The notes under the pieces: model-generated | Told to the model about the DNA's origin: nothing | Databases searched by the model: none | The model's input: the letters and a program-made list of their open reading frames with translations, nothing else | Part shown: positions 1-64,000 of the stretch, piece by piece | Position numbering within the stretch: position 1 is the first letter of the stretch | Layout: the number at the start of each line of letters is the position of its first letter | Source of the DNA: Streptomyces sp. SCUT-3 | GTDB taxonomy: Bacteria; Actinomycetota; Actinomycetes; Streptomycetales; Streptomycetaceae | Direction of reading: 5' to 3' | DNA length: 64,000 nucleotides | NCBI RefSeq assembly: GCF_014083985.1 | Contig: NZ_CP046907.1 | Location: forward strand, 5,218,501-5,282,500 | Made by a program: the position numbers and the translations under genes

Positions 1-796
1 CCGCCGCGACCTCGGTCACCGCGTCCTCCGCGACCGTGTGCTGCACGCTGCCGGTGCCCCCGCCGTTGACGAACTCCAGGTCCGCCACCTCCCGCACCGC
101 CCGCACCACCTCCGCCCGGCGCACCGCCAGCTCGCGCCGCGCCAGGGCCTGCATCCTCCGCACCGCGCGCGAGTACAGCGGCCGCCCCGGCACCGCGTCG
201 CCCACCCCGGCCACGTGCCCCTCGTACGCCATCAGCCCCACCAGCCGGAAACCCGGCCGGCGCACGACCTCGCGGGCCAGGCCGCGCAACTGCTCCGGGG
301 TGCGCAGCGGGGAGCGGCGCGAACCGATGCGCACCCGGCCGCCGAGCAGGTGCAGGGAGGTGTCCATCTCCAGGCAGACCCGCACCTGTTCGTTACCGCT
401 GCGGGCGGCGTCGACCAGGTCCAGCTGCGAGGGGTCGTCGACCATGACGGTGACCGCGGCCGCCGCCTCCGGATCGGCCGTCAGCTCCCCGAAGCCGGCG
501 CGGTCGGCCGACGGGTACGCCAGCAGCACGTCGCCGAACCCCGACCGGGCCAGCCACAGCGACTCGGCGAGGGTGAAGCCCATGACGCCCGCGAACCCCT
601 CGATGCCCAGGACGCGTTCCAGCAGGGCCCGGCAGCGCACCGACTTGCTCGCCACCCGTACCGGTTTGCCCTGCGCCCGGCGCACCAGGTCCCGGGCGTT
701 GGCCTCGAACGCGTCCAGGTCCACCACGGCCAGCGGCGCTTCCAGGTGCGCGGTGGCCCGGTCGTAACGGGCCCGGACGGCAAAGGGATCAGACAT
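1..796 (-). CDS. PLP-dependent alanine-racemase-fold enzyme (amino acid deaminase/aldolase type), partial
   Basis: The first 265 residues are visible; the C-terminus lies beyond the left edge. The ATG is at 796. The N-terminus reads as a fold-type III (alanine racemase N-terminal) TIM barrel: PLAVVDLDAFEANARDL opens the barrel, and VRVASKSVR places Lys51 where D-threonine aldolase/D-serine dehydratase-like enzymes bind PLP. Later barrel strands include VGLMAYEGHVAG and LEFVNGGGTGS. Enzymes of this family deaminate or cleave D- or beta-hydroxy amino acids; the substrate cannot be told from sequence. It is transcribed divergently from the next gene across about 130 bp. Confidence 0.75.
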   Translation of the reverse strand, partial: MSDPFAVRARYDRATAHLEAPLAVVDLDAFEANARDLVRRAQGKPVRVASKSVRCRALLERVLGIEGFAGVMGFTLAESLWLARSGFGDVLLAYPSADRAGFGELTADPEAAAAVTVMVDDPSQLDLVDAARSGNEQVRVCLEMDTSLHLLGGRVRIGSRRSPLRTPEQLRGLAREVVRRPGFRLVGLMAYEGHVAGVGDAVPGRPLYSRAVRRMQALARRELAVRRAEVVRAVREVADLEFVNGGGTGSVQHTVAEDAVTEVAA

Positions 797-927
797 GGCG
801 GCAGCTTGCCAGAGGCCCGCGCCCCGGGGTAGGGCGGGGAGCCGCGCGGGACGTCCCGCACCCCGCCGACAACCAATAGAGTGACGCGCACACACCGCAC
901 GGCACAGCACACGACAAGGGGGCGTCG

Positions 928-2163
928 GTGGGTACCGGAGTCGACAGCGGGGGAGCCGGCGCGCCTCCGCCTCCGCAGCATCCCGGCCCCATGCCGCCCG
1001 AGGCCTCCCGGGCCGGGGAAGGGGCCGTCCCGCCGCCCGGACGCATTCCGCCCCGGCCGACCGTCCGCCCCGCGGCGGGGCTGCCCGGCACACCGGGCGC
1101 ACCCCCCGCGCCCGCCTCCCGCGTCGACGCGCCGGCGGCCCCGGCCGGCGTTCCGGGGGCCCGCGCCGGCGCACCGGGGCCTCTCACCGCCGATCCCGGG
1201 CGGGCCGCCCCCACCGGCCCGCCGCCACCGCCGCCCCCCGGCGGCCCGCCCGCCGCAACGGCGTTCGCGGCCGCCGCGCCGCCGGCTGCCGGGCCGCCTG
1301 TTGCAACGGCGTTCGCGGCCGCCGGGCAGCCGGTCGGCGTGCCGCCTGCCGTAGCGCCGCCCGCCGCCGGGGCAGCGGCCGGGCGGCCGGGGGCCGGGCG
1401 CGTGGCCGCAGCCGTGTGCCTCGTCCTCGGCCTGGGCCTGCTCGGGGGCTCGGTCCTCGGCAGCCGGCTCGCCGGGGCCCCGGTCACCACCGTGTCCGCG
1501 ACCGGGCCCCGCACCTACGAACTCGCCCGCACCCTCTGGGCAGAGACCCCCGTGGACGAGATCTTCCCCCGCACCCTCAACGGCCCCGACGCCGGACCGG
1601 GCGGGGCGGACCGCCGCTGGACGCGCATCGGAGTGGACCCGCGGACGCGCTGCTCCGACGCCGCCTTCGACCCCCTGCTCGCCCGCGCCCTCGCCCCGGT
1701 CGGCTGCGTCCGGCTCCTGCGAGCCACCTACACCGACGCGACCGCCACCAGCGTCACCACCGTCGGCGTGCTCGTCGTCGAGGGCGACCGGGCGGCCGTG
1801 CGCGCCCTGCGCAAGCGCTGGACCGACGAACGGCTGGGCGAGCGGGCCGACATGCTCCCCCGTCCGTATGCACCGGCAGAGACGCCGGCCGCCGGGTTCG
1901 GCGACCGGCAGCGGGCGAGCTGGACGGTGAGGGTGCACACCGGCCTGCCGTTCGTCACCTACGCGGTCAGCGGTTTCGCCGACGGCAGGTCCGTCGAGCG
2001 GCCGCAGCCCGCGGCCGAGGCGGTGGTGCCCGGGGACACGGCCGCCCCCGCTCAGGCGGGCATGGGGCACGAGGCCGGAGGCCTCGCCGAACTGGTCGAC
2101 AACCGTCTGCGCGAGGCCGCGGACGCACAGGCCCGCCGCGCCGCGGGGGAGGAGCAGCGTTGA
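928..2163 (+). CDS. Pro/Ala-rich single-pass membrane protein coupled to the mycosin gene
   Basis: This 411-residue protein has no family I recognise. The GTG start follows AAGGGGG at 916-922. Residues 1-155 are a proline/alanine/glycine-rich, probably disordered cytoplasmic segment. A hydrophobic helix around 158-180 (AAAVCLVLGLGLLGGSVLGS) is followed by a folded, probably extracytoplasmic domain of about 230 residues. A 22-bp direct repeat (1255-1276 and 1303-1324) encodes two copies of an ATAFAAA-like stretch. The stop overlaps the TTG start of the downstream subtilase, so the two are probably translated together. The topology (disordered tail, one TM, outer domain) resembles accessory proteins of actinobacterial type VII secretion loci, but this role is only inferred from the neighbour. 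Confidence 0.75.
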   Translation: MGTGVDSGGAGAPPPPQHPGPMPPEASRAGEGAVPPPGRIPPRPTVRPAAGLPGTPGAPPAPASRVDAPAAPAGVPGARAGAPGPLTADPGRAAPTGPPPPPPPGGPPAATAFAAAAPPAAGPPVATAFAAAGQPVGVPPAVAPPAAGAAAGRPGAGRVAAAVCLVLGLGLLGGSVLGSRLAGAPVTTVSATGPRTYELARTLWAETPVDEIFPRTLNGPDAGPGGADRRWTRIGVDPRTRCSDAAFDPLLARALAPVGCVRLLRATYTDATATSVTTVGVLVVEGDRAAVRALRKRWTDERLGERADMLPRPYAPAETPAAGFGDRQRASWTVRVHTGLPFVTYAVSGFADGRSVERPQPAAEAVVPGDTAAPAQAGMGHEAGGLAELVDNRLREAADAQARRAAGEEQR

Positions 2164-3437
2164 CCCGCCGCCGTTCGCCGTCATCGCCGTCACTGCCGTC
2201 GCCGTCGCCGCTGCGCCTGCGCGGCGCGGGTGCGGTGGCCGCCGCCGTCGCGCTGGCGCTCACGGCGCCCGCCGTCCCGGCGCACGCCGACGTCGTCCGC
2301 GACCACGAATGGGCGCTGGACACCCTGAACGCCCGCCGGGCGTGGGGGACTGCCGAGGGGCGGGGGATCACCGTCGCGGTCCTCGACACCGGGGTCGACC
2401 CCACCCACCCCGACCTGGCCGGCAGCGTCCTGACGGGCAGGGACCTGGTCGGGTTCGGTGCCGGGCGGGGCGACTCGACGTGGGCCCGGCACGGCACCGC
2501 GATGGCCGGGATCATCGCCGGGCACGGCCACGGCCGCGGACGCGGGGAGGGCGTGCTCGGCGTCGCACCGAAGGCCCGGATCCTGCCGGTGCGCGTCATA
2601 CTCGAGGAGCGCGACCCGCAGCGGAAGAAGGCCCGCAGGACCCGGGGCGGCGCCCTGGCCGAGGGCATCCGCTGGGCCGTGGACCACGGGGCCGACGTCA
2701 TCAACCTCTCGCTGGGCGACGACAGCAGGTCAGCCCGCCCGGACAAGGCCGAGGACGAGGCCGTCCAGTACGCGCTCCGCAAGGGCGTGGCGGTCGTGGC
2801 CTCCGCGGGCAACGGGGGCAAGGACGGGGACCGGATCTCCTACCCGGCCGCCTACCCGGGGGTGATCGCCGTCACCGCGGTCGACCGGGACGGGCGGCGC
2901 GCGCCGTTCTCGACCCGGCGCTGGTACGCCTCCGTCGCCGCCCCCGGCGTCGACGTGGTGATCGCCGATCCCGACCGCCGCTACTACGAGGGCTGGGGCA
3001 CCAGCGCGGCCGCGGCCTTCGTCTCCGGCGTCGTCGCCCTGATCCGCTCGGCCCACCCGGACCTGAGCCCGGCCCAGGTCAAGGAGGTGCTGGAGCGGAC
3101 GGCCCGGAACCGGCCGGCGGGCGGCCGCAGCGACGCGCTCGGCACCGGGGTGGTGGACGCGGCCGCCGCGCTCGAGGCGGCGGGGGAGCTGGAGCCGTCC
3201 CCGGCGGTGCCGTCCGCGGTCCCGCACGGGCGCCGCTACTTCGGCAGCGGGCCGGCCGCGGACCGGGCGGCGCAGACGGAGGAGGGCGGCGGTACCGGCG
3301 GGCCGGCCGCGGCGGGAGCCGCCACCGGTGCCGTGCTGCTCGCCGCGGGCGGTGTCCTGCTGCTGCGCGACCGCCGCGCGGCCGCCTCCCGCGCCGCCGC
3401 GCGCGACCCCCGGGCCCCCGCCCCGGGACCCCGGTGA
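2160..3437 (+). CDS. Mycosin-type subtilisin-like serine protease (S8 family), membrane-anchored
   Basis: This 425-residue protein starts at a TTG overlapping the previous stop (TTGA), with GGAGGAG at 2147-2153 as ribosome binding site. An Arg/Ser/Pro-rich N-terminus precedes a signal helix ending near AVPAHAD. The S8 triad is visible: Asp76 in VLDTGVD, His111 in RHGTAMAGIIAG and Ser282 in GTSAAAAFVSG. The serine block lacks the usual Met and Pro of GTSMAAP. A C-terminal helix (ATGAVLLAAGGVLLL) followed by Arg residues anchors it to the membrane. This signal-protease-TM-basic tail layout is that of MycP mycosins of ESX/type VII secretion. No ESX core gene is in view, so it may belong to a locus left of the window or be an orphan. 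Confidence 0.88.
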   Translation: MTRRRSPSSPSLPSPSPLRLRGAGAVAAAVALALTAPAVPAHADVVRDHEWALDTLNARRAWGTAEGRGITVAVLDTGVDPTHPDLAGSVLTGRDLVGFGAGRGDSTWARHGTAMAGIIAGHGHGRGRGEGVLGVAPKARILPVRVILEERDPQRKKARRTRGGALAEGIRWAVDHGADVINLSLGDDSRSARPDKAEDEAVQYALRKGVAVVASAGNGGKDGDRISYPAAYPGVIAVTAVDRDGRRAPFSTRRWYASVAAPGVDVVIADPDRRYYEGWGTSAAAAFVSGVVALIRSAHPDLSPAQVKEVLERTARNRPAGGRSDALGTGVVDAAAALEAAGELEPSPAVPSAVPHGRRYFGSGPAADRAAQTEEGGGTGGPAAAGAATGAVLLAAGGVLLLRDRRAAASRAAARDPRAPAPGPR

Positions 3438-3582
3438 CCGTGCCGTCCGCAGCCGCTGCCCTCCGCCGTCCTCCGGCGGCCACCGGACGGCGGCGGCCCT
3501 TCCCGCAGGGCCCCGGGGACGGGCGGAGGCGGCCCGGGGCCCGGTGGGAGGGCGCCCGGCCGGTGCCCTATACCCTCGGAAC

Positions 3583-4326
3583 GTGGAGCTCAAGAACATC
3601 CCGGACCCCGGTTTCCCCGACGACGACGGGTCCGCGGACCCGAGGCTCGCCGCCGCCCTGGCGGCCTACGCGAAGGACCGGTCGGCCGAGCGCGAGGTGC
3701 TTGCCGCGCTGCCCGGCGCCAGGCTCCTGATCCCTGTGGTCGCCGTCCTGGGAGAGGTGGAGATCGGCGAGGACGGCCTGCGCCGCGAGAAGACCAGCGA
3801 CATGGCCGTGCCCACGCTCGAGGCGCCCGGCGGCCGCCGCGCCCTGCCCGCCTTCACCTCCACCGACAGCCTGGCCCGCTGGCAGGCCGACGCCCGGCCG
3901 GTGGCGGTCCCGTTCCACCAGGCGCTGCAGGCCCTCGCCCACGAGAAGGCCGACACCCTGCTGATCGACATGGCCGGCCCGGTCACCTACCAGCTCACCG
4001 GGTCCGCCCTGCGGGCGGCGGCCGAGGGGCGCGGGCAGACCGAGGCGGCGGCGGACCCGGCCGTGGCGGAGGCGGTCCGCGCGGCGTGCGCCGCCGAGCC
4101 CGCGGTGCTGAGGGCCCACCTGATGCCGAGCACCCGGTCGGACCTGACGCTCGGGCTGGTCCTCGCCGAGGACGCGGACGTCCGGCAGGTGGGCGGCCGG
4201 CTGGCCGCCGCCCTGTCGGGGGACGAGACGCTGCGCGGCCGGCTGGTGCGCGGCCTGGAGCTCGCCGTCCTGCCGCCCGACGCCCGGGTCCCGGGCGAGC
4301 CCGTCCACACCCGCCGCTCAGTCTGA
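3583..4326 (+). CDS. SseB-family protein
   Basis: This 247-residue soluble protein starts at GTG, with no strong Shine-Dalgarno but a good N-terminus (MELKNIPDPGFPDDDG). The sequence LAAYAKDRSAEREVLAALPGAR, LLIPVVAVLGE and DMAVPTLEAPGGRRALPAFTS matches the SseB N-terminal domain. This small alpha/beta fold is common in actinobacteria next to the infC region; its role outside enterobacterial type III secretion is unknown. The second half (LTLGLVLAEDADVRQVGGRLAAALSG) fits the SseB C-terminal part. It is monocistronic and closed by a GC-rich hairpin shared with the convergent DUF1844 gene. Confidence 0.82.
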   Translation: MELKNIPDPGFPDDDGSADPRLAAALAAYAKDRSAEREVLAALPGARLLIPVVAVLGEVEIGEDGLRREKTSDMAVPTLEAPGGRRALPAFTSTDSLARWQADARPVAVPFHQALQALAHEKADTLLIDMAGPVTYQLTGSALRAAAEGRGQTEAAADPAVAEAVRAACAAEPAVLRAHLMPSTRSDLTLGLVLAEDADVRQVGGRLAAALSGDETLRGRLVRGLELAVLPPDARVPGEPVHTRRSV

Positions 4327-4332
4327 CCCGAC

Positions 4333-4387
4333 GGCCCGCGCCCGCCGGCCCGTCCGGGCCCGTCGATCGGGCGGGCGCGGGCGGGCC
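4333..4387. terminator. GC-rich hairpin between convergent genes
   Basis: The arm 4333-4346 (GGCCCGCGCCCGCC) pairs with 4370-4382 and beyond, with a small bulge and no U-tract. It lies between the ends of the SseB-like and DUF1844 genes and probably serves both. Confidence 0.55.
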
Positions 4388-4423
4388 GCTTCGGTGCCGC
4401 TTTTGTGCCCGCGGGCGGACCCG

Positions 4424-4834
4424 TCAGCCGATGACCGGGCCGGTGTACTTCTCGCCGGGGCCCTGCCCCGGCTCGTCGGGGACGACCGACGCCTCGCGGA
4501 AGGCCAGCTGCAGCGACTTCAGGCCGTCGCGCAGCGGGGCCGCGTGGTAGGAGCCGATCTCGGTGGCTCCGGCGGTGACCAGGCCGGCCAGCGCGGTGAT
4601 GAGCTTGCGGGCCTCGTCGAGGTCCTTGTGGGTGTCGCCCTCCTCGGCGAGGCCGAGGTTGACCGCGGCCGCGCTCATCAGGTGCACGGCGACGGTGGTG
4701 ATCACCTCGACCGCGGGGACGTCCGCGATGTCACGGGCCATCGCGTCGAAGTCCGGCGCGTCCGTCGCCGCGGCGGCCGCGGCCTCGTCGGTGGCGGCGG
4801 AAGCGGGGTCCTGCGGGGGAGTGGCGTCGCTCAT
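4424..4834 (-). CDS. DUF1844 domain protein
   Basis: This 136-residue protein starts at ATG 4834. The N-terminus is acidic and Ala/Thr-rich. The core (DFDAMARDIADVPAVEVITTVAVHLMSAAAVNLGL, given here only as DFDAMARDIADVPAVE and VHLMSAAAVNLGL) is the DUF1844 signature, continuing with DLDEARKLITALAGLV. The short mostly helical domain is widespread in actinobacteria beside infC; its function is unknown. It diverges from infC across a 470-bp gap that carries the infC promoter and leader. Confidence 0.85.
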   Translation of the reverse strand: MSDATPPQDPASAATDEAAAAAATDAPDFDAMARDIADVPAVEVITTVAVHLMSAAAVNLGLAEEGDTHKDLDEARKLITALAGLVTAGATEIGSYHAAPLRDGLKSLQLAFREASVVPDEPGQGPGEKYTGPVIG

Positions 4835-4990
4835 GGCTCTCTTCTTGGTGTCTCGGTGGGGGCGGGACTGCCCCGCCCCAGCCTAGGGCGCCCGCGGGGC
4901 TCCCTCCCCGCGGCCCGGCGGGGGCGGGCGCCGCGCGCACGACCTGCGCGTACGCACGGTGCGGCACGCGGCCGCGCCCGTACGCCGTGT

Positions 4991-5019
4991 TCTGCGCGTG
5001 CCGCCCGTTGCGGTATGCT
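4991..5019 (+). promoter_or_regulatory. Candidate housekeeping promoter for the infC operon
   Basis: TATGCT at 5014-5019 is a good -10; the -35 (TCTGCG/TTCTGC near 4990-4996) is weak at 17-18 bp spacing. It lies about 285 bp upstream of infC, leaving a long leader. The remaining part of the 4835-5000 gap shows no gene. Confidence 0.4.
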
Positions 5020-5305
5020 TGGTGATTGACCGGCCGGCCACTCACGTGCCCGGCCCGCAAGTGGAGGCTCCGATCTCCCACCTGACCGACCGCACAGGTC
5101 GGCGGGTTCCGGTCGACGGCCCCCGTCGCAAGGCGGAGCGGCTGTTCTTGCGCCCCGTGGGAACAACACGGTGGTGCTCCCGGTTGTGAGGAGCCCCGCC
5201 TGTGTCCCGTACGGGGCGTTTTCGCGTCCGGGGTACGGCGGTCACCAGACAGAGACGTTACGCGGCTGTCCGCCAGGCGGCCGTGGGTGCAACCGAGGAG
5301 GCCCC
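5020..5305 (+). promoter_or_regulatory. Long infC leader with attenuator-like hairpin
   Basis: About 285 bases precede infC without a convincing ORF. Near the 3' end, GCCCCG (5193-5198) pairs with CGGGGC (5212-5217), followed by GTTTTCG. This looks like an intrinsic terminator inside the leader and suggests premature termination control of infC-rpmI-rplT. Leader control by L20 or IF3 is known for this operon in other bacteria, but the actinobacterial mechanism is not established. Other complementary segments at 5085-5130 could form alternative structures. Confidence 0.45.
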
Positions 5306-5968
5306 ATCAGCGCCGAGCCCCGCATCAACGACCGGATTCGAGTTCCCGAGGTGCGACTTGTCGGCCCCAGCGGCGAGCAGGTGGGCATCGTTCCCCTTGC
5401 GAAGGCCCTGGAGCTCGCCCAGGAGTACGACCTCGACCTGGTCGAGGTCGCGGCGAACGCCAGGCCGCCGGTCTGCAAGCTCATGGACTACGGCAAGTTC
5501 AAGTACGAGTCGGCCATGAAGGCCCGTGAGGCGCGCAAGAACCAGGCGCACACGGTCATCAAGGAGATGAAGCTCCGGCCGAAGATCGACCCGCACGACT
5601 ACGACACCAAGAAGGGTCACGTCGTCCGGTTCCTCAAGCAGGGCGACAAGGTCAAGATCACGATCATGTTCCGTGGTCGTGAGCAGTCCCGCCCCGAGCT
5701 TGGCTACCGGCTGCTGCAGCGCCTGGCGGAGGACGTGCAGGACCTGGGCTTCGTCGAGTCCAACCCCAAGCAGGACGGCCGGAACATGATCATGGTTCTC
5801 GGCCCCCACAAGAAGAAGACCGAGGCCATGGCCGAGGCCCGTGAGGCGGCTGCCGCCCGCAAGGCGGAGCGCCAGGGTCTGACCGACCGGGGCGAGGCGC
5901 CTGCCGAGCAGGGCGAAGCGCCTGCCGAGCAGCAGGCCGATTCCGAGTCCCAGGCTCCGGCCCAGTAG
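5306..5968 (+). CDS. infC: Translation initiation factor IF-3
   Basis: The 220-residue protein begins at an AUC codon (5306) preceded by GAGGAGG at 5295-5301; the first residues [20 protein letters not shown] match IF-3 N-termini, and no ATG/GTG gives a better fit. The N-domain runs to about residue 80 ([11 protein letters not shown]), then the basic linker, then the C-domain ([31 protein letters not shown]). IF-3 binds 30S and rejects non-canonical starts, so a non-AUG infC start gives autoregulation, as known for the AUU start in E. coli. The C-terminal tail (about residues 180-220) is Ala/Glu/Gln-rich and longer than in enterobacteria. It heads infC-rpmI-rplT. Confidence 0.95.
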
Positions 5969-6076
5969 TGTCCGGGGGCCCGTCCCCCGAACGCGCATCC
6001 CTACCAGAGAGATGGCGCTCCCGCCCGTCGCACGCGAGACGGACGGGAGCGGCACCGACGAGGAGAGTACGGCGAC

Positions 6077-6271
6077 ATGCCGAAGAACAAGACGCACAGC
6101 GGTGCCAGCAAGCGATTCCGCCTGACCGGCTCCGGCAAGGTGGTGCGCCAGCGCGCCGGCCGCCGTCACCTGCTCGAGCACAAGTCCTCGACGCTGACCC
6201 GCCGCCTGGCCGGAACCGTCGAGATGGCCCCGGCCGACGCCAAGAAGATCAAGAAGCTTCTCGGCAAGTGA
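6077..6271 (+). CDS. rpmI: 50S ribosomal protein L35
   Basis: This 64-residue basic protein ([20 protein letters not shown]) is full length for bL35, with the typical KTHSGA and HLLEHKS segments. The ribosome binding site is GACGAGGAG, about 10 bases before the ATG. It is the middle gene of the infC-rpmI-rplT operon, about 108 bp after infC and 100 bp before rplT. The product sits in the large subunit near the exit tunnel region. Confidence 0.97.
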
Positions 6272-6371
6272 CCGTCCGCCCCCGGTGAACCGGGGGCAGG
6301 ACCACGGACCGGGACACAGTCGACACCGGGCCGCGTGAACACCCCCGCGGTCCTTTCCAAGGAGTACACAA

Positions 6372-6758
6372 GTGGCACGCGTCAAGCGGGCAGTCAACGC
6401 CCACAAGAAGCGCCGGGCGATCCTCGAGCAGGCCAGCGGTTACCGCGGCCAGCGCTCCCGCCTGTACCGCAAGGCGAAGGAGCAGGTCACCCACTCCCTC
6501 GTCTACAACTACAACGACCGGAAGAAGCGCAAGGGCGACTTCCGCCAGCTGTGGATCCAGCGGATCAACGCCGCCGCGCGTGCGAACGGCATGACCTACA
6601 ACCGCCTGATCCAGGGCCTGAAGGCCGCCAACATCGAGATCGACCGCAAGATCCTCGCGGACCTCGCGGTCAACGACGCCGGTGCCTTCGCCGCGCTGGT
6701 CGAGGTGGCCCAGAAGGCGCTGCCGAGCGACGTGAACGCCCCGAAGGCCGCTGCCTGA
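6372..6758 (+). CDS. rplT: 50S ribosomal protein L20
   Basis: This 128-residue protein starts at GTG with AAGGAG upstream (6359-6364). [15 protein letters not shown] is the standard bL20 N-terminus, followed by the long basic helix ([17 protein letters not shown]) and globular C-domain ([16 protein letters not shown]). L20 nucleates 50S assembly and represses this operon in several bacteria. It is the last gene before a hairpin terminator. Confidence 0.97.
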
Positions 6759-6801
6759 GTCAGGCGTCCCCGCCGGCCGGCCGCCGTGCCGGCACCCTTT
6801 C

Positions 6802-6838
6802 CCGGACCCGCAGGTGCACCCGTCGCCTGCGGGTCCGG
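6802..6838 (+). terminator. Terminator of infC-rpmI-rplT
   Basis: Perfect 13-bp arms (CCGGACCCGCAGG at 6802-6814 pairing with 6826-6838) flank an 11-base loop, without a U-tract, 43 bp after the rplT stop. Confidence 0.65.
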
Positions 6839-6940
6839 CGCGCTGCCACCCGGCGCCCGGCCCGTCACCCGGCGCCCGGCCCCACCCCACACCCCGGCCC
6901 CACACAGCGGCCCCCCTGCGGAAGCGAGCGAGCGACACCC

Positions 6941-7798
6941 ATGGCGAGCCCCGAGCTGACCTCCCTGCGATCGGCCCGCGTCACCGCCGCCCGGAGGCTG
7001 GCCAGGCGCGGTTTCCGGGGCAAGGAGCGGCGTTTCCTCGCCGAGGGCCCGCAGGCGGTGCGCGAGGCCGTCGCGCACGGCGGCACCGGCGCCGGCCGCA
7101 CCCTGGTCGAGCTGTTCACCACCGTCGAGGCCGCCGAGCGGCACGCGGACCTGCTGGCCGAGGCGCGCGCCGCCGGGGTTCCCGTGCACACGGCCACCGA
7201 GGAGATCGTCGCGGACATCTCCGACACCGTCACGCCCCAGGGCCTGGTCGGCGTCTGCCGCTTCGTCGACTCCCCCTTCGAGGAGGTCCTGCGCGCCCGG
7301 CCCCGCCTGGTCGCCGTCCTCGCCAACGTCCGCGACCCCGGGAACGCCGGGACGGTGCTGCGCTGCGCCGACGCGGCGGGGGCCGACGCCGTCGTCCTCA
7401 CCGACGCCTCGGTCGACCTGTACAACCCCAAGGCGGTGCGGGCGTCCGTCGGGAGCCTGTTCCACCTGCCCGTCGCCGTGGGCGTCCCCGTGGCCGACGC
7501 CGTCGCCGGGCTGCGCGGGGCCGGGGTGCGGGTGCTGGCCGCCGACGGCGCGGGCGAGCGGGACCTGGACGCCGAGGAGGACGAGGGCACCCTCGGGCTT
7601 CCCACCGCCTGGGTGTTCGGCAACGAGGCGTGGGGGCTGCCGGAGGAGACCCGCGCCCTGTGCGACGAGGTCGTGCGCGTGCCCATCCACGGCCGGGCGG
7701 AGAGCCTGAACCTGGCGACGGCCGCCGCGGTGTGCCTGTACGCGTCCGCCCGTGCGCAGCGCGCACCCGGAGGGTGCCGCAGCGTCACCTCCGGATAG
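6941..7798 (+). CDS. SpoU/TrmH-family RNA 2'-O-methyltransferase
   Basis: This 285-residue protein starts at ATG 6941. The N-terminal substrate-binding domain (ARRLARRGFRGKERRFLAEG) is typical of TrmH-like 23S rRNA methylases next to rplT/pheS in actinobacteria. The SPOUT knot motifs are visible: NVRDPGNAGTVLRCADAAGA (motif 1), WVFGNEAWGLPEE (motif 2) and RVPIHGRAESLNLATAAAV (motif 3). It transfers a methyl group from SAM to a ribose 2'-OH; whether the target is 23S rRNA or tRNA cannot be told. A second SpoU member lies at 54751. Confidence 0.9.
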   Translation: MASPELTSLRSARVTAARRLARRGFRGKERRFLAEGPQAVREAVAHGGTGAGRTLVELFTTVEAAERHADLLAEARAAGVPVHTATEEIVADISDTVTPQGLVGVCRFVDSPFEEVLRARPRLVAVLANVRDPGNAGTVLRCADAAGADAVVLTDASVDLYNPKAVRASVGSLFHLPVAVGVPVADAVAGLRGAGVRVLAADGAGERDLDAEEDEGTLGLPTAWVFGNEAWGLPEETRALCDEVVRVPIHGRAESLNLATAAAVCLYASARAQRAPGGCRSVTSG

Positions 7799-7838
7799 TA
7801 GGGTTGCCTGCCCGAAGGTCCGAAGGGGGAACTGGGGA

Positions 7839-8948
7839 ATGGGCTCTCCGCGCGACGCGGACACCTGCACGGACGGCGCCGCCGGCCGCCCTTCGGGGAC
7901 GGGCGCGGCAGGACTGGTCCCCGACGACCTGCCGGACGGCCTCGTCGTCGCCGACGAGCGCGGCCTCGTCGTCTGCTTCAACGCCGCCGCCGCGCGCATC
8001 ACCGCCCGCAGGCCCGGGGACGCCCTGGGCCGACCGCTCGCCGAGGCGCTGCCGCTGGAGGACCTCGACGGCCGCCGCTGGTGGGCCTGCACCGACCCCT
8101 ACGGGGGGCTGCGCACCCGCACCGGCCAGCCCGAGCGCAACCTGCTGCTGCCCGGCGGGCGCGAGGTGCTGGTCTCCGCCCGCTACGTGCGCGCCCACCG
8201 CCTGGGGCCGGTCGACAGGGTCGTGGTGTCCCTGCGCGGCACCGAGGCCCGGCGCCGCACCGAGCGCAGCCACGCCGAGCTGATCGCCACCGTCGCCCAC
8301 GAGCTGCGCTCCCCGCTCACCTCCGTCAAGGGCTTCACCGCCACCCTGCTCGCCAAGTGGGAGCGGTTCACCGACGACCAGAAGCGGCTGATGCTGGAGA
8401 CCGTCGACGCCGACGCCGACCGGGTCACCCGGCTCATCGCCGAACTGCTGGACATCTCCCGCATCGACGCGGGCCGCCTGGAGGTGCGCCGCCAGCCGGT
8501 CGACATGCCCGCGGCGGTGCGGCGGCACGTCGGGGCGCACGTGGCCGCGGGGCTGGCGGCCGACCGGTTCGAGGTCGCCGTGGCACCCGGGCTGCCGGCC
8601 CTGTGGGCGGATCCCGACAAGGTCGACCAGATCCTGGGCAACCTGCTGGAAAACGCGGTGCGCCACGGCGAGGGAACCGTCACCATCGAGGTGGAACCGG
8701 CCTGCGGAGCGGAAGGGACGGCGGTCACCGTGAGCGACGAGGGCCCCGGCATCCCCGAGGACTCGATGCCGCGCGTCTTCACCCGCTTCTGGCGGGGCAG
8801 CAAGCGCGGCGGGACGGGCCTGGGCCTGTACATCGTCAAGGGCATCGTCGAGGCCCACGGGGGCACCATCGACATCGGCCGCGCCCCCGGGGGCGGCGCG
8901 CGGTTCCGGTTCACCCTGCCCGCGGCGGTGCCGGCCCACATGGCCTGA
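7839..8948 (+). CDS. PAS-domain sensor histidine kinase
   Basis: The 369-residue soluble kinase starts at ATG 7839 after GAAGGGGGA. A PAS domain (about residues 25-130: LPDGLVVADERGLVVCFNAAAA) precedes the HisKA domain with phospho-acceptor His154 in VAHELRSPLTSVKGF. A HATPase_c domain follows, with the N box (GNLLENAVRHGEG), G1 (VSDEGPGIPED) and G2 (GGTGLGLYIVKGI). No transmembrane segment and no adjacent response regulator are seen, so it is an orphan cytoplasmic kinase. A TAGGGT at about 7800, overlapping the upstream stop, may be its -10. Confidence 0.9.
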   Translation: MGSPRDADTCTDGAAGRPSGTGAAGLVPDDLPDGLVVADERGLVVCFNAAAARITARRPGDALGRPLAEALPLEDLDGRRWWACTDPYGGLRTRTGQPERNLLLPGGREVLVSARYVRAHRLGPVDRVVVSLRGTEARRRTERSHAELIATVAHELRSPLTSVKGFTATLLAKWERFTDDQKRLMLETVDADADRVTRLIAELLDISRIDAGRLEVRRQPVDMPAAVRRHVGAHVAAGLAADRFEVAVAPGLPALWADPDKVDQILGNLLENAVRHGEGTVTIEVEPACGAEGTAVTVSDEGPGIPEDSMPRVFTRFWRGSKRGGTGLGLYIVKGIVEAHGGTIDIGRAPGGGARFRFTLPAAVPAHMA

Positions 8949-10174
<1,226 letters not shown>

Positions 10175-10175
<1 letters not shown>

Positions 10176-12685
10176 TGCGGGTCCCGCTTTCCTGGCTGCG
10201 GGAGTACGTCGACCTGCCCGCCGGTGAGACCGGCCGTGAGGTGCAGGCGAAGCTCGTGGCCGCAGGCCTGGAGGTCGAGACGGTCGAGCAGGTCGGCGCC
10301 GGCCTCAAGGGCCCCCTGGTCGTCGGGCAGGTGCTCACGATCGAGGAGCTGACCGGCTTCAAGAAGCCCATCCGCTTCTGCACCGTCGACGTCGGCGGCG
10401 CCAACGGCACCGGCGAGCCGCAGGAGATCGTCTGCGGCGCCCGGAACTTCGCGGTCGGCGACAAGGTCGTCGTCGTGCTGCCCGGCGGCGTGCTGCCCGG
10501 CGGCTTCGAGATCTCCGCCCGCAAGACCTACGGCCGCAACAGCCACGGCATGATCTGCTCCGCCCGCGAACTGGGCATGGGCGACGACCACGACGGCATC
10601 ATCGTGCTCCCCCCGGAGTACGAGCCGGGCACCGACGCGATCGAGCTGCTCGAGCTGGTCGACGAGGTCCTCGACATCGCGGTCACCCCCGACCGCGGCT
10701 ACTGCCTGTCGATGCGCGGCATCGCCCGGGAGGCCGCGACCGTCTACGGCCTCCCGCTGCGCGACCCGGCGCTGCTGGACGTGCCCCGCCCCAACGCCCA
10801 CGGCTACCCGGTGCAGGTCTCGGACCCGGTCGGCTGCTCCCGCTTCACCGCCCGCACGGTGACCGGCATCGACCCCGAGGCGGCCTCCCCGATCTGGCTC
10901 CAGCGGCGCCTGCAGAAGGCCGGCATGCGCCCGGTCTCGCTCGCCGTCGACGTCACCAACTACGTGATGCTCGAGATCGGCCAGCCGCTGCACGCCTACG
11001 ACCGCTCCCGCGTCAGCGGCACCATCGGCGTCCGCCGGGCGGCCGCGGGGGAGAGGCTCACCACCCTCGACGGCGTCGAGCGCGTCCTCGACCCCGAGGA
11101 CCTGGTGATCACCGACGGGACCGGCCCGATCGGCCTGGCCGGCGTCATGGGCGGCGCGAACACCGAGATCGCCGACCAGGGGGAAGAGGGCGGCGGCACC
11201 CGCGAGGTCGTGATCGAGGCCGCGCACTTCGACGCCGTCTCGATCGCCCGCACCGCCCGCCGGCACAAGCTGTCCTCCGAGGCGTCCCGGCGCTTCGAGC
11301 GCGGCGTCGACCCCGAGGCCGCCTCCGCCGCGGCCCAGCGCACCGTCGACCTGCTGGTGCTGCTGGCCGGCGGGTCCGCCGAGGCCGGCGTCACCGAGGT
11401 GGCCGCCGAGTCCGCGCCGCGCACCGTCACCATGGCCGCCGACCACCCCGACAGGGTGGCGGGCACCGTGTACGGGCGGGAGAAGGTCGTGCGCCGCCTC
11501 CAGGAGGTCGGCTGCGACGTGCGCGGCACCGACGAGCTGGTCGTCACCGTGCCGAGCTGGCGCCCCGACCTGACCGACCCCAACGACCTCGCCGAGGAGG
11601 TCGTCCGGCTCGAGGGCTACGAGAAGCTGCCCTCCACCATGCCGAAGCTGCCCTCGGGGCGCGGTCTCACCGAGCCCCAGCGGCTGCTGCGCCGCGTCGG
11701 CCGCGCCCTGGCCGGCGCCGGCTACGTGGAGGCGCTGAACTACCCGTTCCTCGGGCAGCAGGCCTTCGACGCCCTGGGCCTGGAGGCGGACGACGCCCGC
11801 CGCCGCACGGTGCGCCTGGCCAACCCGCTCTCCGACGAGGAGCCGGAGCTGCGCACCACGCTGCTCCCCGGCCTGCTGGCCACCCTGCGCCGCAACGACG
11901 GCCGGGGCAGCCACGACCTGGCCCTGTTCGAGACCGGCCTGGTCTTCCGGCCGAGCGGCGACGAGCAGGCCCCGCCGAGGCTGCGGGTCGACCGCCGTCC
12001 GACCGCCGAGGAGCTCGCCTCCCTCGACGCCGCGCTGCCCGCCCAGCCCCGGCACGTCGCCGTCGTGCTGGCCGGCGCCCGCGAGCCCTCCGGCTGGTGG
12101 GGCCCGGCGCGCCCGGCGGGCTGGGCCGACGCGGTCGAGGCCGCACGCACCGTGGCCCGCGAGGCCGGGGTGGAGCTGATCGTGCGCCAGGACCGGCACG
12201 CGCCCTGGCACCCCGGCCGCTGCGCCGCCCTGTTCGTCCGCTCCGGCGGCGAGGAGCTGCTCGTCGGCCACGCCGGCGAGCTGCACCCGCGGGTCGTCAA
12301 GGCACTGCACCTGCCCGAGCGGACCGCCGCGGCCGAGCTGGACCTGGACCGGGTCCGCGGCGCGTCCGAGGGGCCGGTGCAGGCCCGCCGGGTGTCCGCC
12401 TTCCCGGTGGCCACCCAGGACGTCGCGCTCGTCGTCGACGCCTCCGTGCCCGCCGCCGACGTCGAGGCGGCGCTGCGCGAGGGCGCGGGCGACCTGCTGG
12501 AGGCGGTGCGCCTGTTCGACGTCTTCACCGGCGAGCAGGTGGGCGAGGGCAAGAAGTCCCTGGCCTACGCGCTGCGCTTCCGCGCCCCCGACCGGACGCT
12601 GACGGTGGAGGAGGCCTCGGCCTCCCGCGACGCCGCCGTCGCGGTCGCCGCCGAGCGCACCGGAGCGGTGCTGCGGGGCGCCTGA
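10175..12685 (+). CDS. pheT: Phenylalanyl-tRNA synthetase beta subunit
   Basis: The 836-residue protein begins with [15 protein letters not shown]. The order of domains is standard: tRNA-binding OB fold (residues about 40-155), B3/B4 editing domain ([33 protein letters not shown]), B5 ([17 protein letters not shown]), the inactive synthetase-like core, and the C-terminal ferredoxin-fold anticodon-binding domain ([34 protein letters not shown]). The start overlaps pheS by one base. The operon ends in a strong perfect hairpin. Confidence 0.97.
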
Positions 12686-12690
12686 GCCCG

Positions 12691-12734
12691 TGGACGCCGG
12701 CGCCGGGCGAACATTCGCCCGGCGCCGGCGTCCA
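12691..12734 (+). terminator. Perfect 21-bp-arm hairpin after pheT
   Basis: Bases 12691-12711 and 12714-12734 are exact reverse complements with only CA between them. It lies 5 bp after the pheT stop and has no U-tract, the usual Streptomyces terminator style. Confidence 0.75.
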
Positions 12735-12745
12735 TCCGTCTGGTT

Positions 12746-12763
12746 TTCACCCATGGGGGTGAA
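12746..12763. promoter_or_regulatory. Palindrome upstream of the SpoIIE-type phosphatase
   Basis: TTCACCC and GGGTGAA are perfect 7-bp arms separated by ATGG, 80 bp before the phosphatase start. It is distinct from the adjacent pheT terminator and looks like an operator half-site pair; the regulator is unknown. Confidence 0.35.
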
Positions 12764-12842
12764 GGATGCTTCTATCATGCCGATCTCCGGTCCTGTTACG
12801 ACCACAATCGACCGGGACACAGCTCGAGAGAGAGCCGACGGC

Positions 12843-14036
12843 ATGACCATCGACCGGCCCGGGACCACCACCATCCGGACCGCTGTGCGCCTGGCGCACT
12901 TCGGCCTCGACGTCCTTCCCCTGGTCTGGGTCCTCGGGGTCTGCGCCGCGGAACTGGCGCTCCCCAGGGGCGCCCACCTCGCACAGCTCCTCGCCGCCGC
13001 TCCCGCGGTCGCCTGCGTGAGCACCGCCCGCCGCAGGTGCGTGCTGCGGGCGACGGTCTGCGCCGTCGCCGGACTCGGCCTGCTGATCCTCCTCGGCACG
13101 GTCACACCGGGTGCCCCGGTGGGCATCCTGCTGTCGATCCTGGCCGTCTCGGTGATCAGCTACTTCAGCCGCAACCGCAGCGACCGCCTCCAGAACGAGC
13201 TGGACCGCACCCGGGAGATCGCCGAGGCCGCCCAGCAGGCCCTGCTGCGCCCGCTGCCCGCCGCGGTCGGCACGGTCGGCGTGGCCGGCGAGTACCTGTC
13301 GGCCACCCACGGGGCCAAGGTCGGCGGAGACCTCTACGAGGTCCTCGGCACGCCGTACGGGCTGCGGGCCGTGCTCGGCGACGTCCGCGGCCACGGCCTG
13401 CCCGCCCTCGGCACGGTGGCGGCACTGCTCGGCAGCTTCCGGGAGGCCGCCCACGACGAGCCCGGCCTGGACGGGGTGCTGCGCCGCATGGAGCGCGCCT
13501 TCCACCGCCACCTGCAGACAGCCGGCTCCGGAGACCCCGACGGCCTGGGCGACGAGGAGTTCGTCACGCTGCTCCTCGTGGAGCTCCAGGAGGACGGCGC
13601 CGTACGCACGGTCAACTGCGGGCATCCGTGGCCGCTGCGGACCGCGCCCGGCCCGGACGGCACCGTGCAGGTGCGGGAACTCGAGCCCCCACGGCTCTCG
13701 ATGCCGCTGGGCATGGCCGAACCCGTAACGGAGCAGGTGCCGGTCGACCAGGACCGTCTCGCCCCCGGCGAGGCGCTGCTGATGTTCACCGACGGCGCGG
13801 AGGACGCCAGAAGCCCGGAAGGGGAACCCTTCCCCCTCGCCGCCTCCGTCGCCTCGATCGTGCGGGCCCGGCAGCCGGAGCCGCAGGAACTGGTCGCCCG
13901 CATCCGCGACGGGCTGATGAAGCACGCGGGCGGCCGTCTGCCGGACGACGTCGCCCTGCTGGTCCTGCGGCGCTCCGGGACCGCGCTGCCGCCCGCCCCG
14001 CCGGAGGCGCCGTCCCTGCTCGCCGAGCGGCCGTAG
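12843..14036 (+). CDS. Membrane PP2C/SpoIIE-type serine phosphatase
   Basis: The 397-residue protein starts at ATG 12843 after a GA-rich stretch. Three to four hydrophobic helices occupy residues about 15-105 (LVWVLGVCAAEL, LLAAAPAVACV, VGILLSILAVSVISYF), followed by a coiled-coil linker (RLQNELDRTREIAEAAQQALL). The PPM/SpoIIE domain then shows metal-binding acidic motifs: VGGDLYEVLG, VLGDVRGHGLPA, and MFTDGAEDAR near the C-terminus. Such RsbU/PrsR-like phosphatases dephosphorylate anti-anti-sigma factors in actinobacterial stress and development networks. No HPK-like or STAS partner gene is adjacent. Confidence 0.9.
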   Translation: MTIDRPGTTTIRTAVRLAHFGLDVLPLVWVLGVCAAELALPRGAHLAQLLAAAPAVACVSTARRRCVLRATVCAVAGLGLLILLGTVTPGAPVGILLSILAVSVISYFSRNRSDRLQNELDRTREIAEAAQQALLRPLPAAVGTVGVAGEYLSATHGAKVGGDLYEVLGTPYGLRAVLGDVRGHGLPALGTVAALLGSFREAAHDEPGLDGVLRRMERAFHRHLQTAGSGDPDGLGDEEFVTLLLVELQEDGAVRTVNCGHPWPLRTAPGPDGTVQVRELEPPRLSMPLGMAEPVTEQVPVDQDRLAPGEALLMFTDGAEDARSPEGEPFPLAASVASIVRARQPEPQELVARIRDGLMKHAGGRLPDDVALLVLRRSGTALPPAPPEAPSLLAERP

Positions 14037-14139
14037 GCCGGGCGGCGCCGGATCCGCTCGCGGGCAGGGCCAAGGTCACCCGGCGACTGATGTGGCCCGT
14101 CGCCGACGGCGTTCCGGAACGCATTGCTTCCCGGCCGCG

Positions 14140-14430
14140 ATGTCTGTTGCGACGGCTGGGCGGATGTCGTTGTCAACCCGGTCACTGGCGTACAGGATCT
14201 CGTAGTTCTCGAACGGCGTCACCTTGGCGACCCGCCGGAAGGACTCCGGCTCCAGCTTTGGCGCACCCCGGTCATCAGAGGTACCGATCAGGTCCACGTT
14301 GCCGGTGAACAGCTCGCACGGGATCCCGCCGGCCCGCATGGTTTGGTTCCCAAGCAATGCTCAGCCATAGGCCGTCTAAACGGAGTTGGGCGAGTGTCGG
14401 CCGCACGTCGGCGTACAGGTCGTCAGCCAC
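14140..14430 (-). pseudogene. HAD-family hydrolase fragment, frameshifted and truncated
   Basis: Read on the minus strand, ADDLYADVRPTLAQLR and LDGLWLSIA run in one frame. From about 14350 the text continues in another frame with GNQTMRAGG, ELFTGNVDLIGTSDD, KLEPESFRRVAKVTPFENYE and ILYASDRVDNDIRPAVA. Together these resemble the second half of a HAD hydrolase (the DRVDNDI acidic motif) with both ends missing and one frameshift. It lies in the 14037-14600 gap at the left edge of the accessory island and looks like decay around an insertion site. The rest of the gap holds no gene. Confidence 0.6.
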
Positions 14431-14440
14431 TGAGCAGACA

Positions 14441-14466
14441 CCCCGTACGGGGCAAGGGGATACCAT
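14441..14466 (+). promoter_or_regulatory. Palindrome and possible -10 upstream of the MORC-Z1 operon
   Basis: CCCCGTACGGGG at 14441-14452 is a perfect palindrome; TACCAT at 14461-14466 could be a -10. Both sit about 140-160 bp before the first gene of the operon. No good -35 was seen. Confidence 0.25.
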
Positions 14467-14600
14467 GACCTTCTGAGTAGACCCCGGATGGATTCCCAGC
14501 CGTCTGCGGTCCGAAACGGGAAGGCTCTTTCCGGCCCAGGCGGCTGCCAGGGGAGCGCGGTCACTGACCAACCGCGTTCAGAGCCAGGGGGGATACACAC

Positions 14601-16073
14601 ATGAAGTACGACCTTGCGCCGCCCAAAGCAGTGGGCATGGTGGCGTCGCTGAGTTCGCTCGGCTACTCGCTGCCCGATGCCGTCGCGGACCTGGTGGACA
14701 ACAGCGTCTCCGCAGGTGCCAGCACCATCGATGTGGAGTTCACCTGGGAGGGCCCTGAATCATGGGCTGCCATCATCGACGACGGTCGAGGCATGTCCGA
14801 GGACGGGCTGGTCACTGCCATGACGGTGGCTGCACGCTGGTCGGCGAAGGACCGAACCAAGAGGGACCTGGGTCGCTACGGCGTGGGTCTCAAGTCCGCC
14901 TCGTTCTCCCAGTGCCGACTGCTGACGGTTTGCACCGCCGAGAAGGAGGGCCCCTGGACGACGCGTACCTGGGACTTGGATGTGGTCGAGGAGACCGGCG
15001 AGTGGCGACTGCTGCGTGAGCCACCTGCCGAGGCCGGCGCCGTGCTGGAACGGCTCACGCGCAACCGGAGGCACGGCACCGTCGTGCTCTGGCAGCGACT
15101 GAACGGATACCTTCAGGTGTCTGCCGGTGACAAAAAGACCCAGCAGGGCTTCTACGACGAGATCCCGAAGGTGAGCAACCACCTCGGGCTCGTCTTCGCA
15201 CGCTTCCTCACCGGATCCGCGGCCCTGACGCTCCGGGTGGCCGGGGAATCCGTGCAGCCGTGGGACCCGTTTCTGTCGTCCCACCCATCGGTCCGGCGCC
15301 TGCCGGACGAGAAGCTCCCGCTCGACGGTCACTGGGTGAAGGTCAGGCCCTACGTTCTGCCCGGCCTGCAGCGACTCACCCAAGATGAGGCTGAAGGCTC
15401 CGGTGGCCCCAAGGGATGGCTCCGGCAGCAGGGCTTCTACGTGTATCGGCGGGACCGGCTCATCCTGGCAGGCAGCTGGCTCGGAATCCGTGGTCTGCGG
15501 CGCGAGGAGAAATACAACCTCGCTCGTATCGCGATCGACATCCCTGCGGAAACGGACAGCCAGTGGCAGGTCGACGTGCGGAAGGCGGCGGTCGTGCCGC
15601 CCGTCCCGCTGCGCCGGCATCTGGCACGCATCGCTCGGTCGGCGCGTACCGAGGCCGCCGCAACCGTGAAGCACAAAGGCCGCATCTCTGCGAGGCAGCG
15701 GTCCGGCGACCTGCAGTTCGCGTGGAAGGTCAGCCGCGACAACAACACGGTGAACTGTCGGATCAACCGCAACCATCCGCTGGTCCAAGCTGTCCTCCAA
15801 AGCGGTGGAAACGAACCGGCCGATGTCCGTGCTCTGCTGCGCCTGCTTGAGGAAACTGTTCCGGTGTCGGCGTTGCGGGTTCTGCACGAACCCGACACCG
15901 CAGACGACCCGGAGCCCTTCGGCGGCACGGTGAAGGCGACTCCGGAAGCCGTCGAGGTGGCCCAGCGGATGCTCGACATCTTCCTTTCCCAGGGACGGTC
16001 CCGGAGCGACGCTTTGCAGGTCATCCGAACCACCCAGCCCTTCGATCAACTCGAAGGTTTTTGGACCGCCTGA
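14601..16073 (+). CDS. MORC-like GHKL ATPase of a restriction-modification-like system
   Basis: The 490-residue protein starts at ATG 14601 after AGGGGGG. GHKL motifs are complete: N box with Asn34 in DAVADLVDNSVSAGA, G1 in IIDDGRGMSED (residues 58-67), and G2 LGRYGVGLKSAS (90-101). An S5-like second domain has a conserved Lys near residue 330 in WQVDVRKAAVVPP, the arrangement of MutL/Hsp90/MORC ATPases. The C-terminal 130 residues are unassigned. Prokaryotic MORC proteins are predicted to remodel DNA-protein complexes in restriction systems. It leads a four-gene operon; its stop is 68 bp before the Z1 gene start. Codon use is less GC-biased than the flanking core genes, consistent with transfer. 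Confidence 0.88.
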   Translation: MKYDLAPPKAVGMVASLSSLGYSLPDAVADLVDNSVSAGASTIDVEFTWEGPESWAAIIDDGRGMSEDGLVTAMTVAARWSAKDRTKRDLGRYGVGLKSASFSQCRLLTVCTAEKEGPWTTRTWDLDVVEETGEWRLLREPPAEAGAVLERLTRNRRHGTVVLWQRLNGYLQVSAGDKKTQQGFYDEIPKVSNHLGLVFARFLTGSAALTLRVAGESVQPWDPFLSSHPSVRRLPDEKLPLDGHWVKVRPYVLPGLQRLTQDEAEGSGGPKGWLRQQGFYVYRRDRLILAGSWLGIRGLRREEKYNLARIAIDIPAETDSQWQVDVRKAAVVPPVPLRRHLARIARSARTEAAATVKHKGRISARQRSGDLQFAWKVSRDNNTVNCRINRNHPLVQAVLQSGGNEPADVRALLRLLEETVPVSALRVLHEPDTADDPEPFGGTVKATPEAVEVAQRMLDIFLSQGRSRSDALQVIRTTQPFDQLEGFWTA

Positions 16074-16141
16074 CGCCTTGCCGGCGGCGGGGCGTAGCTT
16101 CCCCGCCTGCTGACCGGAAATCTGCCTACATGGAGGCATCT

Positions 16142-18928
16142 GTGGATTCGGTCGTTCGCGACGACATGGCCTACGCGCTGAAGGTTGCGGTCCAGCTGCT
16201 CCCGGAAGACCGGCAGGCCACCTCCGAGGAGGTGACCAAGGCGGTCACCGGCGGAGTGATGGTCGCGAACCTCAACGGCGTTATGGTCGACGCCGCGGAA
16301 CTCCGCAAACTCGTCGAGGCGCGGACGAACGTCTTTCAGGAGAGCTCGGCCGCCCTGAGCGACGACACCGATCACGTCCCGTGGTTGCCGGACGCCAAGA
16401 ACGACCGTCCTTGGCCTTTCTGGCTCCGCTACCAGCGGTATTTGAGCTGGGTCCGCAACATGCCACTGTCGGTAGTACGGAGCATCGACCGCACCACGGA
16501 CGACGTTCTCGGAGCCTTGGAGGACCCCCGGCGCTCCGGAAAGTGGCGGCGTACTGGGCTGGTGATTGGACAGGTTCAGTCGGGCAAGACCGGACAGTTC
16601 ATCGGCCTCGCGGCGAAGGCAGCCGACGCCGGCTACCGGCTCATCGTCGTCTTCGCCGGTATTCACAACGACCTTCGGTCGCAGACCCAGTTGCGGATGG
16701 ACGAGGGCCTGCTCGGCTTCGACACCCAGTACCAGCTGAGGTCCGACCAGGAAGGCGCCAACCGTTACATCGGCGTGGGTGCTCTTTCCGGCGAGGAACG
16801 GTTGGCAGTGGCCTCCCTGACCAACAGCGCGGAGCAGGGCGATTTCGACCAGAAGACCGCCTCCAAGGCGAACCTTCCGATCGGCCACTTCCCCATCGTG
16901 CTCGTGGTCAAGAAGCACCCGAGGATCATCGACCACCTGCGCCGTTGGGTGACCGAGAACCACGGTGTGGAAGGCCTGAAGACCGGGCGGAAGATCGTCC
17001 GGGAGATTCCGCTCTTCGTCATCGATGACGAGGCGGACAACGCGTCCATCAACACCTCCGAGATCGACGACGACCCGACGAAGATCAACGCCTGTATGCG
17101 TGAGCTGTTGAGCAGCTTCGACCGCGCGGCGTACGTCGGCTACACGGCCACGCCGTACGCGAACATCTACATAGACCCCGACGCGAAGAACGATGCTGTC
17201 GGCGAGGACCTCTTCCCCGAGAGCTTCATCCGGACGCTGCCCTCACCCTCCAATTACCTCGGTCCGGAGAGACTGTTCGGGCTGACGGCCTACCGGGAGG
17301 AAGAGGACGACATCGAACCGCTGCCGCTAGTGCGGTACGCGCAGGACACTGCCTCGTGGATCCCTGCCAAGCACAAGTCCGACTACAGGCCGACGGGCAA
17401 TCTGCCGGACAGCCTGGTCGACGCCATCCACTCCTTCGTCCTTGCCTGCGCCACGCGCCGGGCTCGTGGACAGGAGTACGAGCACAACTCGATGCTGGTC
17501 CACGTCACCCGGTTCACCAACGTGCAGCACCATGTGACCGAGCAGGTCGACGACTACGTGCGGATGATGCGGCACAGTCTGCAGGACCGCTACGGCACTT
17601 CCTCGGAGCAGGTCAGGAAGGAACTCCGGGAGTTCTGGGAAAAGGACTTCGAGACGACGACCTCCCACTTCCCCAAGGACGAGGCCCCCAGAGTCGCCTG
17701 GGAACAGGTGGATGCCGAGATCCTGCCGGCCCTCCACAAGATCCAGGTCAAGGCCATCAACGGTGTCGCCAAGGATGCGCTCGACTACTACACGACCCGG
17801 AAGACCGGCCTGTACGTCATCGCCGTTGGCGGCCAGAAGCTGTCCCGCGGCCTGACGCTCGAAGGGCTGTCGATCAGCTACTACCTGCGGTTCGCCAAGA
17901 CCTACGACACCCTGCTGCAGATGGGCCGCTGGTTCGGCTATCGGCCGGGCTACGAGGACTTGTGCCGCCTTTACACGACCGCGGAGCTGGAGTCTGCCTA
18001 TCAGGAGATCACCGAAGCCACCGACGAACTGCGGCGCGAGGTCGAGGAGATGTCCGTCCTCGGCCTCACCCCCCGGCAGTTTGGCCTGAAGGTACGCACG
18101 TCGTCCCTCGGCCTCACCATCACAGCGGCCAACAAAATGCGTCAGGGCACCCGGGTCCGCCTCAGCTACTCTGGAGAACTTGCTGAGACCACCACGTTCC
18201 CCCTGCTCGGCGGCGTTCCGGAGAAGAACTTCCGGACGCTGCAGAGTTTCGCCGAGAAGTTGCTTCAGTACTCGGAACCACAACCGGATCCGGCGAGCGG
18301 AAGCCTTGTCTGGTCCGGCATTCCGGCGGAGACGGTGGCGGCAGGGTTTTTCGACGCCTACAAGGCGGACCCCAATGTGCACCGTATCCGTCCCGACGCC
18401 CTCGCCGGCTATATCCGCCACCATGCCAAGTTCGGGGAGCTGGACCGGTGGACGGTGCGTGTGGTGTCCCGGCGCGAAACCTCCTCGTCGGTCGATGTCG
18501 CTGGTCACCGGATCGGGCCCGTTGTTCGCGCGGCCTCGAAGACCGTCCAGCAGTCCGTTGAGCGGCACGTTGTCAAGCGTGTGCTGAGCCCCAGGGACGA
18601 GGGTCTTGATCTGGACGAGGAGCAGTGGAAGACGGCTCTCGAACGCACCAAGAGGCTGGCCAGGAAGAAGAACGAGACGAAGCGCAACGGTGAGCTCCGG
18701 GATCCTGCGCTGCCCTCCAGTCTGCAGATCCGCATGCAGCGCCGTCTTGACCAGCCCCTCCTTCTGCTGTACGTCATCGAGCCTCCTGATAGCGCCAAGC
18801 TGCAGGTGCCGCTCGTCGGCTTCGCCGCGAGCTTTCCGAAGTCGAACATCGACAGTGCCAAGGAGTACGTGGTCAATCCCACATGGTTCAGTCAGACCGA
18901 CTCCGATGACGCTGAGGAGGACGAGTGA
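16142..18928 (+). CDS. Z1-domain superfamily II helicase-like ATPase
   Basis: The 928-residue protein is read from GTG 16142, which has GGAGG at 16132-16136; an in-frame ATG at 16130 lacks a site. Helicase motifs: Walker A GQVQSGKT (143-150), Walker B VIDDEAD (about 294-299), GYTATPYAN near 331, and the Z1 signature GGQKLSRGLTLEGLSISYYL (about 563-582) with QMGRWFGYRPGY near 593. The Z1 family belongs to SF2 and is found almost only beside MORC-like ATPases, nucleases and methyltransferases. It probably supplies NTP-driven translocation or DNA unwinding. The GTGA overlap with the next gene shows translational coupling. Confidence 0.9.
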   Translation: MDSVVRDDMAYALKVAVQLLPEDRQATSEEVTKAVTGGVMVANLNGVMVDAAELRKLVEARTNVFQESSAALSDDTDHVPWLPDAKNDRPWPFWLRYQRYLSWVRNMPLSVVRSIDRTTDDVLGALEDPRRSGKWRRTGLVIGQVQSGKTGQFIGLAAKAADAGYRLIVVFAGIHNDLRSQTQLRMDEGLLGFDTQYQLRSDQEGANRYIGVGALSGEERLAVASLTNSAEQGDFDQKTASKANLPIGHFPIVLVVKKHPRIIDHLRRWVTENHGVEGLKTGRKIVREIPLFVIDDEADNASINTSEIDDDPTKINACMRELLSSFDRAAYVGYTATPYANIYIDPDAKNDAVGEDLFPESFIRTLPSPSNYLGPERLFGLTAYREEEDDIEPLPLVRYAQDTASWIPAKHKSDYRPTGNLPDSLVDAIHSFVLACATRRARGQEYEHNSMLVHVTRFTNVQHHVTEQVDDYVRMMRHSLQDRYGTSSEQVRKELREFWEKDFETTTSHFPKDEAPRVAWEQVDAEILPALHKIQVKAINGVAKDALDYYTTRKTGLYVIAVGGQKLSRGLTLEGLSISYYLRFAKTYDTLLQMGRWFGYRPGYEDLCRLYTTAELESAYQEITEATDELRREVEEMSVLGLTPRQFGLKVRTSSLGLTITAANKMRQGTRVRLSYSGELAETTTFPLLGGVPEKNFRTLQSFAEKLLQYSEPQPDPASGSLVWSGIPAETVAAGFFDAYKADPNVHRIRPDALAGYIRHHAKFGELDRWTVRVVSRRETSSSVDVAGHRIGPVVRAASKTVQQSVERHVVKRVLSPRDEGLDLDEEQWKTALERTKRLARKKNETKRNGELRDPALPSSLQIRMQRRLDQPLLLLYVIEPPDSAKLQVPLVGFAASFPKSNIDSAKEYVVNPTWFSQTDSDDAEEDE

Positions 18929-19932
18929 TCGACGAAGACCTCTGGCGGAAGCTGGAGATCCCTCAGCAGAGCCGGGGTCGCTCCACCCGCCGCCTGTACC
19001 CGGAGTCGCTCCACGACATCCACATCGGGGTGACACACCCCGGACGGCAGCGCATGCTGTTGGTCCGGGCCGGTGCCCGCGCGGCGGACCGGGTACGCCC
19101 TCTGCTTACCGAACTGCATGAGACGCGGGGGCTGAGTCTCTCCTGCAGTTCGCTCACCGACCGCGAGTTCGAACTGCAGATCTCGCTCACGGCCGGGGAC
19201 CTCCGGGAGGTGTTCACGCCGCTCGCCGAGGACATCGCCCGCACCGCCAAGGACGCGACTCCGGAAACTGTCCTTGAGCAGGCGGTTCGCCGGTACACCC
19301 GCTGGCAGGAGCTGATGCGCAGCGTCGGTACCACAGGTCTGGGCAAGGAAGCGCGGCTGGGGCTCTACGGTGAGCTGCACTACCTACGCCACCACCTCAT
19401 GAAGGTAATGCCTGCCGATGAGGCGGTGGACTCGTGGACCGGGGCCGAGGGCAGCAACCAGGACTTCCAGCTTCCGTCCGCCGTCGCCGTCGAGGTGAAG
19501 GCGACGGCGAAGAAGAACCCTTCCACGGTTCGGGTCACCAGCGAGCGCCAGTTGGACGGCCGCGGTGTCCGACGACTGGTCCTTGCCCGGCTGATTCTGG
19601 ACGAACGCCGGGGCGGGCTGGGCACGAGCCTCAACTCCGTGGTGGCCGGCATCCGGGCTTCGCTGAACATTGCCGCGGTCGCGGCCAGGTTCGAGACCCG
19701 GCTGGCCTGGGCCGGCTACCTCCCCCATCAGCGGGACCTCTACGACGAACCGCGCTACACCGTGCGGCGTACCGACCTGTGGAATGTCGGGGACGGCTTC
19801 CCCCGCATCGTGGAGACGGACCTCCCCGAAGGAGTCGGCAACTGTTCCTACGAAATCAGTGTCAGCGCACTTGAAGAACACCGAACGACGACCGACGAGG
19901 TCATCCGAGCGATCAGAGGTACCGATGGCTGA
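18925..19932 (+). CDS. PD-(D/E)XK motif protein (DUF4420 type), putative nuclease subunit
   Basis: The 335-residue protein starts at GTG 18925 overlapping the Z1 stop and overlaps the next gene by 8 bp. The likely nuclease core is GLYGELHYL (Glu about 150), then Asp about 180 in NQDFQLPS and VAVEVKAT (Glu189-x-Lys191): the E...D...E-x-K pattern of restriction-endonuclease folds. The N-terminal 140 residues are a mixed domain without a recognised motif. The family occurs next to Z1 and AIPR genes in predicted restriction-modification islands, so it is the best candidate for the DNA-cutting subunit here. Confidence 0.8.
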   Translation: MIDEDLWRKLEIPQQSRGRSTRRLYPESLHDIHIGVTHPGRQRMLLVRAGARAADRVRPLLTELHETRGLSLSCSSLTDREFELQISLTAGDLREVFTPLAEDIARTAKDATPETVLEQAVRRYTRWQELMRSVGTTGLGKEARLGLYGELHYLRHHLMKVMPADEAVDSWTGAEGSNQDFQLPSAVAVEVKATAKKNPSTVRVTSERQLDGRGVRRLVLARLILDERRGGLGTSLNSVVAGIRASLNIAAVAARFETRLAWAGYLPHQRDLYDEPRYTVRRTDLWNVGDGFPRIVETDLPEGVGNCSYEISVSALEEHRTTTDEVIRAIRGTDG

Positions 19933-21925
19933 GGCGTCCCTTGCCGACTACGCCCGCACACTCACCAACGAGATACAGACGCGTGCGGAGGCCGACGACG
20001 GCTCCATCCCCAAGACGTTCACCCGATACGTGCTCGAAATCCTGGAAGAGGGCGGGTTCGTCTCCAACACCACCGTTGCCTATCACGACGGACCGGGGGT
20101 GATGATCTTCGGTTACGGATACAGCGACGACGGCACGGTCCTCGACCTGTACACCACTGACTTCAGCCTGACGCCCACGGTCGACAAACTCACCAAGACG
20201 ATCATGGATCGTCAGTACAGGCGGCTGCTCGCCTTCCTCCGCAAAGCCGATTCGATCCAGGACCACTTCGACCCGACGACAGAGATTCACCAGCTCTGCG
20301 AGGGGGTCGGGAAGGCACTCGTCGGTGCCACACGGATCCGGCTCTTCCTCCTCAGCAACTACGAGTCCAGTGCGCGCAGCATGCCGGGACCCCAGGAGTT
20401 CGACGGGCTGCCGGTGGAACACCACCTGTGGGACCTCGGACGGCTGTACCGCCACGAGACTTCCGGCACGGGCGGCGAACCGATCGTCGTCGAGTTCGAC
20501 CCGCCGCTGCCCTGCCTCTCCGTGCAGAGCGATGGGTCGGACCTGTCAGTAGCTCTTGCCGTCGTCCCTGGTCGGCGGCTTGCCGAATTGTACGAGGAAC
20601 ACCGGACCCGGCTGCTCGAGCTCAACGTTCGGGCTTTCCTGCAAGCACGGGGCAAGGTCAACGGCGGCATCCGCAAGACACTGCGCGAGGAGCCCGGCCT
20701 CTTTCTCGCCTATAACAACGGCATCACCGCGACGGCACTGGAAGCGGAGTTCGAGGAGGATGCCAACGGCAACCGGACCGGCATCCGCCGGTTGATCGGC
20801 CTACAGATTGTCAACGGCGGGCAGACCACGGCCACCCTTCACCACGTCCTGACCCGGGACAAGAACGATCTTTCCGGTGTCAGTGTCCAGATGAAACTGA
20901 CCCTGGTCCCCGCCGGCCAGCTCATGGAGATGGTGCCGCGCATCTCCGAGTACTCGAACACGCAGAACAAGGTGACGCTGGTCGACTTCTCCTCCAACGA
21001 CAAGTTCCATGTCGACTTCGAGCGCATCAGCCGCACCTTGTGGGCGCCGTCCGTGGACGGCAGTGGGCCGGACACCCGCTGGTGGTACGAGCGCGCCCGT
21101 GGCTCCTACGCTGTGGAAGAGGCGAAGTACGAGACCCCGGCTGCCAAGAAGAAATTCAAGCTGGCCAACCCGACCGCGAAGCGGTTCACCAAGTCGGACC
21201 TCGCCAAGTACGTGAACCTGTGGAACAGCCTGCCGTACTGGGTGGCCAGGGGCGCGCAGAAGAACTTCGCGGAGTTCCAGATGCGGGTCAAGGAAACCCC
21301 GCCGATCGTCGACGCGGAGTACTGCCGCCGGGTCATCGCCATGGGCATCCTCTTCAAGGAGGTCGACAAGGTCGCCAAGGCCCACGGCGCGGGTAGTCAA
21401 AAGGCCGTCGTGACTGCCTACACCATGGCACGTCTGTGCGAAGCGACGGAACGGCGCATCGACCTGGACCGTATCTGGCGTGAGCAGACAGTGAGTGCGG
21501 CCGTCGTCCAAGCCGTCGACGACCTCTGCTCTCAGGTGAAGGACACCGTCATCCAGGAAGGAAGGCTCGCCACAGAGTGGGGCAAGAATCCACAGTGCTG
21601 GGAGGACGTCCGGGCCATCGACTGGCAGGTCCCGGACGAACTCGCTGCTGAACTCCTCGACCGACCCGTTGGCTTCGCGGTCGATACACAGGAAGAGGAC
21701 GAGGAGCACTTGGCCCGGTTGCAGGAGATCCCGCCCGCCGAATGGCACGCCTTGGCCGACTGGGCGCGCGAAACGCGCCGAATGGAGCTGAAGGAACAGC
21801 AGGCGGCAACTGCTGCGGCCAACAAGCTGGAGACCGGTGCGGAGATCGCTCCCTACCAAGTCCGGCAGGCGCTGGCGGTGTACGAGAAGGCTGTCGAGCT
21901 GGGCTTCGGCCCGGAGGACCGGTAG
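19925..21925 (+). CDS. AIPR (abortive-infection phage-resistance) family protein
   Basis: The 666-residue protein starts at ATG 19925 inside the end of the previous gene. The AIPR core is clear: LELNVRAFLQARGKVNGGIR (231-250), FLAYNNGITATA (260-271) and LIGLQIVNGGQTTATLHH (290-307). Members are linked to phage resistance and accompany Z1/DUF4420 genes; the biochemical activity is not settled. The C-terminal region is helical and charged (EEDEEHLARLQEIPPAEWH). It ends the operon, convergent with the methyltransferase, with a bidirectional hairpin between. Confidence 0.88.
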   Translation: MAEASLADYARTLTNEIQTRAEADDGSIPKTFTRYVLEILEEGGFVSNTTVAYHDGPGVMIFGYGYSDDGTVLDLYTTDFSLTPTVDKLTKTIMDRQYRRLLAFLRKADSIQDHFDPTTEIHQLCEGVGKALVGATRIRLFLLSNYESSARSMPGPQEFDGLPVEHHLWDLGRLYRHETSGTGGEPIVVEFDPPLPCLSVQSDGSDLSVALAVVPGRRLAELYEEHRTRLLELNVRAFLQARGKVNGGIRKTLREEPGLFLAYNNGITATALEAEFEEDANGNRTGIRRLIGLQIVNGGQTTATLHHVLTRDKNDLSGVSVQMKLTLVPAGQLMEMVPRISEYSNTQNKVTLVDFSSNDKFHVDFERISRTLWAPSVDGSGPDTRWWYERARGSYAVEEAKYETPAAKKKFKLANPTAKRFTKSDLAKYVNLWNSLPYWVARGAQKNFAEFQMRVKETPPIVDAEYCRRVIAMGILFKEVDKVAKAHGAGSQKAVVTAYTMARLCEATERRIDLDRIWREQTVSAAVVQAVDDLCSQVKDTVIQEGRLATEWGKNPQCWEDVRAIDWQVPDELAAELLDRPVGFAVDTQEEDEEHLARLQEIPPAEWHALADWARETRRMELKEQQAATAAANKLETGAEIAPYQVRQALAVYEKAVELGFGPEDR

Positions 21926-21938
21926 CAAGCATGACATG

Positions 21939-21974
21939 AGCCTGATCCGGGCGGACCTCTGCCCGGATCAGGCT
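21939..21974. terminator. Bidirectional terminator between AIPR and methyltransferase genes
   Basis: Perfect 14-bp arms (AGCCTGATCCGGGC at 21939-21952, complement at 21961-21974) enclose an 8-base loop, midway between the two convergent stops. Confidence 0.75.
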
Positions 21975-21991
21975 GCTATCGGTCGCCCTCC

Positions 21992-23908
21992 TTATTCCGC
22001 CACCAGCTCGTTGTCGTAGGTGGCGGAATACAGGTCCTCGCCCGAGGGCTTGCCCACGCAGTTCTTCCGCAGCGGACACAGTGAGCAGTGGGGATCCTTC
22101 GTCCGGCAGTATTCATTGCCGACCACCCGAAGCGCGGCCATCCGCAGGGAAGCGTTGGTTCCCGCGCCCACCAGGCGGATGAGGTTGATGCGCCCGTCGG
22201 TCAGTCTGTTGGTGCGATCGGCCTCGCTGCCGTTCACGCGGGCGCCCACGCGGAGGACGCCCTGGGTGACGAGCAGCAAATCCTGCTCGCCGAGCAGCAG
22301 GGTGTAGAGGGCCTCTTCGGCCGGCTTGAAGCCGAGGCGCTCCGGGATCTCGTTCTTTCGCTCTTCCCCCCACATGCTCCGCTCGTCCACCAGTGGCTGC
22401 AGACGACTCAGCCTTTCCTTGGCAGCCTGCGTCGGCGCCTGCTTGAGGAGCTGCTCGAACATCCTGCTCGAGATGCTCTTCTTGCCCCTGACCAGCTCCA
22501 TCAGGTCCCCGAGTTCATGAGGCTTGACTCGGCTTGCCGAGAGCAGAGCCACGACCGCGGCCTGGGGGGAGTGCATCTCCGGGCCGGGGTACTGGTACCA
22601 GCCGGCTTCGCGCCGTGAGCTCTCCGCCCAGTCACTCAGTTCGTCACGGACCTGCCGCCAGTGCGGATTGACCCCTCCCGCCTGCTCGGGGGCAGGGGCA
22701 ACCGCCTTGGCCGCAGCCTTTCCCAGGAGCGGCGGAACGGCATTACCGATCTGCCTGAAGGCATCACTGCGCGTCCCGGCGAAGCGGAACCGGTCGGGGA
22801 AGGTCTGGATACGCGCAGCCTCACGGACGGTGAGAGTGCGGTTGTCCTCGGGATGGATGTACCAGTAGCCGTCCTTGGCGATGTGCGCGGTGATGGACCG
22901 GCTTCGTTCGTCCCAGGCCAGCCGCTTGTACTTGTCCGTGAAATTGTCGGCGCGATACCGCTGCAGTTCTTTGGGGATCTGCGAATACAGAGTCTTCGAG
23001 GTCATACCTGAGAAGATTTCCAAGTCGTCCTCGCGGACCCGCCGGGTCATGTGGTCGTGGATGACCCCTTCGGGAGCCTCCTGCCTCATGAGTTCCAGAA
23101 AACTGTTCGGTTCCGCGGGCTGCTGGTAGGGCAGCTCTCGGTCGCCGATGCGCTCACGTGCCACGACCTGGAAACGCGGCAGATCTGAGATGGCCTGCCG
23201 CAGAGTGACACTCTCCTCGTTCTTCGCGTCCCACTCGAAGTGCTCGACATCGTTCCGGGCAAGCAGTATCAGCCGCTTCCGATGCTGGGGAACGCCATGG
23301 TGCCAGGCGTCGACCAGGCGTACCTGGGTCGCGTAGCCGAGGTCCTCCAGTTTCTCCTCGATGATCCGGATCACCGCAAAATCGTCGCCCAGCCCCATGT
23401 CGGGCACGTTCTCCATGAGGACAGCGCGAGGGCGGACCTGGGTTACCACATCGAGATAAGCCAGCCAGAGCTGTTTGCGGTGATCCTGCGGGTCCCGTCC
23501 GTGATTGCGGACCAGGTCACGAATCTTGCTGCGCCCGGCCCGGCTGAAGGGCTGGCAGGGAGGACCTCCGGCCACCAGGTCCACCCGGGCGACGGACAGC
23601 ACATCGACCAGATGGTTCCTGACATGTGGATCCCCGAGGTCCATGTGCAGGCTCAGGCCGGGAAAGTTGCTGGCGTGGGTTTCCAGTGCCCTCTCGTCGA
23701 AGTCGACGCCGGCAGCCATGGTCCAGCCGGCCTCCTGGATCCCCAGGCTCAGACCGCCCGCACCGGTGAAGAGATCGACGGCCAGTCGCTCGCCCTGATG
23801 ACGTTCCACCCACGCGGCGAAGCCGTTCTCGTCGCAATGGTCGGGGTGAGGATCAAGCTTGAGGTAATCCGACCGCTCCAAGGGAACTCCATACGTCCCC
23901 TTTGTCAC
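21992..23908 (-). CDS. C5-cytosine DNA methyltransferase fused to an endonuclease III-like Fe-S domain
   Basis: The 638-residue protein is read from GTG 23908, which has GGAGGG upstream; an in-frame GTG at 23923 has no clear site. Methyltransferase motifs: I VDLFTGAGGLSLG (about 44-56), IV GGPPCQPFS with catalytic Cys118, VI ENVP (166), VIII QHRKRLILLA (208), IX RSITAH and X RQIGNAVPP (about 385). Residues about 405-638 form an extra domain ending in C601-x6-C608-x2-C611-x5-C617, exactly the [4Fe-4S] loop spacing of HhH-GPD glycosylases such as EndoIII/MutY. The catalytic Lys and Asp expected in an active glycosylase are not evident. It probably protects self DNA in the island's system. Confidence 0.88.
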   Translation of the reverse strand: MTKGTYGVPLERSDYLKLDPHPDHCDENGFAAWVERHQGERLAVDLFTGAGGLSLGIQEAGWTMAAGVDFDERALETHASNFPGLSLHMDLGDPHVRNHLVDVLSVARVDLVAGGPPCQPFSRAGRSKIRDLVRNHGRDPQDHRKQLWLAYLDVVTQVRPRAVLMENVPDMGLGDDFAVIRIIEEKLEDLGYATQVRLVDAWHHGVPQHRKRLILLARNDVEHFEWDAKNEESVTLRQAISDLPRFQVVARERIGDRELPYQQPAEPNSFLELMRQEAPEGVIHDHMTRRVREDDLEIFSGMTSKTLYSQIPKELQRYRADNFTDKYKRLAWDERSRSITAHIAKDGYWYIHPEDNRTLTVREAARIQTFPDRFRFAGTRSDAFRQIGNAVPPLLGKAAAKAVAPAPEQAGGVNPHWRQVRDELSDWAESSRREAGWYQYPGPEMHSPQAAVVALLSASRVKPHELGDLMELVRGKKSISSRMFEQLLKQAPTQAAKERLSRLQPLVDERSMWGEERKNEIPERLGFKPAEEALYTLLLGEQDLLLVTQGVLRVGARVNGSEADRTNRLTDGRINLIRLVGAGTNASLRMAALRVVGNEYCRTKDPHCSLCPLRKNCVGKPSGEDLYSATYDNELVAE

Positions 23909-24541
23909 TGCACTGCCCTCCACGCCCCATTAGGCCGACGATCACCAAGGCGGCACGATCGGTCACTCAAGGTGACCGTCCCCACAGGGAAAAACAGTGC
24001 TGTGGTGCAGGCAACTTGTCGGCCCGAACAAGCAGAATCCGCGAGCGGGCTGGAGGCTCCAACCGGAGCCTCGTCTGTCCTCTCGCGGAACTGCGGCCAA
24101 TGATCTCTGAGGTCGACGAGTCTACGCGATTTGCAGGGGTGATCCTCAAGCCTTCGGTTCCCGCAGCGACGCTCGGAGGGCCTTGAGGTCTCGGGTTGGC
24201 TTCGGCCGGCGCGGCCCGGAGAGCACTACGGCGGCCGCCGTCCCCCGGAGTGACCTGCGTGATGACCCGAGTCGTCGCGTGGTCCCGCAGCGGCGCCCAG
24301 GATCGACTCGCGGCTACGGTGCCGAAGAAGAGCGGTGCTGTTGCCCATCGCCTGTACGCGACGGTGATGGCAACGGCCACGCCGGAGGCCACGGCGGCGT
24401 GCATGCTGACTTCCCGTCAGGCCATGGCGGTCATGGTCAGCCGCAATCCCGCGATCATCGCGGCGACCAGGGCGACGATTTTCCGCGGTGTGCCCAGCGC
24501 CAGGAGTCGTGCCGTACCAGCGTCTCCGCGCCGAACTCACC
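23909..24541. other. Gene-free stretch upstream of the methyltransferase
   Basis: About 630 bp with no convincing gene. A weak minus-strand reading (24404 downward, MHAAVASGVAVAITVAYRR) begins like a membrane segment but is not supported by a ribosome binding site or sustained codon bias. It may be the relic of a small membrane-protein gene. A 7-bp-arm inverted repeat (23960-23978) is listed separately. Confidence 0.4.
23960..23978. promoter_or_regulatory. Inverted repeat upstream of the methyltransferase
   Basis: CGGTCAC and GTGACCG are perfect 7-bp arms around TCAAG, about 52 bp upstream of the methyltransferase start. The position fits an operator controlling methyltransferase expression, as with controller proteins or self-binding methyltransferases in R-M systems; no such regulator gene is seen. 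Confidence 0.35.
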
Positions 24542-24571
24542 CAGTGAGGGACTCTGTCGGGGATCTTGAGG
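24542..24571 (+). repeat. Left terminal inverted repeat of the IS
   Basis: 30 bp, exact reverse complement of 26306-26335. Confidence 0.9.
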
Positions 24572-24646
24572 TTCCGCGGACAGGGGTGCCGGCGGTTCGG
24601 GATGCTTCGGCTGGTCCTGTACAGCCCCGTCTTCCCGAGGTGGCCA

Positions 24647-26298
24647 GTGTCCGTTCGTCCCCTGTCCGGCGTGGTGGTGCCCGAGCTCACGGCTCGGACG
24701 GCCCGAGCCGGCAATCCTCGTGGGACCACGGCCATGTGGGTGCGTGACCACCTCGACGGGCTCTGGGACGATGAGGACTTCGTCTCCTGGTATTCGCGCG
24801 ATGGCCGTCCCGGCCTCTCCCCGGCCCAGCCGGCCACCGTGTGCGTGCCGCGGTCTCCTGCTCAACCTCTCCGACCGGCAGGCGGCCGAGGCGGTGCGGT
24901 GCCGGATCGACTTCAAGTACGCCCTCGCGATGGACCTGGACGACCCCGGCTTCCACCACAGCGTGCTCACGGACTTCCGTGACCGTCTCGGCCGGGACGG
25001 CCGCGCCGACCAGCTCCTGTCCCTGGCCCTGGACCGGATACGTGACGCAGGAATGATCGAAGAACGCGGAAGGCAGCGGACCGACTCCACCCAGATTCTG
25101 GCCGCGGCCCGGGAACTCACCCGCCTGGAACTGGTCCTCGAAGCTGTCCGCGCCGCGCTGGAGGAAGCCTCCCGGGACACCCCCGACGTCCTGGACGACC
25201 TGGTGGACGCCGACTGGGCCACCCGTTACGGCAGGCCGGTCCGCCTGCCCGCCCAGCCCAGCCACCCCGTCACCCGGCTCAAGCAGGCCGGAGCGGACGC
25301 CCCCCAACTCCTCCAGAGCCTGCCGCCCCACCGGCGTGGTCCTCGAGCCGGGGCCCTGCGGCAGATCATGGTGCAGAACTTCCTCGTCGACGCCCGCGGT
25401 GCCCTGCGTCCCCGCACCGAGAAGGACGGCCGGCCCAAAGGAGTAGTCCGGATCATCTCGCCCTACGACCCGGACGCCCGCCAGGCCGTCCGGGGCAACA
25501 CCCGCTGGAACGGCTACCTGGTCCACGTCACCGAGACCTGCGACACCGACGCCCGCGTCAACCTGATCACGGACATCGCCACCACCAGCCTCACCCGGGA
25601 CACCCAGGCCCTGCCCGGCATCCACACCCGACTCCGTGACCGCCGACTGCTGCCCGCCCAACACCTGGTCGACGGCGGCTACATCTCCACCGCCCTGCTG
25701 AACGACGCCGCACGCCATCACCGGATCCAGCTCGTCGGACCGGTCAAGGCCGGCGGAGCACGGCAGAAGAAGGAACAGACCGGTTTCACCCGCGACGACT
25801 TCACCATCGACTTCGACCGGCACCAGGTCACCTGCCCCAACGGCCGGACCAGCACCACCTGGGTCGAGGCCCCCGCCATGGCGCCCTGCACAGCCGCCCG
25901 GTTCGCCTCAAGTCAGTGCGACCCCTGCCCGGACCGGCCTGCCTGCACCCGGGGAAAGTCCGCCCGCACCGTGAACTTCCTCCCCCGCCGCCTGCACGAA
26001 CTACAGGCCCGCAACCTCACCGACCCAGCAAGACCCCCACTGGAAACGGCTCTACGCCACCCGGTCCGGCGTCGAAGGCACCATCTGCGAACTCGTCAAC
26101 GCCCACCAAGCCCACCGAAGCCGCTACCACGGCCACCGCAAGACCCACGTCCAACACGTCCTGACCGGCATCGCCATCAACATCGAACGCCTCGCCTCAC
26201 GAACGCACCCCCACCACCCCAGAGGTCTCACAGCGTTCCAGCACTACCTCGACGCACGCGACCTGACCTGGGAATGCTGGTGGCGGCAAGGCAAATGA
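24647..26298 (+). pseudogene. IS1182-family transposase, two frameshifts
   Basis: The reading starts at GTG 24647 after GAGG and runs in one frame through LTARTARAGNPRGTTAMWVR and LWDDEDFVSWYSRDGRPG. It moves to a second frame near 24845 at LLNLSDRQAAEAVRCRIDFK, a conserved IS1182 block (LSDRQAAEAVR). That frame carries the DDE core (RTDSTQILAAAR, DARQAVRGNTRWNGYLVHVT, LVDGGYISTALLND) and the cysteine cluster CDPCPDRPAC. Near 26035 it must shift again to reach DPHWKRLYATRSGVEGTICE, HRKTHVQHVLTGIAINIERL and the stop at 26298. Two shifts make programmed frameshifting unlikely; the copy appears dead. Confidence 0.85.
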
Positions 26299-26305
26299 AC
26301 CAGGC

Positions 26306-26335
26306 CCTCAAGATCCCCGACAGAGTCCCTCACTG
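26306..26335 (-). repeat. Right terminal inverted repeat of the IS
   Basis: 30 bp, exact reverse complement of 24542-24571, 8 bp after the transposase stop. Confidence 0.9.
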
Positions 26336-26338
26336 TCC

Positions 26339-26488
26339 TGCAACGAGATTCATCGCCTCTTCACCACGGTCGCCGTTCAGCCTCTCCACGACATCGCCCA
26401 CCGACTCGGCTGGTCCGACTGGCGACGCCGCCATCAGGAACGATCACGCACCAGTCATTACCGGCGACAAGCCGCAACTCAGAAATGA
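26339..26488 (+). pseudogene. C-terminal remnant of another transposase
   Basis: Just outside the IS, an open frame reads CNEIHRLFTTVAVQPLHDI, then HRLGWSDWRRRHQERSRTSH and YRRQAATQK before a stop at 26488. The WRRRHQ...SHYRRQ tail is typical of C-termini of Streptomyces DDE transposases of IS701-like type. About 49 codons remain; the N-terminal part is missing and no matching piece was found left of the IS. Confidence 0.6.
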
Positions 26489-26491
26489 AGA

Positions 26492-26920
26492 TCATGACGT
26501 TGGGGCGGCCGGGTTGCCGGCCTGGCCCCTCAGGATGCGTTCGAACCAGTCTGCAGTCAGTTCCGCGCATCGACCGGGTGAACCGGCCACGTGGACTGTC
26601 CCCACCACAGACCCCTGAAGGGGAATGTACATCTGGTCGTGGAGTTCGGTGCCGAGCACGCCCTGCCCGTCGAAGAACGCACCGAAGACATGGGAAATGA
26701 CATTGGTTCCCGGCGTCACCGCATAGAGCAGGGCCAGCAGATGCGCGAATCCTGTTTCCTCGGGGCGGAGGATGAGGGTGTCGTCAGGGTCGCACGGCCA
26801 GGTGACGGCTCGCTCGCGTAGTACGGACACGAACCTGCGCCATGCGCCGTCCAGCGTCTCGAATGCGTCCTCGTCAGCTTCCCCGACTGAGAACCAGGGC
26901 ACGTACACGCGGCCGTCCAT
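26492..26920 (-). CDS. Small protein of unknown function at the island edge
   Basis: The 142-residue reading starts at ATG 26920 (MDGRVYVPWFSVGEADEDAF); a longer start at 26968 is possible. I recognise no family. It is acidic, with aromatic-rich segments (VTWPCDPDDTLILRPEE, NVISHVFGAFFDGQGV, DWFERILRGQAG). Codon use is intermediate between island and core genes. It lies between the transposase remnant (4 bp away, convergent) and the chromosomal dehydrogenase, so it may be cargo of the island or a resident gene. Confidence 0.6.
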   Translation of the reverse strand: MDGRVYVPWFSVGEADEDAFETLDGAWRRFVSVLRERAVTWPCDPDDTLILRPEETGFAHLLALLYAVTPGTNVISHVFGAFFDGQGVLGTELHDQMYIPLQGSVVGTVHVAGSPGRCAELTADWFERILRGQAGNPAAPTS

Positions 26921-27034
26921 GGCCTGCACCGTAGCTGACAGGTGACTGATCAAGCCGACGCCACCCAAACCACGATGGAGATCACGATCTACAGCTGGAG
27001 TGCTAACCCCTCACCGGCGCGGACGGGAAACGCC

Positions 27035-27070
27035 GTGGGCTCCGGGCCGGAGTTCCGGCCCGGGGCCCAC
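27035..27070 (-). terminator. Terminator of the 3-hydroxybutyryl-CoA dehydrogenase gene
   Basis: 17-bp arms with one mismatch (27035-27051 against 27054-27070) lie directly after the minus-strand gene that ends at 27081; no U-tract. Confidence 0.6.
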
Positions 27071-27080
27071 GGTCGGCCCG

Positions 27081-27947
27081 TCAGGCGTACGTGTAGAAGC
27101 CAGCGCCGGTCTTGCGGCCGAGGCGGCCTGCCTCCACCATGCGCTGCAGCAGCGGGGGAGCGGCGTACAGCGGCTCCTTGTACTCGTGGTACATCGAGTC
27201 GGCGATGGCGGCGATGGTGTCCAGGCCGATCAGGTCGGACAGCTTGAGCGGGCCCATCGGGTGGGCGCAGCCCATCTCCATGCCGTTGTCGATGTCCTCG
27301 CGGCTGGCGACGCCCGACTCCATCATCCGGATCGCGGACAGCAGGTACGGGACCAGCAGGGCGTTGACGACGAAGCCGGAGCGGTCCTGCGCCTGGATCG
27401 CGTGCTTGCCCAGGGGGCCGGTGACCAGCGCCTCGGCGCGGGCCAGGGTCTCCTCGGAGGTGGTCAGCGAGGGGACCAGCTCGACGAGGCGCTGCACCGG
27501 CGCCGGGTTGAAGAAGTGGATGCCGAGCACCTGCTGGGGCCGGGAGGTGGAAACGGCCAGCTTCACCAGCGGGATCGAGGAGGTGTTGGAGGCCAGGATG
27601 GCGTCCGGGCGCGTGACCACCTGGTCGAGGACCTGGAAGATCTCCGTCTTGACCTGCTCGTTCTCCACGACGGCCTCGATCACGAGGTCGCGGTCGGCGA
27701 ACTCGCCCAGGTCGGTGGTGAAGGACAGCCGCTCCAGGGCCGCGTCCCGCTCCTCGGGGGTGATCTTGCCGCGTTCGGCGGCCTTGTCCAGGGAGCCGAG
27801 CAGCCGGGTGCGGCCTATCTCCAGGGCGTCACCGGTGGTCTCGGCCACCCGCACGTCGAGTCCCGAGCGGGCGAAGACCTCCGCGATCCCCGAGCCCATG
27901 AGGCCGCAGCCCACTACACCGACGCAACGGATGTCGCTCAACGCCAT
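27081..27947 (-). CDS. 3-hydroxybutyryl-CoA dehydrogenase
   Basis: The 288-residue protein starts at ATG 27947 (MALSDIRCVGVVGCGLMGSG), the usual length for the family. The Rossmann GxGxMG is VVGCGLMGSGIAEVFARSG. Further motifs are LVIEAVVENEQVKTEIF, ILASNTSSIPL, the catalytic His region VLGIHFFNPAPVQRLVELVP, and NALLVPYLLSAIRMMESGVA. It oxidises (S)-3-hydroxybutyryl-CoA with NAD(P), in fatty-acid or PHB/butanoate metabolism or supply of acyl-CoA precursors. It marks the return to core chromosome after the island and is divergent from the hydrolase gene. Confidence 0.93.
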   Translation of the reverse strand: MALSDIRCVGVVGCGLMGSGIAEVFARSGLDVRVAETTGDALEIGRTRLLGSLDKAAERGKITPEERDAALERLSFTTDLGEFADRDLVIEAVVENEQVKTEIFQVLDQVVTRPDAILASNTSSIPLVKLAVSTSRPQQVLGIHFFNPAPVQRLVELVPSLTTSEETLARAEALVTGPLGKHAIQAQDRSGFVVNALLVPYLLSAIRMMESGVASREDIDNGMEMGCAHPMGPLKLSDLIGLDTIAAIADSMYHEYKEPLYAAPPLLQRMVEAGRLGRKTGAGFYTYA

Positions 27948-28213
27948 GCCTTTCGCTGGTACGAATCGACGGCGGACGGCCGTATGGTTCCGGGTCCGCG
28001 CACGCCCCGACGTTACCCCGATGCGGGGCTTCGGCGGCACCTCGGTGCGTTTCGGACTTACTCCCCTTCCCGCTGCCCCTCCCGTGCGCGTTCGGGGGGC
28101 GCGCGGGCCGCGGGCGGCGTGCGCTCTTGTCGGTGCCGTGCGCGGCCGCCACCATGAGCGGTTCCGGAAACCGCAAAGACGTCCGCCGGACCGCCGGCAG
28201 GAGGGGGACCCGC

Positions 28214-29656
28214 ATGCGCGCCGGAGTTCCGCACGACCCCACCGATCCCCGCCCTGTGGCCCACCCCCGCCCGACGACCGACCCCCGCCCGACGACCGAC
28301 CCCCGCCCGACGACCGACCCCGGCCCGCCGGCCGCCTCCCGCCCGACGCGGCGGCTCTTCGGGGCGGCTGTCGTCGGGGCCCTGGCCGCCGCCGGCCCCT
28401 TGGGCGGGGCCGCCGCGGCGCAGGGGCGGGCGTCCGCCGCCGCGGGGGCCGCGCCGGGCACGGGCGCCGTGGCCGCCGGCGCGGTCCCGGCCCCGTCCGC
28501 GCCCGCCGGGGGTGCGTCCCACCGGGCGGCCCCGCAGATGCGCGGCATGTGGATCGCCACGGTGACCAACCGGGACTGGCCCTCGGCCAGGGGGCTCGGG
28601 GCGCGGCAGCAGCAGGAGGAGCTGACCGCGCTGCTGGACACCGCGGTGCGGCGCAGGCTGAACACGGTTGTCCTGCAGGTGCGGCCGACCGCGGACGCGC
28701 TGTGGCCCTCCCCGTTCGAGCCGTGGAGCGAGTACCTGACCGGCACCCAGGGCCGCGACCCGGGCTGGGACCCGCTGGGGTTCGCGGTGGAGCAGGCGCA
28801 CGCGCGGGGCCTGGAGCTGCACGCCTGGTTCAACCCCTACCGGATCGCCCTGCACACCGACCCGGCCCGGCTGACGGCGGACCACCCGGCCCGCCGCAAC
28901 CCGGACTGGGTGGTCCCCTACGGCGGGAAGTTGTACTACAACCCGGGCAATCCGCGGGTGCGCGCCTTCGTGCAGGACGCCATGGCGGACGCGGTCGCGC
29001 GCTACGAGGTCGACGGCGTCCACTGGGACGACTACTTCTACCCGTACCCGGTGGCCGGCCAGGTCTTCGACGACGACGCCGAGTACGAGCGGTACGGAGG
29101 GGACTTCGCGGACCGGGCCTCCTGGCGCCGCCACAACACCGACCTGCTGGTGCGGGAGATGGCCGAGCGGGTGCGCGCGGTCAGGCCGCGGGCCCGGTTC
29201 GGCGTCAGCCCCTTCGGGGTGTGGCGCAACAGGGCGACCGACCCGGAGGGCTCGGACACCCGGGCCGGGGTGCAGACCTACGACGACCTGTACGCCGACA
29301 CCCGCCGGTGGGTGCGGGAGGAGTGGATCGACTACATCGTCCCGCAGGTCTACTGGAACATCGGGTTCGCCGCGGCCGACTACGCGAAGCTGGTGCCGTG
29401 GTGGGCCCGGCAGGTCGAGGGCACCGGGGTGCGGCTGTACGTCGGCGAGGCCGTCTACAAGGTCGGCGACCCGAAGCAGCCGGCGGCCTGGCAGGACCCG
29501 GACGAGCTCTCCCGCCACCTCGACCTGTGCCGCGAGTACCCGCAGGTCCGCGGCAACGTCTGGTTCTCGGCGAAGGAGATGGTGGCGGACCCGCTGGGGG
29601 CGGTGAGCCGGGTGGTGGCCGACCACTACGGCCGGCGCGTGCGGCCTCCCCGCTGA
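28214..29656 (+). CDS. Exported DUF187/GHL10-type glycoside hydrolase
   Basis: The 480-residue protein is read from ATG 28214, 6 bp after GGAGGGGG; an in-frame ATG at 28154 lacks a site. Residues about 18-36 hold three copies of PRPTTD encoded by an 18-bp tandem repeat (28266-28320). A twin-arginine-like signal (TRRLFGAAVVGALAAAGPLG) follows. The mature enzyme has the TIM-barrel GHL10 pattern: MRGMWIATVTNRDWPSA, VVLQVRPTADALWPS, LHAWFNPYRIALHTDP, GVHWDDYFYPYP (catalytic-loop acids), FGVSPFGVWRN and YIVPQVYWNIGF. It probably cleaves a cell-wall or extracellular glycan; the substrate is unknown. Confidence 0.88.
   Translation: MRAGVPHDPTDPRPVAHPRPTTDPRPTTDPRPTTDPGPPAASRPTRRLFGAAVVGALAAAGPLGGAAAAQGRASAAAGAAPGTGAVAAGAVPAPSAPAGGASHRAAPQMRGMWIATVTNRDWPSARGLGARQQQEELTALLDTAVRRRLNTVVLQVRPTADALWPSPFEPWSEYLTGTQGRDPGWDPLGFAVEQAHARGLELHAWFNPYRIALHTDPARLTADHPARRNPDWVVPYGGKLYYNPGNPRVRAFVQDAMADAVARYEVDGVHWDDYFYPYPVAGQVFDDDAEYERYGGDFADRASWRRHNTDLLVREMAERVRAVRPRARFGVSPFGVWRNRATDPEGSDTRAGVQTYDDLYADTRRWVREEWIDYIVPQVYWNIGFAAADYAKLVPWWARQVEGTGVRLYVGEAVYKVGDPKQPAAWQDPDELSRHLDLCREYPQVRGNVWFSAKEMVADPLGAVSRVVADHYGRRVRPPR
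28266..28321 (+). repeat. 18-bp tandem repeat, three copies
   Basis: The unit CCCCGCCCGACGACCGAC repeats three times almost exactly, encoding PRPTTD within the N-terminus of the exported hydrolase. It is likely to vary in copy number by slippage. Confidence 0.8.
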
Positions 29657-29822
29657 CCGCTGCGCGGCCGGCCCCGGTCGGCAGGGCCCCGGTGGGGCGC
29701 CCCGCGGAGGCGCCGGGCAGGTCGGGGCGCCGGGCGGAGGCGCCCGGCAGGCAGGGGCGGACTGGGCGGACGGGGTGGTGCCCCGGCGGGACGGGCCCGC
29801 CGGGGCATCCGCGCGTTGTGCC

Positions 29823-30038
29823 TCACATGCCTTGAAGGTTTCCGGGGCCCTGCCGCGGGTGGTGCTGCACCACCGAGTCGGGGCCGGGGGAGAGGAGTGC
29901 CTCGTGGCCGTCCTCGAAGCGGACCCGGAACGGCGGGTCGCCGTGCTCGCCGAGCACTTCGACGACCTCGCAGGTGCGGTCGTGCTGTCCGACCGTCCTG
30001 CCGTGCATCACCAGGGTGTCACCGACGGATGCGTGCAT
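29823..30038 (-). CDS. DUF1918 domain protein
   Basis: This 71-residue protein starts at ATG 30038 after GGAGG. MHASVGDTLVMHGRTVGQHD and EVVEVLGEHGDPPFRVRFED, ending with GHEALLSPGPDSVVQHH, is the complete DUF1918 fold, an SH3-like small barrel found in actinobacteria. Its function is unknown. It is convergent with the hydrolase and follows the unknown gene at 30114. Confidence 0.88.
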   Translation of the reverse strand: MHASVGDTLVMHGRTVGQHDRTCEVVEVLGEHGDPPFRVRFEDGHEALLSPGPDSVVQHHPRQGPGNLQGM

Positions 30039-30113
30039 GGTGTGCCTCCTGCCGGGAGGGGACTCGAAGCGGTCGCGCGGCCATTGTAGGCACGGGGTCA
30101 TTTGTCCGGCCTG

Positions 30114-30875
30114 TCATGAGAGCGGATGGCCTGTCGGCGGGTTCGCCCGCAACCGGCCGACAGGGTGTGTCCCGTCGGCGGGGTGCCGGTCGGCCGCCCG
30201 GTGGAGTTCGAGGAGGTGCGGGCTGTCGAGGCGTGCGTCGTCGACGCGGTCGCGCACGTCGGTGAGGAGCCAGTCCAGCAGTTCCGCGGTGGCGTGGTAC
30301 TCGTCGTAGAAGCCCATGCGCAGGTCGGTGATCTCGAACTCGTACATCACGTCGTCGACGAGATCCGCGAGGTGTGCGTCGGCGGCCGGGGCGCGGGTGG
30401 CGGTCCACGCGTCCAGCCAGGGACGCAGGCTGTCGGTGGCGACGGTGACGAAGCCGAGGGTTCTCCTGACGGGGACGGGGCTCGGGCAGGTGTGCAGGGT
30501 GGCCCGCCACCAGGCGGACCAGACGTCGCGGAGCGCGTCGGCCAGGGGCGCGTCCCAGGTGGTCCAGCCCGCCTGGACCAGACGGGAGGCGATGAGGTCC
30601 TCGTCGACGTGGAGCCGGCCGGTGACGACGGGGCGGACGATGCGCGGGGCGAGGCGGCGGTAGAGGCGCGGGAAGTCGTCCCAGTGGCCTGGCGTCCTCG
30701 CGGCGACGGAGGACACCAGGCCGTCGGGGACCAGGTGCACCGGCCCGGAGAGTGCGGTGAGGTCCTGCCGGTCGTAGCAGTGCGTGCACCCCGTGACGGG
30801 GGAGGGCTCTTCGGAGGCGAAGGCGCGGTCCATGGCGTCGAGTGCTGCCAGGAGCTGCTGCCGGGGGCTGGGCAT
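30114..30875 (-). CDS. Conserved actinobacterial protein of unknown function
   Basis: The 253-residue reading starts at ATG 30875 (MPSPRQQLLAALDAMDRAFA); I do not recognise the family. A CxxC pair occurs early in VTGCTHCYDRQDLTAL, which could bind a metal. The remainder is rich in Trp and helical segments (WTTWDAPLADALRDVWSAWW, DVMYEFEITDLRMGFYDEYH). There is no signal peptide or membrane segment. It is monocistronic and diverges from argC across about 236 bp. Confidence 0.72.
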   Translation of the reverse strand: MPSPRQQLLAALDAMDRAFASEEPSPVTGCTHCYDRQDLTALSGPVHLVPDGLVSSVAARTPGHWDDFPRLYRRLAPRIVRPVVTGRLHVDEDLIASRLVQAGWTTWDAPLADALRDVWSAWWRATLHTCPSPVPVRRTLGFVTVATDSLRPWLDAWTATRAPAADAHLADLVDDVMYEFEITDLRMGFYDEYHATAELLDWLLTDVRDRVDDARLDSPHLLELHRAADRHPADGTHPVGRLRANPPTGHPLS

Positions 30876-31059
30876 GGGCGGCCTGCCGGGGGGCTCCGTC
30901 CGGGTGACCGGCGAAGGTCGCACGCTACCAGGCGGCGCCCCTGGCCGGCCGGGTGTTCCGGTGGCCGCCGTCCCGCGTGCCGGGCCGGGGCGGACCGGCA
31001 CGCTCGCGGGACGGGTGAGGGAGTGGTCTCACCGGGTGACGGGTCCGACCCGAAACGTA

Positions 31060-33311
<2,252 letters not shown>

Positions 33312-33315
<4 letters not shown>

Positions 33316-34235
33316 GCGACAAACCGGCGCAGGCCACTGCGCGCAACCACACCGCCCTGCCCAAGGCCCGCACCCTCATCGAGGCCCTGCCCTGGCTCGA
33401 GCGCTTCCACGGCAGGTGCGTCGTCATCAAGTTCGGCGGCAACGCCATGGTCGACGACGAACTCAAGCGCGCTTTCGCCCAGGACGTCGTCTTCCTGCGC
33501 TACGCCGGCCTCAAGCCGGTCGTGGTGCACGGCGGGGGGCCGCAGATCAGCGCCCACCTGGAGAAGCTCGGCCTGGAGTCCAGCTTCACCGCGGGCCTGC
33601 GGGTGACCACCCCCGAGACCATGGACGTGGTCCGCATGGTGCTCTCCGGCCAGGTCCAGCGCGAACTGGTCGGGCTGCTCAACGAGCACGGGCCGTTCGC
33701 CGTCGGCATGACCGGCGAGGACGCCCACACCATGACCGCGGTCAAGCGCTACGCCGAGGTCGACGGCGAGCAGGTGGACATCGGCCTGGTCGGCGACATC
33801 GTCGAGGTCGACACCGGGGCCGTCCAGGCGCTGCTCGACGACGGCCGCATCCCGGTCGTCTCCAGCATCGCCCGCGGCGCCGACGGCCACGTCTACAACG
33901 TCAACGCCGACACCGCCGCCGCCACCCTGGCCGCAGCCCTGCAGGCCGAGAAGCTCGTCGTCCTCACCGACGTCGAGGGCCTGTACGCCGACTGGCCGAA
34001 CAGCGACGAGGTGATCAGCCAGCTGACCGTCGGCGAGCTGGAGAAGCTGCTGCCGGAGCTGGCCACCGGGATGGTGCCCAAGATGGAGGGCTGCCTCAAC
34101 GCGGTCAAGGCGGGGGTGGGCAAGGCGCACGTCCTCGACGGGCGGGTGCCCCACGCGCTGCTGCTGGAAGTGTTCACCGACGAGGGCATCGGGACCCAGG
34201 TCGTCCCGGACCCGGACGGGGGAGTCGACGCATGA
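33312..34235 (+). CDS. argB: Acetylglutamate kinase
   Basis: The 307-residue amino-acid kinase starts at ATG 33312. The phosphate-binding loops are [12 protein letters not shown] and [11 protein letters not shown]. The segment [19 protein letters not shown] is followed by [16 protein letters not shown] and [15 protein letters not shown], with a C-terminal GTGMVPKM-like block ([12 protein letters not shown]). The N-terminal helix and the C-terminal allosteric region are those of arginine-inhibited enzymes, so feedback inhibition is likely. It overlaps both argJ and argD by four bases. Confidence 0.97.
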
Positions 34236-35472
34236 CCCACGACGCGCAGGCCGCGCCCACGACGGCCGCCTCCGCCTCCGCCAACGACGCCGTGCTCGGC
34301 CGCTGGCGGGGCGCGCTGATGGACAACTACGGCACCCCCCGCCTGCCCCTGGTGCGCGGCGAGGGCGTCCACTACTGGGACGCCGACGGCAATCGGTACA
34401 CCGACTTCATCGGCGGCATCGCGGTCAACGCCCTGGGCACCGCCCACCCGGCGGTCGTCGCGGCCGTGACCGGGCAGATCGGCCGCATCGGGCACGTGTC
34501 CAACCTCTTCGTCGCCGAGCCGCCGGTGGCGCTGGCGGAGCGGCTGCTCCAGCTGTTCGGCCGCGACGGGCGGGTCTACTTCTCCAACTCCGGCGCCGAG
34601 GCGGTCGAGGCCGCGTTCAAGATCGGCCGGCGCACCGGCCGCGTCCACATGGTCGCCACCGAGGGCGGCTTCCACGGCCGTACCATGGGCGCGCTGGCCC
34701 TGACCGGGCAGCCCGCCAAGCAGGACCCGTTCCGGCCCCTGCCCGGCGACGTCACCCACGTGCCCTTCGGCGACACCGAGGCGCTGCGCGCGGCCGTCAC
34801 CACCGACACCGCCGCGGTCTTCCTGGAACCGATCCAGGGCGAGAACGGCGTGGTCCCGGCGCCCGAGGGCTACCTGGAGGCGGCCCGGGAGATCACCCGG
34901 GCCACCGGCACCCTGCTGGTGCTGGACGAGATCCAGACCGGCGTCGGCCGCACCGGCCACTGGTTCGCCCACCAGGCGCTCGGCATCGAACCCGACGTCG
35001 TCACCCTCGCCAAGGGGCTCGGCGGCGGACTGCCCGTCGGCGCCACCGTCGCCTTCGGCGAGGCGGCCGGGCTGCTCACCCCCGGCCAGCACGGATCCAC
35101 CTTCGGCGGCAACCCGGTGGTGTGCGCCGCGGCACTGGCCGTCCTCGACACCATCGCCGCCGACGGACTGCTGGAGCACGTCAAGCGCACCGGGGAGCGG
35201 CTGCGGCAGGGCATCGAGGCCCTCGGCCACCCGCTGGTCGACCACGTCCGCGGAGCCGGGCTGCTGCTGGGCGTCGTGCTCACCCGGCCCCTGGCCCCCC
35301 GGGTGCAGCAGGCGGCCCAGGACGCGGGCTTCCTGGTGAACGCCGCGGTCCCCGGCACGGTGCGCCTCGCCCCGCCCCTGATCCTCGGGGACGAGGAGGT
35401 CGACGCGTTCCTCGCGGCCCTGCCCGCGGTCCTGGACGCGGCGGCCGGGGACGGCGAGGAGGCCGACCGACG

Positions 35473-35476
<4 letters not shown>
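34232..35476 (+). CDS. argD: Acetylornithine aminotransferase
   Basis: The 414-residue class III PLP aminotransferase starts at ATG 34232 (ATGA overlap with argB). Key segments: [18 protein letters not shown] for PLP phosphate binding, [47 protein letters not shown] with the PLP-ring Asp, and Schiff-base Lys261 in [12 protein letters not shown]. It converts N-acetylglutamate semialdehyde to N-acetylornithine. The stop overlaps argR. Confidence 0.97.
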
Positions 35477-37684
<2,208 letters not shown>

Positions 37685-37700
37685 CCGCCGAGGCCCGCGC

Positions 37701-37748
37701 GACGGCGAGGGGCCGGGGTCCGTGATCGGACCCCGGCCCCTCGCCGTC
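37701..37748. terminator. Perfect 22-bp-arm bidirectional terminator
   Basis: Bases 37701-37722 and 37727-37748 are exact reverse complements around TGAT. It sits between the ends of argH (+) and plsC (-) and probably terminates both. Confidence 0.8.
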
Positions 37749-37760
37749 GTCGTGCCCGGC

Positions 37761-38435
37761 TCAGGCCGCCTTCGCCTTGGCCTTCGTGGCGTAGATGTCC
37801 ACGTACTCCTGGCCGCCGAGCCGCATCACCTCGGTCATGACCTCGTCGGTCACCGCCCGCAGGACGTAGCGGTCGCGGTCCATGCCCTCGTAGCGGGAGA
37901 AGTCCAGGGGCTCCCCGAAGCGCACGGTGAAGCGGTGCAGCCGGGGGATCCCGGCCCCGCCCGGCTGGATCCGGTCGGTGCCGATCATCGCGCACGGCAC
38001 GACCGGGGCCCCGGTCATCAGCGCCAGCCGGGCCACGCCGGTGCGGCCCCGGTACAGGCGCCCGTCGGGGGAGCGGGTGCCCTCGGGGTAGATGCCGAAG
38101 ACCCTGCCCTCCTCCAGGATCCGGCGCCCGGTCTGCAGGGCGGCGACACCGCCGCGGCCTCCGTCGCGGTCGACCGGGATCATGCCCACCGAGGTGAAGA
38201 ACAGCGCCATCAGCCTGCCCTTGACCCCCTTGCCCGTGACGTACTCGTCCTTGCCGATGAAGTACACCTGCCGCTTGACGGCCAGGGACAGGAACATCGA
38301 GTCGATGAAGGTCAGGTGGTTGCCGGCGAGGATCACCGGACCGGTGGCGGGGATCCGCTCCGCCCCCTCGATGCGCGGCCGGAACAGCACGTGCATCAAA
38401 GGTACGAGAATCGCCTTCAGCAGCCTCCGGAACAC
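37761..38435 (-). CDS. 1-acyl-sn-glycerol-3-phosphate acyltransferase (PlsC family)
   Basis: The 224-residue protein starts at GTG 38435 after GGAGGGG. The acyltransferase boxes are clear: NHLTFID with His40 and Asp45, GMIPVDRDGG, FGIYPEGTRSPDGRLYRGR and PVVPCAMIGTDRI. It acylates lysophosphatidic acid in phospholipid synthesis at the inner membrane. The C-terminus ends in a Lys/Ala tail (YATKAKAKAA). It diverges from the glycerophosphodiesterase gene, a link to lipid turnover. Confidence 0.92.
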   Translation of the reverse strand: MFRRLLKAILVPLMHVLFRPRIEGAERIPATGPVILAGNHLTFIDSMFLSLAVKRQVYFIGKDEYVTGKGVKGRLMALFFTSVGMIPVDRDGGRGGVAALQTGRRILEEGRVFGIYPEGTRSPDGRLYRGRTGVARLALMTGAPVVPCAMIGTDRIQPGGAGIPRLHRFTVRFGEPLDFSRYEGMDRDRYVLRAVTDEVMTEVMRLGGQEYVDIYATKAKAKAA

Positions 38436-38660
38436 GGCCCCTCCATCGCTTCGTCTGTACACCCGTGCAGGTGGGACGATACTCACTTCTCCCGCCGTCC
38501 CGCGTGCCGGGCCCGCCGGGCGCGGGCGCGCGTCGGCTCCCGTTCGCCGTCCGTTCCGCACGCGCTCTCCCGCGCGCCACACCAACGGCCCTACGATCTG
38601 CGGGTCTTCGGCAGCCGCCGGGCAACGGGTCCGGCGCGACGGCACCGACGAGGAGCGCGG

Positions 38661-39851
38661 ATGACGCAGGGGAAGCAGCACGGGCGGGACGGCGGCACCG
38701 GACCGGGCCGCAGGACGCTGCTGGCGGGGGCCGCGCTCGGCGCGGCGGGCCTGGTCGCGGCCGGCGCCGGTACGGCCGCGGCCGTACCGGCGGCAGGGGC
38801 CGCCGCCGGTACGGAGCGGGGCGCGGGACGCGGCGGCAGCCGGCTGCCGGTGCCCGCCGTGGTCGCCCACCGGGGGGCCAGCGGCTACCGGCCCGAACAC
38901 ACCCTGGGCGCCTACCGGCTCGGCCTCGACATGGGCGCCGACATCATCGAGCAGGACCTCGTCCCCACCAAGGACGGGCACCTGGTGTGCCGTCACGAGA
39001 ACGACATCACCGGCACCACGGACGTCGCCGACCACCCCGAGTTCGCCTCCCGCAGGACCACCAGGACCGTCGACGGCACCGAGCTGACCGGCTGGTTCAC
39101 CGAGGACTTCACCCTCGCCGAGCTCAAGACCCTGCGGGCCGTCGAGCGCATCCCCGACGTCCGGCAGCGCAACACCCTCTACAACGGCCGCTGGGAGGTC
39201 CCCACCTTCGAGGAGGTCCTCCAGTGGGCCGAGGCGGAGGGCCGCAGGCGGGGGAAGGCGGTGTGGCTGCACGTCGAGACCAAGCACCCCACCTACTTCC
39301 GCAAGCTCGGCCTCGGCCTGGAGGAGCCGCTGGCGAAGCTGCTGCGCCGCTACGGCCGGCACCGCGCGAACTCCCCGGTCTTCCTGCAGTCCTTCGAGCC
39401 CGGCAGCATGCAGCGGATGAACGAGCTGGTCGACACCCCGACCGTCGTCCTGCTCTCCGGCGCGAACACCCGCCCGTGGGACTTCGTCGAGGCGGGCGAC
39501 CCGCGCACCGTCGCCGACCTGATCACCCCCGAGGGCCTGGAGTGGATCGCGGGATTCGCCGACGGCATCGGCCCCACGGCCTCCCTCGTCGTGCCCACCA
39601 CCGGGGGCAGGATCGGCGCGCCGACCGCCCTCGTGCGCGACGCCCACGCCGCCGGCCTGGTGGTCCACCCCTACACCCATCGCAACGAGAACGCCTTCCT
39701 GCCGGCCTCCCTGCGCAGGGGCACCGACCCGTCGGCCTACGGCGACGCGTTCGCGCTGCTGGAGGCCTACTTCGAGGCCGGCGTCGACGGGCTCTTCTCC
39801 GACAACCCCGACACCGCGGTCCTGGCCCGCGACGCCTTCCTGGGCCGGTGA
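38661..39851 (+). CDS. Exported glycerophosphodiester phosphodiesterase
   Basis: The 396-residue protein starts at ATG 38661 after AGGAG. A twin-arginine signal is likely (GRRTLLAGAALGAAGLVAAG). The GDPD barrel begins with VVAHRGASGYRPEHTLGAYR, in which His and Arg are catalytic. It continues with GADIIEQDLVPTKDGHLVCR (metal ligands), VWLHVETKHPTYF, VFLQSFEPGSM and GVDGLFSDNPDTAV near the end. It hydrolyses glycerophosphodiesters to sn-glycerol-3-phosphate, as GlpQ. The length and long insertion after the first motif match secreted GlpQ-type enzymes. Confidence 0.93.
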   Translation: MTQGKQHGRDGGTGPGRRTLLAGAALGAAGLVAAGAGTAAAVPAAGAAAGTERGAGRGGSRLPVPAVVAHRGASGYRPEHTLGAYRLGLDMGADIIEQDLVPTKDGHLVCRHENDITGTTDVADHPEFASRRTTRTVDGTELTGWFTEDFTLAELKTLRAVERIPDVRQRNTLYNGRWEVPTFEEVLQWAEAEGRRRGKAVWLHVETKHPTYFRKLGLGLEEPLAKLLRRYGRHRANSPVFLQSFEPGSMQRMNELVDTPTVVLLSGANTRPWDFVEAGDPRTVADLITPEGLEWIAGFADGIGPTASLVVPTTGGRIGAPTALVRDAHAAGLVVHPYTHRNENAFLPASLRRGTDPSAYGDAFALLEAYFEAGVDGLFSDNPDTAVLARDAFLGR

Positions 39852-40073
39852 CCGGCCCGCGGCGGCGGTGACGGCCCCGGGGCGCCGCCTTCCGGCCCCG
39901 GGGCCGCCCGCCCGGGGCGGCTCGTCCGCCCGGGGCCGGACCGGTCCTGCCCGGGGTCGCCCGGCCGCCCGGCACGGTCCGGCGCCGCCCCGCCGCTCCC
40001 GGCGACGGTCCCCTTCGGGGGAAAACCGGGCGCGGGGGGCAACCGCCGGCTCCCCCGGCGGGTTGGGGCGGTC

Positions 40074-40388
40074 GTGAACCGCCGTCGCCGCCCGCGCCCG
40101 TCCCCGCTCCCGCCGGCCACCGGGACGGACGGGCCCGCCCCCTCCGTGGAGGACCAGGCGCTGGACGCCGTCCTCCACGGCCACCTGCGCGCGGTGGTGC
40201 CCCTCCTGCCGGGCCGCTGCCCCCTGCTGATCACCGCCCTGCTGGACCGGCCCGGGCTCACCTACCGCGAGATCGCGGAGGAGTTGGGAATCTCACAGGG
40301 CAGCATCGGGCCTGTTCGCTCCCGATGTCTGGAATGCGCCCGGCGGCTGCTCGCCGCGCGGGGTTGGACCACCGGCGCGCCGGGGTAG
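40074..40388 (+). CDS. Short sigma-70 region 4-like protein
   Basis: The 104-residue protein starts at GTG 40074 with no clear Shine-Dalgarno. After a Pro/Arg-rich start, VEDQALDAVLHGHLRAVVPL leads into a helix-turn-helix: LLITALLDRPGLTYREIAEEL followed by GISQGSIGPVRSRCLECARR, in the manner of sigma factor region 4 (given as two pieces). Regions 2 and 3 are absent, so it cannot be a normal sigma factor. It may be a truncated sigma, an anti-sigma-like competitor, or a small DNA-binding regulator. Confidence 0.65.
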   Translation: MNRRRRPRPSPLPPATGTDGPAPSVEDQALDAVLHGHLRAVVPLLPGRCPLLITALLDRPGLTYREIAEELGISQGSIGPVRSRCLECARRLLAARGWTTGAPG

Positions 40389-40602
40389 TCCGGGGGGTGA
40401 ACGACCGGTGGCGGACGCCGTCGGCCCGGTCGGGGCCGGCCGGTGCCGGCCGCGGGCGGGGGCCGCCACCGCGTGGCCCGAACGTCCGTGCGACCATCGG
40501 CGTGACCGGAAGCGGCCCGTCCGCCTCCGGTCCAGGGCATGTGCCCCGGGCGCACCACCCTCATCCGCCGCGCCCGGGCCGACCAGGAGGAGGCCTGCGC
40601 GC

Positions 40603-41106
40603 ATGGGCATGAGTGTGAGCATCTCCGCGGCGACCGCGGACGACGCCGAGAGGATCTTCCAGCTCCAGTACCTGTGCCACCAGAGCGAGGCCGAGCTCTA
40701 CGGCGACTACGGCCTGCCGCCGCTCGTCCAGACCCTGGGCGAACTGCGCGGCGAGCTGGCGGCCGGGCAGGTCCTCGTGGCCCGCCTGGGCGAGGAGGTC
40801 GTCGGCTCGGTGCGGGCCGCGGTGGACGACGCGGGCACGGCACGCATCCACGGCCTGGTCGTGCACCCGCGGATGCAGCGCCACGGCCTCGGCGGCCGGC
40901 TGGTGACCGCGATCGAGGAGCGGCTGGCCGCCGTCGGCGCCCGGCGCTACCGGCTGGCGGCCGGGCACCGCAGCGAGCACACCCTGCGGCTGTGCCGCGG
41001 CCTCGGCTACGAGACGGTGGGCACCGAGGAGGCCGGCGGACGCCTGCGCCTGGTGACGCTGGAGAAGGCCGTGCGGGCGGAACCGCTCGCGGCCGCGGGC
41101 GCGTAG
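40603..41106 (+). CDS. GNAT-family N-acetyltransferase
   Basis: The 167-residue protein starts at ATG 40603, with GGAGGAGG at 40586-40593; a second ATG six bases later is too far. The GNAT fold shows motif A in RIHGLVVHPRMQRHGLGGRL (R/Q-x-x-G-x-G/A type) and motif B in YETVGTEEAGGRL. It transfers acetyl from acetyl-CoA to an amine; the substrate is unknown. It is closed by a hairpin shared with the convergent membrane gene. Confidence 0.88.
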   Translation: MGMSVSISAATADDAERIFQLQYLCHQSEAELYGDYGLPPLVQTLGELRGELAAGQVLVARLGEEVVGSVRAAVDDAGTARIHGLVVHPRMQRHGLGGRLVTAIEERLAAVGARRYRLAAGHRSEHTLRLCRGLGYETVGTEEAGGRLRLVTLEKAVRAEPLAAAGA

Positions 41107-41243
41107 CGGGGCCGCCCCGGGCAGGGCAGCGCGGCGTGCTCCGGCAGGGCGGAGCGACGTGCCCGCCCGGGCCTTCCGGACTGCGGGGCCCCGCGGCCGT
41201 CCGGGCCGCGGAACCGCGACGGCCGCCCGGGTCCCGGAACCGC

Positions 41244-41279
41244 GACGGCCGCCCCCGCCGGGAGGCGGGAGCGGCCGTC
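41244..41279. terminator. Hairpin between convergent genes
   Basis: 16-bp arms with one mismatch (41244-41259 and 41264-41279) around GGGA. The upstream arm belongs to a 20-bp direct repeat (a second copy near 41210), so an alternative stem is possible. Confidence 0.6.
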
Positions 41280-41296
41280 GGGGAAGCCCGCGGGGG

Positions 41297-41782
41297 TCAT
41301 CCGGCGGGGCGTGCCGCGCCGTCCGTTCCGTCCCGGGGGGCCCGGCGCAGCCACAGCAGTCCGGCCACCGGAAGGACGAGCGGGATGAACAGGTACCCCA
41401 TGCCGTAGTCGGACCACACGGTCGAGTCGGGGAACGCCTCCGGGTCCACGAGCGTCAGCGTGCCCACGATCAGCACGCCGGCCAGCTCCAGGGCGCAGCC
41501 CGCGGTGGCGATCCGCCGGGAGGTCCTCCCGCCGCGCACCAGCGCGACCAGGATCACGGCGTAGACGACGGCCGCGACCGCGGAGAGGGTGTACGCCAGC
41601 GGGGCCTCGTCGAACCGGGTGGCCAGCTGGTAGATCGAGCGGGAGCCCGCGCCGACGGTGAAGACCGCGTACAGGGCGACCAGCAGGCGGCCCGGCCCGG
41701 TGCCCAGACCCTCGCGCTGCTCCGGCTCCCCCTGCTGCTCCTGCCGTCGGGGCCCGTCCCGGTCGGGCCGTGCGTCAGGCAC
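41297..41782 (-). CDS. Integral membrane protein of unknown function
   Basis: The 161-residue protein starts at GTG 41782. After a charged, Glu/Gln-rich N-terminus, four hydrophobic helices follow (LLVALYAVFTVGAGS, LSAVAAVVYAVILVALV, CALELAGVLIVGTLTLV, YLFIPLVLPVAGLLWLRR). No family motif is recognised. It overlaps the upstream membrane gene by 8 bp, so the two form an operon and may act as a pair. Confidence 0.8.
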   Translation of the reverse strand: MPDARPDRDGPRRQEQQGEPEQREGLGTGPGRLLVALYAVFTVGAGSRSIYQLATRFDEAPLAYTLSAVAAVVYAVILVALVRGGRTSRRIATAGCALELAGVLIVGTLTLVDPEAFPDSTVWSDYGMGYLFIPLVLPVAGLLWLRRAPRDGTDGAARPAG

Positions 41783-42143
41783 CTGCGCCTCCCCAGATGT
41801 CGTACAGCCGTACCTCCAGCACGGCCAGGACCACGGCGCCCGCGGCGACCGTCGCCGAGCCCCAGCGGGTCCGCTCGGCCAGCGACATGAAGCCGGTCGC
41901 CGGGACGGCGGCCGCCGCACCCAGCAGGTAGGCGACGAAGATCACGGTGCCGTCCTGCGGCCGCTCGCCGCCGGCCAGCTCGACCACGGCGACGACCAGT
42001 TGGGCCAGGACGAGCAGGGTGACGACGGCCATGCCGACGAAGTTGGCGTCCTTGGTGGGCCGGTCGCGCAGCGCGTCCGCGCCGCACCAGGCGGCCAGCA
42101 GCAGTGCCGCGACGGAGATCGCGAGGGTCAACGCGTCGATCAC
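41775..42143 (-). CDS. Small integral membrane protein of unknown function
   Basis: The 122-residue protein starts at ATG 42143 and overlaps the following gene. Four helices: LTLAISVAALLLAAWCG, FVGMAVVTLLVLAQLVVAVV, VIFVAYLLGAAAAVPATGFM and VAAGAVVLAVLEVRLYDIW. It has no known motif. It is divergent from the metNIQ leader region, with about 236 bp between; that gap contains GCGGGAGGGGCC direct repeats. Confidence 0.8.
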   Translation of the reverse strand: MIDALTLAISVAALLLAAWCGADALRDRPTKDANFVGMAVVTLLVLAQLVVAVVELAGGERPQDGTVIFVAYLLGAAAAVPATGFMSLAERTRWGSATVAAGAVVLAVLEVRLYDIWGGAGA

Positions 42144-42344
42144 GACGGCCTCCGCGAGGTCCGCGGCGGGAAGGGGAGCACGGGCATGCGGCGACTCTAT
42201 TACGGCGCCCCGGCCCGCTCTCGCGCGCCCCGGCGCGGCCCCGGACGGGGCTGCGGGAGGGGCCCCGGCAGAGCCGCGGGAGGGGCCGCGGGAGGGCGGT
42301 TCCGAGCATGATCGTCCGCATGGCGGACGGATCGCACCGCAGTT

Positions 42345-42379
42345 TGGGCGGGCGAACGCCTGTCTGTTTTACTGGGCCC
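42345..42379 (+). promoter_or_regulatory. Promoter for a leaderless transcript of the Cys-rich leader ORF
   Basis: TTGGGC (42345-42350), 17 bp, then TTTACT (42368-42373). Six bases later the ATG of the leader ORF begins at 42380, so the transcript should start at or next to the A of the start codon. No Shine-Dalgarno precedes this ATG. Confidence 0.6.
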
Positions 42380-42478
42380 ATGACCACGACGCACCACGCC
42401 CACGCAGCCGCAGCGAAGCCGCTCGGTGCGCTCCGGACGTGCCGCATGTGCCGCGTGTGTCGAATGTGCGACTGCTGA
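42380..42478 (+). CDS. Cysteine-rich leader peptide upstream of metNIQ
   Basis: The 32-codon ORF ends in CRMCRVCRMCDC followed by TGA: five cysteines at residues 21, 24, 27, 30 and 32, with two methionines among them. The first 20 residues are Thr/His/Ala-rich and unremarkable. Placement directly after a promoter, the apparent leaderless start, and position about 300 bp ahead of a sulfur amino-acid transporter operon point to a cis-acting attenuator: ribosome stalling at Cys codons when charged tRNA-Cys is scarce. Poly-Cys leader ORFs acting this way are known in mycobacteria; the mechanism here is inferred. Confidence 0.7.
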   Translation: MTTTHHAHAAAAKPLGALRTCRMCRVCRMCDC

Positions 42479-42593
42479 GGGCCCCTGCCCGTACCTCGCG
42501 CCCCGAAGCGAGACCCCTCCACCGGTCCACGGCGGACGTGCCGTCCCCCGTCGCGCGCCTCCCGCGCCGGACCCGCGCACCACGGACATCCCC

Positions 42594-42674
42594 ATGACCA
42601 GCATGCCCGCAGCCCCGTTCCTGTGCCGCTGCCGCCTCGCGCACGACCCGCAGCCGCCCGGCAGCCACCGCTGA
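42594..42674 (+). CDS. Possible second leader ORF (26 codons)
   Basis: An ATG at 42594 opens MTSMPAAPFLCRCRLAHDPQ followed by PPGSHR and a stop, with a CRCR pair. There is no clear ribosome binding site. It may be a second regulatory peptide or chance; the 42479-42784 gap otherwise holds only hairpins. Confidence 0.35.
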   Translation: MTSMPAAPFLCRCRLAHDPQPPGSHR

Positions 42675-42735
42675 CCGAAAGCGGCACCCCGCCCCGCCCC
42701 GGGCACCGCCGTGCCGTGTTCCGACCGAGAACCCC

Positions 42736-42762
42736 GTGCCGCGGCCGAACACGGCCGCGCAC
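42736..42762 (+). promoter_or_regulatory. Hairpin just upstream of metN
   Basis: CGCGGCCG (42740-42747) pairs with CGGCCGCG (42752-42759) around AACA; GTG/CAC extends the stem past one bulged base. It ends 22 bp before the metN GTG and could act as terminator or block ribosome access in the attenuation scheme. Confidence 0.45.
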
Positions 42763-42784
42763 TCGACAGTGACGGACATCCGAA

Positions 42785-43828
42785 GTGATCACCACGACCG
42801 GCCTGAAGAAGGTCTACCGCTCGCGCGGACGCGAGGTCGTCGCCCTCGACGGCGTCGACCTGCACGTGCGCGAGGGGGAGGTGTACGGCGTCGTCGGCCG
42901 CAGCGGCGCCGGCAAGAGCACCCTCATCCGGTGCGTCAACCTCCTCGAGCGCCCCACCTCCGGCACCGTGACGGTGGCCGGCCAGGACCTCACCGCCCTG
43001 GCCGGCGGCTCCCGGCGGGCCGGCGCGGAACTGCGCGCCGCCCGCAGCCGGATCGGCATGGTCTTCCAGCACTTCAACCTGCTCTCCAGCCGCACCGTCC
43101 AGGACAATGTCGAGCTGCCGCTGGAGATCCTCGGCCTCTCCGGCGCCGCACGCAGCCGCAAGGCGCTGGACCTGCTGGACCTGGTCGGGCTCGCCGACCG
43201 CGCCCGGGCGTACCCCGCCCAGCTGTCCGGCGGCCAGAAGCAGCGCGTCGGCATCGCCCGCGCCCTGGCCGGGGACCCCAAGGTCCTGCTGTCCGACGAG
43301 GCGACCTCCGCCCTCGACCCCGAGACCACCCGGTCGGTCCTGCAACTGCTGCGCGACCTCAACCGCCAACTCGGGCTGACCGTGCTGCTCATCACGCACG
43401 AGATGGAGGTCGTCAAGCAGATCTGCGACTCCGCCGCGCTGATGAAGGGCGGCCGGATCGTGGAGTCGGGAACCGTCCCCGAACTGCTGGCCGCGCCCGG
43501 CGGGGAACTGGCCCGCGAACTGTTCCCGGTCGGCGGCGTGCCGAGCGGACCGGGCGGCACCGTGATCGACGTGACCTTCCACGACGACAGCACCGGGCAG
43601 CCGGTGATCTCGCAGCTCGCCCGCACCTACAACATCGACGTCTCGATCCTGGGCGCCGCGGTGGAGACCGTCGGCGGCCGCCGCGTCGGCCGGATGCGCG
43701 TCGAACTGCCCGGCACCTTCGAGGAGAACGTCGTGCCCGTCGGATTCCTGCGCGAGCAAGGACTGCAGGTGGAGGTGGCGCCGGCCGGCGCCGCGCAGGC
43801 CGCAACCCCCGAGGAGAACTCCAAGTGA
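42785..43828 (+). CDS. metN: Methionine ABC transporter ATP-binding protein
   Basis: The 347-residue protein starts at GTG 42785 with only a weak GGA upstream, which suits leader-controlled translation. Walker A is GRSGAGKST (38-46), the signature LSGGQKQRVGIARALAGDPK, and Walker B LLSDEATSALDPETTR. The C-terminal NIL domain (about 260-340: VIDVTFHDDSTGQPVISQLA) is the methionine-sensing regulatory domain of MetN, giving trans-inhibition. It overlaps metI by GTGA. Confidence 0.95.
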   Translation: MITTTGLKKVYRSRGREVVALDGVDLHVREGEVYGVVGRSGAGKSTLIRCVNLLERPTSGTVTVAGQDLTALAGGSRRAGAELRAARSRIGMVFQHFNLLSSRTVQDNVELPLEILGLSGAARSRKALDLLDLVGLADRARAYPAQLSGGQKQRVGIARALAGDPKVLLSDEATSALDPETTRSVLQLLRDLNRQLGLTVLLITHEMEVVKQICDSAALMKGGRIVESGTVPELLAAPGGELARELFPVGGVPSGPGGTVIDVTFHDDSTGQPVISQLARTYNIDVSILGAAVETVGGRRVGRMRVELPGTFEENVVPVGFLREQGLQVEVAPAGAAQAATPEENSK

Positions 43829-44562
43829 CCTGGGCCGAGATGCAGCCGCTGCTCACACAGGCGGTGTGGGACACCCTCTACATGGTCGGCCTCGCCACGC
43901 TGGTCTCGGTGGCCGGCGGGCTGCCGCTGGGCATCCTGCTGGTCCTGACCGACCGCGGCGGGCTGCTGCGCAACGCGTTCGTCAACAAGGTCGTCGGCGC
44001 CGTCGTCAACGTGGGCCGGTCGCTGCCGTTCCTGATCCTGATGGTCGCCCTGATCCCCTTCACCCGGCTGGTGGTGGGCACCACCATCGGCGCCGAGGCC
44101 GCCGTCGTGCCGCTCGCCGTCGGAGCCGTCCCCTTCTTCGCCCGGCTGGTGGAGACCGCCGTGCGCGAGGTCGACCACGGCCTGGTCGAGGCCGTCCAGG
44201 CGATGGGCGGCAGCACCTGGACCGTCGTCCGCAAGGCACTGCTGCCCGAGTCCCTGCCCTCGGTCGTCTCCGGGCTGACCACCACCGTCGTCACCCTGGT
44301 CGGCTACTCCGCGATGGCCGGCGCGATCGGTGCCGGGGGACTGGGCGACCTGGCGATCCGCTACGGCTACCAGCGCTTCGAGACCGGCCTGATGCTCGTC
44401 ACCGTCGCCGTCCTGATCGTGCTGGTCACCCTGATCCAGCTCGCCGGGGACCTGGCCGCCCGCAGCCTGTCCCACCGCGGCCGCTCCGAGTCCGCCGCCC
44501 CGCGGCTGCGCCTGCTGCGCGCCCCGGCGCGCGCCGAGGCCGAGCCCGCGAAAGCCTCCTGA
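43825..44562 (+). CDS. metI: Methionine ABC transporter permease
   Basis: The 245-residue protein starts at GTG 43825 inside the metN stop. Five helices fit MetI; the EAA loop is VDHGLVEAVQAMGGSTWTVV followed by RKALLPESLPS, the contact with MetN. Other typical segments are VGRSLPFLILMVALIPFTRL and TLVGYSAMAGAIGAGGLGDL. The C-terminal tail is Arg/Ala-rich. The gap to metQ is 57 bp. Confidence 0.95.
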   Translation: MTWAEMQPLLTQAVWDTLYMVGLATLVSVAGGLPLGILLVLTDRGGLLRNAFVNKVVGAVVNVGRSLPFLILMVALIPFTRLVVGTTIGAEAAVVPLAVGAVPFFARLVETAVREVDHGLVEAVQAMGGSTWTVVRKALLPESLPSVVSGLTTTVVTLVGYSAMAGAIGAGGLGDLAIRYGYQRFETGLMLVTVAVLIVLVTLIQLAGDLAARSLSHRGRSESAAPRLRLLRAPARAEAEPAKAS

Positions 44563-44619
44563 ACCTCCCGGCCCGACCGGGTCCCGGGACCCTTCCACCC
44601 ATGGAGAAAGGCACTTTTC

Positions 44620-45453
44620 GTGCGTAACACCATCAAGACCGCTGCCGTCGCCGCCGTCACGGGGGCCCTCGCCCTCGGACTGACCGCCTGCGGCGCCGGC
44701 TCCGGCTCCGGTTCCTCCGACGCGGCCGACGGCCCGCTCGTCGTCGCCGCCACCCCCGTCCCGCACGCCGAGGTCCTCACCTACATCAGGGACAACCTGG
44801 CGAAGGACGCCGGACTGGAACTGGAGGTGAAGGAGTTCCAGGACTACGTCGCCCCCAACACCGCCACCGACGAGGGCTCGGTCGACGCCAACTACTTCCA
44901 GACCGCCCCGTACCTGGAGGAGTTCAACAAGGAGAACGGCACGAAGCTGACCCCGGTCGCCGAGGTCCACCTCGAGCCGCTCGGCCTGTACTCCGACAGC
45001 ATCCGGTCGACCGGCGACCTCAAGGCCGGCGCGACCGTCGGCATCCCCAACGACGGCTCCAACGAGGCCCGCGCCCTCAAGCTCCTGGACGCCAACGGCC
45101 TGATCGAGCTCAAGGACGGCGCGGGGGAGAACGCCACCCCCAAGGACATCGCGAAGAACCCGAAGAAGCTGGAGTTCAAGGAGCTCGAGGCCGCCCAGCT
45201 GCCCCGCTCCCTGGCCGACCTCGACGCCGCGGTGATCAACGGCAACTACGCGATCTCCGCCGACCTGAACCCGGCCAAGGACGCCCTGGTGCTGGAGAAG
45301 GCCGAGAACAACCCGTACACCAACCTGCTGGTGGTCAACAAGGGCAACGAGGACGACCCGCGGGTGAAGAAGCTGGCGAAGCTCCTGACCTCCGAGGAGG
45401 TCCGGAAGTTCATCGAGGACAAGTACGACGGCTCCGTCGTCCCCGCCTTCTGA
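44620..45453 (+). CDS. metQ: Methionine-binding lipoprotein (NlpA/MetQ family)
   Basis: The 277-residue lipoprotein starts at GTG 44620 after GGAGAAAGG. The lipobox is LTAC with Cys24, followed by a Gly/Ser linker. NLPA-family segments: VVAATPVPHAEVLTYI, VKEFQDYVAPNTATDEGSVD, NYFQTAPYLEEFN and PRSLADLDAAVINGNYAI. It delivers D/L-methionine (or related sulfur compounds) to MetNI. It is the last gene of metNIQ, before a strong hairpin. Confidence 0.95.
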   Translation: MRNTIKTAAVAAVTGALALGLTACGAGSGSGSSDAADGPLVVAATPVPHAEVLTYIRDNLAKDAGLELEVKEFQDYVAPNTATDEGSVDANYFQTAPYLEEFNKENGTKLTPVAEVHLEPLGLYSDSIRSTGDLKAGATVGIPNDGSNEARALKLLDANGLIELKDGAGENATPKDIAKNPKKLEFKELEAAQLPRSLADLDAAVINGNYAISADLNPAKDALVLEKAENNPYTNLLVVNKGNEDDPRVKKLAKLLTSEEVRKFIEDKYDGSVVPAF

Positions 45454-45480
45454 TCAACCAGCTCCCGAGCAACCAGCTCC

Positions 45481-45513
45481 CGGCCGCCGCCGGCTCACCG
45501 CCGGCGGCGGCCG
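45481..45513. terminator. Terminator after metQ
   Basis: Perfect 14-bp arms around TCACC, between metQ and the convergent methyltransferase gene. A 12-bp direct repeat (AACCAGCTCCCG, two copies) lies just before it. Confidence 0.75.
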
Positions 45514-45547
45514 GGGCCGTGCCCGCTGCCCCGGGCCGGGGCCGGCC

Positions 45548-46318
45548 TCAGCCCAGCCGCCGCAGCCAGTAGACGTCGGTGGTGCAGGGCATCTCCAGCC
45601 GGTCGCGGCCCCTGGTCTGCGGATCGCCGTCCAGCACCGCCTCGACCTCCGCCCGCACCCGCGCCCGCCGCTCCTCGTCCAGCACCGCGATGTGGCTGGA
45701 GGACATCATCCGCTCCACCACGTCCCGCCGGGTGGTGGAGTGGGGGTTGGGCAGGTGCCGCTCCTGCATCGCCGACCAGCCCGGACGGCCCTCGACGGCC
45801 CGCCGCCAGCGGTCGTCCAGCGGGCTGGGCAGGTCCCGGGGCGCCAGGCGGAAGAAGACCTCCTGGTAGGCGCGCACCCACGGCACCGAGGTGTCCCAGG
45901 TGTTCCACACCAGGCCCAGCCCCCCGCCCGGCCGCAGTATCCGCTCCACCTCGGCGAGCGCCTGCTCCTCGCGGAACCAGTGCCACGACTGCGCGGCCAC
46001 CACGGCGTCGGCGGAGCCGTCGGGCAGTCCCGTGTCCTCGGCCGTGCCGGCGGTGACCGCGACCCGCGGCAGGAACTCCGACAGCCGGGCCCGCATCCGC
46101 TCCACCGGCTCCACCGCCACCACCCGGGCGCCGGTCAGCGCCAGCAGCCTGGTGAACTTCCCCGTGCCCGCGCCCAGGTCGGCCACCCTGGCCCCCGGCA
46201 CCAGCCCCAGGCCGTCCGCCAACTCCGCCAGCGCCGCGATGGGATAGGAAGGCCGCGAACGCTCGTACACGTCCGCTGCCCGCTGGTACCCGACTCCTGC
46301 TGCGTGGTGGACCGTCAC
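45548..46318 (-). CDS. Class I SAM-dependent methyltransferase (type 11)
   Basis: The 256-residue protein starts at GTG 46318. Motif I is VADLGAGTGKFTRLLALTG, with the acidic loop VVAVEPVERMR, motif II DAVVAAQSWHWF and motif III ILRPGGGLGLVWN. The aromatic W-H-W-F after motif II is typical of UbiE-like small-molecule methyltransferases. The substrate is unknown. It is monocistronic and divergent from the GNAT gene at 46456. Confidence 0.9.
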   Translation of the reverse strand: MTVHHAAGVGYQRAADVYERSRPSYPIAALAELADGLGLVPGARVADLGAGTGKFTRLLALTGARVVAVEPVERMRARLSEFLPRVAVTAGTAEDTGLPDGSADAVVAAQSWHWFREEQALAEVERILRPGGGLGLVWNTWDTSVPWVRAYQEVFFRLAPRDLPSPLDDRWRRAVEGRPGWSAMQERHLPNPHSTTRRDVVERMMSSSHIAVLDEERRARVRAEVEAVLDGDPQTRGRDRLEMPCTTDVYWLRRLG

Positions 46319-46455
46319 GCGGGCAGACGGTAGCAGGAACCGACGATCACGGCGCGGGTGCGTCACCGCCGCCGGACCGGCGGTCCCATGCACTGCACAG
46401 GCGGCCGGACTTGGTGCCATGCTGTGCGTTCCCAGCAGATCGGTGAGGAGAGCAC

Positions 46456-47052
46456 ATGTCGTCAAGCTTCCCGGAGATCGCCATCACCACCGAGCGGCTG
46501 GTGTTGCGCGCCTTCGAGGACGATGACGTCCCCGCCCTGGTGGAGATGATGAACGACGAACTCGTCACGGCCTGGACCTCGGTACCGCACCCCTACACGG
46601 AGGAGCACGCCCGCGACTGGGTGCACCGGGGATCGGTGCTCGAGCGCACCGAGGGCAGGGGGATCGTCTTCGCGGTCACCGAGTTCCTCACCCAGCGGCT
46701 GGTCGGCACCGTCCACCTGTGCAACACCGACTGGCGCTGCCGCACCGCCGAGGCCGCCTACGTCGTCGCCCCCTGGGCCAGGGGCGAGGGGTACGGCTCG
46801 GAGGCGGTCCACGCCGCCGCCCAGTGGCTCTTCGACGACCAGGGGTTCGAGCGCCTGGAGATACGCACCGCCGCGGGCAACACCGCCTCCCAGCAGCTGG
46901 CCCAGAAGGTCGGCTGCACCAGCGAGGGGGTCCTGCGCAACGCCTGGATCGTCCGCCAGCCCGAACCGGACGGCAGCTGGTCCGAGGTGCGCACCGACCT
47001 GATCGTCTGGAGCCTGCTCCCCGAGGACATCGAGTCCGACCCCGTGCGCTGA
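46456..47052 (+). CDS. GNAT acetyltransferase, RimJ/RimL type
   Basis: The 198-residue protein starts at ATG 46456 after GGTGAGGAG. The N-terminus ITTERLVLRAFEDDDVPAL and the segment VVAPWARGEGYGSEAVHAAA (acetyl-CoA loop), then GFERLEIRTAAGNTASQQLA, follow the RimJ/RimL/SpeG pattern. It probably N-acetylates a protein N-terminus, amine or drug. Downstream lies a run of CCCGCG hexanucleotide repeats (about 47085-47110). Confidence 0.9.
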   Translation: MSSSFPEIAITTERLVLRAFEDDDVPALVEMMNDELVTAWTSVPHPYTEEHARDWVHRGSVLERTEGRGIVFAVTEFLTQRLVGTVHLCNTDWRCRTAEAAYVVAPWARGEGYGSEAVHAAAQWLFDDQGFERLEIRTAAGNTASQQLAQKVGCTSEGVLRNAWIVRQPEPDGSWSEVRTDLIVWSLLPEDIESDPVR

Positions 47053-47251
47053 CGCCGCCCGCGCCCGCACCCCGCACCCCGCTGCCCGCGCCCGCGCCCG
47101 CGCCCGCGCCCGACGGGACCGCCGCCCGCCGCCGTACCGGCCCCGCCCGCCCGTCGACGCGCCACAGGGTCCGTCGCCGCCCCGTCGGGATACCCTCCTT
47201 CCCTACGGACAGCACTGCCGGCACCCGACACTTCCAGGAGACGCGACACAC

Positions 47252-48472
47252 ATGGCGGACCGGGTCACGGTCATCGGCTGGGACGGGACACCGCTGACCG
47301 CCGCGGCGCGGTCCGCGGTCGCGGCAGCCACCCTCGTGGCCGGCACCCGCCACCACCTCGCCCTGCCCGACGTCCCCGCGGCCGCGGAGCGGGTGCTCGT
47401 CGGCAGCCTGGAGCTGGCCGCCCGCAGGATCGCCGCCCACCGCGGCACCGCCGTCGTCTTCGCCGACGGGGACCCCGGGTTCTTCGGCGTCGTACGGGCC
47501 CTGCGCCGCCCCGAGCACGGGCTCGAGGTCGAAGTGCTCCCCGCGGTCTCCTCGGTGGCCGCCGCCTTCGCCAGGGCCGGCATGCCCTGGGACGACGCCC
47601 GCGTCGTCGTGGCCCACCGGCGCACCCTGCGCCGGGCGGTCAACGTCTGCCGCGCGCACACCAAGGTCGCCGTCCTGACCGCGCCCGGCGCCGGCCCCGC
47701 CGAACTGGCCCTGCTGCTCGGCGAGGTGCACCGCACCTTCGTCATCTGCGAGGAACTGGGCACCGACCAGGAGCGGGTCACGGTCATCACCTCGGACAAG
47801 GTCGCCGACCACCTCTGGCGCGACCCCAACGTGGTCCTGGTCATCGGGGGCAGCAACACGCCGGCCGGGCAAGCGGGCTGGATCTCCGGCCACAGCCCCG
47901 AGTACCCCGGCGACGTCCGCGGCTGGGCCCTGCCGGCGCACGAGTACGACGGTGAACCGCACCCGCGCACCCCGGCCGACGAGGCGTCCTCGCCCCAGTT
48001 GCGCGCGCTGCAACTGGCCCGCCTGGGCCCGCGCACCGGCGACCTGCTGTGGGACGTCGGATCCGCCGGGGGAGCCGCGGCGGTGGAGGCCGCGCGGTTC
48101 GGTGCGGCCGTCATCGCCGTCGAGCCGGACGCCGCCGCCTGCGCCCGGACCACGGCCAACGCCCGCCGGTTCGGCGTGCAGGTGCAGGTCGTCCACGGGA
48201 CGGCGCCCGCCGTCCTGGAGGACCTTCCCGAACCCGACCTCGTGCGGATCGGCGGCGGGGGCGCGGCCGTTGCGGCGGCCTGCGCGGCCCGCAGGCCCGA
48301 ACGCATCGTCGCCAGCGCGCTGACCAGGGACGAGGCCGAATCCGTCCGGGCCGCACTGGAGTCCGCCGGCTACATCACGGAGTGCGAACTGCTGCAGTCC
48401 GTCGGCCTGGACGGGCAGTGGGCCGAACGGGAGCGCAGCACCGCCTTCCTGATCTGCGGCCAGCGCGGCTGA
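47252..48472 (+). CDS. cobL: Precorrin-6Y C5,15-methyltransferase (decarboxylating), CbiET/CobL
   Basis: The 406-residue protein starts at ATG 47252 after AGGAG. The N-terminal CbiE half (VTVIGWDGTPLTAAA, VVFADGDPGFFG, LPAVSSVAAAFARAGMPWDD) performs the C5 methylation. The C-terminal CbiT half (SPQLRALQLARLGPRTGDLL, WDVGSAGGAAAVEAARFGA, VLEDLPEPDLVRIGGGG) performs C15 methylation and decarboxylation. The fusion is usual for aerobic-type corrin synthesis. It is the first of the cobalamin/siroheme genes in this block. Confidence 0.93.
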   Translation: MADRVTVIGWDGTPLTAAARSAVAAATLVAGTRHHLALPDVPAAAERVLVGSLELAARRIAAHRGTAVVFADGDPGFFGVVRALRRPEHGLEVEVLPAVSSVAAAFARAGMPWDDARVVVAHRRTLRRAVNVCRAHTKVAVLTAPGAGPAELALLLGEVHRTFVICEELGTDQERVTVITSDKVADHLWRDPNVVLVIGGSNTPAGQAGWISGHSPEYPGDVRGWALPAHEYDGEPHPRTPADEASSPQLRALQLARLGPRTGDLLWDVGSAGGAAAVEAARFGAAVIAVEPDAAACARTTANARRFGVQVQVVHGTAPAVLEDLPEPDLVRIGGGGAAVAAACAARRPERIVASALTRDEAESVRAALESAGYITECELLQSVGLDGQWAERERSTAFLICGQRG

Positions 48473-48778
48473 GCCCCCGTCCGCAGCACGGACCGGGGAC
48501 CGGACGCGGCCCGCCTGGCGGTAGGCTGGCGGATCGGCGTGGAAGGGGGCCGGCCGGTACTGCTGTACCGGCCGTACGGTGCGGCCGCGGGCCGACGTGG
48601 CGCACCCCACAGCACGGGGCGAGCGGTTCGGTTGGCCGCAGGACCCTGCGGCCAGGAAGAATGCAGGACATCTCGGGACGGTCGTGCCGGTTACCGTGCA
48701 TGCTCGTTGTTCATGAGGGCGGCGCGTGCGCCGCGGCCGCCCCGTCGGAGGTGCGAGACGGATGGGCGAGGGGCACGC
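48473..48778 (+). promoter_or_regulatory. Leader of the bluB-cobT gene with two hairpins
   Basis: This 306-bp gap holds no gene. TAGGCT near 48522 could be a -10. Two perfect hairpins follow: CGGCCGGTAC (48551-48560) with its complement at 48565-48574, and TGGCCGCAG (48633-48641) with its complement at 48646-48654. No recognisable B12 box of a cobalamin riboswitch was found, though a diverged one cannot be excluded by eye. Confidence 0.4.
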
Positions 48779-51700
48779 ATGACTGACACCGGTCAGTTCC
48801 CGGTAGAGGGGCAGCCGGAGGGCGCAGGCGGAGAGCCGGTTCCGCAGCATGGCGGGCTTCCCGCCGCCGAGGCGGAGCCGATGGGCCCCGGATGGGCGCC
48901 CGACCCGGCGATCCCCCCGGCAGCCCCCGCCTACACCTTCCTCGACCAGCCGGACGAGGAGGACGACCTCCTCCTGATGCCCGGCCCGCAGGGATCGTGG
49001 GGCGACCCCCAGGCGGCCCCGCCCGCGCCGGGGCAGGCGGGCGGCCCCGTGCACCCGCAGCACACGCCCTTCGAGGCGGACCCGCACGGCACCGGCGCCT
49101 ACGCCGCCGGCCCCTACGACACCGGTGTCCACGACTCCGGTGTCCACGCCGCGGGACCGGCCGGCTTCGGGACCGTTCCGATGCAGCAGCCGTTCCCCGG
49201 GGCCGTCCCGCCCCCCGTGCAGCTGCCGGAGCAGCCGGCGCCCTACGGCGACCCGCTGAACGACCCCCTGCCCCCGCACGCCTTCGAGCAGGGCCAGGCA
49301 CCGGGAGCACCGGCGCAGCAGGCGCCGGCGCACGGGCTGCCGCCCGAGATCCCGGCGCCGGACTTCCAGAACCCGGACTTCCAGAACCACGGCTTCCAGA
49401 CGGCCCCGGCCCCGGTGCCGCAGCCCTGGACCGCGCAGGCACGCCACCCCCAGCAGACGGCCCAGCCCGCGCCGCGCCGTCCGCTCCACATGGGCCCGCC
49501 CATCCCCGAGCAGAACACCGGGGGCGTCGCCGTCCGCTCGCTGGCCGACCGCGGGCCCGCGGTCCCCGCCCCCACCAGGCAGCCCGCGCCCGCGGCCGAG
49601 CAGCCCGGGATCCCGGCGCAGCAGTCCGCCGAGCCGCAGCAGTCCGCCGAGCCGCAGCCGGTCCAGCAGCCCGCGGAGGCGACAGGCCCCGTGGAGGCAG
49701 CCGTGCAGTCGGAAGCCCCCGCCGTGGAGCAGCCCGCCGTGGAGCCGCAGCCGGTTCCCGAAGCACCCGCAGCACCCGCAGCTCCCGCCTCTGCTCCGGA
49801 ACCGCAGCAGGTGGTCCCGGCCGAGCAGCAGGCGGCCCCGGCCCCCGAGGCGGCCGAGGCCGTCGAGGCGGGCACGGCCGTTCCGGCGGCGGACGACGCC
49901 GCCACGCCTGCCGCGCCGCCGGCCGAGCCAGGCGCACTGCCCGTCGAGCAGCCCGTGGCCGAGCAGCCCGTCGAACAGCAGGCGCAGCCGCAGGCCCCGC
50001 AGCAGGAGCCCCCGACCGCCGAGGCGGCGCAGGCCGAGGCCGTGGCGCAGGAAGTCCCGCAGCCGGACGGCACGCCCGAAGCCGCCGGACTGCCCACCGA
50101 GCAGCCCGTGGCCGAGCAGCCCGCGGCCGAGGTCGAGCCCGCAGCTGTGGCCGAACCCGCGGCCGAGGTCGAGCAGCCTGCGGCCGAGGCCCGGGCCTCG
50201 GTGCCGGACAACGCCCCGGCCGGGCAGCCGGAGGACGGTGCCGCGCCGCAGCAGGCCGTCGAACCGCAGCCGCCGCAGACCGCCCAGGAGGCACAGCCGG
50301 TCCAGGCCGGTGCGGAGGGGCAGACCGCTCCGCAGGCCGGAGAGGCCGCGCCCGCCGTTGCCGGGGAGCCCGAGGCCGCCGCTGGGGCCGGGCAGACCGC
50401 CGGAACCCCGGTGCCGCAGGAAGGTGCCGTCGAGGGCGAGGCGCAGGGCGACGCAGGCCCGGTGCCCGTCGCCGCTGCGGACGACGCCGCGGCAGTGGCG
50501 CCGTCCGACGCAGCAGCAGAGCAGGCGGAGCCGGTCGCGGCCCAGAGCCCGGAGACCCCGCAGGCCCCGCAGCCCGTGCAGGCCCCGGAAGCCGCCGTCC
50601 CCGCGACCGAGGACGCTGCCGCTGCCGCCGATTCGCCGGCGGAGGAGGGGACGCCTACCGAGGCCGGGGACGAGGCCGGCGACCCGGAAACGGCTCCTGC
50701 CGAGCAGCCCGCGGAGGCTGCCGGGGCGGACACCGCGCCGGCAGCCGACGGGCAGCCCGTGCAGGAAGCTCCGCCCGGTGCCGCCGCACAGCCGGAAGCC
50801 GCGCAGCCGGAGGCCGTGGAGCAGGGCACCCCGCAGCCGGAGCCGCAGCCCGCCGAGGAGACTCCCGCAGCACAGGAGCCCTCCGCGGCGGAGCCCGCAC
50901 AGCAGCCGGAGTCCCCGGAGGCGCCCGCAGCCGTGGTGCGGCCCGGGACCGGGCGTCGCCGCCGGGCACCGCGCTCGCGCACCTCCGCCTTCCTCGAGGA
51001 GCCCGCGGCCCAGGCCGTGGCACCCGCCCCGGAAGCCATACAGCCTCAGGCCGAGGCAGCGCCCGAGCCGGTCGCCGAGCACCGGGCTGTCGCCGAACCG
51101 GCTGCCGCCTCCGAGCAGCAGGCCTCCGAACCGACCGCCGAGGAGCCGACCGTCGTCGAGCCTGTCGTCGAGGAGGCCGCGCCTGCCGAGCCGGTCGCCG
51201 AAGAGGAGCCGGCTGCAGGAGAGGAGCAGCCCGCCGCCGAGCAGTCGGCTGCCGAAGAGCCCGTCGCCGAGGAGCCGGCCGCCGAGGAGCCGGCCGCCGA
51301 GGAGTCGGCCGCCGAGGAGCAGTCGCCGACTGCCGCGGCGCCCGCGTACGACGAGCCCACCCGCGACGCCGTGCACCGTGTCATCCGCGAGCGCCGTGAC
51401 ATCCGCAACGGCTTCCGGAAGGACGCCATCCCGCACGAGGTGCTGATCCGCGTCCTCGAGGCCGCGCACACCGCGCCCAGTGTGGGCCACTCCCAGCCGT
51501 GGGACTTCGTCGTCATCCGGTCGGCGAAGACCCGCCGCAGGATGCACGAGCTGGCCGTGCGTCAGCGCGACGCCTACGCCAAGTCCCTCCCCAAGGCCCG
51601 GGCCAAGCAGTTCAAGGAAATCAAGATCGAGGCCATCCTCGAGACCCCGGTCAACATCGTCGTCACCGCGGATCCCACCCGCGGGGGCCGGCACACCCTG

Positions 51701-53065
51701 GGCCGCCACACCCAGCCCCAGATGGCGCCGTACTCCTCCGCGCTCGCGGTGGAGAACCTGTGGCTCGCGGCGCGGGCCGAGGGGCTGGGCGTCGGCTGGG
51801 TCAGCTTCTTCGACGAGCGGGAGATGGTCCGCGAACTGGGGCTGCCCGACCACCTCGAGGTGGTCGCGTACCTGTGCGTCGGCTACGTCGACGAGTTCCC
51901 GGACGAGCCCGAGCTGATGCAGGCCGGCTGGGCCAAGCGCCGCCCGCTGTCCTGGGCGGTCCACGAGGAGGAGTACGGGCGGCGGGCCCTGCCCGGCGAG
52001 GAGCCGCGCGACCTGCTCGACGAGACCCTGGGCCGGATCCGCCCCCTGGACGCCAAGGCGCTCGGCGAGGCGTGGGAGCGGCAGAAGCGGATGACCAAGC
52101 CGGCCGGTTCCCTCGGCATGCTGGAGATCATCTCCGCGCAGCTGAGCGGGCTGTCCCGCCACTGCCCGCCGCCGGTCCCGGAGCCCGCCGCGGTGGCGAT
52201 CTTCGCGGGCGACCACGGCGTGCACGCCCAGGGCGTGACCGCCTGGCCGCAGGAGGTCACCGGACAGATGGTGGCCAACTTCTTGGCCGGCGGCGCGGTG
52301 TGCAACGCGTTCGCCAACCAGGTCGGGGCCGAGGTCTGCGTCGTGGACGTGGGCGTGGCGGTCGAACTGCCCGCCACGGCGGGGCTCCTGCCCCGCAAGG
52401 TGCGTCCGGGCACCGACGACTTCACGGTCGGCCCCGCGATGTCCCGCGAGGAGGTCCTGCAGGCGATCGAGGTCGGCATCGAGACCGCCCGGGACCTGGT
52501 GGCGGCGGGCAACAAGGCGCTGCTCACCGGGGAGATGGGGGTGGCCAACACCACCGCCTCGGCCGCCCTGATCTCGGTCTACACCGGGGTCGACCCGGCC
52601 GAGGTCACCGGTCGCGGCACCGGCATCACCGACGACATGCACGCCCACAAGGTGGACGTGGTGCGCCGGGCGCTGGAGCTGCACCGGCCCGACCCGGAGG
52701 ACCCGATCGGCGTCCTGGCCGCGGTCGGCGGCCTGGAGCACGCCGCCATGGTGGGGCTGATGCTCGGCGGCGCCTCGCTGCGCACGCCGATCGTCCTCGA
52801 CGGGGTGAGCACCGGCGCCGCGGCGCTGGTCGCCCGGGCGATTGCCCCCGAGGTGCTCGCGGCCTGCATCGCCGGGCACCGGAGCGCGGAGCCCGGGCAC
52901 GTGGCGGCGCTCAACAAGCTCGGACTGCGCCCGCTGATCGACCTCGACCTGCGGCTCGGCGAGGGCACCGGCGCCCTGCTGGCCCTGCCGCTGGTGCAGA
53001 GCGCGGCCCGCGCGATGCACGAGGTCGCCACCTTCGACTCGGCAGGGGTCACCGAGAAGGAGTGA
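48779..53065 (+). CDS. cobT: BluB-CobT fusion with very long disordered N-terminus
   Basis: The 1428-residue protein starts at ATG 48779. Residues 1 to about 855 are low-complexity Ala/Pro/Glu/Gln, apparently disordered, with repeats such as AEQPVAEQP and EEPAAEEPAAEE. Residues about 857-1070 are a nitroreductase-fold BluB domain (RVIRERRDIRNGFRKDAIPH, AAHTAPSVGHSQPWDFVVI, GLGVGWVSFFDE) that makes dimethylbenzimidazole from FMNH2 and O2. Residues about 1077-1428 are CobT (KRMTKPAGSLGMLE, AVAIFAGDHGVHAQGVTAWP, GEMGVANTTASAALI, GVSTGAAALVARAIAPE, ending before HEVATFD). CobT activates dimethylbenzimidazole with nicotinate mononucleotide for the lower ligand of B12, so the fusion couples two successive steps. 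Confidence 0.92.
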   Translation: MTDTGQFPVEGQPEGAGGEPVPQHGGLPAAEAEPMGPGWAPDPAIPPAAPAYTFLDQPDEEDDLLLMPGPQGSWGDPQAAPPAPGQAGGPVHPQHTPFEADPHGTGAYAAGPYDTGVHDSGVHAAGPAGFGTVPMQQPFPGAVPPPVQLPEQPAPYGDPLNDPLPPHAFEQGQAPGAPAQQAPAHGLPPEIPAPDFQNPDFQNHGFQTAPAPVPQPWTAQARHPQQTAQPAPRRPLHMGPPIPEQNTGGVAVRSLADRGPAVPAPTRQPAPAAEQPGIPAQQSAEPQQSAEPQPVQQPAEATGPVEAAVQSEAPAVEQPAVEPQPVPEAPAAPAAPASAPEPQQVVPAEQQAAPAPEAAEAVEAGTAVPAADDAATPAAPPAEPGALPVEQPVAEQPVEQQAQPQAPQQEPPTAEAAQAEAVAQEVPQPDGTPEAAGLPTEQPVAEQPAAEVEPAAVAEPAAEVEQPAAEARASVPDNAPAGQPEDGAAPQQAVEPQPPQTAQEAQPVQAGAEGQTAPQAGEAAPAVAGEPEAAAGAGQTAGTPVPQEGAVEGEAQGDAGPVPVAAADDAAAVAPSDAAAEQAEPVAAQSPETPQAPQPVQAPEAAVPATEDAAAAADSPAEEGTPTEAGDEAGDPETAPAEQPAEAAGADTAPAADGQPVQEAPPGAAAQPEAAQPEAVEQGTPQPEPQPAEETPAAQEPSAAEPAQQPESPEAPAAVVRPGTGRRRRAPRSRTSAFLEEPAAQAVAPAPEAIQPQAEAAPEPVAEHRAVAEPAAASEQQASEPTAEEPTVVEPVVEEAAPAEPVAEEEPAAGEEQPAAEQSAAEEPVAEEPAAEEPAAEESAAEEQSPTAAAPAYDEPTRDAVHRVIRERRDIRNGFRKDAIPHEVLIRVLEAAHTAPSVGHSQPWDFVVIRSAKTRRRMHELAVRQRDAYAKSLPKARAKQFKEIKIEAILETPVNIVVTADPTRGGRHTLGRHTQPQMAPYSSALAVENLWLAARAEGLGVGWVSFFDEREMVRELGLPDHLEVVAYLCVGYVDEFPDEPELMQAGWAKRRPLSWAVHEEEYGRRALPGEEPRDLLDETLGRIRPLDAKALGEAWERQKRMTKPAGSLGMLEIISAQLSGLSRHCPPPVPEPAAVAIFAGDHGVHAQGVTAWPQEVTGQMVANFLAGGAVCNAFANQVGAEVCVVDVGVAVELPATAGLLPRKVRPGTDDFTVGPAMSREEVLQAIEVGIETARDLVAAGNKALLTGEMGVANTTASAALISVYTGVDPAEVTGRGTGITDDMHAHKVDVVRRALELHRPDPEDPIGVLAAVGGLEHAAMVGLMLGGASLRTPIVLDGVSTGAAALVARAIAPEVLAACIAGHRSAEPGHVAALNKLGLRPLIDLDLRLGEGTGALLALPLVQSAARAMHEVATFDSAGVTEKE

Positions 53066-53074
53066 CCGCCGGAC

Positions 53075-53118
53075 GCGGGGCGACGGACCCGGGCCCTGCC
53101 CCGGACCCGTCGCCCCGC
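53075..53118 (+). terminator. Terminator after cobT with duplicated 3' arm
   Basis: 19-bp arms with two mismatches (53075-53093 and 53100-53118). The 3' arm sequence is repeated exactly at 53126-53144, so two stems compete. The rest of the 53145-53399 gap is C-rich, with no gene seen. Confidence 0.6.
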
Positions 53119-53399
53119 ACCCGGACCCGGACCCGTCGCCCCGCACCCGGCCCCGGTCCCGCACCCGGTCCCGGGACCACCCCGGCCCCCGCCCCGTCCC
53201 GGCAACAGGACGGGGCGGGGGCGAGGACGTACCCCGGCGGACCGCCCGCCGGAGGCCGCTCCGAGGACGCAGCGGCCTTCCCCCGCCTCCCCGCAGGGCG
53301 CCCCGCACCCGGGCCCTCCGGCCCCGCCCGCCCGGCCCCGCCCCTCTGCCCGTCCCGCCCGCCCCGTCCCGCCCGCCCCGTTCGAGGAGCCGCACCGCC

Positions 53400-54635
53400 A
53401 TGAACCCCTCCGCCGCAGCAGACCGGACCGCCTATCCCGTGGGCCTGCGCCTGGCAGGGCGCCGGGTCGTGGTCCTGGGCGCCGGCCAGGTCGCCCAGCG
53501 ACGGCTGCCCGGCCTGATCGCCGCCGGCGCCGACATCGTCCTGGTCTCGCCGTCGGCCACACCCTCGGTGGAGGCCATGGCCGAGGCCGGGGAGCTGCGG
53601 TGGGAGCGCCGCCCCTACCGGCCCGGCGACCTCGACGGCGCCTGGTACGCGCTGATAGCGACCGACGACGCCGAGGCCAACGAGGCGGCCTCCGCGGAGG
53701 CGGAGCAGCGGCGCGTGTGGTGCGTGCGCAGCGACGACGCGCAGGCCGCCACCGCCTGGACCCCGGCGACCGGCCGCAGCGAGGGCGTCACCGTCGCGGT
53801 GCTGACCGGAGGGGACCCGCGGCGCAGTGCGGCCGTGCGGGACGCGGTCGTCGAGGGCCTGCGGAACGGCACCCTGGCCGCCCCCCGGCACCGCGACCGC
53901 GCCCCGGGCGTGGCCCTGGTGGGCGGCGGGCCCGGCGACCCGGACCTGATCACCGTGCGCGGCCGCCGGCTGCTGGCGGAGGCGGACGTGGTGATCGCCG
54001 ACCGCCTCGGCCCGCGCGACCTGCTCGACGAACTGCCCCCGCACGTCGAGGTGATCGACGCGGCCAAGATCCCCTACGGCCGGTACATGGCGCAGGAGGC
54101 GATCAACGCCGCCCTGATCGAGCACGCCCGGGCCGGCAAGGCCGTGGTGCGGCTCAAGGGCGGCGACCCCTTCGTCTTCGGGCGCGGCATGGAGGAGGTC
54201 GAGGCCCTGGCCGGGGCGGGCATCCCGTGCACGGTGGTGCCGGGCATCTCCAGCTCGATCAGCGTCCCCGGCGCGGCCGGGATCCCGGTGACCCACCGCG
54301 GGGTGGCGCACGAGTTCACCGTGGTGAGCGGGCACGTCGCCCCCGGGGACCCGCGCTCCCTGGTCGACTGGCCCGCCCTGGCCCGGCTGCGCGGCACACT
54401 GGTCCTGCTGATGGCGGTGGAGCGGATCGGGGCGATCGCGGACGTCCTGGTCGAGAACGGCCGCGACCCCCGAACGCCGGTCGCCGTCGTGCAGGAGGGC
54501 ACCACGGCGGCCCAGCGCCGGGTGGACGCCACCTTGGCCACGGCCGCCGAGGTGGTCGCCGCCGAGGGGATCCGCCCGCCCGCGGTGATCGTCGTCGGCG
54601 ACGTGGTCGCCGTCGGGCCCGCCCGGGACCGGTGA
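53400..54635 (+). CDS. cobA: Uroporphyrinogen-III C-methyltransferase/precorrin-2 dehydrogenase (CysG-like)
   Basis: The 411-residue protein starts at ATG 53400 after CGAGGAG. Residues 1-165 form the NAD-dependent precorrin-2 dehydrogenase/ferrochelatase domain (GRRVVVLGAGQVAQRRLPGL, YALIATDDAEANEA). Residues about 170-411 are the SAM-dependent methyltransferase (VALVGGGPGDPDLITVRGRR, VRLKGGDPFVFGRGMEEVEA, VVPGISSSISVPGAAGIPVT, HRGVAHEFTVVSGH). It directs uroporphyrinogen III towards siroheme and cobalamin, linking it to the neighbouring cob genes and to sulfite/nitrite reduction. Confidence 0.93.
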   Translation: MNPSAAADRTAYPVGLRLAGRRVVVLGAGQVAQRRLPGLIAAGADIVLVSPSATPSVEAMAEAGELRWERRPYRPGDLDGAWYALIATDDAEANEAASAEAEQRRVWCVRSDDAQAATAWTPATGRSEGVTVAVLTGGDPRRSAAVRDAVVEGLRNGTLAAPRHRDRAPGVALVGGGPGDPDLITVRGRRLLAEADVVIADRLGPRDLLDELPPHVEVIDAAKIPYGRYMAQEAINAALIEHARAGKAVVRLKGGDPFVFGRGMEEVEALAGAGIPCTVVPGISSSISVPGAAGIPVTHRGVAHEFTVVSGHVAPGDPRSLVDWPALARLRGTLVLLMAVERIGAIADVLVENGRDPRTPVAVVQEGTTAAQRRVDATLATAAEVVAAEGIRPPAVIVVGDVVAVGPARDR

Positions 54636-54750
54636 CCGCCGGGGCCCCGTACCACCGGGCCCCCGCCCCGCCGGGGCCGCCGGAGTCCCCGGTCCCGCCG
54701 GAGTCCCCGCTCCCGCACCGCACCGCACGTCACCGGAAGGTGGAACCCCC

Positions 54751-55596
54751 GTGGCCGTACCCGTCACCGTCGAGGACGCCGACGACCCGCGCCTGCACGA
54801 CTACGTGTCGCTGACCGACGTGGAGCTGCGCCGGCGCCGCGAGCCCGCCGAGGGCCTGTTCGTCGCCGAGGGCGAGAAGGTGATCCGCCGGGCCCTGCAG
54901 GCCGGGTACGGGATGCGTTCGATGCTGCTGACGCCGAAGTGGACGCAGGTCATGCGGGACGTGATCGAGGACTCCCCGGCGCCGGTGTACACGGTCTCCC
55001 CCGAGCTCGCCGAGCGGGTCACCGGCTACCACGTGCACCGCGGCGCGCTGGCGTCGATGCGGCGCATGCCGCTGCCCGACCCGGCGCGGCTGCTCGCCTT
55101 CCCGGCGGGGGAGGACGGCCCGTCCGGCCCGGCGCGACGGGTCGCCGTCCTCGAGGACATCGTGGACCACGCCAACATCGGGGCGGCCTTCCGGAGCGCG
55201 GCGGCCCTGGGCGTCGACGCGGTGCTCGTCACCCCGCGGTGCGCGGACCCGCTCTACCGGCGCGCGGTCAAGGTCTCGATGGGCACCGTCTTCCAGGTCC
55301 CCTGGACCCGGCTGCCGTCCTGGCCGGAGGGGATGGGCATGCTGCGCGAGGCCGGGTACCTCACGGCCGCGCTGTCCCTGGGGGAGGACTCGGTCGACCT
55401 GGACGAGCTCGCCGCCCGCCGCCCCCGCCGGCTCGCGCTCGTCCTCGGGACCGAGGGCGACGGCCTCAGGCCGTCCACCGTCGCGGCGGCCGACGTGTCC
55501 GTGCGGATCCCGATGGCCGCGGGGGTGGACTCCCTCAACGTCGCCGCGGCCGCCGCCGTGGCCTTCTACGCGACGAGGCCCGCCGCCCCCCGCTGA
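54751..55596 (+). CDS. SpoU/TrmH-family RNA methyltransferase
   Basis: The 281-residue protein starts at GTG 54751 after GGAAGGTGGAA. The N-terminal domain (DYVSLTDVELRRRREPAEGL, FVAEGEKVIRRALQAGYGM) binds RNA. The SPOUT knot follows: AVLEDIVDHANIGAAFRSAA, RLALVLGTEGDGLRPSTVAA and RIPMAAGVDSLNVAAAAAVA. The sequence LEDIVDHANIG departs from the usual NxRDPGN form but keeps Asn and Gly. A tRNA/rRNA ribose 2'-O-methyltransferase is likely; the target is unknown. Confidence 0.9.
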   Translation: MAVPVTVEDADDPRLHDYVSLTDVELRRRREPAEGLFVAEGEKVIRRALQAGYGMRSMLLTPKWTQVMRDVIEDSPAPVYTVSPELAERVTGYHVHRGALASMRRMPLPDPARLLAFPAGEDGPSGPARRVAVLEDIVDHANIGAAFRSAAALGVDAVLVTPRCADPLYRRAVKVSMGTVFQVPWTRLPSWPEGMGMLREAGYLTAALSLGEDSVDLDELAARRPRRLALVLGTEGDGLRPSTVAAADVSVRIPMAAGVDSLNVAAAAAVAFYATRPAAPR

Positions 55597-55636
55597 CGTC
55601 CTCCGGGGGCCTTCGGCGCCGGTCCGGGCGCCCGGG

Positions 55637-56110
55637 CTACGCGGTTCCCGTCAGGCGCAGCCGGGTGCGGGACGGCGCCGAAGGGGGCAGGGCGGCGAGG
55701 ATGTCGGCGAGCGAGCTCCCGGCGAGGCTGTGCCGCCAGGCTTCGTGGGCGTCGGCCATCTTCCGGGCGAGGACGCAGGTGTTCCGGCAGTCCTCCGGGG
55801 GCAGTGCCCCCCGCCCGCGTCGGCGGATTTCCCGGCACTCGTACGGCGAGGACGTTCCGCCGACCGCCTCGACTATCTGCAGGAGCGTGATCTCGGACGG
55901 CTGCCGCGCGAGCCGGAAGCCGCCCCGGGGGCCCGTCGTCGCGGACAGCACGCCGGCTTTGACGAGCGTCTGCAGCTGCTTGGCGAGAGAGGCCGCCGGC
56001 AGGTCGTAGTACTGCGCGAGCTGGGCCGCCGAGGCGGTGGTTCCCGGCTCGAGCTGTGCCAGCGTCGTGGCGCAGTGCAGCAGCCATTCAGTGCTCACGG
56101 GCAGCTTCAT
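55637..56110 (-). CDS. Rrf2-family transcriptional regulator
   Basis: The 157-residue protein starts at ATG 56110 (MKLPVSTEWLLHCATTLAQL). The winged helix includes ASAAQLAQYYDLPAASLAKQ and the wing TTGPRGGFRLARQPSEITLL. Three cysteines (YECREI, PPEDCRNTCVLARKM) lie where IscR/NsrR carry an Fe-S cluster, so redox or NO sensing is possible. It is divergent from the NmrA-like gene, and the 82-bp region between contains CTATCC...GGATAG and the promoter at 56133. Confidence 0.92.
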   Translation of the reverse strand: MKLPVSTEWLLHCATTLAQLEPGTTASAAQLAQYYDLPAASLAKQLQTLVKAGVLSATTGPRGGFRLARQPSEITLLQIVEAVGGTSSPYECREIRRRGRGALPPEDCRNTCVLARKMADAHEAWRHSLAGSSLADILAALPPSAPSRTRLRLTGTA

Positions 56111-56132
56111 GCATCCGATTCTATCCAAGTGA

Positions 56133-56161
56133 TTGCGGACCTTTTTAATCCGGGATAGCGT
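56133..56161 (+). promoter_or_regulatory. Promoter of the NmrA-like gene
   Basis: TTGCGG (56133-56138), 17 bp, TAGCGT (56156-56161). The arms CTATCC (56121-56126) and GGATAG lie about the spacer and -10, a possible Rrf2 operator; TAGAAT on the minus strand (56117-56122) may be the regulator's own -10. Confidence 0.55.
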
Positions 56162-56192
56162 TCGGGGGCCGAGGAGAAGAGGAGAGACCACC

Positions 56193-56954
56193 GTGCGGAT
56201 CATGCGGATCGCCGTTGCCGGCGCCACCGGGAACATCGGAGCACTCACCGTCGCTGCCCTCGAACGGGCCGGGCACGAGGTCGTGCGCATCAGCCGCTCG
56301 CTGGGTGTGGACCTGGTGACCGGCGACGGCCTCGACGACGCCCTGGCCGGCGTCGATGCAGTGGTCGACGCCACCAACTGCACGGCCACCGACCCGGCGG
56401 AGGCGGTGGCGTACTTCGGCGCCGCCACGCGGAACCTGCTCGCCGCCGAGGAGCGGGCCGGCGTCCGCCACCACGTGCTGCTCTCGATCGCCGGGATCCA
56501 TCGTCTCGAGGGCAACGCGCACTACGCCGGCAAGCGGGAGCAGGAGCGCCTCGTGGCCGCGGGCCCGGTGCCGTGGACGATCGTCCCGGCCGCGCAGTTC
56601 CACGACTTCGCCGCGACGGTGGCGGGCTGGACCGAGCGGGACGGCGTCGCCGAGGTCCCGCCGCTGCTGGTGCAGCCGGTCGCGCCCGCGGACGTGGCCG
56701 ACGTCCTCGCCGGGATCGCGACGGGCGGGCCGCAGGGACACCATCCCGACGTCGTCGGCCCCGAACCGCAGGACCTGGTGGACATGGCCCGGCGCACCCA
56801 CGAGGCGCGCGGCCGCACGGTGAAGCTCGTGCCGACCTGGTCGGCGCTGTTCGGCCCGGAGGCCGCCGGCAACGTGCTGCTGCCCGGCGAGGGCGCCCAC
56901 ATCGCGCCGACCACCTTCGACGAGTGGCTCGCGGAACAGCGGCAGGGCCGCTGA
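56193..56954 (+). CDS. NmrA-like NAD(P)-binding reductase/sensor
   Basis: The 253-residue protein starts at GTG 56193 with AGGAGAG upstream (an ATG three codons later is possible). The Rossmann motif AVAGATGNIGALTVAALERAG and the segments VDAVVDATNCTATDP, VRHHVLLSIAGIHRLEGNAH, YAGKREQERLVAAGPVPWTI belong to the atypical SDR/NmrA group. The catalytic Tyr-Lys pair is in HYAGKREQE (YxxxK spacing). Paired divergently with an Rrf2 regulator, it is probably induced by redox or electrophile stress. Confidence 0.9.
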   Translation: MRIMRIAVAGATGNIGALTVAALERAGHEVVRISRSLGVDLVTGDGLDDALAGVDAVVDATNCTATDPAEAVAYFGAATRNLLAAEERAGVRHHVLLSIAGIHRLEGNAHYAGKREQERLVAAGPVPWTIVPAAQFHDFAATVAGWTERDGVAEVPPLLVQPVAPADVADVLAGIATGGPQGHHPDVVGPEPQDLVDMARRTHEARGRTVKLVPTWSALFGPEAAGNVLLPGEGAHIAPTTFDEWLAEQRQGR

Positions 56955-57045
56955 GCACGGCCCGGGCACCGTCGGGGGCCGCGGCGTCGGGCGCCGCCGC
57001 GGCCACGCGGGAGGGCGGGCGGACGGCGGCGCGGCGGGCAGTGGC

Positions 57046-57237
57046 TCAGGCGGGGACCCGCTCGTCCTCGAGGAACGCGCGGATCTGCTCCCTCAGTTCG
57101 GGGCTGTCGGTGTGCTCGTGCACGGAGACCGCATGTTCGACGGCCGCCCTCACGACCTCTTCCTCCTCACCGCTGATGGTGAGGGTGCAGCCGGAGACAC
57201 TGGGGGACTTGCGGCAGTCGGCCACCTTCCTGGTCAT
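57046..57237 (-). CDS. DUF1059 domain protein
   Basis: This 63-residue protein starts at ATG 57237 after GGAGG. MTRKVADCRKSPSVSGCTLT, ISGEEEEVVRAAVEHAVSVH and the end EHTDSPELREQIRAFLEDE cover the small DUF1059 fold, with two cysteines. Function is unknown. It lies 83 bp downstream of the kinase gene on the same strand and may share its transcript. Confidence 0.88.
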   Translation of the reverse strand: MTRKVADCRKSPSVSGCTLTISGEEEEVVRAAVEHAVSVHEHTDSPELREQIRAFLEDERVPA

Positions 57238-57320
57238 CGCAACCTCCTCGGTCGGGACGTCCCCCCGCTGTCCAGGCTGGACCCGTGCCCGCCCGGAGGC
57301 AAGGCCGGAGGCGAGGGGCG

Positions 57321-58640
57321 TCAGCCGCCGGTCCGGCCCCCGTCGGTCTGCGCGGTGCCCGCCGCCGGGGGGTGCGCCGGGGCGCCCGGTCCCGGCCCCA
57401 TCGACCTGTTCCCGCCCTGGCAGCCCTGTACCGCGGTGATGGCCAGCGCGGACAGCAGGGTGACCGTGACGAAGACGACGATCCGCTGCCGCAGCAGCCT
57501 GCGGTCCGGCCCGGGTCTGCGGGGGGCCGGGGTGCGGCTCCCGGTGCCGGCGGGCGTCCGGGGCGCGGACCGGGCGGGGGTGCGGGCCGGAGTGCGTGCG
57601 GGGGTGCGGGCCGGGGTCCGCTGCGCGTTCCCCGCCGGCGTGCGGCCCCCGGTGTCCCGCTGCAGCCCGCGGCCCGCACCGGCCTGCCCGGTGCCGCGCC
57701 GCGCCGCTCCGGGCCCGGTGCCCTGACCGCCGGTGCGCCGCCCCCCGGTCCGGGCGTCCCCGCCCTGCGCGGGCCGGGGCGGACGCACCTGCCCGCGCAC
57801 GGAGTCCAGGCCGCGGGCCTCGCGGGCGTGGATCTCGGAGAGCCGCTCGTGCAGCTGCGCGGTGCTCGGCCGGTCCTCGGGCTCCTTGGCCAGGCAGGCG
57901 TGCACCAGGGGGGCCAGGGAGTCCGGAACCTGCGACAGGTCGGGCTCCTCGTGCACCACGCGGTAGAGCATCACCTCGGAACTTCCCTGCCCGAAGGGGG
58001 AGTCGGCCGTCGCCGCGTACGCCAGCGTCGCCCCCAGTGCGAAGATGTCGGTTGCCGGGGTGACCGGCGCCCCGCGGACCTGCTCGGGCGCGAGGAAGCC
58101 GGGGGAGCCGACGGCGGTCCCGACGTGCGTGAGGGTGCTGGCGCCGGTCGCCCAGGCGATCCCGAAGTCGATGATCCGGGGCCCCTTGGGGGACAGCAGG
58201 ATGTTCGACGGCTTGAGGTCGCGGTGCACCACGCCCGCCTCGTGCACCGACAGCAGTCCCTCGGCCAGGGCCGCCCCGATCGAGGCCACGTCGGCGGCCG
58301 GCAGCGGGCCCTCCTCGCCGACCTTGTCGTACAGGGAGGGGCCGGGGACGTACTGGGTGGCGAACCAGGGGCGCTCGGCCTCCAGGTCGGCCGCCACCAG
58401 CCGGGCCGTGCAACCGCCGCGGATCCGCGAGGCGGCGGAGACCTCGCGGGCGAACCGGGAGCGGAACTCGGGGTCCTCCGCCAGTTCCGGGCGGATCACC
58501 TTCAGCGCCACCCGCTGCCCGCGCTTGTCGGAGCCGAGGTAGACCACCCCCATGCCGCCGGCCCCGATCCGGCGGTGCAACCGGAAGGAGCCGACGACAC
58601 GCGGGTCCTCGCGCCGGAGCCGCATCATCGCCATGTCCAT
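57321..58640 (-). CDS. Membrane Ser/Thr protein kinase
   Basis: The 439-residue kinase starts at ATG 58640. Hanks motifs are all present: GAGGMGVVYLG, VALKVIRPEL (ATP lysine), VVHRDLKPSNILL, RIIDFGIAWA, GSPGFLAPEQVRG and DIFALGATLAYAAT. A juxtamembrane region of about 120 residues, rich in Arg/Pro/Gly with a TPAR repeat (RTPARTPARTPARTPAR), leads to a TM helix (VVFVTVTLLSALAITAVQG) and a short Pro/Gly extracellular tail without PASTA repeats. It is a Hanks-type signalling kinase of unknown signal; its proximity to the MecA-type PBP may be meaningful. Confidence 0.93.
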   Translation of the reverse strand: MDMAMMRLRREDPRVVGSFRLHRRIGAGGMGVVYLGSDKRGQRVALKVIRPELAEDPEFRSRFAREVSAASRIRGGCTARLVAADLEAERPWFATQYVPGPSLYDKVGEEGPLPAADVASIGAALAEGLLSVHEAGVVHRDLKPSNILLSPKGPRIIDFGIAWATGASTLTHVGTAVGSPGFLAPEQVRGAPVTPATDIFALGATLAYAATADSPFGQGSSEVMLYRVVHEEPDLSQVPDSLAPLVHACLAKEPEDRPSTAQLHERLSEIHAREARGLDSVRGQVRPPRPAQGGDARTGGRRTGGQGTGPGAARRGTGQAGAGRGLQRDTGGRTPAGNAQRTPARTPARTPARTPARSAPRTPAGTGSRTPAPRRPGPDRRLLRQRIVVFVTVTLLSALAITAVQGCQGGNRSMGPGPGAPAHPPAAGTAQTDGGRTGG

Positions 58641-58836
58641 CCCCGCTGCCCGAACCGTGTGGTGTGGCACAGCTTACGGAAGCCCGCGTCCGCCGTGCCG
58701 GTACGCAACGCACGCGCGGCCCGGGCCGCTGTCAGTGCCGCGTGGGACCCTGGAGGATGTGCGGGAGTCTGCCCCGGCAGCGTCCGCGCACACCCCGGAA
58801 AGGTCAACTTCCCGTCGAACAAAGGAGTCTGACGGT

Positions 58837-59118
58837 ATGAAAGGCGACCGCACGGAAATAGTCGTGGACGCGGGGGACACCACCCGCACCTACGAGGTCG
58901 TGGCGACCAGGGCCGGCCGGAGGGTCGAGTCGGCGGTGCGCCGGGGCGTGGTGGAAGTGAGTGAAGTCACCCGCAGCGGCTCGGTCGTGCGCACCGCGCG
59001 CTTCATGGCCAGCCGGGTGCTGGCACTGGTGGAGTACCCGGTTCCGCGGGAAGAGGGAGAGGAACGGGACGCCGGCGAGCCGTCCGCCGGATCCGACCGG
59101 GCCCGCCGTATACGGTGA
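58837..59118 (+). CDS. Small conserved protein of unknown function
   Basis: This 93-residue protein starts at ATG 58837 after AAAGGAG. The N-terminal beta-rich stretch (TEIVVDAGDTTRTYEVVATR, RRGVVEVSEVTRSGSVVR) is followed by a charged tail. I recognise no family, though the body looks conserved. It precedes the PBP gene by 55 bp and is likely cotranscribed with it; it is divergent from the kinase gene. Confidence 0.78.
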   Translation: MKGDRTEIVVDAGDTTRTYEVVATRAGRRVESAVRRGVVEVSEVTRSGSVVRTARFMASRVLALVEYPVPREEGEERDAGEPSAGSDRARRIR

Positions 59119-59173
59119 CCGCACCGAACCGCCGACCGCACCGACCGCACCGACACCGGGAGAAGAGGGCGCC

Positions 59174-61042
59174 GTGCGACACCACGGGATTCCGGCCGCC
59201 GTGACCGCCGCCGCACTCGTCGCGGCGCTCACGACCGGGTGCGGCGCACAGGAGGACGGCCCCGACGCGGTGGTGCGGGGCTTCCTGGACGCCTGGGCCG
59301 CGGGGGACGAGGCGGCCGCCGCCGGGTTCACCGACGAGCCCGTGCAGGCCCGCGCCCAACTCGCCCGCCTGGAGCGCGAGCTGGACATCACCTCCGCCCG
59401 TTTCGACCCGCAGGAGCCGCAGGGGGACGAGGACGGCCCGACCGCCCTCGTCCCCTTCCGGGCCTCCCTGGGCCTGCGGGGCGCGGGCACCTGGACGTAC
59501 GGCTCCTCGGCCCGGGTGCACAAGGGCGAGGACGGCTGGAGGATCCGCTTCGAGCGCACGCTCCTCCACCCCGGGCTCGGCCCGCGCGACCACCTGGTCC
59601 GCAAGCGGCTGACGCCCCCCAGGGCCGGAGTCCTCGCCGCGGACGGCAGCGACCTGGCCCCCCGGTCCACGGTGTGGGCGGTCAGCATCTGGCCGGCGAA
59701 GCTCACCGACCCGGACCGGGCCTACGCCGCGCTCGGCGACCCCGCGCTCGGCGCCGACATCGACACCGGCGCGCTGCGCAAGAGGGTCGAGGCGGCCGAC
59801 CCCGACCGGTCCGTCCCCGTGGTCACCCTGCGGGACGCGGTCTACCGCTCCGTCCGCGACACCCTCACCGCCGTTCCCGGCCTGCAGTTCCGCGACTCCA
59901 CGAGGCCGCTGGCCGCCGCGGCGCGCCCGCTGGTCGGGTTGGTGCAGCCGGCCACCGCCGAGACGCTGGAGAACGCCGGGCGGCACGCCGCGCCCACCGA
60001 CGAGGTCGGCGCGACCGGCCTGCAGCACCGCTACCAGAAGCAGCTCGCCGGAACCCCTGGCGCCGCCGTCGTCGTGGTGGACGAGGCCACAAAGGAGGCC
60101 GGCAGGACCGTGTACGAGCACCGCCCCCGGGCCGGCGCGGCGGTGCGCACCACGCTCGACCCCGAGGTGCAGAAGGCCGCCGAGGCGGCCCTGTCCGGTT
60201 TCGACGGCAACGCGTCCCTGGTCGCGCTGCGCAGCGCCACCGGCGAGGTCCTGGCGGTGGCCGACACCCCGGCCGACGGCGGGAACCGCGCCCTGACCGG
60301 CCGCTACGCCCCCGGCTCCACCTTCAAGGCGGTCACCGCAGCGGCCCTGCTGGACGCCGGGGTCTCCCCGGACACCGACGCGCCCTGCCCCCGCACCGTC
60401 ACCGTCAACGGCCAGAGGTTCGAGAACCAGGCCGAGTTCGAGCTGCCCACCGGCACGACCTTCCGCGAGGACTTCGCCCACTCCTGCAACACCGGCTTCA
60501 TCGGCATGCGGGACCGGCTTCCGGCCGGGGCCCTGACCGCCGCGGCCGCGAAGTTCGGCATCGGGGGCCCGTGGCAGGTCGGCGCGGCCGGCTTCGACGG
60601 CAGCGTCCCCGAGCCGTCCGGACCCAACGACGAGGCCGCCGCCATGATCGGCCAGGGCCGGGTCGAGGCGAGCCCCCTGGTGATGGCCTCGGTGGCGGCC
60701 ACCGTCGAGTCGGGCCGCTTCCACCAGCCGGTGCTCGTCCCCGCGGCCGTGAAGGAGAAGCACCGCGCGCCCGGGCCGGGCGCAACCGTCGCGAAGCGGC
60801 TGCGCGAGCTGATGCGGGCCGTGGTCACCGACGGCTCCGGCAGGGCGCTGAAGGACCTGCCCGGCGCACCCGCGGCCAAGACCGGCACCGCCGAGTACGG
60901 CGACGCGGACCCGCCGCGCACCCACGCCTGGATCATCGGCTTCCGCGACGGCGTGGCGTTCTCCGTCCTCCTGGAGGACGGCGGGTCCGGCGGCAAGGAC
61001 GCGGGCCCGGTCGCCGCCCGCTTCCTGCGCGCACTCGACTGA
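59174..61042 (+). CDS. MecA-type class B penicillin-binding lipoprotein
   Basis: The 622-residue protein starts at GTG 59174. LTTGCGAQ is a lipobox with Cys23. Residues about 30-140 are an NTF2-like MecA N-terminal domain (VRGFLDAWAAGDEAAAAGFT). A dimerisation domain and the transpeptidase follow: SxxK is Ser382-TFK in YAPGSTFKAVTAAALL, SxN is Ser437-CN in FAHSCNTGF, and KTG is Lys569 in AAKTGTAEYG. It cross-links peptidoglycan outside the membrane. Its lipoprotein anchor instead of a TM helix is unusual for class B enzymes but seen in actinobacteria. Confidence 0.93.
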   Translation: MRHHGIPAAVTAAALVAALTTGCGAQEDGPDAVVRGFLDAWAAGDEAAAAGFTDEPVQARAQLARLERELDITSARFDPQEPQGDEDGPTALVPFRASLGLRGAGTWTYGSSARVHKGEDGWRIRFERTLLHPGLGPRDHLVRKRLTPPRAGVLAADGSDLAPRSTVWAVSIWPAKLTDPDRAYAALGDPALGADIDTGALRKRVEAADPDRSVPVVTLRDAVYRSVRDTLTAVPGLQFRDSTRPLAAAARPLVGLVQPATAETLENAGRHAAPTDEVGATGLQHRYQKQLAGTPGAAVVVVDEATKEAGRTVYEHRPRAGAAVRTTLDPEVQKAAEAALSGFDGNASLVALRSATGEVLAVADTPADGGNRALTGRYAPGSTFKAVTAAALLDAGVSPDTDAPCPRTVTVNGQRFENQAEFELPTGTTFREDFAHSCNTGFIGMRDRLPAGALTAAAAKFGIGGPWQVGAAGFDGSVPEPSGPNDEAAAMIGQGRVEASPLVMASVAATVESGRFHQPVLVPAAVKEKHRAPGPGATVAKRLRELMRAVVTDGSGRALKDLPGAPAAKTGTAEYGDADPPRTHAWIIGFRDGVAFSVLLEDGGSGGKDAGPVAARFLRALD

Positions 61043-61051
61043 CAGCCCGAC

Positions 61052-61090
61052 GGCCCCGGAAGGGGCCGCATCCCGGGACGGCCGTCCCGG
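61052..61090 (+). terminator. Two adjacent hairpins after the PBP gene
   Basis: GGCCCC-GGAA-GGGGCC (61052-61067) and the palindrome CCGGGACGGCCGTCCCGG (61073-61090) follow the stop by 10 bp. The remaining gap to 61328 holds no gene; TAGATT at 61240-61245 may be a -10. Confidence 0.55.
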
Positions 61091-61327
61091 ACGGCCGCCT
61101 CGGGGAACACCCGGGGGACACCCCGGTACGCACCGACGCCCCTTCTCCACCCAGGGGAGTACGCCGGCCCGCCCGCCCTCATCCCCGGGGAGGCGCGGAA
61201 GCGGTACGCGGGCATGACGACCGCTCCCCGCCCGGCTCCTAGATTGGTCCCACGCGGCGGGAGGAACGCTCGTCCCCCGAGGCAGTCCGCCCGCCGCACC
61301 ACGACGAAGGACTGATCGGAGCAGACG

Positions 61328-61531
61328 ATGGGCGGCCGGACGACCGCGGCAGCAGCTCGGAGCACGGGACGGCCGGGGCTCCTCCCCGGCCCCCGGCCCG
61401 GCGGAACCCGCCACCCGCTGGTCGCCGTGGCCATGGCAATGCCCCTCGCGGTGCTGCTGACCGTCGCCTTCGGCGGCTGGGACGCCGTGGTCGTCCAGGC
61501 GTCCTCCGTGGCAGGGCTGCTGGGACGCTGA
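61328..61531 (+). CDS. Small single-helix membrane protein
   Basis: A 67-residue reading from ATG 61328 after GGAG. An Arg/Gly-rich start leads to a hydrophobic helix (PLVAVAMAMPLAVLLTVAFG). No family is recognised. Coding bias and the binding site support it; size and simplicity leave doubt. Confidence 0.55.
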   Translation: MGGRTTAAAARSTGRPGLLPGPRPGGTRHPLVAVAMAMPLAVLLTVAFGGWDAVVVQASSVAGLLGR

Positions 61532-61636
61532 CCGGCGGCCCCTCCTCGGCAACGCCCCCGGCAACGGCCCCGGCAACGGCCTGCGGCGGCCGGCCCCGGC
61601 GTCCGGGAACCGTGGGGACGGCACCCGGCCCCGTGC

Positions 61637-62707
61637 TTGACTGTGCCGGTGGACGGCACCGCCAATAGCAGCACCAGCACCAGCACCAGCAGCGTCGCCG
61701 AGCGCCTGAGCGCCTTCGCCCGGGCGGTGTCGGGGGAGCCCCGGTCGGCCCTGCTCGCCGAGCGTGACGACGGGATCGTCGTCGGCAGCGGGGACGTCGT
61801 CGCCAAGGCCCACGCCGCCGACAGTGACCGCTCCGCCCTGGAGGCACGGCTGGCGGTCGCCGCCCACCCGCTGCTCCACGGCGTCCTGCTGCCCCCGCTG
61901 CCGCCGCCGCGCACGCCGCAAGAACCCGGACCGGCCCCGGCCCCGGCCGTGGCGGTCCCGCCGCCCCGCGAGGGGCGGCCCCCGGCCGTCCCCGCCGCCC
62001 CGGCCGCCCTGCACGACGTCCTGGACGGGCGGCCGGTGACCGTGTGGCCCCGGGGCGTACCGGTCGACCGCGACGACCCCGGGGCCGCGCCGTGGGAGGA
62101 GGCGGCCCGCCTGCTGGCCCGCCTGCACCGCACCCCCGTCGACGCGCTGCCCGGACCCCTGCCGCCGATGCGCGGCCCGGACAAGGTGGCCCGGGCCCTG
62201 CACCGGATGCGCGCGGCCGTGCCACCGACGCCGGCCTCCCGGGCAGTGCTGGCGGCCCACGCCCTGCTGCCCGCCTGGGCCCGCGCACAGGCCGCGCCGC
62301 CCCCGGCGGAGTTCCTGTGCCACGGAGACCTGCACCTCGGACAGCTCGTCAGGCACCCCCGGCCCGGGGGCCGGTGGCTGCTCATCGACGTCGACGACCT
62401 GGGGACAGGGGACCCGGCCTGGGACCTGGCCCGCCCGGCCTCCTGGTACGCCACCGGTCTGCTTGCGCCCGAGGAGTGGGGGCGCTTCCTGCACGCCTAC
62501 CGCCTCGCGGGCGGGCCTGCCGTCCCCGCGGACGGCGACCCGTGGCCGCGCCTGGACGCCCCGGCCCGCGCCCTGACGGTGCAGTCGGCGGCACTGGCGC
62601 TCGCCCGGGCCGCCGACCTCGGCCGGGACCCGGACGAGGTCGAGCAGTGCCTGGTGGACGCCTGCGCCCGGATGGGAACCGCCGCGGCCCCTCCCGATGT
62701 CCTCTAG
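61637..62707 (+). CDS. Aminoglycoside phosphotransferase-fold protein
   Basis: The start is uncertain: TTG 61637, GTG 61643 and GTG 61649 are all possible and none has a clear binding site. An early STSTSTSS stretch comes from an AGCACC microrepeat. The kinase-like fold shows the catalytic loop FLCHGDLHLGQLVR and the metal-binding segment LLIDVDDLGTGDPAWDLARP. The N-lobe is interrupted by a Pro/Ala insertion near residues 85-125. Such APH-fold enzymes phosphorylate small molecules; antibiotic resistance cannot be assumed. Confidence 0.85.
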   Translation: MTVPVDGTANSSTSTSTSSVAERLSAFARAVSGEPRSALLAERDDGIVVGSGDVVAKAHAADSDRSALEARLAVAAHPLLHGVLLPPLPPPRTPQEPGPAPAPAVAVPPPREGRPPAVPAAPAALHDVLDGRPVTVWPRGVPVDRDDPGAAPWEEAARLLARLHRTPVDALPGPLPPMRGPDKVARALHRMRAAVPPTPASRAVLAAHALLPAWARAQAAPPPAEFLCHGDLHLGQLVRHPRPGGRWLLIDVDDLGTGDPAWDLARPASWYATGLLAPEEWGRFLHAYRLAGGPAVPADGDPWPRLDAPARALTVQSAALALARAADLGRDPDEVEQCLVDACARMGTAAAPPDVL

Positions 62708-62746
62708 GGTGACGCCAGCAGGCGACAGAAGGAGTTGAGCACAGCG

Positions 62747-63028
62747 ATGCAGTGCCCCAAGTGCCATGCGCCGATGCACACCTACAACCGGAGCGGCGTG
62801 CAGATCGAGCAGTGCAACGGCTGCCGGGGGATCTTCCTCGACTACGGCGAGCTGGAGGCGCTGACCCGCCTCGAGTCGCAGTGGACGGGCCAGGCCCCGC
62901 CGCCGGCCCCGCAGGCGTACCCGGCCGGCCACGCCGCTCCGCCGCCGCCCGCCTGGGGCGCCCAGCACCACGGCCACCACGGTCACCACGGCCACCGCAG
63001 CTTCGGCCGGATGCTCTTCTCCTCCTGA
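62747..63028 (+). CDS. TFIIB-type zinc-ribbon protein with His-rich tail
   Basis: The 93-residue protein is read from ATG 62747, 13 bases after AAGGAG; a TTG at 62735 is too close to that site. MQCPKCHAPMHTYNRSGVQI and EQCNGCRGIFLDYGELEALT form the zf-TFIIB ribbon (CxxC...CxxC). A Pro/Ala linker and a tail with HHGHHGHHGHRSFGRM follow and may bind metals. It is common in bacteria; function is unknown. Confidence 0.88.
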   Translation: MQCPKCHAPMHTYNRSGVQIEQCNGCRGIFLDYGELEALTRLESQWTGQAPPPAPQAYPAGHAAPPPPAWGAQHHGHHGHHGHRSFGRMLFSS

Positions 63029-63120
63029 ACATCCCGGAACCGGCCCCCGCCCCGACCCGGACCCACCGTGTCGGGCCGGGCCCGGCACGGTCCCGGCCCC
63101 GGACACTGCGACAGCACGAG

Positions 63121-63151
63121 AAAGCCCCCGGCCGGATCGGCCGGGGGCTTT
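63121..63151. terminator. Intrinsic terminator of the tRNA operon
   Basis: Perfect 14-bp arms (AAAGCCCCCGGCCG at 63121-63134, complement at 63138-63151) around GAT, with T/A-runs at the base, four bases beyond the last tRNA. It may also stop transcription of the zinc-ribbon gene. Confidence 0.85.
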
Positions 63152-63154
63152 CGG

Positions 63155-63229
63155 TGGTGGACGATACTGGGATTGAACCAGTGACCTCTTCCGTGTCAGG
63201 GAAGCGCTCTCCCGCTGAGCTAATCGTCC
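63155..63229 (-). tRNA. tRNA-Val(GAC), copy 3 of the array, CCA encoded
   Basis: The anticodon loop CTGACAC carries GAC. Acceptor GGACGAT pairs with ATCGTCC; discriminator A is at 63158 and CCA is encoded at 63157-63155. The T-arm is GGTTCAATCC. It is last in the operon. Confidence 0.95.
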
Positions 63230-63257
63230 GGGAAGGCAGGGCCCGTGAGGACCCGAG

Positions 63258-63329
63258 TGCGCGATACTGGGATTGAACCAGTGACCTCTTCCGTGTCAGG
63301 GAAGCGCTCTCCCGCTGAGCTAATCGCGC
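63258..63329 (-). tRNA. tRNA-Val(GAC), copy 2, variant acceptor stem
   Basis: Identical to the other two copies in D-, anticodon and T-arms, but the acceptor is GCGCGAT/ATCGCGC rather than GGACGAT/ATCGTCC. All seven pairs are kept, so the changes are compensatory. CCA is not encoded. Only four bases separate it from copy 1. Confidence 0.93.
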
Positions 63330-63333
63330 CGAG

Positions 63334-63405
63334 TGGACGATACTGGGATTGAACCAGTGACCTCTTCCGTGTCAGGGAAGCGCTCTCCCGCTGAGCTAAT
63401 CGTCC
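63334..63405 (-). tRNA. tRNA-Val(GAC), copy 1
   Basis: Acceptor GGACGAT/ATCGTCC, anticodon GAC, discriminator A, no encoded CCA. 72 nt. Confidence 0.95.
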
Positions 63406-63430
63406 GTGGAAGCCCCGAGGGACTTCGCAG

Positions 63431-63501
63431 AGGTGGAGACGGGATTTGAACCCGTGTAGACGGCTTTGCAGGCCGTTGCCTCGCCTCTCGGCCACTCCAC
63501 C
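63431..63501 (-). tRNA. tRNA-Cys(GCA)
   Basis: Acceptor GGTGGAG/CTCCACC, anticodon loop with GCA, discriminator U as required by CysRS, T-arm GGGTTCAAATCCC. CCA is not encoded. 71 nt. Confidence 0.95.
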
Positions 63502-63525
63502 ACCGGAGGCCGGGAGCCTCCTTCG

Positions 63526-63598
63526 AGCGGACGACGGGATTCGAACCCGCGACCCTCACCTTGGCAAGGTGATGCTCTACCAACTGAGCCACGTCCGC
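63526..63598 (-). tRNA. tRNA-Gly(GCC)
   Basis: Acceptor GCGGACG/CGTCCGC, anticodon stem-loop CACCTTGCCAAGGTG with GCC, discriminator U, T-arm GGGTTCGAATCCC. First gene of the operon. Confidence 0.95.
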
Positions 63599-63643
63599 GT
63601 GTGTCACTCTCCGGGTCACTTCCGTGCCCCGGCGACGTGTTGA

Positions 63644-63671
63644 ACTCTAGCGGATTCTCGGGCCAGCTCAA
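63644..63671 (-). promoter_or_regulatory. Promoter of the tRNA operon
   Basis: On the minus strand TTGAGC (63671-63666), 16 bp, TAGAGT (63649-63644), about 40 bp before tRNA-Gly: a near-consensus housekeeping promoter. Confidence 0.65.
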
Positions 63672-63731
63672 ATTCCGTTTCCGCAGGGTGCCGGGCGGAC
63701 GCCGCCCGAAGTGCCCGTCCGGCGCCGGTCC

Positions 63732-63743
63732 TACACTCACCAC
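63732..63743 (+). promoter_or_regulatory. -10 element for a likely leaderless transcript
   Basis: TACACT (63732-63737) is followed by six bases and then the GTG of the chorismate-binding gene; no Shine-Dalgarno is present. The -35 region is weak. Confidence 0.4.
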
Positions 63744-64000
63744 GTGTCCCACCTCGCCCCCCTCGCCCGCTTCGGCGGCCGCGTCGCCACCGACCTGCGG
63801 GACGTCACCGACGACCCCGCCGCACTGGAGTCCACCGGCTTCTGGGCGGTCGTCGCCGACTTCGAAGGACGCCTGGTCTGCGCCCGCTTCGGGGACGTGC
63901 GGCCGGCGCCCGTCCCCCCGCCCGGCCGCTGGCGCGGACCCGCCCCGCACGAGTGGATCTCCTCCCTGGACCGCGCCGCCTACACGGCCGGGGTCCGCCG
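63744..64000 (+). CDS. Chorismate-binding protein (PabB-like), 5' part only
   Basis: 85 codons are visible before the window ends. The start MSHLAPLARFGGRVATDLRD, then STGFWAVVADFEGRLVCARF and WISSLDRAAYTAGVRR, resembles the N-terminus of actinobacterial aminodeoxychorismate synthase component I; the SSLDRAAYTAGVRR segment is where these enzymes enter the chorismate-binding domain. It would make 4-amino-4-deoxychorismate for folate. The catalytic part lies outside the window. Confidence 0.7.
   Translation, partial: MSHLAPLARFGGRVATDLRDVTDDPAALESTGFWAVVADFEGRLVCARFGDVRPAPVPPPGRWRGPAPHEWISSLDRAAYTAGVR

Follow-up and report, generated by a model that had tools for sequence, protein, structure and literature searches.

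A MORC/Z1/PD-(D/E)XK/AIPR operon in Streptomyces sp. SCUT-3, a probable restriction-modification-like defence locus whose methyltransferase has a predicted MutY-fold domain

What kind of system is encoded by four adjoining genes of Streptomyces sp. SCUT-3 and by the DNA methyltransferase gene that converges on them? The genes are present within a 64,000-nt stretch of DNA (the window), located at 5.22-5.28 Mb of a genome that consists of a single 6.08-Mb contig. A first-pass annotation, made from the sequence alone, had called a GHKL-S5 ATPase, a Z1 ATPase, a DUF4420-like protein, an AIPR protein and a C5-cytosine methyltransferase (MTase), and had proposed that they work together in restriction. 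All five genes are present, each with a Pfam match (Table 1). The four-gene operon MORC-Z1-DUF4420-AIPR (14601-21925, plus strand) is as tightly packed as had been claimed: 56 nt separate the MORC stop (16073) from the Z1 ATG (16130), the DUF4420 gene starts at a GTG (18925) within a 4-nt overlap with the Z1 stop, and the AIPR gene starts at an ATG (19925) within an 8-nt overlap with the DUF4420 stop. The MTase gene lies on the minus strand (23923-21992; 643 aa) and converges on AIPR. Its orientation had been described correctly, but its start had been set at 23908, which is a second in-frame GTG; the start is placed here at 23923. The gap of about 70 bp (69 nt) between the AIPR and MTase genes folds at -36.5 kcal/mol and contains a perfect hairpin, which is probably a bidirectional terminator.

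Table 1. Features of the locus, in window coordinates
Feature	Position	Strand	Size or remark
MORC-type GHKL-S5 ATPase (MzaB-like)	14601..16073	+	490 aa
Z1-domain SF2 ATPase (MzaC-like)	16130..18928	+	932 aa
DUF4420 PD-(D/E)XK putative nuclease (MzaD-like)	18925..19932	+	335 aa
AIPR family protein (MzaE-like)	19925..21925	+	666 aa
Perfect 14-bp inverted repeat (hairpin)	21939..21974		arms 21939-21952, 21961-21974
C5-cytosine methyltransferase core, residues 1-410	22694..23923	-	Pfam DNA_methylase
MTase C-terminal MutY/EndoIII-fold (HhH-GPD) domain, residues ~411-643	21992..22693	-	predicted FeS-cluster loop, catalytic Asp absent
Low-GC inserted island	14037..27083		between SpoIIE-type phosphatase and 3-hydroxyacyl-CoA dehydrogenase genes

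The location of these genes in a lower-GC island between core genes, also part of the original proposal, is borne out. The GC content is 65.5% for the island (14037-27083) and 64.7% for the five genes, versus 75.2% for the remaining window. The two genes that flank the island also occur together in G297 and G200, two relatives, where they are about 0.4 and 1.1 kb apart, compared with 13 kb here; thus, the ~13 kb represents an insertion at a nearly empty site. The island also contains an IS element.

Profile searches agree with the family assignments of the four operon proteins, for which MzaB, MzaC, MzaD and MzaE are the top-scoring named profiles in PADLOC and NCBIfam. The MORC protein matches Pfam HATPase_c_3 (2.3e-30), PADLOC MzaB (7.3e-100) and NCBIfam MzaB (391 bits; equivalog cut-off, 850). 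Its D30/N34, DDGRGM and GRYGVGLKS motifs are conserved in 71 homologues. D30 occupies the position of the catalytic base within the N-box, where the usual GHKL residue is Glu, and Asp is conserved at this position in the same 71 homologues. The Z1 protein matches Pfam Z1 (2.1e-84) and NCBIfam MzaC (699 bits; cut-off, 1500) and contains the motifs GQVQSGKTG, DDEAD and DTLLQMGRWFG (residue 593), which are essentially invariant across the alignment. The DUF4420 protein matches Pfam DUF4420 (2.6e-82) and NCBIfam MzaD (145 bits; cut-off, 420); its predicted nuclease residues E150, D180, E190 and K192 fit the E-D-ExK pattern and are conserved in 69 homologues. The AIPR protein matches Pfam AIPR (7.8e-91) and AIPR_N (7.2e-35) as well as NCBIfam MzaE (345 bits; cut-off, 1050). 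No solved relatives of the Z1 or AIPR proteins were found in sequence searches of the PDB. Two of these proteins also contain motifs described by Iyer, Abhiman and Aravind (2008): in the MORC protein, GFYVYRRDRLI at residue 278 fits GhXhhpXXRhl, with the key positions kept in the 71 homologues, and in the Z1 protein, DTLLQMGRWFG satisfies the helicase motif DThhQXuRhFG. The first of these supports assignment of the predicted GHKL ATPase to MORC rather than to paraMORC.

The C5 core of the MTase that had been recognized at first is confirmed (Pfam DNA_methylase, 4.1e-55), and the residues C123 (PPC), E171-N172-V173, Q213/R215/R217 and GNAVPP are invariant or nearly so among 20 MTase sequences. 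However, a degenerate MutY-like fusion had been overlooked: the METHYLTRANSFERASE extension of the MTase is a feature missed by the first-pass annotation. The core ends near residue 410 and is followed by a helical domain (~411-626, ordered to ~626), for which no Pfam family was matched. In a structure search with the whole-MTase model, the best 50 matches were all methyltransferases; consequently, the C-terminal domain was modelled alone (AF2, on 31 sequences), giving a model with a pLDDT of 84. The best 50 matches of this isolated domain in the PDB (Foldseek) are MutY, endonuclease III (EndoIII), thymine-DNA glycosylase (TDG) and ROS1. VIA-align returns a Z of 14.4 with human MUTYH (213 residues, rmsd 5.3), 14.2 with E. 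coli MutY (196 residues, rmsd 4.5) and 11.5 with the thymine-DNA glycosylase 1kea; for helical proteins, a Z below about 13 may not be informative. The NCBIfam mutY profile TIGR01084 matches 8/8 homologous domains (best, 1.2e-9; weakest, 0.1; 7/8 with E <= 0.014). Because the top Z is above 13, the structural matches all belong to one superfamily and the sequence profile agrees, the HhH-GPD fold is accepted for about 200 residues of the predicted model.

Residues 606-622 of the MTase form a predicted [4Fe-4S] loop (C-x6-C-x2-C-x5-C), whose four Cys residues are invariant (alignments A1 and A4) and are spaced as in MutY/EndoIII. From sequence alone the domain gave only a weak signal, and a low-depth hhalign comparison with Nth matched the FeS region alone (probability 72). 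In addition, searching other genomes with a profile of the C-terminal domain recovers short ORFs of glycosylase size, which are presumably glycosylases. Given the TIGR01084 and predicted-structure matches of the C-terminal domain, the possibility that the MTase is an ordinary, unfused Dcm was rejected.

Fold and FeS-loop spacing are thus common to this domain and to MutY and endonuclease III. However, those enzymes have a catalytic Asp that is absent here, and the domain here is fused to a methyltransferase. At the MutY D138 position the window MTase has a Thr, aligned to the MUTYH Asp, and the site is never D among 53 unique homologues. This difference bears on whether the domain could be an active mismatch glycosylase, which would act on G:T mispairs arising from deaminated 5mC and so stand in at this locus for Vsr, which repairs deaminated 5mC. 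In the case of archaeal MIG, such a glycosylase is found beside a methyltransferase gene. The MutY/EndoIII/TDG fold (including the 1kea match), the invariant FeS loop and the lack of vsr at both the window locus and its nearest relative, L077, would suit such an activity. Nevertheless, with the catalytic Asp missing from every copy and the domain present equally where vsr exists, we regard this as very improbable, and it has been set aside.

The MutY-like MTase fusion is conserved in Actinomycetota; it was not found on the distant MTases of related operons that were checked in Deltaproteobacteria and Bacteroidota. Since no copy has the catalytic Asp and the fusion is nonetheless conserved in Actinomycetota, the domain seems better suited to binding DNA or reading bases than to glycosylase activity. 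The simplest reading is that the actinobacterial fusion would be kept for DNA binding or base inspection and not for glycosylase chemistry. A more specific version can be offered only tentatively: in the MTase of the Actinomycetota MORC/Z1 systems, a MutY-type glycosylase without activity may have been co-opted to flip bases and read them. It would check DNA for a mismatch, damage or hemimethylation, and methylation, or the licensing of the nuclease complex, would be coupled to that check. Methyltransferase-glycosylase fusions in MORC/Z1-type systems were not found in searches of open-access papers.

Do the five genes belong together? When 294 Streptomycetales genomes were searched, a close Z1 (at least 55% identity) was present in 21 and a close MTase (at least 51% identity) was also present in 21, and the two sets of genomes are identical. 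In the 20 relatives among these 21 genomes, all five genes lie within 20 kb. A contig scan yielded 61 Z1 loci, which partly overlap the same genomes. Consequently, a neighbourhood survey of the kind first proposed finds the five-gene set together in 21/21 genomes and at further loci. Actinobacterial loci with close homologues retain the set wherever the contig reaches far enough, and the gene order varies (L091, L126, L046/L078/L079). That the set is kept while the orders differ argues for a functional association. Alphaproteobacterial plasmids also carry vsr, a methyltransferase, a MORC-type ATPase, Z1, PD-(D/E)XK and AIPR genes together, and in Agrobacterium the methyltransferase gene is co-directional with the MORC gene and overlaps it.

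The interval between AIPR and the MTase gene is occupied in most relatives by vsr (Pfam Vsr, 3.8e-17), which a small AbrB/MazE-like gene usually accompanies. Both genes are missing from the window copy, from its closest relative, L077, and from L039, L099, L100 and L102. No vsr ORF was found in the window, where AIPR and the MTase gene are just 69 bp apart, and the only Vsr match in the SCUT-3 genome lies at a distance of 2.65 Mb, in a neighbourhood where none of the proteins of the system has a match. This pattern among relatives is the second point that had been missed. If the MTase does produce 5mC, a vsr gene beside its own gene in most relatives is to be expected. The claim that the MTase protects self DNA is judged plausible, because its C5-MTase motifs are invariant and vsr is linked in most relatives.

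This gene set has been described before. Iyer, Abhiman and Aravind (2008) defined a third type of operon in which MORC is combined with a Z1-type SFII helicase and an RE-fold nuclease, and which in many cases also includes DCM, Vsr and AIPR (PMC2292703). As far as the accessible portions of that paper describe this type, its MORC, helicase and E-D-ExK motifs are all found in the window proteins, and cytosine methylase and AIPR genes are also in the neighbourhood; Vsr, which is frequent but not obligatory, is missing, and a MutY-like MTase extension goes unmentioned. The link to restriction-type gene neighbourhoods made in the first-pass annotation is therefore sound. Its account of prior knowledge was incomplete, however, since MZA and a 2022 NLP survey (PMC9523054) also describe the system. 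According to the excerpted text of that survey, a putative "Type II" defence system consists of Z1 (925 aa), a DUF4420-type PD-(D/E)XK protein, a cytosine methyltransferase, AIPR and MORC, a set identical to that of the window, with ~20% identity to MZA; neither a mechanism nor a C-terminal MTase domain is mentioned there. Thus, the gene set is known, and its first interpretation, though reasonable, is already published as a prediction; the additions made here are the MutY-fold MTase fusion and the loss of vsr.

Homologues of the MzaB, C, D and E proteins of MZA (mzaABCDE; Gao et al. 2020) are encoded consecutively in the window, in the same order. Full membership in MZA was rejected, since the window proteins score far below the NCBIfam equivalog cut-offs. 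MZA includes a sigma factor (mzaA); among the ORFs scanned beside the window operon none is recognised: the upstream island ORF (14124-14465) has no Pfam match, and beyond it lies only a phosphatase. MZA, which in the excerpted text extends from mzaA to mzaE, is described without a methyltransferase (PMC9523054), while the window operon has one linked to it. Judging from these profile matches, the window operon is a divergent relative of MZA. The lack of a methyltransferase in that description also means that MZA defence may not need methylation. The operon could be an MZA-type defence that recognizes self without 5mC, the MTase being a separate, co-travelling module such as an orphan or anti-restriction MTase with Vsr. 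Besides the makeup of validated MZA, the placement of the MTase gene, which varies among loci and in the window is on the strand opposite to the operon, with a terminator of its own, fits this idea. We nonetheless consider it unlikely, given that the MTase is present in every close-operon locus whose contig reaches far enough, that the Agrobacterium MTase gene overlaps the MORC gene in the same direction, and that the distant loci L212 and L213, which do without AIPR, keep MORC, Z1, DUF4420 and the fused MTase.

These last two loci also bear on another explanation, that the locus acts mainly through abortive infection by AIPR with the other genes serving as sensors. AIPR is related to the N-terminal region of DndB and has been tied to both abortive infection and restriction-modification (PMC3506569), and a weak PADLOC match to AbiU (8.2e-17) is found at the locus. 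However, a protein that is missing where the other core genes are kept is not a constant effector, and the predicted nuclease residues of DUF4420 are conserved; this explanation is thus quite improbable.

Overall, the locus is likely to be an MZA-like/MORC-type defence system that resembles restriction-modification and was acquired horizontally. This reading is based on the family matches and the conserved catalytic motifs of the Z1, PD-(D/E)XK, GHKL and MTase proteins, the exact co-occurrence of close Z1 and MTase together with rearranged loci that keep the set, the position of vsr beside the MTase gene in most relatives (Alphaproteobacteria included), the island at a nearly empty site, and the MTase C-terminal domain, with its MutY fold and FeS loop but no catalytic Asp. 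Counted against it are the low scores with the MZA models, the description of MZA without a methyltransferase, D30 in place of the usual Glu in MORC and the unlinked vsr of the window copy. A precedent is provided by CglI/NgoAVII, in which a Z1-dimer ATPase drives a separate nuclease within a system that has a methyltransferase (PMC4267653). Like the window, these systems have a Z1-containing SF2 ATPase, a nuclease and a DNA methyltransferase; however, they consist of three genes without MORC or AIPR, and their nuclease is of the PLD fold with a B3 domain rather than PD-(D/E)XK. The methyltransferase would mark self DNA with 5mC. The Z1 ATPase, which is probably dimeric like the CglI N-protein, would form an ATP-driven complex with the MORC ATPase. 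This complex would engage and remodel DNA that does not carry the 5mC mark, which the DUF4420 PD-(D/E)XK subunit would then cut, and AIPR may regulate or trigger the effector. The MutY-fold domain, its glycosylase chemistry lost, would help the MTase to find or hold its target, most likely as a DNA-binding or base-interrogating module.

The MORC/Z1/PD-(D/E)XK/AIPR set is widespread, and no published mechanism for it was found in the literature searched. The conserved fusion of what would be its self-marking enzyme to a repair-glycosylase fold without the chemistry provides a testable handle, namely, whether self-marking uses a DNA-inspection module. Furthermore, since vsr usually lies beside the MTase gene and is occasionally lost, the relatives offer natural pairs that may reveal how cells tolerate 5mC, which is mutagenic, when a defence system produces it.

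The GHKL N-box catalytic-base position is usually Glu in MutL and MORC proteins. The corresponding position of the MORC ATPase of the window is residue 30; among 71 homologues, 97% or more have Asp there. Relatives of the Z1 ATPase, at 23-35% identity, are encoded on MT836521, MT836482 and others in the phage collection; these are human-gut contigs that are filed under "Bacteriophage sp."

Coordinates of features in the window
Feature	Position	Remarks
N-box catalytic-base codon of the MORC ATPase	14688-14690	
IS element	24544-26333	perfect 27-bp terminal inverted repeats

The transposase ORF of the IS element is of the DUF772/DDE_Tnp_1_6 type. Since its frame seems to shift near both ends, the element is probably inactive. 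Frame changes, many in number, break the related system in Streptacidiphilus sp. 4-A2 (L124), and reflect either decay or sequencing errors.

In a sub-group of related systems (L036, L033, L037, L038), the gap between the AIPR and methyltransferase genes holds a conserved protein of ~210-226 aa, starting MIPEFEI, which belongs to no Pfam family; vsr lies nearby. Two further methyltransferases with fused MutY-like domains (L214 and L215) are present in G558, a genome from another actinobacterial class. A vsr match is present at L214, and no Z1 or MORC matches were found within the 17.5 kb examined.

A variant form is seen at three loci (L046, L078, and L079), where there are two MORC-like genes and the methyltransferase gene is co-directional and more divergent. 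The C-terminal domain of this methyltransferase is closer to MutY (1.2e-9 with the NCBIfam profile TIGR01084), and apparently retains the Glu of MutY while lacking its Asp. The domain may represent an intermediate state of degeneration.

Follow-up and report, generated by a model that had tools for sequence, protein, structure and literature searches.

A cytosine methyltransferase fused to an HhH-GPD-like domain with a predicted iron-sulfur loop and without the usual catalytic residues, encoded in a probable MZA-like defence locus of Streptomyces sp. SCUT-3

The window analyzed here, a stretch of 64,000 nucleotides of Streptomyces sp. SCUT-3, carries a gene encoding a C5 cytosine methyltransferase whose C-terminal part is predicted to adopt the HhH-GPD fold, keeping a four-cysteine [4Fe-4S] loop and lacking the usual catalytic residues of that fold. 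The fusion of the two parts is obligate and conserved, and the sequence context assigns the protein, as modification enzyme, to a probable MZA-like anti-phage defence locus. With a probability of about 0.5, we regard the fused domain as a non-excising Fe-S module derived from a Mig/MutY-type repair enzyme, serving in the reading of DNA or in anchoring to it. The fusion combines known kinds of element (an m5C methyltransferase, an HhH-GPD domain and MZA-like defence) and is new with respect to the literature searched, in whose titles and abstract beginnings no description of a methyltransferase-HhH-GPD fusion was found.

The gene and the parts of its product are as follows; residues are numbered on the 643-aa ORF, in which the start at 23908 used by the first-pass annotation is residue 6, and its cysteines 601, 608, 611 and 617 are 606, 613, 616 and 622.

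21992..23923, minus strand: m5C methyltransferase fused to a predicted HhH-GPD [4Fe-4S] domain, 643 aa, GTG start at 23923, stop codon counted in.
22694..23785, minus strand: C5 cytosine methyltransferase domain, residues 47-410 (Pfam DNA_methylase, PADLOC).
22049..22663, minus strand: predicted HhH-GPD-fold domain, residues 421-625 (AlphaFold2, Foldseek, VIA).
22319..22321, minus strand: A535, at the EndoIII Lys120 / Mig Tyr position with a one-residue uncertainty (joint alignment).
22265..22267, minus strand: T553, at the catalytic-Asp position of EndoIII/MutY/Mig (hhalign and joint alignment).
22250..22252, minus strand: R558, counterpart of the MutY/MUTYH Arg bridging cluster and active site (joint alignment).
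22058..22108, minus strand: predicted four-cysteine [4Fe-4S] loop, C606-x6-C613-x2-C616-x5-C622 (motif in 61 of 61 loci).

The methyltransferase part looks intact and belongs, judging by its motifs, to the C5 cytosine family. Residues 49-407 match Pfam DNA_methylase (E 4.1e-55), the PADLOC scores are 292 bits for MTase_II and 291 bits for DrmMII, and motifs I, IV (PPC), VI (ENV), VIII (QxRxR) and IX-X are present and conserved across the 29 rows of a full-length alignment, made up of the window protein and 28 fused ORFs out of the 64 that the loci contain. The predicted model of the full-length fusion had a pTM of 0.85, and when searched against BFVD it returned mostly methyltransferases, with no recognisable fusion among the 50 matches listed.

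The C-terminal 232 aa alone gave no Pfam match even at E 10, and the isolated window domain had no match in PADLOC or PHROGs, so its kinship is visible only by profiles and fold comparison; NCBIfam mutY aligned with residues 555-628 at E 0.0011, under the model's cut-off. An AlphaFold2 model of the domain, calculated from a 45-row alignment (the window domain and its counterparts at 44 of 61 loci), had a pLDDT of 84.7 and a pTM of 0.80. The best 47 PDB matches obtained with Foldseek were all MutY/MUTYH, EndoIII or the thymine-DNA glycosylase Mig, and VIA matched the domain to MutY with a Z of 14.4 over 199 residues, to Mig with 11.7 and to EndoIII with 11.4, values to be read against a chance Z of ~13 that is possible for helical models. 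For that reason the fold claim rests on sequence too: the 45-domain profile compared by hhalign with canonical actinobacterial MutY/Nth gave a probability of 96.6 (E 5e-10), whereas 20 column-shuffled profiles reached a probability of 1.9 at most (E 0.026). The cysteine motif was found in 61 of 61 loci, which is the independent figure; the loop was also present in 29/29 loci of a smaller set, in which the cysteine filter applied removed no locus, while its occurrence in 70/70 members of the 70-domain set used below is by construction, since these ORFs were picked by G[NE]AV[AP]P and cysteine patterns. This analysis places the C-terminal part, as a prediction, in the Nth/MutY/Mig branch of HhH-GPD folds with a [4Fe-4S] loop. 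The first-pass annotation had proposed an EndoIII-like [4Fe-4S] domain; both the HhH-GPD fold and the conservation of C-x6-C-x2-C-x5-C among orthologues were recovered, but the domain lies nearer to the Mig/MutY branch than to EndoIII itself.

When a 13-row profile including divergent fusions was compared with the PDB, Mig.MthI (1kea) was the best match, covering the whole domain (8.7e-12), followed by MutY (2e-10) and EndoIII (2e-6). Comparable results were obtained when this profile was aligned by hhalign with Mig-like proteins (probability 98.3, E 1e-14, 201 columns), MutY (98.2, 5e-14) and Nth (96.6, 6e-10). In a tree sampling 19 of the 70 fused domains, all 19 fell into a single group (support 100/99), next to the Mig-like rows and separate from the MutY and Nth groups; a protein from Synechococcus (L155) is a long branch there, and its placement is unsafe. 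By HMM score, with MutY and Nth training sets biased to Actinobacteria, the best family among the 70 fused domains was MutY for 47, Nth for 19 and Mig for 4. The PADLOC model termed "Type II nicking endonuclease" (PDLC03398) matched both Mig-like proteins tried as well as the deeper fusions L127 (2.4e-6) and L128 (2.6e-4), with no match for the window domain, L129 or L155. On the profile and tree comparisons, descent from the Mig/MutY branch is likely, be it from Mig or from MutY.

A joint alignment of the 70 fused and 34 canonical domains showed that the catalytic Asp is present in 0/70 of the former and 34/34 of the latter, its column in the fused domains holding G 35, S 18, T 8, N 4 and others 5. 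Since hhalign also sets T553 on this Asp, the pairing of LVTQG with VDTH that the first-pass annotation had made by eye holds, and so does its remark that the hairpin Lys is not conserved: at that position Lys occurs in 1/70 and Tyr in 0/70 fused domains, against Lys in 21/34 and Tyr in 13/34 canonical ones, Lys being typical of Nth and Tyr of Mig-like proteins and actinobacterial MutY. The second Gly of the G-x-G hairpin (G118 of EndoIII) is retained in 0/70 fused domains, with Lys in its place in 55/70, which makes DNA binding through the hairpin doubtful. Two acidic residues are frequent in the fused domains, E536 (56/70), which lies one column past the Lys120 position and is absent from deeper members, and D548 (65/70); they could be relocated catalytic acids. 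The fused domains also share two conserved, lineage-specific motifs, NRLxxGR and APLRMAAxR, which are missing in canonical enzymes.

The Arg equivalent to R558 is found in 70/70 fused and 34/34 canonical domains, and a second Arg following the Asp position in 70/70 and 33/34, respectively. PMC12000561 describes the MUTYH counterpart of the first Arg, R241, as linking the cluster with the catalytic Asp and contacting the DNA backbone, and MUTYH R241Q/N238S as inactive, with the cluster kept and tight DNA binding. Given this role, the Arg pair in 70/70 and the Asp in 0/70, the fused family has retained the bridge where it meets the cluster and lost it at the catalytic end. In the crenarchaeal Sis-HhH-GPD, Ser stands in place of the Asp and Glu in place of the Lys, but the enzyme still removes 1-meA (PMC11754123); since this active enzyme also lacks both residues, degeneracy of the fused domain is likely, short of proof. 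Thus, of the earlier description "catalytically degenerate", the loss of the usual Asp and Lys/Tyr stands, and inactivity is only likely.

When 394 genomes of the family were searched twice, first for the isolated domain and then for just the methyltransferase part (the latter at an E cut-off of 1e-70), both searches returned the identical 33 genomes. A contig scan with exact peptide patterns, taking one genome per species, gave 61 loci, all 61 actinobacterial, and in 60 of them the two parts are fused in one ORF. Decayed copies were also seen, one (L092, among the 61 loci) with methyltransferase, domain, Z1 and GHKL all in fragments, and another on contig C4 of genome G073 with methyltransferase and domain fragmented; two loci each carry two different methyltransferase fusions (L077, 8753-10639 and 13531-15549; L085, 6746-8623 and 8753-10660). 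The same architecture occurs in deeper relatives (L127-L130) and in a Synechococcus elongatus plasmid protein (L155), from the one cyanobacterium among plasmid records. Inspection of 28 loci (L127-L154) from 43 matched genomes yielded 4 fusions and 24 canonical glycosylases, the Asp being present in 24/24 of the canonical ones. A tblastn search of plasmids and phages with the domain found nothing; in a viral collection the domain was present in 2 loci, one of which has AIPR, DUF4420, Z1 and Vsr matches. Over 383 pairs the median dN/dS was 0.30 for the domain and 0.16 for the methyltransferase, with one domain pair at 1.21, and mean pairwise identity was 47% and 72%, respectively. These sequence comparisons indicate that the domain is under purifying selection, weaker than that on the methyltransferase, and evolves faster.

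The first-pass annotation made no use of the surroundings of the gene, which in fact place it in an MZA-like defence locus. The neighbouring features are:

14601..16073, plus strand: GHKL (MutL/MORC-like) ATPase, MzaB-like (PADLOC 333 bits; NCBIfam 391 against a cut-off of 850).
16061..18928, plus strand: Z1-domain protein, MzaC-like (PADLOC 631 bits; NCBIfam 698 against a cut-off of 1500), start probably internal.
18925..19932, plus strand: DUF4420 PD-(D/E)XK nuclease-like protein, MzaD-like (PADLOC 69 bits; NCBIfam 145 against 420).
19925..21925, plus strand: AIPR protein, MzaE-like (PADLOC 258 bits; NCBIfam 344 against a cut-off of 1050), start judged by sequence in an ORF that opens at 19670.
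21939..21974: hairpin with 17-nt arms and no T tract, where the AIPR and methyltransferase genes converge.

The fusion gene is convergent (tail to tail) with these four genes, whose products are MzaB, C, D and E homologues in MZA order. None of the NCBIfam equivalog cut-offs for MzaB-E is reached at this locus, so we call it MZA-like only; no MzaA match was found there either. The hairpin is possibly a two-way terminator. Upstream of the methyltransferase gene, ~620 bp from its start, lies an insertion sequence (24542-26335) that has perfect inverted repeats of 30 nt at its termini and a DDE transposase ORF listed as 24720-26618.

Of the 61 fusion loci, 49 contain all four MZA-like genes and 8 more have GHKL plus AIPR. 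DrmA and DrmB are found together in 9/61 loci, one of them (L091) being the source of the DrmA/DrmB queries, and phmmer detected neither in the window; at L078 the fusion occurs with DrmA/DrmB and no GHKL, Z1, DUF4420 or AIPR match within 10 kb. L091 also encodes, at 3725-6880, one long protein consisting of a sigma-70-like (MzaA-like) part and an MzaB-like GHKL part, together with AIPR, the methyltransferase fusion and the DISARM proteins DrmA/DrmB. Similarly long GHKL ORFs occur in L069, L084, L085, L087-L089 and L093, most of which have DrmA/DrmB, and a hybrid of MZA and DISARM is possible for this group of loci and L091. In three deeper loci a GHKL ATPase ORF is convergent with the fusion (L175 6679-8049, L176 6630-7928, L177 6520-7794), the one in L175 being a second such ORF besides the MzaB-like gene.

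Mig excises T from T:G mismatches arising by 5mC deamination. Ten plasmid regions with Mig-like genes were picked, non-randomly, from the tops of match lists by match and feature names, leaving out L166 (annotated as an A/G-specific adenine glycosylase, with no methyltransferase); in nine of them (L164, L165, L167-L173, but not L174) an m5C methyltransferase lies near the Mig-like gene within the fetched flanks, and the catalytic Asp is intact in 9/9 of these methyltransferase-neighbouring proteins. Several are uncharacterised glycosylases encoded beside m5C methyltransferases (L164 3977-4684, L165 3929-4573, L168 and L170-L173), on thermophile, haloarchaeal and proteobacterial plasmids. A homologue of the mismatch endonuclease Vsr is present in 47/61 fusion loci, 40 of which have it less than 250 bp away from the methyltransferase, and in 3/4 deeper loci examined; the window locus has none, the sole Vsr match of that genome being megabases away. 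That the domain is just a substitute for Vsr is made less likely by the presence of Vsr alongside the fusion in those 47 loci.

With the catalytic residues lost and the iron-sulfur core kept, the domain probably helps to read or hold DNA, not to repair it. That the fold, the cysteines of the cluster and the two Arg have been conserved suggests contact with DNA, and the lost hairpin glycine together with the new NRLxxGR and APLRMAAxR motifs suggests an altered contact surface or bound protein partners. An economical history would be that a Mig/MutY-type repair partner was fused once to its m5C methyltransferase, that its excision chemistry lapsed after the fusion, mismatch incision being taken over by Vsr where present, and that the domain was retained as a DNA-contacting module anchoring the methyltransferase on DNA. 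Alternatively, the domain may serve to flag T:G/5mC sites to Vsr and to the MutL-like and Z1 partner proteins. In an elaboration of this idea that we hold to be unlikely, it would recognise, as a pseudo-glycosylase, the T:G mismatches (or 5mC state) that its own methyltransferase gives rise to, hold the enzyme there without excision and hand over to Vsr and the MutL-like/Z1 proteins; if so, self-marking, mark upkeep and phage-DNA discrimination would be united in one protein.

Several of these observations can be read otherwise. The loss of the second hairpin glycine from every fused domain, the two lineage-specific motifs, the association of the fusion with two different defence systems and the full-length model with its pTM of 0.85 would also fit a scaffold that docks the methyltransferase to the GHKL/Z1/AIPR or DrmA/DrmB proteins, its Fe-S loop merely stabilising the fold; such a role is possible but on the doubtful side, because the cluster cysteines and the Arg that contacts the DNA backbone in MUTYH are kept, and because L078 carries the fusion with no match to the MZA-like genes within 10 kb, though with DrmA/DrmB. 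The domain might instead still excise T or another base at methyltransferase-linked sites by means of a different catalytic acid, for which the activity of Sis-HhH-GPD (PMC11754123), the frequent E536 and D548 and the intact Mig-like relatives adjoining methyltransferases could be cited. However, E536 misses the Lys120 column by one residue and is not conserved among the deeper members, the Asp column varies without visible constraint, and Vsr is already there in most loci, so that we consider such unorthodox catalysis distinctly unlikely. As for a redox or DNA-charge sensor, in which the cluster would tune methylation or defence by oxidative state, the four conserved cysteines are as well accounted for by a structural cluster, and neither the sequence nor its surroundings give any sign of redox control; we find this highly improbable.

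A writer fused to a probably silenced member of the repair family that normally deals with its after-effects offers a rare natural test of what Fe-S clusters and HhH-GPD folds do beyond excision, and the family is a defined protein set for telling DNA reading from catalysis. It also adds to MZA-like and DISARM-type defence loci a module unreported in the literature searched.

Among known systems, the passage of PMC9523054 concerned describes a putative system of Z1, PD-(D/E)XK and cytosine methyltransferase genes, to which its type II adds AIPR and MORC-like genes. GHKL, Z1, DUF4420 and AIPR are common to MZA and this MZA-like type II, and the latter includes the cytosine methyltransferase; the glycosylase-like domain seen in the window fusion goes unmentioned in that passage. 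DISARM class 2 comprises DrmMII with DrmA/DrmB, and the window methyltransferase reaches its 291 bits with DrmMII, but DrmA and DrmB are missing from the window. S. pombe Mag2, an AlkA-like HhH-GPD homologue, differs from the window protein in being eukaryotic and free of a methyltransferase. It is recorded as a DNA binder, the title of PDB 4b22 calling it a glycosylase homolog that sculpts DNA at abasic sites, and its VIA Z to the domain is 7.8. Sis-HhH-GPD (PMC11754123) resembles the fused domain in lacking the usual Asp and Lys and in having the cysteines and the Arg pair, but it is free-standing and active through a Glu exactly at the Lys position. MutY/MUTYH, an adenine glycosylase and the best structural match, has the cluster loop and the cluster-linked Arg in common with the window domain, which, however, lacks its catalytic Asp and second hairpin glycine and is joined to a methyltransferase. 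Mig.MthI, the T/U:G mismatch glycosylase of plasmid pFV1, is a separate protein that keeps the catalytic Asp, whereas the window domain is fused and has lost it; nevertheless, the two share the fold, the Fe-S loop and a full-length profile match, and Mig.MthI is, like the fused domain, the genetic partner of an m5C methyltransferase.
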